A DNA stretch of 38,706 nucleotides, taken from positions 1-38,706 of the forward strand of contig JAPYTK010000029.1 in assembly GCA_029941785.1 (NCBI GenBank), read 5' to 3'. This document shows positions 1 to 38,706 of this stretch, piece by piece; position 1 is the stretch's first letter; each line of letters starts with the position of its first letter. This DNA is from Polyangiaceae bacterium. Lineage in GTDB: Bacteria > Myxococcota_A > Polyangia > Polyangiales > Polyangiaceae. The translations under genes and the position numbers were made by a program. The notes below the pieces were generated by a model that was not told the origin of the DNA, did not search any database, and saw only the letters and a program-made list of their open reading frames with translations.

Positions 1-55
1 GCATGACGGCGTACCGCATGACGGCGTACCGCATGACGGCGTACCGCATGACGGC
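1..55. repeat. 15-bp tandem repeat, about 3.7 copies, open at window edge
   Basis: Perfect direct repeats of GCATGACGGCGTACC start at positions 1, 16 and 31, with a fourth partial copy at 46-55. The array begins 18 bp beyond the stop codon of the OPX gene and probably continues to the left of the window. Because 15 is a multiple of three, several frames stay open through it; one plus-strand frame reads as repeated MTAYR and stops at 75-77. Whether it is an intergenic minisatellite or the end of a repeat-coding gene cannot be decided from this window. Confidence 0.9.
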
Positions 56-73
56 AGAGCCCGGTGCAGCGGG

Positions 74-697
74 CTAAAAGACGCGCTGCCCGACGATGAT
101 GGCATCGCCCGCCTGCAGGGCGATATCCGCAATGGAGTTGTCGACGATCGCGGTCACGTCGACGATGGCCACGACCGTCTTTCCGCCCGCAACCTTTCGG
201 CGCACGGTCACCCGACTCTTCGCCGCCAGGGAATTGAAACCCCCAGCCTGTGAAATCGCGCGCAAGAGGGTCATTCCTGGCTCGAGCGGCAACGAGCCCG
301 GCTTCCTGACCTCGCCGAGTACCTCGACGCGCTTGGACCGGTAGGCCTTGATACTCACCGAGACACTCGGCTGCGTGAGGATTTGTTCGCTGACGAGCCG
401 GGCTCGGATCAGAGCACTGATTTCCTGAGGCTCGAGACCGACCACCTTCAACCGTCGGATGTAGGGAATATCGACCGTGCCATCGGGCGCCACGGTGTAC
501 TCGGTCGGCAACTTGTCCTCGCCAACGATCTGGACGACGAACACATCCCCGACCCCAATCGCCGTCGCTTCGAGCGGCGGAGGCAGGTTCACCGAGCGCG
601 GAGGCGCGCCGCAGCCCATACTGGCGGCGACCACCCCGAGAAGGACGATCACTCGAACCACGGTCCCAAGTACTCGGGTTTTACCACTCCAGCTCAT
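74..697 (-). CDS. Short OPX (Wza-like) polysaccharide export lipoprotein
   Basis: A 207-aa protein with a signal peptide and a lipobox ending at Cys29 (ASMGC), so probably lipid-anchored in the envelope. Residues about 45-125 read as a polysaccharide-export (PES) domain with the typical 'GVGDVFVVQI' and 'PDGTVDIPY' segments. An SLBB-type domain follows ('VEVLGEVRKPG', 'LLRAISQAGG'). The protein stops at Phe207 without the C-terminal amphipathic helix with which classical Wza crosses the outer membrane. Short OPX proteins of this kind work in Myxococcus xanthus with a dedicated outer-membrane beta-barrel (EpsY/EpsX, ExoA/ExoB, BpsA/BpsB). The gene immediately upstream, 93 bp away on the same strand, encodes such a barrel. 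The start is ATG at 697; the ribosome binding site is weak. The family is confident; the exported polymer is unknown. Confidence 0.88.
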   Translation of the reverse strand: MSWSGKTRVLGTVVRVIVLLGVVAASMGCGAPPRSVNLPPPLEATAIGVGDVFVVQIVGEDKLPTEYTVAPDGTVDIPYIRRLKVVGLEPQEISALIRARLVSEQILTQPSVSVSIKAYRSKRVEVLGEVRKPGSLPLEPGMTLLRAISQAGGFNSLAAKSRVTVRRKVAGGKTVVAIVDVTAIVDNSIADIALQAGDAIIVGQRVF

Positions 698-790
698 CGC
701 AATCCGTCAGATGCCTCATCCGCCAGTATCATTCAAGCTCCCACGCGCGCCCGGTCATCGGCATCGAGCTACGATGAGCCGCCCGCGGGC

Positions 791-2182
791 CTACATGAAC
801 CAACGTAGGCCCAACAGCGCCGTGATCTGCTTGTAGGCGATGGGATCGGTGAACTGAGTGGAGGTCGCCTCATCCGTATAGGTGACCGTCGTCTCGCTGA
901 AGTACCCGTCGAATCCGATTTCGACGTTCACCCCCACGTAATTCTTGATGCGGTACTCACCGAATAGGTTCGCGTCGACGCGCGCATCGGTCCAGCCGCC
1001 GGGCGTGCTGTAAGAAACGTCAGCCGACGTTTGCTGGGCGGGATAGACGACAGCCGCACCGCCGCCTTCCATCGACAGCAAGAACGAGCCTCCGAAAAGA
1101 TAATTGAAGCGTAGATAACCGCGGTTGGTCTCGCTGAATGTGCCGAAGTAGGCGTCCTGGAAGTCGCGCTCAAAACCCACACTCAGCGCACTGAATGCGC
1201 CCGAAATCGCGAGAGGGTTGCTCTGGGGCTTGTTTCCCAGATACCACTTCAGTTCGAGTTGGCCGATGAAACTATCGAAGTCCTCTTCGGTATCGTAGAA
1301 GCTCGCGCCCCAGCCACCGAGCGCGAGAACGCTGAAGGACGGTGTGATCAAGCCGTTCAACCCCAAGCGCGTCCGGACCGGCGTCGACCCACCCTTGAGC
1401 GTCACGCCAGTACCCGTCGTCGGGTAGTTGATGAAGCCTATCCGAGCATCGTACATCAACGCGGTACGTGGGTAGAAACGCCAGCGACCACGGGTGGACA
1501 CGGTGTGCTCCTGATTGTCGAGGCCAGTCAAGGACGTGTCCTCGAAAAACCGCCCACCGAATTCGTAGCCGAGACTCCAGTCGAGCAGCCCGCTGCCCGG
1601 CCGCCATGTCAGCAGAGTCCCCGCCTTCGGCAACCACCGGTTGTACGTGGTGCTCCCAACGACGGAGCCGCTTTGCGTGGGACGAATCGAGCGGGCGACG
1701 CTGCCGTCGATCGTCGCGCTCCACTCACGACCAGGCAGGATGTCGAGACCCAAGTTGAAGCGACCACCAATGTCGCGCTGCTCGGTCAAGCGCTCCTTGT
1801 CAAAATCGCTGCCCGATATGGGAAAAAACTCGTTGTAGGTCGCCAGAAGTTCCGTCCGAAAACCGACGCTCGGCGGAGGCCCGTCGCCGCGGCGGTTCTT
1901 CCCCAGCGTCGCAAGGGAGAGTGACGGGCTCACCCGCAAGCGCATCGAGCCCACAGGGGAACCACCGATGTCCGATTCCGCCCGATGGAAGTAGTTCGAA
2001 TCGTAGCCAAATGTCGCGCCGATCCCCGGATGAAACTCGAAATTACCAAAACGAATTCCAATACCCTCGCGGTACCGACGGTCCTCGAGCCACGTCTGCT
2101 CTTGCCCGCTTGCCGTCGAGCTCGACAGTCCCGAGCCCAGCATCACGGAAGCGCTCAGTATGGCGGTGACAGCTCGTTTCAT
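791..2182 (-). CDS. Outer-membrane beta-barrel protein, probable polysaccharide translocon partner
   Basis: A 463-aa protein with a clear signal peptide (basic start MKRAV, hydrophobic stretch, cleavage near 'STASGQ'). The rest shows alternating polar/aromatic strands such as 'WSLGYEFGGRFFE' and 'GYLRFNYLFGGSFLLSMEGGG', and ends in 'LLGLRWFM', a typical terminal beta-signal with aromatic residues. It resembles the BBP2-like or EpsX/ExoB-like barrels encoded beside exopolysaccharide genes. The adjacent short OPX gene downstream supports a composite OPX/barrel export channel. I chose the ATG at 2182; an in-frame TTG lies three codons earlier at 2191. No strong Shine-Dalgarno is seen for either. 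The barrel assignment is firm; the number of strands and the substrate are inferred from the partner gene. Confidence 0.8.
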   Translation of the reverse strand: MKRAVTAILSASVMLGSGLSSSTASGQEQTWLEDRRYREGIGIRFGNFEFHPGIGATFGYDSNYFHRAESDIGGSPVGSMRLRVSPSLSLATLGKNRRGDGPPPSVGFRTELLATYNEFFPISGSDFDKERLTEQRDIGGRFNLGLDILPGREWSATIDGSVARSIRPTQSGSVVGSTTYNRWLPKAGTLLTWRPGSGLLDWSLGYEFGGRFFEDTSLTGLDNQEHTVSTRGRWRFYPRTALMYDARIGFINYPTTGTGVTLKGGSTPVRTRLGLNGLITPSFSVLALGGWGASFYDTEEDFDSFIGQLELKWYLGNKPQSNPLAISGAFSALSVGFERDFQDAYFGTFSETNRGYLRFNYLFGGSFLLSMEGGGAAVVYPAQQTSADVSYSTPGGWTDARVDANLFGEYRIKNYVGVNVEIGFDGYFSETTVTYTDEATSTQFTDPIAYKQITALLGLRWFM

Positions 2183-2315
2183 GTGAGGCAAAGGAAGCGG
2201 TTAAGTTCCGGGTTCAGGGTCCGGCTAGAGTCCTTAACACAGGCAGGTCAAAGCCGGCAGAACCTCACGGCACGGAAGAGAAAATGATGGCGGTCGGTGG
2301 ACACGAGGAGCGCCG

Positions 2316-2855
2316 TCACTTGTAGCAACTCGCACACGCAGGCGGTTGTGAGATCGTGAGCGTCTCGGGAAACTGCGAGGGGTCTTCCGCAGGCAATTCG
2401 ACGTCGATTTCGACCGTGACCGAGCTCTCCCCGACAAATCCAACCTCTTTGCCAATGCACTGGTCAGCCTCGGCACTGAGCTGCTGAGATCGCGAATACA
2501 GCACGTTGAGAATGGTAAACTCGTGATTACTCAACTCGGAGTCGGCCCCTGTGACAGCGGACTGAAGCGCCCGCATGCGCTCGTTGGCTGAACGCAAGAG
2601 AACGTCGATTTGATTGAGTTTGTCGTTCAAACACAGGGTCTTGACCACATCTCGTTGTTTTCGGGCCGTTTCGAGCTGGCGCCGGACGCGCGAGCGGACC
2701 TGATCCATGCTCGCCATGTGCTGCTTGGCCGAATCGAGAGTGTCGTTTGACGGCGTCCGAGCGCCGACGGCCGGGGCCTGCGCGCTCGCGGCTCCAGCCA
2801 GAAACACGATGCTCACTGCAACTACCCAATTTTTCAAGCTTTTCTTCTGCATCAT
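2316..2855 (-). CDS. Secreted coiled-coil protein with Cys-rich C-terminus, unknown function
   Basis: A 179-aa protein with a signal peptide ('KNWVVAVSIVFLAGAASAQA'). The middle (about 40-130) is highly charged and probably helical or coiled-coil ('MDQVRSRVRRQLETARKQRD'). Four cysteines are present: one in 'KTLCLND', one in 'ADQCIG', and two in the C-terminal 'ACASCYK'. This suggests disulfides in the periplasm or metal binding at the tail. It lies between the FHA-like/AgmX-type gene (176 bp upstream) and the outer-membrane barrel gene (133 bp downstream), all on the minus strand. A purine-rich 'GGAAAGGG' precedes the ATG at 2855. I recognise no family; a role in the same envelope system is inferred only from position. 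Confidence 0.75.
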   Translation of the reverse strand: MMQKKSLKNWVVAVSIVFLAGAASAQAPAVGARTPSNDTLDSAKQHMASMDQVRSRVRRQLETARKQRDVVKTLCLNDKLNQIDVLLRSANERMRALQSAVTGADSELSNHEFTILNVLYSRSQQLSAEADQCIGKEVGFVGESSVTVEIDVELPAEDPSQFPETLTISQPPACASCYK

Positions 2856-3031
2856 GGCGCCCTTTCCGAGGATGCCGACCGACTATAAGCGGCCGTTGCG
2901 GTACGTGTCAACGAAGGGCCCACTAGCCCTGTAAGGCTAGGTGCCTCAACCGCGCCCGATGTTCATCTTCAAGTGATTTTCCCAAAGATTTTTTCCCACA
3001 CTCACAAGGGTCGGTTCGTGAAGCGAAACGC

Positions 3032-4492
3032 CTACTGTTTCATGAAGGTGATCGGAATCGAAATGATGGCCGAGCCACTGTCGGGAGGCGAGAATCCGCC
3101 ACCCCGTACGACAGCCTTGAGGCAAGGCACGATGGCTCCGAGGCCACCACCACCACCGCCGCCGACGCTCAGCACCTCGCCGTTGGGTCCGATCCTCGCG
3201 ACCAAGCTCACGGATCCGGCCATTTCGGGATTGATATTGAGACCACGCTGGTAACAATTTCGGAATCGTCCGCGCATGCGAGCCACGACGGACGAAGCGT
3301 TGCCCACCTTGCCGCCAGCTACGCCAGCACCGCCCACGATAGCGCTGCCTTTCGGTCCTTGGACCTTTTTGGCCGTTCCAGCCGCTGCCGCTGCCTTCCC
3401 CGTGCCGCCGGTATTGCCGATATCGCTGAGCTTGCCGCCGCCGCCGGCTCCGGGCTTGACGGCTCCCGAGCCGCTTCCGCCGCCCATATTGAGACCACCA
3501 GGATCGCCCGATCCGGCACCTGCACTCGATTGCGCCGCGCTATCGAGCAAACCTGTGGGTACGTTGCTCTCGCTGAGCACCTCGCCGGTGTTGACGCCGC
3601 CCTGGCCCACCGCGCCCAAGGTCTGCACATCGAGGGAGGCTAGCTCGCTTTCGAGTTCGGCTGCCTTGGTGTTGGCCGCGGCCTTGGCCTCAGCTGCAGT
3701 ATCGGTCTTCTTGCCCGCGCCTTTCGCGGGATTTTTTTGTGCGTTGCGGGCTGGGGTTTTGGTCGTGGCCGCGGTCGTAGCGTCGGCTTTCGCGGTCGAC
3801 ACCGTCGGTGCTTCGACGGGAACGGGCGGCGCCGGAGGTCGGCTCTCGGCCGCCGCCTCGACCAGCATTCCGACGACCCGATCCTCGTCGACGATCGGAT
3901 CCATCCAATCGGAATAGACCAAAGCGACCAAGAAGAAGTGAACCAGAAAGGAAAACGCCGCGACAATGGTCGTAAACCAATCGATCTCGCCGCCCATGCG
4001 CTGCTGCACACTCACGGGGAGCTGCGGCCTCGGCTGAACCGGGGGCGGAAAAACGAACTGGAACAGGAAGGTCGTCTCGCCGATGACGATCTTGCCGCGA
4101 GACTCCTCGGACAGCCTGACGCGGTAATAACGCGTGCTGCCCATGGATCCGGTCTTCGCTTGCGCTTTGAGTGCGCCCAGATCGCTGATCCCGGTCTTTA
4201 ACGCAACGCGGCCAGTCATCCCATCGATGAAATTGATGTGGTAGTCCTGCCCGATGATCTCGAAGAGCCGGAAGTTGGCCGGGATCTTCTTCGTCGGAAC
4301 GACGAACATCGCCTTCTCGCTCGGTCCAATGGTCACCGAGCCACGTTGCTTAATCAGGCGTTCATCGATGACCTTGCCACCTTGGACAACGCCAATACGC
4401 AAGATTTTCGGCCCCGACGCCTGCGACACGGCGCGCATCACGGCGGTCATACGGCCGGGTCGCGCTGTGGATTGGGCCTGCTGCTGGGTCAT
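3032..4492 (-). CDS. FHA-like / single-TM / AgmX-PglI C-terminal domain protein (GltG/NfsG-like)
   Basis: A 486-aa protein. Residues about 28-145 form an FHA-like beta-rich region ('SVTIGPSEKAMFVVP', 'FRLFEIIGQDYHI'), apparently degenerate. One transmembrane helix follows at about 172-193 ('FSFLVHFFLVALVY'), then a long Ala/Lys- and Gly-rich linker. The last 85 residues are an AgmX/PglI-type, TonB-like domain ('RMRGRFRNCYQRGL', 'GSVSLVARIGPNGEV', final 'SIPITFMKQ'). This order of cytoplasmic FHA, one TM, flexible periplasmic linker and TonB-like tip is that of Myxococcus GltG/NfsG, which couple an inner-membrane motor to the outer envelope. The start is ATG 4492, preceded by GGAGTAGGA; an upstream start at 4579 lacks such a site. 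It is the last gene of the putative Glt/Nfs-like operon. Confidence 0.75.
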   Translation of the reverse strand: MTQQQAQSTARPGRMTAVMRAVSQASGPKILRIGVVQGGKVIDERLIKQRGSVTIGPSEKAMFVVPTKKIPANFRLFEIIGQDYHINFIDGMTGRVALKTGISDLGALKAQAKTGSMGSTRYYRVRLSEESRGKIVIGETTFLFQFVFPPPVQPRPQLPVSVQQRMGGEIDWFTTIVAAFSFLVHFFLVALVYSDWMDPIVDEDRVVGMLVEAAAESRPPAPPVPVEAPTVSTAKADATTAATTKTPARNAQKNPAKGAGKKTDTAAEAKAAANTKAAELESELASLDVQTLGAVGQGGVNTGEVLSESNVPTGLLDSAAQSSAGAGSGDPGGLNMGGGSGSGAVKPGAGGGGKLSDIGNTGGTGKAAAAAGTAKKVQGPKGSAIVGGAGVAGGKVGNASSVVARMRGRFRNCYQRGLNINPEMAGSVSLVARIGPNGEVLSVGGGGGGGLGAIVPCLKAVVRGGGFSPPDSGSAIISIPITFMKQ

Positions 4493-4667
4493 TCCTACTC
4501 CAATGGGTTCGCCTGCCAAGGAAACGGCGGCGGTTCGTATACAAAGCCTACACTGCGCTAGGCAACGGGTCCACCTCACAACAGTGCCGTATGGTCCGCC
4601 TCAACGGCATCGTGGTGGAAAATGTTAGAGGCACGGTGTTCACGACGGCTGAGCGGGAAGAAAGTTC

Positions 4668-5240
4668 TCAAACGCGACGACGACGACGCCACCGCATCTG
4701 GCGGCGCTCCGGTATCGGTTCATCGATAATGTCCTCGATAAGGGCGCCGACGAGCGCTTCAGCGATGTCCCGCTGCCTCAGGACCAATCGGCCCGCCTCA
4801 CGGCCGGCAGCATGGCAGGCCGCAGCCGACACCGCCGCCATCGGAAGTAGCCACAAGAGCTGCCGTCCCACCCCAGCCAAGTGCCCAGCCAACGAGCACA
4901 GGAGGTGCGCCGCAATAGCCAGCCACACGCAGATCGTCGGCAGACGCGCTCGACTGACAAAAACGTGCTCCAGCTCCGCGAGCTGTTCCCCGGCCACGGC
5001 CAAGCGTTCAGGACTCGAGCGGGTGTCCGCGACGCGAAGCGCAAGCTCGGTCGGCCACGCCCGGTCCTTCTCGGCCAACACGCGCAAACGCTGCTCGGGA
5101 GGTAGAGGACGGAGCTCGCGGAGCAAGGAGCGCGTCAAGCCGAGGCGGCGCAGGCTCGCCGGATAGCGCCACGATGCGAAGACACACCACCCCGCCGCCA
5201 CCGCTGCGGTCACGATGGGCCACCAGACAGCCAGGCTCAA
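4668..5240 (-). CDS. Inner-membrane protein with three probable TM segments, GltF position
   Basis: A 190-aa protein with a hydrophobic N-terminus ('WWPIVTAAVAAGWCVFASW'), a charged soluble stretch of about 75 residues ('LLRELRPLPPEQRLRVLAEKD'), two closely spaced hydrophobic segments ('CVWLAIAAHLLCSLAGHL', 'LLWLLPMAAVSAAACHAAG'), and a strongly basic C-terminus ending RRRRRV. This one-loop-two topology recalls TolQ/ExbB/MotA-family proteins, but I do not see the family's conserved motif, so the resemblance is topological only. Its ATG (5240) overlaps the stop of the upstream gene in an ATGA junction, implying translational coupling. In M. xanthus, gltF lies between gltE and gltG; this gene and the 99-aa gene occupy the same place. 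Confidence 0.7.
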   Translation of the reverse strand: MSLAVWWPIVTAAVAAGWCVFASWRYPASLRRLGLTRSLLRELRPLPPEQRLRVLAEKDRAWPTELALRVADTRSSPERLAVAGEQLAELEHVFVSRARLPTICVWLAIAAHLLCSLAGHLAGVGRQLLWLLPMAAVSAAACHAAGREAGRLVLRQRDIAEALVGALIEDIIDEPIPERRQMRWRRRRRV

Positions 5241-5536
5241 AACGGCGACTTGTAGATGGCCGCGCTAATACGGTGAAGAAACGGCTGCACGAGCTCGGAC
5301 AAGGTCAGCTTCGGACGGATACGGGCAACATCGACCGCAGCAATGGGCTTCTGGATACGCCCCGTGATGGTGACCTCGGCGAGCGTGATGACGCCGCGTG
5401 GACGTCTCTCCTTCGACTTTTGTGCCAGCGCAGACGAACTGAACAACATACTTGCCGCCAGCACGGCCGCGGCTGTGATCGTCGAGCGCCACATGGGAAC
5501 CATCACCTTAAAGCCTAGCATACCGCGTTGTCTCAT
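5237..5536 (-). CDS. Small secreted protein, unknown function
   Basis: A 99-aa protein with a signal peptide around residues 15-39 ('TITAAAVLAASMLFSSSALAQ'). The mature part is about 60 residues, with a possible beta-strand segment 'VITLAEVTITGRIQKP' followed by 'LSELVQPFLHRISAAIYKSPF'. ATG 5536 has a GAGAGG 7 nt upstream; internal ATGs at 5521, 5503 and 5494 could also serve. It starts 16 bp after the TPR lipoprotein gene and overlaps the next gene by ATGA. It is therefore almost certainly cotranscribed with the TPR set and probably a periplasmic component of the same complex. I recognise no family. Confidence 0.72.
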   Translation of the reverse strand: MRQRGMLGFKVMVPMWRSTITAAAVLAASMLFSSSALAQKSKERRPRGVITLAEVTITGRIQKPIAAVDVARIRPKLTLSELVQPFLHRISAAIYKSPF

Positions 5537-5552
5537 GGTCCAGCCTCTCGCC

Positions 5553-6893
5553 CTACTGTGTGGGCGGTGGAGGCGGTGGAGGTGGAGGTGGAGGCTGAGG
5601 AGCGTTGGCCGCCGCTAGCGCGTCGATCTCGGCCTTCTTGAGCTTGGCGCGCTTCAACAGTTCTTCGTGATCGCTCGGATCCGTCTTACGTCGCAACTCC
5701 TTGTATTTCTCGAGCTCGACGATCGCCGCCTCGACCTGTTGCTTCGACGTCATACCCGAAACCTTGGGGGCGAAGACGTAGAGCAGCCCGAGATTGTAGT
5801 GAACCTGCGGAAGTGCCGAGTCGCGTTGCGCCACCCACTCGAACTCCTTCTTCGCTTCGTCGAAGCGTCCCATGAGGCGCAAGGCATCGCCAATGCTCAA
5901 GTGCAAACCTATATTGGAGGGATCGTAACTGAGGGCCTGCTGAAGAACGGGCAAGGCCTGCTGAGCATCGCCGGACTCGAGCAGGTAGGTGGCAAGCTTC
6001 AAACGGGCAACCACGATGTCGGGCCTGAGCTGCACGACCTTCTTGTACGCGCCCATCGCGGCCGCGCGCTCGTTCTTCTCGTCCCAAATCGTCGCTCGAA
6101 GGAGGTGAGCCTCAGCGTTTTCCTTGTCACGAGGCGGGTTGTCATCACCAAAGCCGTCCAAAATCGCTTTCAGCGCATAGAGAGACAGATCGAGACGTCG
6201 CTGGCGAAAATGATCGCGCGCTATCGTCAACATCGCGGGCCGACAATCCGGATCGACCTTGAGGGCCTCCTGAGCGATGCGCTGCGCCGAAGCCGTGTCT
6301 TTTTGCAGCGACTTCACCTCGGCCAAGGCCGCCGCAACGCGTGCCGCCTTCGGCAGCCTCCCGCGCTTGTCGGTAAGAAAACTGTCGGCATTGGACACAG
6401 CCCCCTGCTTCGCCATGGCCAAGCCGTAGGCGACGATCGCGTCTTCGTACTTCGGTGCGATTTGGTACGCCCGTTGATAGCTCGCTATCGCCTGGCCCCG
6501 ACTCACCCTTTCCTGCACCGTGCCCAAGGCGTAAAACGCCTGCGCTGCACGAGGATCGTACTGCGTCGCTTGGTTGAAGTAGGCCATCGCCGTTTGCAGC
6601 TGACCGGAGCGAAACGCCGCCTGCCCCTGTTGATATGAAGCCTGCGCCTGCGGGCTCATCGGGGGCAATCCTGAGGTATTTGCTGGCGGCAGAGGCGCAG
6701 GTGGAGGCGCCGCTGGTGGCGCGGTCGGCGCTGGAGGTGCGGTTGCGGTCGGAGCTGGCGGCGGATACGCGGTCGGCTGAGGATAGGCCGTCGGATACGG
6801 CGTCTGGGGGATCTGCGGCGGCGGAGTCGCGTCTTCGCAGGCCACGAGCCCTGCCGCGATCAACAACATCACAGCGGCGTCGCCGTACCTCAT
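5553..6893 (-). CDS. TPR lipoprotein (GltE/AglT-like)
   Basis: A 446-aa lipoprotein: signal peptide with lipobox ending at Cys19 (GLVAC), followed by a Pro/Thr/Ala-rich spacer to about residue 75. Several TPR units follow ('AQASYQQGQAAFRSGQLQTAMAYFNQA', broken here into 'GQAAFRSGQLQTAMAYF' and 'AFYALGTVQERVSRGQ', then 'ALSYDPSNIGLHLSIGDAL'). It ends in an uninterrupted run of about eleven prolines before TQ. AglT/GltE of M. xanthus is a TPR lipoprotein encoded directly after the large TPR protein AgmU/GltD, and the same order is seen here. Its ATG overlaps the stop of the 1444-aa gene (ATGA at 6890-6893). It is probably an outer-membrane-anchored periplasmic scaffold. The polyproline tail is unusual and may bind a partner. 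Confidence 0.8.
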   Translation of the reverse strand: MRYGDAAVMLLIAAGLVACEDATPPPQIPQTPYPTAYPQPTAYPPPAPTATAPPAPTAPPAAPPPAPLPPANTSGLPPMSPQAQASYQQGQAAFRSGQLQTAMAYFNQATQYDPRAAQAFYALGTVQERVSRGQAIASYQRAYQIAPKYEDAIVAYGLAMAKQGAVSNADSFLTDKRGRLPKAARVAAALAEVKSLQKDTASAQRIAQEALKVDPDCRPAMLTIARDHFRQRRLDLSLYALKAILDGFGDDNPPRDKENAEAHLLRATIWDEKNERAAAMGAYKKVVQLRPDIVVARLKLATYLLESGDAQQALPVLQQALSYDPSNIGLHLSIGDALRLMGRFDEAKKEFEWVAQRDSALPQVHYNLGLLYVFAPKVSGMTSKQQVEAAIVELEKYKELRRKTDPSDHEELLKRAKLKKAEIDALAAANAPQPPPPPPPPPPPTQ

Positions 6894-9800
6894 TTCAGCG
6901 CTCCTGGTACCGGTGCTGGCAGCACCTGCGTCTTGACGTCCGCGGTCAGGCCGCGGCGCATGCGAAGGAACATCCCAGACTGGTAATTGATGGGTTGCTT
7001 CGTCTTCGGGTCCTTCACATTCTGGGCGTACTCTCGGAGCTTCTCGTCACCGAGGATATCGGTAAAGAAGGCGAGCCGGCGCACCGCATTATCTGCAGCA
7101 TCGACGCGCACCTGCCAGGCCCGAGCCCAGATGACCGCTTCACCGTAACCGGCGACCATCACCTTATCGACCGCGCTGAGATTCTCGCCGCGGGTCTTGC
7201 GCCAGAAGGCTCGACGATTGGCTCGGAAGGTGTCGCCCAGGGTACACGCGCGATCGTTACCCGTCTCCTCGCACAGTTTGTCGGCCTTCTTGAGGGTCTT
7301 CTCTTCTTTGTCCGTATAGAGCTTCAGCCCGGGCGCGCGAGCATTGTAGAGGCCCGTTCGACACGAGTCGTACAAGGAGCCCTGCCTGGCGCGCGCGGCG
7401 ACGGCCCAGCGCCGCGACTCGTATTTGAGGATGACCTTCTGCAATTTGTCGAACCAGCCCTTGGCGTCCACTTCGACGTCCTTCGTAAACTCGTCGAGAA
7501 CGTCCTTCATCACCCCCTTGTACCGGTGGTGACCGCTGTCGTAGTCAAAGTCCTTGCGAATCTTCGCGTGCAGGGCCCGGTACTCGCACTCTGCCGCCAT
7601 GTCGGCCTGTTTACTTCCCAGGGCCTTGTTTCGGCCATCGTCGTCCTGACCCACGGTCGCCTTGTAGGTGTCGTAGGCGCCGATCGTGCGACCACACCAG
7701 TTCTTGTACGACTGATCGCCACCTGCGCGGCGCAGCTTCGCTGCGTGATAAGCCGCCTGTACCGTGTAGGCCGCGGCGTTGGAGTTGTTCGAGTTCGCGC
7801 GATAATAACCGTCCATCGCGTCCATCGCCGCGAGTCGCGCCCGCCGATTGGCCCCCCGGTCGATCCCCCGCGCGTCCCAGGCTTTGAGATCCACCGTCGC
7901 CACAAGCCAGTCGATCTCGGCACGTTGTTCTGCCGGCGGGCTGAGCGAGACAAAGGTCGTCCGAGCGTCACGCATCTTGTCCCGCTCACCAATGCTCGCG
8001 TAGAGAAAGACCGCGTTGCGCGCGGCTCGTCTTCGGTGCTCGTTCTCGAACCGGGTTTTCTTCGAGATCTTGTCGTAGGTCGCGGCAGCACCGCGGTAAT
8101 CGAAAAAGAGAACGTTTGCTTTGGCGAGTTCGTCGTAGGCAAGCTTGAGGAACTTGACTCGCTCCGCATACTTATCGGGTTGCGGAGGAACGCCTTTGGC
8201 CGAGTCTCCCTTTTGAAGTTTATCGAGGCGCTCGCTGTTGCCGTACTCCTTGATGAACAATTCGTACATCTCGATGGCCTGGTCGTACTCGCCAACCTGC
8301 TTGTACGCCGAGGCGCCGAGCATGGCAGCCTCTGGGGCTTCGTCGCGCGCAGGAGCCTTGGCGAGCGCTTCCTTGTACAGAGCTGCCGCACGGCGCCACT
8401 GCTGGTTGCGAGCCGGGCCATCCGCCATCGCTTTGGCCTTGTTGTAGGCTTTTGCGGCGTCGACATAATAGCCCCGCGAAATGGTCGGGTCGCTGATCCC
8501 CGACTCCTTCACCTTTTGTTCTTCGTCGACCGCGCAACTCTGTCGCTTGGACGCCTCGGCAAGAGCGCGGCCCCCTTCCGTATCGCCCTCCTGGTTGGCC
8601 ATGGTGATGAGCTTTTCCCATGCCAGGTAGCCATATTTCGTCTTGCCGCATTGCTGCAGGTAGATCGGTTGCAAGCGACGCTTCGCTTCCGGAAACTGCC
8701 CGTAGAGGAACGGCACTTCTCCACCGGTGTACGTGAACTGGTCGTGGTTCTTGTAGGGGTCAGCGTCTGCAGGCACGTGGGCAACGTATTCGTCGAACGC
8801 CGTGATCATCTGTATGACGGGTGCAGGCACCGGGTCGGTGCGAAACTTCTTCGCGTCCCCTTCCCCTTCGAACTCGAGCTGTTTGCGCCTCGGGAAGCCC
8901 TTCGCGCCGCTGGTCAACTCGTCCAGCTTGTAGTTGGCAACGACCATTTGCTGCGCAACGCGTACGACCATCAGGGCGGCGGGCTGCAAATACTTGTTGT
9001 CCTCGTTGGAGTCGCGCACCTCTCGGGCCGTCGTTTGCGCACGACTCACGTCCTTGGCGGTCGGCAGCGCGGCCTCGACATCACCCTCAACGAAGCCCAG
9101 CCGCTGAACCTTGAGAACGACGATGTTGGTGTACGCATCCGCAAGCCAAAACCGGCTCTCGTAGGCATCCTCAGAGTTTTCGTCCTGCAACAAGTAGGCG
9201 CCCCAAGCGCGCCCCGCCGCCTGATATTCGGCGAGCGCCCGTGCAAAGTTCGCGCTCTTCTCGGCGTCGTTGTCCGCCCTGCGGCCCAGCCCTACGTAAC
9301 GTCGAGCAGCGTTCGTGTGGTCCGCCGCTGCGCGACGCAAACCATCACGCACCAAGCGCTCCGCGGCACGAATCGCTTCTGGATCGTCCTTGTTCGCGTC
9401 GACCCATTTCGGCGTATTGTCGGGCGTCGCCACGTAATTGATGAGCTCGCCGCGAGCCGCCAGCGCTTTCTCCAAATACGCCTCACGCTGGGCACCAGTA
9501 GCTTGGCCGGCGAGCTGTTCGTACACCTCGGCGATTTGGTTCTGCACAAACGGTGCATCGCGATGCATCGGCCAGTTCTTGACGATCAGCTCGTCGATCT
9601 CGATGAGATTTTGGTACTGGTTGTACTCTTTGAATTCGACCGCAAGCGCCTTGTAGATATCGACCGTCCACGGCTTGTCCTGCGGGACGAGGGTCGCGTC
9701 TCGTACACGATCGATGGCCACGTGCATCTTCTGCTCGATGATGGCGCTATCCGTCTCGAGGTCGAAAATGTCGTTGCGCGCGATGTACGGATCCTGCTGC

Positions 9801-11224
9801 GCTGGTCCCTCAAAATCGAGATACGTGACCGAGCCGGCAATGTACGCGTAGGCCTCCACGCGAAAATCGGCTCCGGTGTTGCCGGTGCGCTTTTCCTCCG
9901 CGTCGGTGTAGTTCAGCAGCCGAACGAATTGCTCGACCGCGGTCTTGTAGCGCTGCTGCTTGTAGAAGGTCCACGCGAGCTTGTACATCGAGACGCCATA
10001 GACCGGCGGCTTCTTGTAGCGCATCGACTGTCGATAGGCGCTCTCGGCCCGATTGAGGTTGAATGGCCCGCCGTAGGGGTCGATCTCCTCGAAGTGAAAG
10101 TCACCGATTTGCCACCAAATCTCAGCCATGTACCGGGGGTCTTCGCCGGGCGTGGCTTCCTGCGCGATGGACCGACAATCAGCCGGATAGGGATCCTTGA
10201 ACGTATCCTCGTCATCTTCGACTTTGGACGTGTCCTCAGCCGCAGCAGTGACGGACGCCTCGAGCGGCTTTTCTGCCGCGCGCCGGCGAACTTCGTCGAG
10301 GGGCAAGGGGTGACGTTGCATCCACCCGAGCCACCAATCGGAATCGTGATCCTGGGGCAAACGGACGATCGTATCCTTGTTCGGATCTTTGGGATCGGGC
10401 GCAACCGGGTAACGAACCCGGTTGTGGCAAACCAAGGAACGCCAGACCTGATGCGCCTCGTGGATGCGGCCCGAGTCGTTGTAGGCATGACCGAGGTAGT
10501 AATACACGCCGGCCAGCTCACGGTACTGATCGTATTCCCGAACGATCCGCTTGTAGAGCGCGATGGCAGGTCGAAGCTCAGGTTCGGGCGGTGCCGCGCC
10601 AGGCGCCAGTTGAATGTTATCGACGATCTCTCTGGCCCGCTCTTCGTACAGAGCGGCAAGACGAAACATCGCGTCCGGCGTACTCTGCGGGTTGGAGTTG
10701 GCGCCGCTGTATTTCGCCACGAAAACTTCGAGTCGCCGAATCGCCTCTTCGCGTGCCGCCCGCAAGCCTTGTGATTCGATGTTGATCTCGCGATCGAGGG
10801 CCGCGAGGATCCGCTTGCGACGTTCCTCATAGTGGTGGCGAATGATGCGCGTAATCGTCGCTCGGTAATCCTTGGCGTCCCGTTCGTATCGTTCCGCTTC
10901 TCGCTGCAGCTCGCGCAACCCGGCAAGCTGCTCGGCCGTTGGATCCGGCGGGGGCTTGGGCTTCTTCTTGGCCGCCGGGACGGTTGGAGGCGCCACCCGA
11001 GCGGCTGGCGTGGGCGCGATGGGAGCTCGCGCCGCAGTGTTGGTCGCGGCCGGTGCAGGCGCGCCCGGATTGGTCCCGGTCGTGGCTGCAGGACTCCCCG
11101 CCGGGGGGGCAGCAGGAGGTGGAACTGGCTGAGGCTGCGCACCACCTACCGTCGCCCAATTGACGCCGATCAGAAGAGCAAGCCATCCGACAGCTCGTGA
11201 ACCGATTCTACGCCCGTCCATCAT
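6890..11224 (-). CDS. Giant periplasmic TPR protein (GltD/AgmU-like)
   Basis: A 1444-aa protein with a signal peptide ('VGWLALLIGVNWATVGGAQ'), an Ala/Pro-rich stretch to about residue 95, and then a long helical-repeat protein with many TPR-like pairs ('ALYKRIVREYDQYRELAGVYYYLGHAY' in pieces such as 'YKRIVREYDQYRELAG', 'EMYELFIKEYGNSERL', 'ALYKEALAKAPARDEAPEAA'). The M. xanthus counterpart AgmU/GltD is a roughly 1200-aa periplasmic TPR protein, so size and location fit. Both ends are joined by ATGA overlaps, to the 789-aa gene upstream and the TPR lipoprotein gene downstream. A 1379-aa open frame on the opposite strand is a by-product of GC-rich codon usage. The structural class is certain; orthology to GltD rather than the paralogous NfsD is not resolved. 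Confidence 0.85.
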   Translation of the reverse strand: MMDGRRIGSRAVGWLALLIGVNWATVGGAQPQPVPPPAAPPAGSPAATTGTNPGAPAPAATNTAARAPIAPTPAARVAPPTVPAAKKKPKPPPDPTAEQLAGLRELQREAERYERDAKDYRATITRIIRHHYEERRKRILAALDREINIESQGLRAAREEAIRRLEVFVAKYSGANSNPQSTPDAMFRLAALYEERAREIVDNIQLAPGAAPPEPELRPAIALYKRIVREYDQYRELAGVYYYLGHAYNDSGRIHEAHQVWRSLVCHNRVRYPVAPDPKDPNKDTIVRLPQDHDSDWWLGWMQRHPLPLDEVRRRAAEKPLEASVTAAAEDTSKVEDDEDTFKDPYPADCRSIAQEATPGEDPRYMAEIWWQIGDFHFEEIDPYGGPFNLNRAESAYRQSMRYKKPPVYGVSMYKLAWTFYKQQRYKTAVEQFVRLLNYTDAEEKRTGNTGADFRVEAYAYIAGSVTYLDFEGPAQQDPYIARNDIFDLETDSAIIEQKMHVAIDRVRDATLVPQDKPWTVDIYKALAVEFKEYNQYQNLIEIDELIVKNWPMHRDAPFVQNQIAEVYEQLAGQATGAQREAYLEKALAARGELINYVATPDNTPKWVDANKDDPEAIRAAERLVRDGLRRAAADHTNAARRYVGLGRRADNDAEKSANFARALAEYQAAGRAWGAYLLQDENSEDAYESRFWLADAYTNIVVLKVQRLGFVEGDVEAALPTAKDVSRAQTTAREVRDSNEDNKYLQPAALMVVRVAQQMVVANYKLDELTSGAKGFPRRKQLEFEGEGDAKKFRTDPVPAPVIQMITAFDEYVAHVPADADPYKNHDQFTYTGGEVPFLYGQFPEAKRRLQPIYLQQCGKTKYGYLAWEKLITMANQEGDTEGGRALAEASKRQSCAVDEEQKVKESGISDPTISRGYYVDAAKAYNKAKAMADGPARNQQWRRAAALYKEALAKAPARDEAPEAAMLGASAYKQVGEYDQAIEMYELFIKEYGNSERLDKLQKGDSAKGVPPQPDKYAERVKFLKLAYDELAKANVLFFDYRGAAATYDKISKKTRFENEHRRRAARNAVFLYASIGERDKMRDARTTFVSLSPPAEQRAEIDWLVATVDLKAWDARGIDRGANRRARLAAMDAMDGYYRANSNNSNAAAYTVQAAYHAAKLRRAGGDQSYKNWCGRTIGAYDTYKATVGQDDDGRNKALGSKQADMAAECEYRALHAKIRKDFDYDSGHHRYKGVMKDVLDEFTKDVEVDAKGWFDKLQKVILKYESRRWAVAARARQGSLYDSCRTGLYNARAPGLKLYTDKEEKTLKKADKLCEETGNDRACTLGDTFRANRRAFWRKTRGENLSAVDKVMVAGYGEAVIWARAWQVRVDAADNAVRRLAFFTDILGDEKLREYAQNVKDPKTKQPINYQSGMFLRMRRGLTADVKTQVLPAPVPGALK

Positions 11225-13590
11225 TCCTCCGGCTCACCGCTGTCATCGAGAACTTCTTCGAGCTCCCGTTCGAGTCGGGCATCCGTGCGGGCGCGCTCGA
11301 CTTTGAGTCGTCGTACCCGCATGAGTTGTTCCTCACGAAGCTCCCAGGCCTCTTCTGTGATCCCCACATCGGCACGCAACACAATGCTCTTCAGCCGGTC
11401 GCGCACGTTGATGAAGTTCCGCATCGCCACCTGCCCAACGACCATCCGCGCTTCTTCGTCGAGCTGCTCCAGACGCCCAGAATAGTCCACGATATGAGCC
11501 GTTTCCTGTGAGACCGCCTTTCGCAGTTCCTTCGTCTTGGCGCGGACCGTACGGTCGATGTCCCCGACCATCGCTCCAAGTCGCGCGTCGACAGCATCCG
11601 CTGCCGCCAGGACCTCAGCCGCCCGCGCAGCATACGCCCTCAGCTCGCCACCCTCTCGCTGCGCGAGCGCGACTTCTTGGACCACGAGTTGCCGGTAGGC
11701 CGCCCGCACACGGGCGTCTTCCACGAACCGGCGGTCGCCAAATCCAACCTGGATCTTGCCCGCTTCGGTAAAACTTCTGAGCCTTGTGATTTGCTCTCGA
11801 TAATAGAAGATGAGCCGCTTTTGCTCGACCAAGGCCATGCGGTAGCGCTCGACCTGAGCAGGGCTCCTCACGACTCCGGCTTGAGGGCCATCACGCAACA
11901 TCCGTTCGAGCCCATTCACGGTCGCCTGCAGCGTGTCGATCTCCAGTTCGAGACGCTGCAACCCCTGCGAGGTGCGGTTCCACTGGCGATTGGCCTGCGT
12001 CTCGCGTCTGCTGAAATCGGCAGAGTCGACAGGGATCAACTTGAGTCGACGCTCGTAGGCCTTTCGTTGCCGACGCAACTGCAACAGCTGACCGCTCACG
12101 GAAAACTCATCGAGGCCTTTGGCCAGTCTCATGCGCGCCAAAGCCACCGAATTGATCAACCCGAGAGCCCGTTCCGCCCCGACGCGCAGTGCAGGCACCG
12201 CGCGGATCCGGTTCGGCGAAGCGAGCACGGCGTTGAGTCGGTCGATCATCTCGTTGGACTCTTTGATCAGCCGGCGACTGGCGGTCACATCGTCGATCAC
12301 AGCGAAAGCCATGTCGCCATCGGTACCTTTGCGCGCCCAACGAACGACGAGCGGCGGCAATGTGCCACCGGCCTCGAACAGTTCGAGCTGATCGCGGCTC
12401 AGCATGTCAAAGAACACACCGGCGTCCGTGTTCTTCCCGAGGAAGCCATCGACCCGAGAACGCATCCGATCGTAGTTGCCGCGCACGCTCTCGTAGACCT
12501 TGAAGGACTTTTCGAACTGGCCAGCGCGCAACATCAAGTCGCCGCGGAGCAAGGCCGCATCCGCCACATCGTCACTGTTCGGGGCGGCGACCGACAACAC
12601 CTCGAGCGCACGCATGGCGCGCATCACGTCACCGAGCCTAACGTACACCCAAGCGAGCTCGTAGAGCATCGTCCCAAACTCTGGTGATTCGCGTTTGATC
12701 TGATTGTAGGCAGTCACCGCCTGGGCCCAGTCGCCGCTCTCGTACAACAGGCGTCCAATCGCGAGGTTTGCGAGGCCAACCACATGGCGTTGCTCGCTCG
12801 TCGTCGCCTTGATCTTCGTCACACCCCGAAACAACTGAATCGCCGGCGCGTAGAGCGCGGTCGCCACAGGCTTGTTGCGCTCTTTTCCGGCGGCCGGATC
12901 CGTCCCCGCTGCCATGCGCACCGCGATGGTGCCAAGCAAGTAGCGAGCCTGATGCGCAAAGTTGCTATCGAGCGGCACCGTCATCAGCGATGCGCGCGCG
13001 CCGTCGAACTTCCCTTGGGCAAAGAGACCCTTGCCCTTGGCGTAGGCGATGCCACTGCTCGCGACAGCCGGCACCATCGCCAACTTGGCGAAGACCGCGT
13101 CGAGCTCTTTCGGCTGTCTTCGTCGCAACGCGATGTCTACGAGCCGCAGCACGGCTCGTTCCTGGAAAGGCGCAAACCGGCGCTCGCCGCTTCGCGACAA
13201 CACGAGCGCGAAGCTGCGCCGGGCTGACAGCAGCTGCTTGTCCTTGAAATACGCCTCACCGAGCAATTGCAAGGCGTCGGGAAAAGCGGTCGGATGCGCT
13301 CGATGCTTCTCGGTGACCTCGTTGAGAACGTCGATCGCCCGATCGTAGTCCTTGACCCCCATGAGCAGCACCGCGTCGGCGATGCGCTGCTCGGGCTTGC
13401 GCTGCTCTGCCTTGACGGCGCTCGCGATAGCACTCTCGACCGTCGGAACGTCTTTCGCCGCGGCGGATATCCGCGCTCGTGCTGTCTTCAGGGCTCGGTC
13501 GGGCTCAGCGGCGTGAGCGGCGGAGCCAACGAGGCACAGCGCGATCGCCGCACACCATGCACACCATGAATTGTGCCGAGTCAGACGCAT
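11221..13590 (-). CDS. Periplasmic TPR/coiled-coil protein (GltC/NfsC-like position)
   Basis: A 789-aa protein with a signal peptide ('CAAIALCLVGSAAHAAEPD'). The N-terminal half has TPR-like helix pairs ('VLNEVTEKHRAHPTAFPDALQLLGEAYF' in part, 'FDGARASLMTVPLD', 'WAQAVTAYNQIKRESPEFG'). The C-terminal half (about 480-789) is long, charged and coiled-coil-like, ending in 'ARLERELEEVLDDSGEPEE'. It overlaps the 1444-aa TPR gene by ATGA, which indicates translational coupling. GltC is the TPR protein of the Glt set in M. xanthus, though there it is encoded at a separate locus with gltA and gltB. Calling this gene GltC-like is an inference from architecture and linkage; a periplasmic scaffold role is likely. 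Confidence 0.75.
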   Translation of the reverse strand: MRLTRHNSWCAWCAAIALCLVGSAAHAAEPDRALKTARARISAAAKDVPTVESAIASAVKAEQRKPEQRIADAVLLMGVKDYDRAIDVLNEVTEKHRAHPTAFPDALQLLGEAYFKDKQLLSARRSFALVLSRSGERRFAPFQERAVLRLVDIALRRRQPKELDAVFAKLAMVPAVASSGIAYAKGKGLFAQGKFDGARASLMTVPLDSNFAHQARYLLGTIAVRMAAGTDPAAGKERNKPVATALYAPAIQLFRGVTKIKATTSEQRHVVGLANLAIGRLLYESGDWAQAVTAYNQIKRESPEFGTMLYELAWVYVRLGDVMRAMRALEVLSVAAPNSDDVADAALLRGDLMLRAGQFEKSFKVYESVRGNYDRMRSRVDGFLGKNTDAGVFFDMLSRDQLELFEAGGTLPPLVVRWARKGTDGDMAFAVIDDVTASRRLIKESNEMIDRLNAVLASPNRIRAVPALRVGAERALGLINSVALARMRLAKGLDEFSVSGQLLQLRRQRKAYERRLKLIPVDSADFSRRETQANRQWNRTSQGLQRLELEIDTLQATVNGLERMLRDGPQAGVVRSPAQVERYRMALVEQKRLIFYYREQITRLRSFTEAGKIQVGFGDRRFVEDARVRAAYRQLVVQEVALAQREGGELRAYAARAAEVLAAADAVDARLGAMVGDIDRTVRAKTKELRKAVSQETAHIVDYSGRLEQLDEEARMVVGQVAMRNFINVRDRLKSIVLRADVGITEEAWELREEQLMRVRRLKVERARTDARLERELEEVLDDSGEPEE

Positions 13591-13686
13591 TGTGCCCCCG
13601 ACCTCGCCCAGCGTGTGTGGCTAGCTGTCCGCAACGAATTCATCTTTGCGAGGCTATCCTGGAAAATCGCGTGATCCAAAGACTCA

Positions 13687-14439
13687 CTATTTGGTGTTTG
13701 GGGCGAGCCCCGTAGCTACCTTTTCGAGGAAGCGAACGGCCGGCCGCTCCTCGAGCGGGGTTGTGACTCCGCCCTTTTCGTAGGCCAGCACACGGAGTTT
13801 GGTCGTCTTGCCTTCCACCGCCGTGAAGGAGTGACTCGAGCGAACCTCGAATCGATAACCTCGCAGGTAGGAGAACACCCCGTAGCCGTGACCCCGCAAG
13901 TTGACGAGCACCTGCAAGGTATGATCCCCAGGAGGGATGGAACCACTGAAGACGGGAATGACCTGCTGGTCGGCCAGCACGCCCGAACGGTCGGTCTTGT
14001 TGTACTGCACCGCACCGTCGAGAACGATGAGCGCACGGGTGAGGCGGAATTGGTTCGATAACTTGTTCTCGAACTGAATGACCGCACGAGAACCAGCGGC
14101 TCCACCGGAGAGGATCGTCTCACTCAAGAGCGACAGACGCGTATGGCTCCGTCGAATTTGCTCCTTCAGTTGGTCGATGCGCTGCTGAAGATCTCTCAGA
14201 CGCACCGTGTACGTTGCGCCGTCCATCGCTGGTGCTGCAGTCGGAACTGCAGCGGCCGGCGGGGCACCGGGTGGTACGCCTGGTGGCGCAGCAGGTGCAA
14301 TGGGAGCTGTGGCCACGGGCGGCGGAGCCGTCGCGGCCGGCGGCGGCGGAGCCGTCGCGGAGGGCGGCGCCTGCGCGCCGGCGGGGGTTGCGACCATGGC
14401 AATGGCCACGACCATCCCGAACATCCGTCGGAACTGCAT
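13687..14439 (-). CDS. Secreted Ala/Pro-rich protein with coiled coil and beta-domain, first gene of the Glt/Nfs-like set
   Basis: A 250-aa protein from ATG 14439, preceded by GAGG four bases upstream; an upstream start at 14499 adds an implausible N-terminus. It has a signal peptide ('MFGMVVAIAMVATPAGAQ'), then an Ala/Pro linker of about 60 residues. A short heptad-like helix follows ('LRDLQQRIDQLKEQIRRSH'), and then a beta-rich region with 'GDHTLQVLVNLRGHGYGVFSYLRGY' in part, which resembles PEGA/Ig-like domains. The Ala/Pro linker makes such proteins prone to being mislabelled dihydrolipoamide acetyltransferase; no lipoyl or catalytic motif is visible. It is 96 bp upstream of the 789-aa gene on the same strand and is the likely start of the transcription unit. 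Confidence 0.75.
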   Translation of the reverse strand: MQFRRMFGMVVAIAMVATPAGAQAPPSATAPPPPAATAPPPVATAPIAPAAPPGVPPGAPPAAAVPTAAPAMDGATYTVRLRDLQQRIDQLKEQIRRSHTRLSLLSETILSGGAAGSRAVIQFENKLSNQFRLTRALIVLDGAVQYNKTDRSGVLADQQVIPVFSGSIPPGDHTLQVLVNLRGHGYGVFSYLRGYRFEVRSSHSFTAVEGKTTKLRVLAYEKGGVTTPLEERPAVRFLEKVATGLAPNTK

Positions 14440-14777
14440 GTAATCCTCGGTAATTAGCTTGAGCAAGTCGTTTCGTGAAGTGCGCCGGCCGGTATACACC
14501 AGATCCGTACGCGGGGACTCCCGTTTAGCTTAGTAGGCCTTCGCCCCCGCATGCAATGTTGGAAACTGGCTCGGTGTTCGGTTCTTCGCCTCGAAACTGG
14601 GGCAACCCCACCCTCGGAATGGGTTATGGTTCCCACGATGAGCATCCGGCCGGTAGATCTTTCGTACCGCTCGACCGTCCTAGCAGGCCATAAGGCCCGC
14701 AATCGGCGGGTCTGGTCTCAGGGTCCAGCTCCTTCACGGCTGCGCGCCATCAAATGGTCGCGACAGGAGCGGGATTC
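14440..14777. other. Divergent intergenic region between the Glt/Nfs-like operon and the sigma-factor gene
   Basis: These 338 bp should carry the promoters of both divergent units. I see a direct repeat of GAAACTGG (14562-14569 and 14593-14600, 31 bp apart), an inverted repeat TGGGG-CAA-CCCCA at 14597-14609 region, and a TATGGT that could be a -10 element at 14625-14630 on the plus strand. No convincing -35 box accompanies it. A small open frame runs through the region, but nothing supports it as a gene. Confidence 0.5.
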
Positions 14778-15389
14778 ATGATCGAGCGCCCCAACGAACT
14801 GTCCGACGAGGTCCTCATGATGCGCTACCAGACTGGCGACCACAGCGCACTCGCGCTCCTCGTCAAGCGCCACAAGACGCCGATGTTCAATTTCTTCTTA
14901 CGGCAGCTTCGCGACCGCAACTTGGCGGAAGATATGGTTCAAGACCTCTTCGTGAAGCTCGTGCGCAAGGCGGGCACATTCAAACACGAATCGCGCTTCA
15001 CTACATGGGCCTACACTGTCGCCAGAAATCTCTGCATCGACCAGTTGCGTAAGTTATCGCTGCGTAGACACCGGTCTCTCGACGCCCGCACAACACCAGA
15101 CGGTCCCACGCTCGGTGAACGGGTCGCCGATGACCGACCCGAAGCGGAGGCGGATCGGAGCGCCGTGAGCGCCGACATCGCCACGCGCGTCACCAGAGCG
15201 GTTGAAGACCTCCCCGCGGAACAGCGCGAGGTCTTTCTTCTCCGCCAGCAGGCCGGCGTACCGTTCAAGGAGATCGCGAGAATCACCGGAGTCTCGGAGA
15301 ACACCGCCAAAAGTCGTATGCGATACGCCCTCGAGCGCCTGCAAACCGCTCTGGCCGAGTACGAGGATTACGCGCGAGCGCTGAGGTAG
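14778..15389 (+). CDS. ECF-type RNA polymerase sigma factor
   Basis: A 203-aa sigma-70-family extracytoplasmic-function sigma factor. Region 2 includes 'LAEDMVQDLFVKLVRKAGTF' and 'FTTWAYTVARNLCIDQLRK', and region 4 includes 'DLPAEQREVFLLRQQAG' and 'FKEIARITGVSENTAKSRMR'. Start choice is ATG 14778, which has AGGAG eight bases upstream; the in-frame ATG at 14754 has none. The stop is followed five bases later by the start of an anti-sigma-like gene, so the two are translationally coupled. It is divergent from the Glt/Nfs-like operon, and control of that operon, of itself, or of the downstream lipoprotein is plausible but not shown by any recognised promoter motif. Confidence 0.92.
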   Translation: MIERPNELSDEVLMMRYQTGDHSALALLVKRHKTPMFNFFLRQLRDRNLAEDMVQDLFVKLVRKAGTFKHESRFTTWAYTVARNLCIDQLRKLSLRRHRSLDARTTPDGPTLGERVADDRPEAEADRSAVSADIATRVTRAVEDLPAEQREVFLLRQQAGVPFKEIARITGVSENTAKSRMRYALERLQTALAEYEDYARALR

Positions 15390-15394
15390 GCACC

Positions 15395-16495
15395 ATGGAC
15401 CACGACAAGTTTGAACACGACCTGATGGGCTATCTCTTCGATGAACTCGATGAGGTAACGACAGCCGCCGTGAAACGCAAACTCGACTCGGATGCCGCAT
15501 GTCGCGAGCTCGAAGCAGGGCTGCGGGCCACACTTCAAGTGAGTGAATTGACGTTGGAGGAGCCCAGCGACGACTTGACCGAGCGCATTCTCACGGCCGC
15601 GAAATTGGCAGCGGACGGAGAACCTTGGCATCGCCGCGTCGCTCGCGCTCTCACGTGGGCCGGTAGCCATGCCATGCGGCCCCAGTTCGCCATGGCCGCG
15701 GTGTTGGTTCTCGTCCTCGGCTCGAGTTTGTTGCTGATGCGCGCCGACCCGGTGGCCACGGCAGTCGCTCCGACCATCGGCCCCGACACGGTCGACCAGA
15801 ATCACGAGACCGCCAGCGGACGCGCTGGAACGGCAGCAAAGCGCGATCGCGGGGAGCCGGACATGCCGGCATCGGAGAGCGGGCGGGAGCGCGCCGAACA
15901 AGACTACAAGGCGGGACTTTTCCACTACCGAGCCGGACGCCACGAGGAAGCACAAAAGGCACTCGGCGCTGTGGCCTCGAGCGACCACCATCGCGCACCG
16001 AGCGCTGCGCTTTACCAGGCACGAAGCGTGCGGGCGCAGTCGGGCTGTCGTGACGCCCTCAACCGCTACGAAGGACTGCGCAGTCGCCATCCCAACACGA
16101 GCGCAGCTGAAGACGCCGCGTGGGAGCAGGCCGACTGCCACCGCGCCCTGGGTCAAACCACGCGAGCGCGCAAGCTCTGGGCTCCACTTCGCAACAGCAG
16201 CCGTTATCGCGCGCGCGCTGACGCCGCCCTGGCCCAAAGTGCAGACGCCAGCGTTGCCGGAGGCGCGGTCGCCAGCCGCACGCAAGGCCCACGAGCAGCC
16301 CCCAAGAAGACGGAGGCGAAGTTGGCGAGCAAGGCAAAAGCGGCGGGCATGGCCAAACCAGCAGCGAAACCCTTGGCAAAAGGCGCCTCCGCTACGGCTG
16401 TCCCCAGCGGCAGCCCCCCTGCCGCTGGTCCAGCAAAGAAGAACTCCTCGGCGGCAGCCCCGGCCGAAAACGCTGACAACAAATTGGGGCTCTAA
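15395..16495 (+). CDS. Anti-sigma-like membrane protein with periplasmic TPR-like domain
   Basis: A 366-aa protein. Residues 1-90 are a small helical cytoplasmic domain ('DLMGYLFDELDEVTTAAVKRKL') of the kind seen in anti-sigma factors, but the zinc-binding HxxxCxxC motif is missing; only one Cys (residue 36) is there. A TM helix spans about 99-115 ('AAVLVLVLGSSLLLM'). The periplasmic part has TPR-like pairs at about 150-265 ('DYKAGLFHYRAGRHEEAQKA', 'EQADCHRALGQTTRARKLW') and ends in an Ala/Lys/Pro-rich tail. The Shine-Dalgarno overlaps the sigma-factor stop codon. Role by context: holds the ECF sigma factor at the membrane and releases it on an envelope signal. The TPR sensor next to an operon of TPR proteins is notable. 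Confidence 0.78.
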   Translation: MDHDKFEHDLMGYLFDELDEVTTAAVKRKLDSDAACRELEAGLRATLQVSELTLEEPSDDLTERILTAAKLAADGEPWHRRVARALTWAGSHAMRPQFAMAAVLVLVLGSSLLLMRADPVATAVAPTIGPDTVDQNHETASGRAGTAAKRDRGEPDMPASESGRERAEQDYKAGLFHYRAGRHEEAQKALGAVASSDHHRAPSAALYQARSVRAQSGCRDALNRYEGLRSRHPNTSAAEDAAWEQADCHRALGQTTRARKLWAPLRNSSRYRARADAALAQSADASVAGGAVASRTQGPRAAPKKTEAKLASKAKAAGMAKPAAKPLAKGASATAVPSGSPPAAGPAKKNSSAAAPAENADNKLGL

Positions 16496-16551
16496 GCGCC
16501 CACCAGAACTTTTCAGCGCGACACCCGCCGATCTTGGATTATTCTTCAGAC

Positions 16552-18384
16552 ATGACCATCGCGCCCCGTCTGCTCTTCACTTCCATCAAGACCTCGACAC
16601 TCGCGTTCCTCGGCATCACCACCCTGGCAGCGAGCTGTGTGCAAGACCAAGAGGTGCAGCTGAGCTTGGCCATGCGTGCCCCGCTCGGAATACTCGACGG
16701 CGCCACGAGTGTGACCCTCGATGTGTTCAGCGAAGGTGAAGCAACGTGTAACGGCGCCACAGGAAGCGTGACCGGAAGCGGTAAGAAAGCGAGTCACCCG
16801 CTAGGCCAAACGGGTTGCGCCCCGGGCGCAAGTTGGTGCAAGGAGATCCATCTACCGCGCGACGAGACCACACGCGTGTTCTCGGTTACCGCGAAAGGCG
16901 AAGGCGGCACCCTCATCGCCCAAGGCTGCAGCAACGCCACGATCGATCAAGATCCCCTCGAGGTGCGAATCGACATCAAACCGCCTGCCGCAGAGCGTTG
17001 CTGCGGCGACGGCATCGTTCAGGTCGGCGAACAATGCGACTCTGGTATCAACTCCGGCTCGGCATGTATGGCCGACACGGGCGGAAGCATGTGTGGCGGG
17101 ATCGACGCAGATTCTGTGTGCAGCTGCAACTGTATGGCAGAAGAGATCCTCCTCAGCATCCCGAGCGCGCTCGGGGCTGCGCTGCTCAACAACGACCCGA
17201 ACACGAAGAGCGGTCTCACGATGGCCTTCGCCGGCTCGAACGGGGTCGTTGCGGGCGCTCTCCGAGCCGTCTTCGAGGATGGCCCAGCGGGCGGACCGCC
17301 AGACGAGGTCAACTCGCGCCTGCTTAAGCCGACGCTCCATCCCTTTCCGTACGACGAGCAGAATCCGAACAATCCCCACAACGCCTACGCCTTTCAGCTT
17401 CACTTGCCGTCATGCGCAAATCCTTACCAACATCCCTTCGCCTCGCGCCGTCAGATCACGCCTTCCATCGCCACCGTCTCCGACGACTTCGCCGCGATTG
17501 TCTATGCGAGCAACCAGACGGGCGATCTCACCCAGTTTTCGATTTACCTCAACGAACAAGGTCCTGACGGTTGCTCCGATGGCAGCATGGCGATCAGCAA
17601 GGCTGTCACGACGTCCGCCGAATTCCCTGATGTCGCGCCTGGCCCCGGCGGCGCCACCCTCGTGGTGTGGCGTGACGGCGACGAGCTACGAGGCCGCATC
17701 CGACAAAAGGACGGAAGCCTCGAGCCGGCAGACACCGATCTCAGCTTTGGCAAGGCCTCGCCCGACGGTCGACCGCGCCTGGCGGGCACGGCGAACGGGT
17801 GGACGCTCGTGCACGCCGGTGCTGGCAACGGAGACACGGACGGAATCTGGCTCACCAGTATCAAGGCTGACGGCGTGGCCGACGCCCCGACTCTCGTCAA
17901 CGTCGTGACGGATGGGGTGCAGAGCCAGCCCGACATCGCCCAGCTTCAGAGTGGAGAGCTTGCCGTGGTCTGGCGCAACGGTAGCCAGGTGTTCCTGCAG
18001 CGGTACGACGCCTCGCACAAACGGATCGCTGGCGATCAAGACGAAGCGCTCAACCCCAACGGCGCGGCGGCGGTCGAAGCCGATCGACAAAGCGCCGGTG
18101 CTCCCGTGGTCGCAGCAGGCACCCAAGCCTCCCCCTGGTTCGTCGCGGCTTGGGAAACGAGCGACGGCACGATTCACGCTCGCTATATCGGTGCGAATAA
18201 GGAGTTTGGCTACAACACCGTCGACGGTAGCAACCATGACTTCAACGCAACCCATCCGGGGATCACGACGGCGCGCCGAGACCCGGCCGTGGCGATCAGC
18301 GATGGTTATGTCGCTATCGGATGGGTCGACACCTCCGTGGAGCACCCCGGTGTTTACGTGCGGCGCTTTGCGGTGCCCAACTAA
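16552..18384 (+). CDS. Cys-rich lipoprotein with DUF4215-like motif
   Basis: A 610-aa lipoprotein with lipobox ending at Cys29 (TLAASC). At about residue 150 the sequence has 'CCGDGIVQVGEQCDSG', matching the CGDG...EQCD pattern of myxobacterial DUF4215-type repeats, within a cysteine-rich stretch ('CSCNCMAEE'). The C-terminal 400 residues are beta-rich, with recurring patterns such as 'LVVWRDGDELRGRI', 'LAVVWRNGSQVFLQRYD' and 'VAAWETSDGTIHARYI', which suggest a beta-propeller-like fold. I chose ATG 16552; a TTG six codons earlier is possible. There is no Shine-Dalgarno, but TATTCT lies six bases upstream of the ATG. It lies 56 bp after the anti-sigma gene. It is a probable surface or periplasmic lipoprotein; function unknown. 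Confidence 0.8.
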   Translation: MTIAPRLLFTSIKTSTLAFLGITTLAASCVQDQEVQLSLAMRAPLGILDGATSVTLDVFSEGEATCNGATGSVTGSGKKASHPLGQTGCAPGASWCKEIHLPRDETTRVFSVTAKGEGGTLIAQGCSNATIDQDPLEVRIDIKPPAAERCCGDGIVQVGEQCDSGINSGSACMADTGGSMCGGIDADSVCSCNCMAEEILLSIPSALGAALLNNDPNTKSGLTMAFAGSNGVVAGALRAVFEDGPAGGPPDEVNSRLLKPTLHPFPYDEQNPNNPHNAYAFQLHLPSCANPYQHPFASRRQITPSIATVSDDFAAIVYASNQTGDLTQFSIYLNEQGPDGCSDGSMAISKAVTTSAEFPDVAPGPGGATLVVWRDGDELRGRIRQKDGSLEPADTDLSFGKASPDGRPRLAGTANGWTLVHAGAGNGDTDGIWLTSIKADGVADAPTLVNVVTDGVQSQPDIAQLQSGELAVVWRNGSQVFLQRYDASHKRIAGDQDEALNPNGAAAVEADRQSAGAPVVAAGTQASPWFVAAWETSDGTIHARYIGANKEFGYNTVDGSNHDFNATHPGITTARRDPAVAISDGYVAIGWVDTSVEHPGVYVRRFAVPN

Positions 18385-18421
18385 CGGCGTCCGCGCCCCC
18401 GAAGCGACGACGCCAGCCGGC

Positions 18422-18449
18422 CCCACGCACGGCCCCCCACGCACGGCCC
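18422..18449. repeat. 14-bp direct repeat, two copies
   Basis: CCCACGCACGGCCC occurs twice in tandem (18422-18435 and 18436-18449) in the short gap between the converging lipoprotein and PilZ genes. No poly-T run follows on either strand, so it is not an intrinsic terminator. Confidence 0.85.
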
Positions 18450-18452
18450 GCG

Positions 18453-18824
18453 TCAGTTCACCGGAGTGTCGCGCACGTACGCAATCGTGCGGATCACCGC
18501 AACCAACCGCTCGCGGTCTTCCGGCGTCAGGTCGGTGAACACGAGTCCCATGCCCGGGTTGGGGTTCTCACCGAAGGCACGGACCTTGTTGACCCATTGG
18601 ACTCGGCCACGCATGACGAACGTTTCGGATTCGGGCGGAGAAAACTTGAGCGAGATGACCCGACCCACTTCGAGGGGCTCTTCTGTGCACACAAATATTC
18701 CGAGCTGAGACACATTGGTGATCGCAGCGAACAGGAAGGTGTCCTCTGTTTCACAATCGACAGGCCACTCCACATCAACGCGTAGAGCTGCCCGTTTCTC
18801 ATCGCGGCCGTCACCACCGCCCAT
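18453..18824 (-). CDS. PilZ-domain protein, putative c-di-GMP receptor
   Basis: A 123-aa single-domain protein. The PilZ c-di-GMP motifs are intact: RxxxR as 'RAALR' near the N-terminus and D/NxSxxG as 'NVSQLG' about 35 residues later. Beta-strand segments typical of the fold follow ('VISLKFSPPESETFVMRGRVQWV', in part). The C-terminus 'NPGMGLVFTDLTPEDRERL' resembles the myxobacterial single-domain PilZ subfamily. I chose ATG 18824; the frame stays open to 18911, but that would leave only 17 bp to the divergent gene. No strong ribosome binding site is visible. The output partner is unknown; motility or exopolysaccharide control is common for the family. Confidence 0.85.
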   Translation of the reverse strand: MGGGDGRDEKRAALRVDVEWPVDCETEDTFLFAAITNVSQLGIFVCTEEPLEVGRVISLKFSPPESETFVMRGRVQWVNKVRAFGENPNPGMGLVFTDLTPEDRERLVAVIRTIAYVRDTPVN

Positions 18825-18928
18825 GTTTACTTGTCTATCCCTGTTCTGCGCGCGCGTCGAGCGCGGCGAGTCGTTAACGACCGACAACGAGCTATGCGCA
18901 ACAGCGAGCACCCGCTACGCATAACAAC

Positions 18929-20131
18929 ATGGCCGTCACTAATGAGCCCCCTGCATCGCCTTCGGCCCCTCGCATACTGGTCGTCGGATGCGGGGGGATC
19001 GGCGGCACCTTGGGAGCGAACTTGCTCTACCAAGGTCAGGACGTGGTGCTCCTCACCCGCAATCATCTCATCGCGGATGCGATCAACTCCCGTGGGCTGC
19101 AAACGCGCGGCGAGTTGAGCCTCGGCGACGTGCCCGCCCGTGCGGTCACAGCGTTGAGCCCGAAACAGCGGGGAACATTCGACATTGTCATCTTAGCCAC
19201 GCAACCTCCCCAGGTGGAAGATGCCGCAAGACAGACGATCGACTTCCTCTCACCGCAAGGCGACTTCGTCTGCTGTCAAAACGGACTGTGCGAGGAACGA
19301 GTCGCCCCTATCGTAGGGGGTCAGCACCGGGTGATCGGTGCAGTGGTCACCTGGGGCGCTTCGATGATCGAACCGGGTATCTACGACCGCACATCGGCCG
19401 GGGGCTTCGTGCTCGGTCGACTCGACGGCAGCCGAGACGCGCGGCTCGAGCGGCTAGCGATGTTGCTCGAGGCAGTGGGGCCCGTTTCGCTCACCGAAAA
19501 TCTGCGTGGTGCTCGCTGGTCGAAGCTCGCCATCAATTGCGCCATATCCTCCCTCGGCACAATCGGCGGCGATCGGTTGGGCGTCTTGATGCGCCGCCGT
19601 TTCGTCCGCCGACTCGCCCTCGAAATCATGACAGAGACGGTGCAGGTCGCCCGAGTCCAAGAACTTCACCTCGAGAAGGTCGCCGGCACGCTCGATCTGG
19701 ATTGGCTCGCACTGAACGAAGGCGAACGCCACGCCAAGCTCGGCTCGAGCGGGCTGTTTGCCAAACACGCCTTGTTGCTCGCCGTAGGGGCTCGCTATCG
19801 CCGGCTACGCTCATCCATGCTGAGCGCCATCGAACGCGGCCGCACACCTGCTATTGACTTTCTCAATGGCGAAGTCGCCACACGGGGAAGGCTCTACGGC
19901 ATCCCCACCCCCGTCAACGACGCCATCATCGAGGCGATTGGCCGCGTCGCCCATGATCAACAGAAGCCCAGCATGGCGGGACTCGAGCGCCTCTTCACCG
20001 AAACGGACGCCGTCCGCGGGCCACGATCCGACGGGATCCCTCTATCGGTCACGCCGAGCGAAGCGCCCGCCCCGATGGCCAGTGCTGACGAGACCGCCTC
20101 AGCCGGGGCCCAAGAAGACGAGCCCGGCTGA
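18929..20131 (+). CDS. Ketopantoate reductase (ApbA/PanE) family protein
   Basis: A 400-aa protein. An N-terminal NAD(P)-binding Rossmann motif is present as 'VVGCGGIGGTLGANLL' at about 18-33. It is followed by 'VILATQPPQVEDA' and 'DFVCCQNGLCEE', the NG segment typical of the family. The helical C-terminal domain carries 'ARWSKLAINCAISSLGTI', matching the catalytic Lys/Asn region of 2-dehydropantoate 2-reductase. At 400 residues it is longer than the usual 300 or so, mainly because of an acidic, Ala/Pro-rich C-terminal extension of about 50 residues. NADPH-dependent reduction of ketopantoate in pantothenate synthesis is the family reaction, but several paralogues act on other 2-keto or polyketide-like substrates. 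It stands alone here, with no other pan genes. Confidence 0.82.
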   Translation: MAVTNEPPASPSAPRILVVGCGGIGGTLGANLLYQGQDVVLLTRNHLIADAINSRGLQTRGELSLGDVPARAVTALSPKQRGTFDIVILATQPPQVEDAARQTIDFLSPQGDFVCCQNGLCEERVAPIVGGQHRVIGAVVTWGASMIEPGIYDRTSAGGFVLGRLDGSRDARLERLAMLLEAVGPVSLTENLRGARWSKLAINCAISSLGTIGGDRLGVLMRRRFVRRLALEIMTETVQVARVQELHLEKVAGTLDLDWLALNEGERHAKLGSSGLFAKHALLLAVGARYRRLRSSMLSAIERGRTPAIDFLNGEVATRGRLYGIPTPVNDAIIEAIGRVAHDQQKPSMAGLERLFTETDAVRGPRSDGIPLSVTPSEAPAPMASADETASAGAQEDEPG

Positions 20132-20197
20132 AGCCCAGCGGCTGCCGCAACCGACTCAAACTGCGACCTGTCACGTCATTTGCGGTACCATGGGTCC

Positions 20198-21736
<1,539 letters not shown>

Positions 21737-21809
21737 CGCGCGCCACACTGGCCGTGTCTTCAAACATGTGTGCCCGAAGCGGCCCGCCGTAGTATCGTGC
21801 GCTTCCATC

Positions 21810-22667
21810 ATGACACCGCGCCGTCGCCTCCACACCAGATTATTGGTCGCCGTTTCGTTATTGCTGCTAGCGCCCTTCGCACATGCGGGAGATGTCTGCG
21901 TGCAGTCTTACGTGGCGGCCCAGAAGCTCCGCGCGAACAACAAGCTACTCGATTCCCAGACGAATCTGCGGCTCTGCGCCGAGGCTCGGTGCCCGACCGC
22001 AATCGTGAAGGATTGCTCGACATGGCTCAATGAGGTCACCGCCGCCATCCCGAGGCTCTCGATTTCCGCGCTCGGCCAAGACGGTAACGAGACGCTCGAC
22101 GTGTCCGTGGAGGTCGACGATGTCCGGGTCGCCGAACGCCTCGGAACCAAACCGCTGTTGCTCGATCCGGGGAAACACAAACTCCGCTTCTCACATCAGG
22201 GCAAGACGCTCGAGAAGAGCATCATCGCCCAGCAAGGCATGAGCCGGACTCTCGACATCAGCTTCGCGAAGTCCAAGCCAGCGGGCCCGCCCCCTCCCGA
22301 TGGTCCTGGCCACCCCATCGCTGGCTATGTGATCGGTCTGGTCGGTCTGGGTGGCCTGACCGTGTCGGCCGTCTACGGTATTCCGTTCCTTCGCGACCTC
22401 AGCACGTACAACGATGCCGTCAAGGCAAAGAATGAGGCCTGCGCAGGCGGCGACGGGCCACAGTGCACCAACGCGCCCGACCCCGGCCCCGCCCCCAACA
22501 AGTCACGGGGCGTCGTCGCCGACGTCTCAGGAATCGTCGGAGGTGCGGCTCTCGCGATCGGCGGCGGACTCATCATTTACCACTACGCCTCGGGTCCGAG
22601 CGACGATGAGGACAACTCAGCGAGAGACGGAAAACGTGGTTTTCGCTTCCGACCGATTGTGGGATGA
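21810..22667 (+). CDS. PEGA-like periplasmic/membrane protein
   Basis: A 285-aa protein with a signal peptide ('LLVAVSLLLLAPFAHAGDV'). A Cys-containing helical segment follows ('NLRLCAEARCPTAIVKDCSTWL') and then a PEGA-like beta-domain ('VSVEVDDVRVAERLGTKPLLLDPGKHKL', in part). Two hydrophobic segments near 175-200 and 235-260 ('YVIGLVGLGGLTVSAVYG', 'IVGGAALAIGGGLIIYHY') would anchor it. This architecture commonly follows Ser/Thr kinase genes in polyangial myxobacteria, as it does here, 73 bp downstream of the kinase gene. ATG 21810 was chosen over an upstream ATG at 21768 because it gives the proper signal peptide. No Shine-Dalgarno is present; a TATCGT lies 11 bases upstream. Function unknown. 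Confidence 0.78.
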   Translation: MTPRRRLHTRLLVAVSLLLLAPFAHAGDVCVQSYVAAQKLRANNKLLDSQTNLRLCAEARCPTAIVKDCSTWLNEVTAAIPRLSISALGQDGNETLDVSVEVDDVRVAERLGTKPLLLDPGKHKLRFSHQGKTLEKSIIAQQGMSRTLDISFAKSKPAGPPPPDGPGHPIAGYVIGLVGLGGLTVSAVYGIPFLRDLSTYNDAVKAKNEACAGGDGPQCTNAPDPGPAPNKSRGVVADVSGIVGGAALAIGGGLIIYHYASGPSDDEDNSARDGKRGFRFRPIVG

Positions 22668-22733
22668 GCCCCCATGCCTGGCGGGGCGTTCGGAACGATT
22701 CGACTGCCGTTCTGAGGCCCTGCGCTCGAAAAT

Positions 22734-23906
22734 TCAAGCGTGTGCGTCGCTGCTGGACGTGCCCTCGCCCGCTGCGGCGGCGCTCTGCATGATGAGGTCC
22801 GCCTCGCCGCGCTGGTAAGCCGCGAAGAGCTTGCCCCAGTGGGTGTTCTCGAGCCAACCCTCGAAGACCTTGCGGTCCTTGAGCGGCCAACGATAGTAGT
22901 CGTGGTAAATTTCGCTACCGAGCACGAAGAGATTGACCAAGGGGGTGTGGAAGAACAACTTCTGGAACTTCTTCAGCGGACCGAACCACATCAAGTCCCC
23001 GACCATGCTCGCGCCGTTGTCTCCCACCGAGAAATCCCAGCTCTCACCAGAGATGTCGTCACCGACAATCTCGATATCACGAGGATCGCCGACACCAAGA
23101 CCGTCGTCGTGCGCGACCTTGATGTACTCGAGTCCTAGAGGATCGAAACCCATCATCTTGGCGGCGATGGCATCGATCGCCACCTGATCGTCAGAGGCGA
23201 GCATGTAATCCTTGATCACGGGAAACATCGTCCGCGGGCCCGGCCCATTGCCCGCCGTCGTCCCGTCCATCAAGGCGAAGATCCCCGCATGGATCTCTTT
23301 TTGGATGGCGAGCAAGTCGACCAAGGTGCGATGAATCCAGCTATGCGTGTAGTGGCGATTCGTCGCCAGCAAGCCGCCAAAGGCATTCTTCATCGCGCCC
23401 GTGGTGGTCGTGTAGATGTGACACTTCACGGTAGGCAAATGGATGATGTTCTTGCCGAAGAAATAGTCCGGGATCTTGATGCCATCGGGAAAGATGTGAT
23501 CGAGCACGTGCATCTTCGCCTTCGGCTTGTAGTCGATCCAGTTCATGTCCCCAGGCTTGAAGTTGTACAAGATTGGAACGTCGTACTGCTTGAGGATGGG
23601 CAAGTAGTTGTTCAGATCTTCCCCCTTGAAGACATCGGTCACGACCGTCTTGTTCTGCACGCAGCACAGATCTTCGAAGCCACTACCGCGAAGCGACTGG
23701 ATGCTTCCCTCGAGTTGCCACGGCGTCGTGTTGGCGCCCGGAAAGGGGTAGTGCCAGGAAATGTTGTCCTTGAGAATGGTCGTAGCCGCAGGGTCGAGCG
23801 CATCTTTCATTCCGGCGAGCTCGTTGAGTCGCGCGATATCGTCCAGGACGCTCTCGGGGCGCACCTTGATGACCGCCACCTTGCTCTTCTGAGGGCTCTT
23901 GCTCAT
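22734..23906 (-). CDS. DUF362-domain protein
   Basis: A 390-aa protein beginning MSKSPQ and reading 'KVAVIKVRPESVLDDIARL' in its first 30 residues, as DUF362 proteins do. Further family segments include 'IIHLPTVKCHIYTTTTGAMKN', 'FALMDGTTAGNGPGPR', and 'LASDDQVAIDAIAAKMMGFDP'. No ferredoxin-type CxxCxxC cluster is fused, unlike in many relatives. ATG 23906 was taken because the frame upstream to 24251 is low-complexity Arg/Ala-rich sequence that lies over the TssM-like gene. There is no Shine-Dalgarno, but TAGCCT lies five bases upstream. It follows the TssM-like gene by 50 bp on the same strand, so cotranscription is possible. The biochemical role of DUF362 is not established. Confidence 0.83.
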   Translation of the reverse strand: MSKSPQKSKVAVIKVRPESVLDDIARLNELAGMKDALDPAATTILKDNISWHYPFPGANTTPWQLEGSIQSLRGSGFEDLCCVQNKTVVTDVFKGEDLNNYLPILKQYDVPILYNFKPGDMNWIDYKPKAKMHVLDHIFPDGIKIPDYFFGKNIIHLPTVKCHIYTTTTGAMKNAFGGLLATNRHYTHSWIHRTLVDLLAIQKEIHAGIFALMDGTTAGNGPGPRTMFPVIKDYMLASDDQVAIDAIAAKMMGFDPLGLEYIKVAHDDGLGVGDPRDIEIVGDDISGESWDFSVGDNGASMVGDLMWFGPLKKFQKLFFHTPLVNLFVLGSEIYHDYYRWPLKDRKVFEGWLENTHWGKLFAAYQRGEADLIMQSAAAAGEGTSSSDAHA

Positions 23907-23956
23907 GAGGGAGGCTATGCCCCACGCTCGCGCTTCGCGCAAGGTCTGGTGTTCGG

Positions 23957-25038
23957 TCAGAGCAATGCGACGACGATCGCGACGATGAGGACAGCGAACC
24001 ACGCCACAACCGACGCGATCGCAAAACCGATGATCACCTTGTCGTCTCGCCAGCGCACGCGCGTGGGAACGAGGTCCCGCTCGGGGATGAGGACGTTGTC
24101 GAGCAAGGAGTGGATGGGCATTCCTCCGGGGTGCGCGGTGCCGCTCTGCCCTGGCACGACGAGCCCCATCTGTTGGAAATACTGCGCCCGATGTCGCAAC
24201 CGTTGTCCGGTACCGGGGATCCCGCTTCCGACCACCATCGCCCGCAGCCAAGGAGCGCGCTCGAAGGAATTTGTCCTAGCCAAAACCTTCATGATTTCCA
24301 TAAGTTTACCCAGTAAAGCTCGAACTTCGGCCAAGTGTTGGAATGCCCGGATCCGCCGCTCCGGCGGGTCTTCCGTCGATAGCTTGGCGAAACACATCGA
24401 TTCCATGCGCGCCGCCACGCCGTCCAAGGCGCGCTCGACATGCTCGACCGCATCGGCTGACGGCAGGGCCGGCGGAAAGCCAAAGCCCCAAGGCTCCTCG
24501 TCTCGGCGCTCGGCTGTCCACTGGAACACGTCGCCAAACCCCCAAAGATCATCGATGCCCGTCGCGATGACGTAGACCGGCACGTCGGCGGCCAAGCCCT
24601 GGTTGATCTGAATCAAGTAGCTACGCAAGCTGCTCGCATATTGCTCCAAAGCGTGCTCGTCAGAGTCGGCGAGGCGCGGCAAGCTCACGACCAAAATGAC
24701 ACCGTCAACCGGCTCGCGTGTGCGCCGTTGCTTCAGCTCGTCGCACAGCTCGTAGAGCCGGTCCTTGTTCCGATGCGCGCCCATCAACTGGGGGCCAGGC
24801 TCGATGAAGACGGCCTTCGCAGGCATCCAATAGGTGCACAGCTGCTCGGGCGCGTTGAGCACGAGCGGGTCATCTCCTCGCGGCCAGTCGAGATTCATCG
24901 CCTTGATCGCCGTCGAGCGACCGCTGCCGGGTTCCCCCACGACCAAATACCAAGGTAGCGCGTAGGCGCCCTCGGGCGATTCGGGACAACACTGCGCTTG
25001 CGCAGCGAGCACGGCCCCAATTTCATAGGCGAAGGCAC

Positions 25039-25042
<4 letters not shown>
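23957..25042 (-). CDS. Truncated TssM/IcmF-like protein: GTPase-like domain plus one TM
   Basis: A 361-aa protein. The start reads 'ALPWYLVVGEPGSGRSTAI', the IcmF/TssM P-loop region, except that the Walker A lysine is Arg42. Other IcmF segments are 'VDGVILVVSLPRL', 'VPVYVIATGIDDLWGFGDVF', 'EPWGFGFPPAL', 'RAMVVGSGIPGTGQ' and 'MPIHSLLDNVLIPERDLVP'. It ends in a single TM helix (336-361). Normal TssM has about 1100-1200 residues: two N-terminal TMs, this domain, a third TM and a large periplasmic region. Here the first two TMs and the whole periplasmic part are absent, yet the gene looks intact. Its ATG (25042) overlaps the TssL-like stop by ATGA. No other T6SS gene is near. A specialised inner-membrane NTPase pair is a likely description. 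Confidence 0.8.
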
Positions 25043-27072
<2,030 letters not shown>

Positions 27073-27081
27073 GCTTCGAGT

Positions 27082-27747
27082 TCAGACTTCGCCGAGAATC
27101 TCGAGGGCTTCGACGGCAAGTTCGCCGACGGTGACCTGCGGCGGCGCGCCCGGCACGTCGTCGCCAACCGAGCTGGGACGCGTATCCTCACACAGAGGAT
27201 GGATCATCGAGGTGGCAGAAGTATCACCGAGTTCGACCAAGGCCTCGATCGCCGCGCCGACGGCGTCGGGATCCGCATGCTTCAAGAACATGCCGAGCAA
27301 CTTGAGCGCGCCTGGCTCGGGAATGTCGATCAAGAGGTAGGGCAATTCGACCAAGGCGAGAGAGCCCGACGGCAGGCGAGCCAGGGCTCCTTCCACCGCA
27401 AGTGCGACCTCTTTGAAGCGGTCGAAGCCAAGCCCCTGAAGTTGTTCGCCGGCTTCCGACCTCGCCTCCGTCGATCCGCTCGCCAGCACATCGATGAGCC
27501 GGTCAGCCACATCTTGCCCCTCGAGTTCGCCGAGCACACGCGCCACGCACACCAAACGCAAGCTGGCCTCCGCTTCTTCTAGCTCGGAGGCCTCTGCAAT
27601 GGCTGCGGAAACCACTTCGAGCAGTTCCCCCCGTACATCCGACTGCTCGATAGCCACGCCGGCAAGCGCATCGTGGGCATCCCGCAAGCTTCTCTCTGCA
27701 TCGAAGATGTGGTGTAGGCTCTGATTGACTGAAGGCTGGCGGTTCAT
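27082..27747 (-). CDS. HEAT-like repeat protein, unknown function
   Basis: A 221-aa, strongly acidic, Leu/Ala/Glu-rich helical protein without signal peptide or TM. Repeating helix pairs such as 'VARVLGELEGQDVADRLIDVL', 'VALAVEGALARLPSGSLALVE' (both in part) and 'AAIEALVELGDTSATSMI' suggest HEAT/Armadillo-like repeats, common in protein-binding adaptors. I took ATG 27747; an ATG at 27775 is also in frame. Its stop lies 9 bp from the enolase stop, on the opposite strand, and its start faces the secreted hypothetical at 27816. I recognise no specific family. Confidence 0.7.
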   Translation of the reverse strand: MNRQPSVNQSLHHIFDAERSLRDAHDALAGVAIEQSDVRGELLEVVSAAIAEASELEEAEASLRLVCVARVLGELEGQDVADRLIDVLASGSTEARSEAGEQLQGLGFDRFKEVALAVEGALARLPSGSLALVELPYLLIDIPEPGALKLLGMFLKHADPDAVGAAIEALVELGDTSATSMIHPLCEDTRPSSVGDDVPGAPPQVTVGELAVEALEILGEV

Positions 27748-27815
27748 TGGGTGACGGGTAACTCCGCTGGGCATGCGCGGCAAGTTGGCCTCAACTGGGT
27801 TATGCTCGCTGCCAC

Positions 27816-28586
27816 GTGCACGCCATCGTGAAAGCTTCGTTCGCGGCCACCGCCTTGGGACTCCTCGGCTTGCTCGCCGGGCCCCGGCCCCCGGATGTCG
27901 GCGACCGGACTGGGCCCCCGGCCCCGACCGCTTCTGCCCCAGTCTCTCACGGTGCGCTGCTTCCAAGCTGTCCCGCCAAGCAACTCTTCGATCCCGCCTC
28001 CAAGACCTGCATCCGCCGCCCGCGGCGCGGGGGCATACCCCGAAACCAACACCACGAGCTACCGCTGGGCCTTCCGTCCGGACCGTCGACGATTTTGCGC
28101 CACCCCGACCGTTCCGCAACATGGCAAGACTACCTTCTACCCATCGATCCCTTGTTGAGCGTGGTGCCAAGGCCAGGTGCGCCCGGCGTCGTCGAACTGT
28201 ACGCCGACGCGGGCAGCGTGCTCAACGCCATCGCCGTTGAGAGACAACAAGGCCAATCCCAGGTCGCACTGGTCGGTGAACTCGACGGCGACAAGACCAT
28301 CATCCTTCTTTCGCACACCGCCCTCACGGGACGCAAGCCGCAAGACCAGCTCCTCATTTTTCGGGGCATCGAGCGCCCGGCCCCCGGGGTGGTGCACGGC
28401 GCCCTTCTCGCTCCGCTCGCTCCGCTCGCCTACGTGCCGGATGATGGCACAGGCCGCGGGCGCATCCTCTTCGAGGCGCGGCAACTATACGCCGAACACA
28501 AGGCGGTGCCAGCCGACGTCAGGCCGTTGCTCGACGCATCGAAGAGCACCACCATCGATCTTCGCAACGTGCTGCTGCCGCGTTGA
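27816..28586 (+). CDS. Secreted hypothetical protein
   Basis: A 256-aa protein with a GTG start and a signal-like N-terminus ('VKASFAATALGLLGLLAG'). A Pro/Thr-rich spacer and two cysteines ('LPSCPAKQLFDPASKTCIRR') follow. The C-terminal 140 residues look folded and beta-rich ('GVVELYADAGSVLNAIAVE', 'KTIILLSHTALTGRKPQDQ', 'GRGRILFEARQLY'). There is no Shine-Dalgarno; TATGCT lies nine bases upstream of the GTG. It is divergent from the HEAT-like gene and convergent with the response regulator. I recognise no family. Confidence 0.6.
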   Translation: MHAIVKASFAATALGLLGLLAGPRPPDVGDRTGPPAPTASAPVSHGALLPSCPAKQLFDPASKTCIRRPRRGGIPRNQHHELPLGLPSGPSTILRHPDRSATWQDYLLPIDPLLSVVPRPGAPGVVELYADAGSVLNAIAVERQQGQSQVALVGELDGDKTIILLSHTALTGRKPQDQLLIFRGIERPAPGVVHGALLAPLAPLAYVPDDGTGRGRILFEARQLYAEHKAVPADVRPLLDASKSTTIDLRNVLLPR

Positions 28587-28632
28587 CTCCACGGTTCGCG
28601 CGGCCCCCGGGGAGCGGGCACCGCCGCTCGCA

Positions 28633-29331
28633 CTAACTGACGAGCTTGTAGCCGTAACCGTACACGGTCAGAATGTGCTCTGGCGAATCGGGCTTCTTCT
28701 CGATCTTGCGCCGCAGCTTGACGATGAAGTTGTCGACCGTACGATTCGATGGCCCGGCGCCGAGTCCCCACACCTTCTCGAGGATTTCATCGCGCGAGAC
28801 AGGCTGCCCTCCCCCCTCGTAGAGCAAACGCAGCAGGCCTACTTCGTAGAAGGAAAGCTGTTCGACTTGTCTGCCGCAGCTGACGGTATGCATCGTCAGA
28901 TTGACCGTGGTCTCGCCAATTTCGAATACTTCCGCAGGGCCCGGCGCGCGTCCGGCACGACGAAACATGGCTCGAATCCGAGCGACCAACTCGCCCACAC
29001 TGAAAGGCTTGGTCACGTAATCATCCGCCCCCGATTCGAGCCCCCGGATCTTGTCCGCCTCCGCGCTGCGGGCCGTGAGCATGATGATCGGGACCAAGGT
29101 GTCGATCTCACGGATCTGCCGGCAGACGACGAAGCCATTCGCATCAGGAAGCATCAAATCGAGCAACACCGCGTCCGGACGACAGGAGCGCATCAGCGAC
29201 ACCCCGCCCTTGCCGCTGTCAGCGGAGACGACACCGAAGCCCTCGAACTCCAAGGCGTCCGTGAGCCCAAGCACGATCTCCGGCTCGTCCTCGATGACGA
29301 GGATGGTCTTGTTTTGCGCCGGGGCGCTCAT
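28633..29331 (-). CDS. OmpR/PhoB-type response regulator, orphan
   Basis: A 232-aa regulator. The receiver domain has the acidic pocket E14-D15-E16, phospho-acceptor D58 ('LLDLMLPD'), T86 and K108 ('VTKPF'). The C-terminal winged helix carries 'LSFYEVGLLRLLYEGGGQPVSRDEIL', here in part, then 'SNRTVDNFIVKLRRKIE' and 'ILTVYGYGYKL', all typical of OmpR/PhoB DNA-binding domains. No histidine kinase gene is adjacent. It lies 99 bp downstream of the vWA lipoprotein gene on the same strand. It is a DNA-binding transcription factor; its targets are unknown. Confidence 0.93.
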   Translation of the reverse strand: MSAPAQNKTILVIEDEPEIVLGLTDALEFEGFGVVSADSGKGGVSLMRSCRPDAVLLDLMLPDANGFVVCRQIREIDTLVPIIMLTARSAEADKIRGLESGADDYVTKPFSVGELVARIRAMFRRAGRAPGPAEVFEIGETTVNLTMHTVSCGRQVEQLSFYEVGLLRLLYEGGGQPVSRDEILEKVWGLGAGPSNRTVDNFIVKLRRKIEKKPDSPEHILTVYGYGYKLVS

Positions 29332-29430
29332 AGGCTGTGGATCTACTCCACAAACGGCCGCGAGGCCAAGCCCACAAGGAGCCTGACCTCGCCCGTCCCG
29401 CCCTAGGGCAGGCTCTCGCGCCGCTGATCC

Positions 29431-31767
29431 TTACTCACCTGTGCAGGTAATGAACAGCGTCGCGCCAGTTTGGCCCGCACCACCACCGACGAATCGGATC
29501 AGGCGTCGTTGGGTGTCAGGACAACCGGCCACGATCTCGGGGTTGCCCGTCGACGGCACCGTCGTCGCGTCGATGTAACACCAACCGTGAACCGCAGTGC
29601 TGCTGGCGTTGACCACAGGCTCGTCGATCTCATCACGACACGCCGCAAGGTCTTCGCCAACCGTCTGGGTGATCTCGCAGAAGCAGTTGAGCCCCTCGTA
29701 GACGGGATCGTTCTCGATCGCCTTCTGTGCCGGCTCGTGCTCGTCCGTCACGTTTTGCCGTCCATCGGAGTTGCAATTGCACTCTTGACCTTCAATGACG
29801 CGGCGCGCCTCGAGGATCAAACAAGGTACCTGCCCCTCGGCGTTGGTCTTGAGAGAACGAGGCAAACACTGCCCGCCGAGCGCTTGCTTGAGTCGTTCGA
29901 CGATGGCGCCAATAGCAGGACGGTAACCGTAGTCCTTCTTCTCGGCCGTGGCGTCCGTGAGCTGAGCGGGGCAAATCGAGCCGACGATCCCGCGCGTGCC
30001 GATCTTCTTGAGCACCTGAAGCTCGCGAATGCCGGGGTAGGCCTTGGCGTGCGTCTGCTTCGAGGTGTCGTTCGGATCGCATAGCGGGTTGTCGGTCGCC
30101 GCTCCGTCCTTGGGGCAATCGCAGGTGCCGCCCGCCGAACAGTCCTTCGGTGTCGTGAGCTCGAACCGACAAGCGTACTGAAGATCGTCGAACTTTGTAA
30201 TCGCGAATTCGCCGCCGTTGATCGCGTTGCCAGGAGCCCCTGCCATATCGCCCGTAATCGGGTTGGCACCGGTTCGCGGGACGTCGGTCTCGTGCATGAA
30301 GGGGTCGGTCGGCTTGCAGTCCGCGTTGGTCGTGTAGCAACTCGGATCGCCCAAAATCACATCCCAGGTCCCGTTGGTCGCGAGCTCCGAGCCGCTCTGA
30401 AAACCACCGACGGCTTTGCCTGAGTTATCCAGACCATTGAAAAGGTCGGGTATCCCATCGGCGGTTCTGCGCGCGATGTCTTGCCAAGGCACGCCGATGA
30501 TGCCTGCGAGGAACACCAGACCCGAATCGCGAATATTGCTGTTGTCGTCCTCGGGCACCAGATCGGTGAAGATCGGATTGAGCACGATGTTCCCATCGCG
30601 ATCGGCAACCTGCGTGTTGCTCAGACCGTCGGAATAACGCTCGATGGGCCAGAGAAAGTCGATGCCGAAACGACGCTTTTGGTCGTAGCAACGTTGGTTC
30701 GATTCGTCGATTTCCGCCTTGTCGGACGGGGAGCACACATCCGGGCAGCCTGAGGGCTGGGGCGTCTGACCGCAAGATGCACAGCACGGGTCGTTCGGAT
30801 CCACCGCGCACTCGGGCCTCGGTGCCGGGAGCTTGTTGTTGAAATCAGCCGCGAAGTGACCGAGACCGTGATTCAACTTGCCCGTCCTGGGATCGATGCC
30901 CGCGTCCATGATCGAGCAGTCGTTTTCGTCCGTCAGCATGACGATCGCGAGCAGCGAATCGGGACGGAGAAAGTCGGCTCGCTGGTTGAGCAAGGTCTGA
31001 TCGGTACCCACGGCGATCGTCTTTGAGGCCTGCACCTCGAGCGCATCGTACGGCGCTGGCTCGATGAGGAACCGGTACCACGCCTCGAGCTGCGCCTCGT
31101 AACCGCAACCCTTTTCGCCGGAGCCGCTCACCATATCGCTCAAGTTCGCGATGAGCGTTCCGACGACCGTCTCGCCTTGAGGCGTATGGGTCGGGGCTGT
31201 TTCGGAGGGATCCCAAACCAGGAAGCCCTTACCTTCCCAGGTGTCGACCTTTTGGTTCAGATCTGTCGCGTCGGCGCGATCGATGAGGTGCGCCTTGTCG
31301 TTCTCCGTCGCGGTAACGGGATCGTTGGGCTTCGGCTCGCAAATACCGGTCGCTCCGTGACCGCCGATGCTCGAGGTGAGCACACCGATGTGAATGTCGA
31401 GGATCGGGTCGAACTCGCGCTTGGAGTCGGAAACCGGACACTCTTGCGTAGGTTCCGTCGGCTGGTCCGCCGCGACGACCCCGTCTTTGTCGACACAAAG
31501 CGGATTGACGAGTTGGCCGACGAAGTCGGGCACCGCGAGCTTGAGAATCTCCTGCTTGTCGGCCATCGATCGCGAGTTGTCGATGACGATGAGCAGATCG
31601 ATCTTATCGACCGAACTCTGGGTCAATTTGTCGACGATCGTCGATGTGGTGCGCGGCTCGACTGGCTCGAGCGGGCGATCCAGACAACCGGGCGCCACGG
31701 CCGCGGTGGTCGCGATCAAAGCAGCGGTCATTGCGCCGGCGCGGAGGGCATTAGGAAGCGTCTTCAT
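29431..31767 (-). CDS. vWA-domain lipoprotein
   Basis: A 778-aa lipoprotein with lipobox ending at Cys28 (AVAPGC). A von Willebrand factor A-like domain begins at about residue 55 with 'KIDLLIVIDNSRSM', giving an intact MIDAS DxSxS (D63, S65, S67). Strands such as 'IHIGVLTSSIGG' and 'LLAIVMLTDENDCS' follow. The rest is rich in cysteine pairs ('CCASCGQTPQPSGCPDVC', 'GGTCDCPKDG', 'ECNCNSDGRQ'), indicating many disulfides. Large vWA lipoproteins of this kind are common in polyangial myxobacteria and are thought to lie on the cell surface. GAGG precedes the ATG. Substrate or ligand unknown. Confidence 0.85.
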   Translation of the reverse strand: MKTLPNALRAGAMTAALIATTAAVAPGCLDRPLEPVEPRTTSTIVDKLTQSSVDKIDLLIVIDNSRSMADKQEILKLAVPDFVGQLVNPLCVDKDGVVAADQPTEPTQECPVSDSKREFDPILDIHIGVLTSSIGGHGATGICEPKPNDPVTATENDKAHLIDRADATDLNQKVDTWEGKGFLVWDPSETAPTHTPQGETVVGTLIANLSDMVSGSGEKGCGYEAQLEAWYRFLIEPAPYDALEVQASKTIAVGTDQTLLNQRADFLRPDSLLAIVMLTDENDCSIMDAGIDPRTGKLNHGLGHFAADFNNKLPAPRPECAVDPNDPCCASCGQTPQPSGCPDVCSPSDKAEIDESNQRCYDQKRRFGIDFLWPIERYSDGLSNTQVADRDGNIVLNPIFTDLVPEDDNSNIRDSGLVFLAGIIGVPWQDIARRTADGIPDLFNGLDNSGKAVGGFQSGSELATNGTWDVILGDPSCYTTNADCKPTDPFMHETDVPRTGANPITGDMAGAPGNAINGGEFAITKFDDLQYACRFELTTPKDCSAGGTCDCPKDGAATDNPLCDPNDTSKQTHAKAYPGIRELQVLKKIGTRGIVGSICPAQLTDATAEKKDYGYRPAIGAIVERLKQALGGQCLPRSLKTNAEGQVPCLILEARRVIEGQECNCNSDGRQNVTDEHEPAQKAIENDPVYEGLNCFCEITQTVGEDLAACRDEIDEPVVNASSTAVHGWCYIDATTVPSTGNPEIVAGCPDTQRRLIRFVGGGAGQTGATLFITCTGE

Positions 31768-32064
31768 GCGTTTGGTTCCTCAAGGTGATCGGTGCCGCTC
31801 CACCAAATGGGCAGCCCCGTACCTTCATTGCAAAGTTGGTGCCGCAGCATTGTGGTGCACAGCCAGCGGACTTGCAACCCTGCAAATCATCAGTTTGAAC
31901 CTAATTCCCAGCACTTGGAACATCCGGCCGCCTTTGTCTGCATCGCCGAGGGTGCCAACTTCGGTGGCAGTGAGTGGCTTCTCCCGCCAACTTTCGGCAC
32001 AAGTCGACGCCCTGCCTGAGCGCGGTTGGCTCAACCCGATCGATGCGCTACACGCTCGGGCATC

Positions 32065-33435
32065 ATGCGTGTCGCCGTCGCCATCGCTCCGGAGGTCAAG
32101 GACCTGCTCCGCGATGATCCGTCCCAGCTCGATGAGCTTTTGCGTGAGATCCACGACGAGGATCTGGCCGATCTGCTCATGCTGCTCAGCGACGAGGACG
32201 GGATCCGGTTGCTCGAACAGCTGCAAGTCGAGAACGCCGCCGACATCTTCGAGCGGCTAGACGAGCACGACCAAGCGGCCTTCCTCGAACGATTCGGTAC
32301 CCAACGTCTTGCCGCCATCGTGACGGAGATGGAGCCCGACGAGGCGACCGACCTTCTTGAGGCCTTACCGGACCTGACCGCCGACACACTGCTCGGCGAA
32401 ATGGGTGAAATCGATCCCGAAGCCGCCGCGGAAGTCGAAGAACTGCTGCAATGGGAAGACGACACGGCCGGCGGTCTGATGACCACCGAGTACTTCGCCA
32501 TCAAAGAGACGCTCACGGTCGCGGAGACCATTCAAGAGATTCGCAACCAAGGCGAAGAAGCGGAGACCGTCTATTACATCTACTGCGTGGATGATTCGGA
32601 CCGACTGACCGGCGTCGTTTCGCTGCGCGATTTGATCTTGGCCGAAGCGGAGACGGCGATCGTCGACGTGATGACGAGCAACGTGATGACCGTCGAACCA
32701 CGGATGGATCAGGAGGATGTCGCACGAACGCTTCGCAAGTACGACTTTACAGCCCTTCCAGTCGCAAACGAAGAACGCGTTCTGCTCGGCGTCATCACGG
32801 TCGATGACGTCATCGATGTCCTCACCGAAGAGCAGACGGAGGATTTGCAGCGAATCGCGGCCGTCGGACCCATCGACGAGCGTTACTTTCACGTTTCCTT
32901 TTGGACCTTCATCAACAAGCGCGCCCCGTGGCTCGCCGTGCTCTTCATGGGTGAGTTTCTCGCCGGCGCGGTCATGAGCCATTACGACCCGGTGCTGCAA
33001 GCGGTAAGTCAATTGAGCCACTACGTGCCCTTGCTCATTTCGGCAGGCGGCAACTCGGGCTCGCAATCCTCTACCCTGATCATTCGTGGGATCGCCACCG
33101 GCGACATCACCATGGACGATTGGTGGCGGGTTCTGGTACGCGAATTCGGGCAAGGCGTCGTCCTCGGCGTGGGCCTCGCCCTGGTCGGCATGACCCGCGT
33201 CTTCATGATCTCGGACAATCCCGCGATCGCGCCAACCGTGGGCCTCACGGTGATCGGAATCGTTGTGATGGGCTGCACAGTCGGAGGTATGCTCCCGCTA
33301 CTGCTGCGGCGGGTTGGCTTGGATCCCGCAACGAGCTCGACGCCGTTCGTGGCCACGATCGTCGATGTGCTCGGGATCTTGCTGTATTTCATCATCGCCA
33401 AGTTCATGTTGGCCGAGATGCTCACTCAGGTGTGA
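32065..33435 (+). CDS. mgtE: MgtE-type magnesium transporter
   Basis: A 456-aa protein in standard MgtE order. The N-terminal acidic superhelical domain covers about 1-125 ('LREIHDEDLADLLMLLSDED', 'QRLAAIVTEMEPDEATDLLE'). Two CBS domains follow, with 'VSLRDLILAE' and 'VMTSNVMTVEP', then 'VITVDDVIDVLTEEQTEDL'. The membrane domain has five TM segments from about 280, with 'SAGGNSGSQSSTLIIRGIA' and the pore-lining Asp in 'ATIVDVLGILLYF'. Mg2+ uptake gated by Mg2+ binding at the N/CBS region is the known mechanism. I chose ATG 32065; TTG at 32026 is an alternative. The upstream gap shows no recognisable Mg2+ riboswitch. Confidence 0.96.
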   Translation: MRVAVAIAPEVKDLLRDDPSQLDELLREIHDEDLADLLMLLSDEDGIRLLEQLQVENAADIFERLDEHDQAAFLERFGTQRLAAIVTEMEPDEATDLLEALPDLTADTLLGEMGEIDPEAAAEVEELLQWEDDTAGGLMTTEYFAIKETLTVAETIQEIRNQGEEAETVYYIYCVDDSDRLTGVVSLRDLILAEAETAIVDVMTSNVMTVEPRMDQEDVARTLRKYDFTALPVANEERVLLGVITVDDVIDVLTEEQTEDLQRIAAVGPIDERYFHVSFWTFINKRAPWLAVLFMGEFLAGAVMSHYDPVLQAVSQLSHYVPLLISAGGNSGSQSSTLIIRGIATGDITMDDWWRVLVREFGQGVVLGVGLALVGMTRVFMISDNPAIAPTVGLTVIGIVVMGCTVGGMLPLLLRRVGLDPATSSTPFVATIVDVLGILLYFIIAKFMLAEMLTQV

Positions 33436-33602
33436 GCTGCCGCTGAGCGGCGGCGCACGAAAAGATGGCGATCGCGGGCCGAGACGACGACGATCGAATG
33501 AAAACGCCACGCCGGTGAACGAGCTCCCGACCCGCGCTTGACGCGGCCGGTTCAGGCGCCTACTTCCACATCTTCAAAGGCCAGTCTCGAAGAGGAATCA
33601 CC

Positions 33603-34124
33603 ATGGCAGAAGGACTCAATCGCGTAATGCTTCTCGGCAACCTCGGTGCCGATCCAGAACTTCGTTACACTCAAGGCGGCCAAGCCGTCCTCAATCTACG
33701 TCTGGCCACCACCGAGAGTTATCTCGACCGTGATCGCGTGCGCAAGGACCGCACCGACTGGCACAATATCGTGGTCTGGGGCAAACGGGGCGAGGGCTTG
33801 AGCAAGATCCTGAGCAAGGGGTCGAGCATCTTCGTCGAAGGCTCGCTTCGCACGTCCAGCTTCGAAGGCCGCGACGGCGTCAAGCGATACAAGACCGAGG
33901 TCAACGCGCGCAACGTGCTGCTCACCGGCGGTGGACGCGGGCGCGGGGGCGGGGGCGGCTACGACGATCGGGACGCCGGTCCCCCCATGGATGCAGGTCC
34001 CCCCGTGGATGCAGGTCCCCCCATGGATGCAGGCCCGGGCCATGATCAAGGTCCGCCCGCAAATGCCAATGTCAGCGGTAACGCTGGGGCTGGCTTCGAC
34101 GACGACGACGACATTCCGTTTTAG
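33603..34124 (+). CDS. ssb: Single-stranded DNA-binding protein
   Basis: A 173-aa SSB. The OB-fold covers about 1-110 ('NRVMLLGNLGADPELRYTQGG', in part, 'DWHNIVVWGKRGEGLSKILSKGSSIFVEGSL', in part). A Gly/Pro/Asp linker follows, with three repeats of GPPxDA, and the acidic tip ends DDDDDIPF, which recruits replication and repair partners. A purine-rich AGAGGAA precedes the ATG. It binds single-stranded DNA as a tetramer during replication, recombination and repair. Monocistronic by appearance, 33 bp from the converging glycosyltransferase gene. Confidence 0.97.
   Translation: MAEGLNRVMLLGNLGADPELRYTQGGQAVLNLRLATTESYLDRDRVRKDRTDWHNIVVWGKRGEGLSKILSKGSSIFVEGSLRTSSFEGRDGVKRYKTEVNARNVLLTGGGRGRGGGGGYDDRDAGPPMDAGPPVDAGPPMDAGPGHDQGPPANANVSGNAGAGFDDDDDIPF
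33978..34031 (+). repeat. 18-bp in-frame tandem repeat in ssb linker
   Basis: Three copies of GGTCCCCCCATGGATGCA, the middle one with G for A at position 10, encode GPPMDA, GPPVDA, GPPMDA. The repeat lies in the disordered linker and can vary in number without disturbing the OB-fold or the C-terminal tip. Confidence 0.9.
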
Positions 34125-34157
34125 GCCTCATCTCTCGCGCGTGGCGCGCATCGGTGC

Positions 34158-36668
34158 TCACCGGGGCCGGATCGAGCCGGTAGGTTGTGCGGTCACCGCC
34201 GCCTTGGGCGGTTTGGCATCGGGCTTCGGTGTGGCGGTATCGTCAACGTCGTCATTGTCAGCCGGGGCTGGCGCCAACCCTGCCAGGCCCTCCAGTTCAT
34301 CATAGGGGTCGTCCTCCGGTGGCGCGACGTGTGGAGGCCCGCCAAAGACAACCGTCTCGCGGAGGCCGAGATCGAGGTCGTCCTCATCGATACGCTTGAT
34401 CTTGTGAACGATCTTCATCAGCCGATGGAGATAGGCCATGTGCTTCGGCGTCACCGCTTGGTTCTTGCCGAAGTACTGAGTCTTTGGCGCCCGCAAGATC
34501 GACGCGAGGTAGAGCGACTGCCCAAGCGACAGGGCGCCTGGCAATGAGCGGAAATAATGCCGCGCCGCGGGCTGCACGCCGTACAGCATCGGGCCGTACT
34601 CGATGACGTTGAAATACAATTCCATCATCTCCTCTTTGGTGAGCGACTGCTCGAGATACATGGTCAAGATCGCCTCTTGAAGCTTCCGTGAGATCGTCTT
34701 GGTCCGGGGCAGGTACAAATTCTTCGCGAGCTGCATGCTGATGGTCGACGCCCCACGCACGAAGCGACCGGCTCGCAAATTCTCACGAAGGGAATTGACG
34801 ATCGCCTCCTTGTCGAAACCATCATGACGGAAGAATCTGCCGTCTTCCGTCGTGAGCACGGCGCCGATCATGAACCGGGAGATCGAGCTGAGGGGCGTCC
34901 AGCCGTCAGTGCCCGGGCCGAAGGACATCGTCTCGGTTTTTCCTCTTCGGTCGTAAACGAGTTTTTCGAACGACTCCTTGAAGCGAGCCGCATCGAGAGA
35001 CTTGGGCGCATCGCTGACCCGGCAGCTCCGTTCTCCGCCAAAATCGACATCGTAACCGCGGCTAAGATCGGCCGTGTCGAACTTGGCGTGACCCTTGGCA
35101 GACATCGTTCCCACAAAACGCATTCCGTCGAGCCGCGGAACCATGGCTGCCGGAATGGATGAAAACAGACTCTGACAGCTGATGGGCGGCAACTCGAATT
35201 GCATGTCCACGCGCCGCCCCGCATCGGTACGCTCGTAACTGCCCGACAAGAGCAGCCGAGCTTCCCCAAGCACGAGCTCCGCCTCGGTCAGCTTGACCGA
35301 GCGACCATCGAGGGAAATATCTGCTTTGGCGCGCCACGAGAAATTCATGTCCTTGAGGGGCTCGGCCGCGAGACGCGAGCTCGCGAGGGTGATTCGGTTG
35401 AGCTCGCCTCGGCCGTCGAGCGCGAGTCGACTGCCGTCGTGACTGAGTACCACCCGCGCGTCGCTCTTGATGGAGCTACGCGACACGTTCTGCAGGCCCA
35501 GCTCGCCTTCGGTGATCCCCAAGGTCGACAACCAGACGGGCCCCCCCTTCAGCTGGGCGACCACATCTCGCTCCGCGGTCGCCTGACCACCGTGGGCTGC
35601 GATAGGCAATCGTAGGCTAAACGTCAGCGAGCGCTCGGCGTTGGGAGAGGCAGACGATCCAGGTTTGGAGGCTCCGGGGACGAGCGCCACGAGCAGGTCC
35701 GCCGCGTCGCGCCGCACCGACAGCTCGCCCGGACCAAAACCGATGATGTCATCACCGACGCGCACCGTCGCCCCGGCCGCGGCCACCTTCGCCATGGCTC
35801 CAGGCTCCAACCATCGATCCACCCAGCTCGCCAATTGCATCAGTGACCGGTGGACACGGCGAGCGGCGCGGACATGCTTCGAGGCGGGGCCGACGAGTTT
35901 GGTCGGCGTGCCCTTGCCAGCCGGGCGCACTGGCGCGTCTCGTAGCTCCATGTCGAGCTGCAGTGCTTCGGCTCCGAGCATGCTCACCCGGTATTCACCG
36001 TTCTTTCGTACGAAACCTACCTGAGGTCTCTCGAGGTGGGCGCGCATACCATCGTGACGCGCGCTCACCGAGGCGGCCCGTATACCCAACTGCTTCGACT
36101 CCCGGAACAGCGTGACACCGTTCGCCAGCAGACTACGCCGGTCATCTTGGCCGTAACGCCAACGAAGTTCCAAACCGTCAATCTCGATTCGACGCGCAGC
36201 GAGCCTCAGCCCAGACTCGCTCTTGGCCGACCCGAGATGTTTGGCGCGCCACGCTTCGAGGCGCTTCGCCAAGTCTCCCAATGGGCCACGCGCAGCGAGC
36301 CTCCCGCCCGTCGCGCGGAGCCGTCGAGGTGCTCGCCAACCAACCAAGACCTCATCGAGGTGTACCTTCATGCCGGGAACTTCGGCCAAGGTGATCGCCA
36401 CCCCCTGCAGCCGGATCCCCTGAACGCTTGGCGCGACGTGTTGCACGACCACCCGGGCGCCATATCTCTCGGCACGAGCCTGCACCTCCGACCTCACGTA
36501 GGGGCCAAAAGTTGCGACCACTGCAGCGCCAATGACGCCGCCCACCGCCGTGGCTATCCAAAAGCGCCGATTCACCGTTTCACCGCATACCTTAATACCT
36601 CGCCTTAGCCGGGGCCAAAGCCCACGCGCCCGCGGAACGGCGGGACTCAGGGTGAATGTGCCGGGCAC
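34158..36668 (-). CDS. Monofunctional peptidoglycan glycosyltransferase (GT51) with long N-terminal extension
   Basis: An 836-aa protein. One TM helix lies near residues 36-55 ('FWIATAVGGVIGAAVVATFG'). Residues about 60-560 are a beta-rich extracytoplasmic region with AsmA-like character ('VQGIRLQGVAITLAEVPG', 'LALDGRGELNRITLAS'). The GT51 domain at about 590-740 has 'TTEDGRFFRHDGFD' (catalytic Glu608), 'RGASTISMQLAKNLYL', 'RKLQEAILTMYLEQ' and 'ELYFNVIEYG'. No transpeptidase domain follows, only an acidic Pro-rich tail. MtgA-type monofunctional enzymes are about 240 residues, so the extension is remarkable. The start is a GTG at 36668; an internal GTG near 36572 would still leave the TM. Role: polymerises lipid II into glycan strands. 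Confidence 0.88.
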   Translation of the reverse strand: MPGTFTLSPAVPRARGLWPRLRRGIKVCGETVNRRFWIATAVGGVIGAAVVATFGPYVRSEVQARAERYGARVVVQHVAPSVQGIRLQGVAITLAEVPGMKVHLDEVLVGWRAPRRLRATGGRLAARGPLGDLAKRLEAWRAKHLGSAKSESGLRLAARRIEIDGLELRWRYGQDDRRSLLANGVTLFRESKQLGIRAASVSARHDGMRAHLERPQVGFVRKNGEYRVSMLGAEALQLDMELRDAPVRPAGKGTPTKLVGPASKHVRAARRVHRSLMQLASWVDRWLEPGAMAKVAAAGATVRVGDDIIGFGPGELSVRRDAADLLVALVPGASKPGSSASPNAERSLTFSLRLPIAAHGGQATAERDVVAQLKGGPVWLSTLGITEGELGLQNVSRSSIKSDARVVLSHDGSRLALDGRGELNRITLASSRLAAEPLKDMNFSWRAKADISLDGRSVKLTEAELVLGEARLLLSGSYERTDAGRRVDMQFELPPISCQSLFSSIPAAMVPRLDGMRFVGTMSAKGHAKFDTADLSRGYDVDFGGERSCRVSDAPKSLDAARFKESFEKLVYDRRGKTETMSFGPGTDGWTPLSSISRFMIGAVLTTEDGRFFRHDGFDKEAIVNSLRENLRAGRFVRGASTISMQLAKNLYLPRTKTISRKLQEAILTMYLEQSLTKEEMMELYFNVIEYGPMLYGVQPAARHYFRSLPGALSLGQSLYLASILRAPKTQYFGKNQAVTPKHMAYLHRLMKIVHKIKRIDEDDLDLGLRETVVFGGPPHVAPPEDDPYDELEGLAGLAPAPADNDDVDDTATPKPDAKPPKAAVTAQPTGSIRPR

Positions 36669-36818
36669 GTTGACTCAACGCCGCAACGATTCAACCGAGT
36701 CCCCGACCCGGGCCGCCGGTGGCGGGGGCTGCTCGCCCGGTGAGCTACCATTACCGTTGCGGCCCCTCGACCACCGCGCCAAGGTGCAGCAAGGAAGTTC
36801 GCCTGGGGAGCCAATTGC

Positions 36819-37961
36819 ATGAAGTCTCTCGCTTTCCTCGTCTTCTTTACCGTCTTCTCGATGGTCCTAAGCGCTATGCACGGGTACGTGTGGTTGCGCG
36901 TGATTCATGATCCCGCCCTCGGCCCCGCGTGGACCGGTACACTGCAAGTCGCGTGGATCGTGCTCGGGACGGCTTGTCCCGTCGCCATCATCTTGGGCCG
37001 CATGCTGCCGCGGCGCTTGGGCAACCCTATTTCCCGATTCGCCTACGGCTGGTTTGGTCTGCTCACGCTCCTGTTTTGTTTTTTGCTTTTCACCGAACCG
37101 CTTCGCTACCTCTTGATCGCGCAGCCGAGCGATGTAGCAGGAATTGCTCGCCTCCTCGCGATCGGGAGTCTGGGCGCCGTCGGTCTCCTCCTCGTCCACG
37201 GTACCTATCGCGCCTTGGCGACACCTCAGGTCAAACACGTCCGGCTGGAGCTCAATTCCTTCCCAGCCGGTTTGAGCGGCTTTCGCCTCGTGCAGATCAG
37301 TGACGTCCACATTGGTCCCACGCTCGGACAAGCCTGGCTCGGCTCGGTCGTCGAACGAATCAATGAGCTCGAGCCCGATCTGGTCGCCATCACCGGCGAT
37401 CTCGTCGATGGCTCCGTGTCCCGCCTCGCCTCGGAATTGGAACCACTGCGGACATTGCGTTCGCGTCACGGCACCTACTTCGTCACAGGTAATCACGAGT
37501 ACTACTCAGGCGCAGCGTCCTGGATCGACGCCCTGCGCAAACTCGACATCAAGCCCTTGCGAAACGAAAGTGTCCTCATCGGAGAGACGGGCAACGAATT
37601 CCGTCTCGTGGGCGTCGATGATTGGAACGCCTTTGGCGAGGGGCACGGCCGCGATCTGCCTAGGGCGCTCGCCGAACGCTCCCCTGGACAGGCCACCATC
37701 CTCTTGGCCCACCAACCCAAACAGATCCACGAGGCGGCCCAGCTCGGGGTCACGCTTCAGCTCAGTGGCCACACTCACGGTGGTCAGATCTTCCCGTTTC
37801 ACTTCTTCGTTCGGCTGCAGCAGCCCTTTGTCGCGGGCTTGCACCGCGTGAAAAATACGCTGCTCTACGTCAGTCGTGGAACCGGGTTCTGGGGCCCCCC
37901 CTTGCGCGTCGGAGCCCCGCCCGAAATCACTCTTCTCGAGCTCAGTCCGGCTGCGAGCTAA
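36819..37961 (+). CDS. Membrane-anchored metallophosphoesterase
   Basis: A 380-aa protein with four N-terminal hydrophobic segments (residues 1-130) and a C-terminal calcineurin-like phosphoesterase domain. Metal ligands and catalytic residues appear in order: 'ISDVHIGP' (D162, H164), 'TGDLVDG' (D194), 'TGNHEYY' (N225, H226), 'LLAHQP' (H298) and 'LSGHTHGGQI' (H318, H320). The layout fits the YaeI/YkuE family, which includes lipid A or UDP-diacylglucosamine-type phosphoesterases, but the substrate here is not fixed. GGGGAG lies eight bases upstream of ATG 36819. It is divergent from the glycosyltransferase gene; a TACCAT at 36746 might be a -10 element. Confidence 0.93.
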   Translation: MKSLAFLVFFTVFSMVLSAMHGYVWLRVIHDPALGPAWTGTLQVAWIVLGTACPVAIILGRMLPRRLGNPISRFAYGWFGLLTLLFCFLLFTEPLRYLLIAQPSDVAGIARLLAIGSLGAVGLLLVHGTYRALATPQVKHVRLELNSFPAGLSGFRLVQISDVHIGPTLGQAWLGSVVERINELEPDLVAITGDLVDGSVSRLASELEPLRTLRSRHGTYFVTGNHEYYSGAASWIDALRKLDIKPLRNESVLIGETGNEFRLVGVDDWNAFGEGHGRDLPRALAERSPGQATILLAHQPKQIHEAAQLGVTLQLSGHTHGGQIFPFHFFVRLQQPFVAGLHRVKNTLLYVSRGTGFWGPPLRVGAPPEITLLELSPAAS

Positions 37962-38023
37962 CCAACACAAGCCGAGCAGCTCGGCCACGGACAGCCGAAC
38001 GCCTTGGCGAGCTGGTCCGACAG

Positions 38024-38063
38024 ACAAAATAAAAAAAGCCGCGCGACCTAAGTCACGCGGCTT
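38024..38063 (-). terminator. Intrinsic terminator of the rRNA operon
   Basis: Read on the minus strand, AAGCCGCGTGAC and GTCGCGCGGCTT form a 12-bp stem with one G-U pair and a four-base loop TTAG (38036-38063). A T-rich run follows (38024-38035). It lies directly after the 5S gene. Confidence 0.93.
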
Positions 38064-38070
38064 AAAGAAA

Positions 38071-38190
38071 ATCCCGGCGGCGTCCTACTCTCCCACCAAG
38101 TTACCCTGGCAGTACCATCGGCTCTGAGGAGCTTAACTTCCGAGTTCGGAATGGGATCGGGTGGAACCTCCACGACAACACCACCGGAAA
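38071..38190 (-). rRNA. rrf: 5S ribosomal RNA
   Basis: The reverse complement starts near UUCCGGUGG and ends near CCGCCGGGA; these termini pair to form helix I. Internal 5S landmarks are present: 'CCGAACUCGGAAGUUAAGC' and 'GGUACUGC' followed by 'GGGAGAGUAGGAC'. Exact ends could shift by one or two bases. The gene is 190 bp downstream of 23S. Confidence 0.96.
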
Positions 38191-38380
38191 TCTGCGGAGT
38201 GACATAACTCGTGCCGGCGGTCTATGACCAGCGGGCTCGAGGTGCATTCGACAACCGAATGCGTCCCTCCATTAATTTTTTACTCTTTACGTCTCAACTA
38301 TTTTCATCAAGTCCGTCTCAATCGCTAAGCAATCGAGGCAACGAACTCCGTGCATGAACTACAATACATACCTTAGAAAC
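38191..38380 (-). other. 23S-5S internal spacer
   Basis: About 190 bp, AT-rich compared with its neighbours. A small hairpin GCATTCG...CGAATGC is present near 38244-38262. No tRNA-like cloverleaf is seen. Confidence 0.75.

Positions 38381-38706
<326 letters not shown>

Follow-up and report, generated by a model that had tools for sequence, protein, structure and literature searches.

In Myxococcus xanthus, the unlinked AglRQS motor drives both the Glt and the Nfs complexes, and AglRQS-Nfs transports the OPX-exported spore-coat polymer (PMC3858216). The M. xanthus genome also holds a Glt-like cluster, G4, which includes the gltD homologue MXAN_1922; its function was left unknown in 2011, and motility is not appreciably changed when the presumed D gene carries a polar mutation (PMC3169522). 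WzpB/WzaB (MXAN_1916/1915) is the exporter of biosurfactant polysaccharide, BPS (PMC9603273, PMC7310880), and deletion of wzaB alters swarming (PMC7310880). The wzaB gene has been described as an 'orphan' lying one megabase away from its pathway, and in Sandaracinus, published synteny places the OPX gene with Wzc. None of the papers in the library we searched connects the G4 cluster with WzpB/WzaB or names both. Here, we describe a gene block of a Polyangiaceae bacterium in which homologues of GltC, D, E, and G and an OPX/barrel pair occur in one locus.

The gene block and its Glt-like scaffold

The window, that is, the whole stretch of DNA analyzed, is the complete 38,706-nucleotide contig JAPYTK010000029.1 (C29), and it carries ten block genes on the minus strand between positions 74 and 14439 (Table 1). 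Because the contig ends 73 bp past the OPX stop, whatever follows OPX lies outside it and is unseen. The ATGA overlaps are limited to the C/D and D/E junctions, F and X share a 4-base overlap (TTGA), and the remaining junctions are gaps of 16 to 176 bp.

Table 1. Features of the block, in gene order
Feature	Coordinates	Strand	Description
A250	13687..14439	-	Secreted; Pro-rich linker, long helix (74-110), eight-strand beta domain; first gene of block
C789	11221..13590	-	Periplasmic TPR protein, GltC-like paralogue
D1444	6890..11224	-	Large periplasmic protein, weak TPRs, GltD-like; ATGA overlap with C and E
E446	5553..6893	-	TPR lipoprotein, GltE-like
F99	5237..5536	-	Small secreted protein at GltF position; ORF below list cut-off
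X190	4668..5240	-	Membrane protein, diverged AglR/ExbB/TolQ relative; TTG start provisional
G486	3032..4492	-	Inner-membrane GltG-like protein without FHA; AgmX/PglI C-terminal domain
Promoter TTGACA-18-TATAGT	2882..2911	-	Predicted, sigma-70-type, ahead of Y in G/Y gap; kept in relatives
Y179	2316..2855	-	Small secreted protein; has two invariant cysteines and accompanies the barrel/OPX pair
B463	791..2182	-	Predicted Wzp-type exporter pore, a beta-barrel of 18 strands in the outer membrane
OPX	74..697	-	Short (D1D2, class 3) lipoprotein, 207 aa; sole Poly_export gene of the genome

Profile comparisons place C, D, E, and G as homologues of GltC, GltD, GltE, and GltG. C789 matched the NCBIfam GltC model partially and under its cut-off (2.7e-12) and aligned with canonical GltC in hhalign at 99.9% over 537 columns; in the tree, it forms a clade of its own, separate from canonical GltC. 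Since the NCBIfam GltD model matches neither D1444 nor even canonical GltD, D1444 was compared profile to profile instead, which gave 100% over 1125 columns. For E446, GltE was the top NCBIfam match (4.8e-23), and hhalign against canonical GltE reached 100%. G486 matched NCBIfam GltG (4.5e-15) and myxo_SS_tail, the AgmX/PglI C-terminal domain (1.8e-9), with an hhalign value of 99.9% against GltG. The off-diagonal controls among these four proteins and GltC/D/E/G were mostly near zero. F99 has the position and size of GltF and is kept in nearly all surveyed loci, with a weak profile match (12.6%). A250 is the universal first gene in the survey sets (20/20, 76/76, and 19/19 loci); it belongs to no known Pfam family, and its predicted structure (AlphaFold pLDDT 79.6) has no confident fold match in the PDB.

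The original prediction, made from the DNA letters, had described a one-strand locus of ten genes, all of which we confirmed, among them a secreted beta-domain protein (A250, by its AlphaFold model), an outer-membrane barrel, and a short OPX lipoprotein, which agree with the 18 strands and the Poly_export match given below. The Glt/Nfs kinship proposed for the TPR proteins likewise stands, as the C789-GltC and D1444-GltD alignments demonstrate. Its picture of genes mostly joined by ATGA applies only to C/D and D/E; the gap between G and Y contains a conserved promoter. The AgmX part of its 'FHA/one-TM/AgmX-type' protein was recovered in G486, but the FHA domain was not: G486 had no Pfam match of any kind at E<=1, and the GltG alignment starts past the FHA domain (profile position 174 in NCBIfam and 227 in our in-house profile). 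Of its two small envelope proteins, F99 remains as such, whereas X190 has turned out to be a membrane protein of AglR/ExbB ancestry. It was also correct that the window lacks motor genes and GltA/B barrels; elsewhere in this genome, AglRQS-like triads are on C14 and GltA/B-type barrels on C136. X190 is the sole occupant of the AglRQS slot, and the block holds no counterpart of GltA, GltB, GltH, GltI, GltJ, or GltK.

The motor slot and the translocon genes

X190 lies between F and G, the slot in which five relatives carry a complete AglR-Q-S triad (loci L228-L231 and L235). An initial hhalign comparison of X with AglR gave 5.5%, and Pfam returned a sub-threshold MotA_ExbB match in one X protein; a larger X profile then settled the ancestry, and the X-only profile matches, outside its own family, exclusively MotA/ExbB-family proteins. 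By descent, X190 is a relative of AglR/ExbB/TolQ, and judging from its sequence, it is not a working motor subunit. The conserved channel threonines are present at both positions in 7/7 AglR proteins versus 0/68 X proteins, and because of this loss, X190 is probably a non-conducting adaptor. No ExbD partner accompanies X in the F-G slot, and in families f42, f23, and f26, the slot holds neither X nor motor. Elsewhere in the genome, two AglRQS-like triads are present, both on C14 and unlinked to the block.

The promoter ahead of Y scores 11/12. A match of at least 10/12 occurs in 62% of 63 distinct G-Y gaps, compared with 0.6% of shuffles and 0% upstream of G; the Y-barrel-OPX trio is thus predicted to be a transcription unit of its own. 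Cys75 and Cys133 of Y179 are conserved in 19/19 sequences, and Y moves together with the barrel/OPX pair in L316, L317, L323, and L331. In the AlphaFold model of B463 (pLDDT 80.2), we counted 18 membrane strands, and the Foldseek matches are barrels, including AlgE and PgaA; a sequence search against the PDB returned nothing relevant. OPX matches Poly_export (1.6e-16) and SLBB (1e-14) and aligns with the D1-D2 region of Wza only. It has the class 3 traits (at most 280 aa, Poly_export plus SLBB, no C-terminal membrane helix, lipoprotein) and adjoins Y-barrel in 43/43 named loci; as here, seven other scanned genomes have the block OPX as their single OPX.

The gene order including OPX is held in 17/19 loci of the order and 11/15 across the phylum, so that the pairing with the operon extends well beyond this genome, and the locus survey of order and phylum rules out chance linkage of the block genes. 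When the trio lies outside the operon, it adjoins Wzc, and in L316, OPX itself lies with Wzc, in agreement with the published Sandaracinus arrangement. Six loci (L098, L226, L227, L234, L242, and L244) also have Wzc no more than a few kb away from the block. In this genome, the polysaccharide gene inventory, which covers about 0.69 Mb of sequence, located Wzc with glycosyltransferases on contig C3, separate from the block. C136 carries another Glt cluster, which is of the canonical type and includes two OMP_myx_plus barrels. With AglRQS inside the block in some relatives and Wzc beside it in others, the predicted one-locus form of the machinery is strengthened. A motor within the block is probably the ancestral condition.

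One machine or two

On balance, we lean towards the reading that the block encodes a Glt/Nfs-type machine that spans the envelope and serves an OPX/18-strand-barrel translocon for a Wzx/Wzy-type surface polysaccharide, and the exported polymer is most likely the equivalent of Myxococcus BPS. The recurrence of the block across the phylum, sometimes with an ion-driven motor inside, suggests that a surface polymer is exported or handled with mechanical power, and we infer a mechanical coupling of the Glt-like complex to polymer export. The scaffold would comprise the GltC-, D-, E-, and G-like proteins with A, F, and X, and the translocon would comprise Y, the barrel, and OPX. Ion flow through the AglRQS motor would act on G and, across the periplasm, on the C/D scaffold and lipoprotein E, which may pass the force on to the translocon or the emerging polymer; the polymer would then be shifted or extruded along the envelope, in the way that AglRQS-Nfs transports the spore-coat polymer. 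In Polyangiales, X alone is left in the motor slot, and energy, if used, would come from one of the unlinked triads. A wider proposal, possible but short of probable, is that an ion motor powers outer-membrane polysaccharide handling through a force-transmitting Glt-like scaffold that is ancestral in Myxococcota, with the Polyangiales X as a channel-dead adaptor to a shared AglRQS that replaces the in-operon motor.

The same genes may instead represent two independent, co-inherited machines, the trio exporting with Wzc alone and the Glt-like complex having another envelope role (adhesion, lipid or protein transport, or tethering), with linkage due to a shared need or an old neighborhood. The conserved separate promoter, the relocation of the trio without Glt-like genes, and genome G054, which has C789 but no Poly_export match, favor this view and count against a single machine; in addition, L097, L233, L241, L243, and L245 retain Glt-like genes with no trio next to them. 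However, the linkage is maintained over most of the phylum, and G006 and G134, which have no strong C789, also lack a trio-type OPX, although a single deletion could explain the latter, and we regard two machines as somewhat unlikely. Less likely again is that the Polyangiales machine is de-energized, with X as a relic and the Glt-like complex serving as a scaffold that passively holds or positions the translocon, a sub-case overlapping the favored reading. The absence of both threonines from 68/68 X proteins, the slot without an ExbD partner, and the empty slot of other families fit this idea, and the missing channel residues and empty slots also count against the favored reading, but G retains the GltG architecture, which is known to contact AglR. 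The genome moreover retains two AglRQS-like triads elsewhere, and unlinked AglRQS drives Glt and Nfs in M. xanthus (PMC3858216). As C, D, E, and G are homologous to their Glt namesakes, the block could also be a second gliding machine; we consider this highly improbable, since C789 stands apart from canonical GltC, the same genome has the canonical cluster with GltA/B-type barrels, GltA, B, H, and K are missing from the block, and motility in M. xanthus does not require the presumed counterpart (PMC3169522).

A further point against the single-machine reading comes from the literature: motility was not appreciably affected when the presumed D gene of M. xanthus carried a polar mutation (PMC3169522), while the wzaB deletion does affect swarming (PMC7310880). 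The conserved internal promoter may account for the lack of a polymer-like swarming phenotype in the polar G4 insertion, and because of it, the coupling can be tested with the tools available for M. xanthus. The block brings together three separate threads: the function of the G4 cluster, the 'orphan' wzaB, and short OPX/barrel export, which is not known to have an energy link to the envelope. Should the block prove to be a single machine, the original role of Glt/Nfs complexes may be that of engines for handling polymer, gliding being a derived use. The new observations are the in-block AglR-Q-S of five relatives, X190 as a diverged AglR/ExbB, the trio promoter and Wzc neighbor, and a single genomic OPX with the Wzc locus on another contig.

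Comparison with known systems

Published locus tags, rather than sequence, suggest that the block corresponds to the M. xanthus G4 cluster (MXAN_1922) next to WzpB/WzaB (MXAN_1916/1915), where a class 3 OPX gene with its barrel is found seven locus tags away from a GltD-like gene, matching the spacing in the present block. Relative to the Glt/Nfs core (Luciano group B: GltC, D, E, G plus AglR, Q, S), the block has the GltC/D/E/G homologues in one cluster without AglRQS in the window. It shares with the Agl-Glt gliding machinery these homologues, the order D-E-F-G, and, in some relatives, an AglRQS-type motor, but C789 is in a separate clade, GltA/B/H/I/J/K are missing, G486 has no cytoplasmic FHA, and the GltA/B-type barrels sit with the C136 cluster. 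Like Nfs with AglRQS and Exo export (PMC3858216), it combines a Glt-type scaffold of GltC/D/E/G-like parts with an OPX-exported polymer; unlike Nfs/Exo, it has the exporter in the same locus, lacks GltA/B/H counterparts and FHA, and has A, X, and Y in addition. The 207-aa D1D2 OPX with an adjacent 18-strand barrel resembles the composite OPX/beta-barrel translocons EpsY/EpsX, ExoA/ExoB, and WzaB/WzpB (PMC9601211), whereas the linkage of this translocon to a Glt-like operon and to the small secreted partner Y distinguishes the block from all three.

Layout of the block and identity of the scaffold

The assembly is 6.03 Mb in size and 98.8% complete, contig C29 constitutes the entire window, and the closest named relative in our scan is a 'Polyangia bacterium' MAG (L117). 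ATGA overlaps occur at the C789/D1444 and D1444/E446 junctions of the block, F99 and X190 share 4 bases, and the remaining junctions are gaps of 16 to 176 bp; the OPX stop lies 73 bp from the contig end.

Coordinates of the ten-gene block and of further features in the same genome
Contig or locus	Position	Strand	Feature
C29	14439 to 74	minus	Block, in gene order: A250, C789, D1444, E446, F99, X190, G486, Y179, B463, OPX
C29	2316-2855	minus	Y179; with its relatives, two invariant cysteines, always accompanying barrel and OPX
C29	14754-16495	plus	ECF-type sigma factor, then TPR/anti-sigma-like gene; oriented divergently to the Glt-like operon
C29	29431-31767	minus	778-aa lipoprotein-like secreted protein; DxSxS motif (IDNSRS) resembling von Willebrand MIDAS
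C29	34158-36668	minus	836-aa protein; C-terminal peptidoglycan transglycosylase domain (PF00912, 6.7e-46); long N-terminal part matching no known family
C14 (L035)	about 11.0-15.5 kb		Pair of divergent AglR-Q-S-like triads in back-to-back arrangement
L039	12563-15906		Three flagellin-like genes in tandem, adjoining a GltJ-type C-terminal-domain protein

The 778-aa protein had no Pfam match; the gliding adhesin CglB is likewise described as a VWA protein.

Among NCBIfam models, GltE was the top match of E446 (4.8e-23), G486 matched GltG (4.5e-15) and the AgmX/PglI C-terminal domain (1.8e-9), C789 matched GltC below threshold (2.7e-12), and D1444 gave only weak TPR matches. Because TPR proteins cross-match, family profiles were built and compared pairwise, one set from the block's family and the other from the canonical Glt cluster on contig C136 of the same genome (GltC 3.9e-72, GltE and two OMP_myx_plus barrels) and its relatives. 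Strong pairs lay on the diagonal only, namely C-GltC (99.9%, 1.9e-34), D-GltD (100%, 3.7e-53), E-GltE (100%, 8.8e-55) and G-GltG (99.9%, 2.2e-36); the top off-diagonal TPR cross-matches reached 64 to 83% (E about 1e-6 to 1e-5), and F matched GltF weakly (12.6%). This comparison supports the original prediction that the TPR proteins are homologous to their Glt counterparts. The FHA domain assigned to G486 had to be withdrawn, because the alignment to GltG starts past it and G has no Pfam match. In the C-protein tree, the block's family forms its own clade (SH-aLRT 99), separate from canonical GltC (99) and distinct from a third paralogous group. Several genomes of the order (L103-L107, L109) carry such a third GltC/D-type group, perhaps the G5 type of M. 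xanthus, accompanied by a barrel and a protein resembling A250. We are nearly certain that the block parts are what their names say.

A motor slot between F and G

Using AglR/Q/S from the two triads on C14 as queries, we found motor genes inside the F-G slot of the block in L228-L231, which belong to one family, and in L235. Each in-block motor comprises one ExbB-type and two ExbD-type genes, assigned by position; Pfam confirmed the motor genes of L230 (8.6e-27, 2.4e-10 and 1e-8) and the AglR of L235. Since L235 falls among Polyangia in the C tree, far from L228-L231, an ancestral in-operon motor is suggested. The slot holds neither X nor motor in families f42, f23 and f26, and X alone fills it in Polyangiales. 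When a profile of 68 X proteins was searched against 12,844 ORFs, the only matches at E<=0.01 besides X proteins were MotA/ExbB-family proteins (operon AglR of L230, 5.7e-9; own ExbB, 1.6e-7; own AglR, 7e-6), the next ORF standing at 0.47, which argues that X is a diverged motor subunit, as judged from sequence. Two positions carry threonine in 7/7 AglR and in 0/68 X proteins; we take them as equivalent to residues that line the pore in TolQ and ExbB.

Genomic linkage of the translocon genes to the scaffold genes

The OPX contains only Poly_export and SLBB domains and lacks a C-terminal helix, an architecture known as class 3 or D1D2 type (PMC9603273, PMC9601211). It is the sole Poly_export gene found in the window's genome, and the block's OPX is also the only OPX in 7 of 38 other scanned genomes (G007, G030, G035, G037, G064, G158 and G122; that of G035 was assigned to the block by sharing a contig with its C789). 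No Y gene was seen near other OPX genes, and Y179 is a candidate for a third component in translocons of the WzaB type.

A C789 match was present in 58/59 relatives, and its profile matched 242 of 283 phylum genomes, where weak matches include other GltC paralogues. In the 20 loci retrieved from the order, all five of A, D, E, F and G were present every time the DNA allows, Y and barrel in 18/19 and OPX in 17/19; in 80 named loci, those reaching far enough had Y in 47/47 and barrel in 43/43, and a phylum-wide spread of 20 loci had OPX in 11/15. Because this linkage recurs across order and phylum, the adjacency of OPX pair and operon is not a peculiarity of one genome.

Upstream of Y lies a promoter-like sequence (TTGACA-18-TATAGT). 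Among 63 distinct G-Y gaps, 62% had a match to at least 10 of 12 promoter positions, versus 0.6% of shuffles and 0% upstream of G; the set covers several families, but near relatives within it are not independent. The trio also relocates as a unit: in L316, L317, L323 and L331 it stands apart from the Glt-like operon and adjoins a Wzc co-polymerase. Y-barrel-OPX and the Glt-like operon thus appear to be two transcription units. Wzc also lies a few kb from a complete or near-complete block in L098, L226, L227, L234, L242 and L244, and in L330 one contig holds both that genome's Glt-like operon and an operon-type OPX, the latter accompanied by Wzy_C, Wzc and a glycosyltransferase. In the window's genome, a Wzc with GNVR and kinase-type domains is located on C3 with glycosyltransferases and a GDP-mannose dehydratase; this Wzc shares 40% identity with its L316 counterpart. 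An asparagine-synthase-type amidotransferase recurs beside Wzc/OPX or in a polysaccharide locus (L316, L317, L330 and L344, the window's genome included).

Set against the recurrent adjacency, the separate promoter and the relocated trios are what co-inheritance of the two halves without contact would look like; we regard this main rival as possible though doubtful, and lean, with some reserve, towards the halves working together. With X alone in the slot, the scaffold of Polyangiales could also be passive, a serious sub-case that overlaps with our main reading and that we consider unlikely.

Comparison with known systems

We infer a link of the block to the G4 cluster and WzaB/WzpB of M. xanthus from published locus tags. 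MXAN_1922 is the gltD homologue of G4, of unknown function, and its polar mutation had no appreciable effect on motility (Luciano et al., PMC3169522); MXAN_1915 (WzaB) and MXAN_1916 (WzpB) belong to the BPS pathway (PMC9603273). From MXAN_1922 to 1915 there are seven steps, as from D to OPX in the block. The predicted structure of B463 (pLDDT 80.2) has 18 membrane strands by our count, the number reported for WzpX/S/B. No article text was found to name MXAN_1922 together with MXAN_1915/1916, though a figure may show the neighborhood. Because MXAN_1925/1926 are mglA/mglB (PMC3983030), the G4 block may, by its tags, follow these polarity switch genes. Mutation of wzaB gives a swarm phenotype, and mxan_1915 was termed orphan-like, 1.016 Mbp away from its pathway (Islam et al., PMC7310880); an internal promoter would explain a swarm phenotype there and none in the polar 1922 mutant. 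In Sandaracinus amylolyticus, the mxan_1915 counterpart forms one contiguous stretch with Wzc, Wzy and Wzx (PMC7310880; also PMC7484181).

If the halves do work together, the Glt-like scaffold would contact the translocon or the emerging polymer, presumably a polysaccharide, and pass motor force on to it, spending energy to move it. The analogy with AglRQS-Nfs, a system that transports the OPX-exported spore-coat polymer (PMC3858216), makes such force transmission the most likely mechanism.
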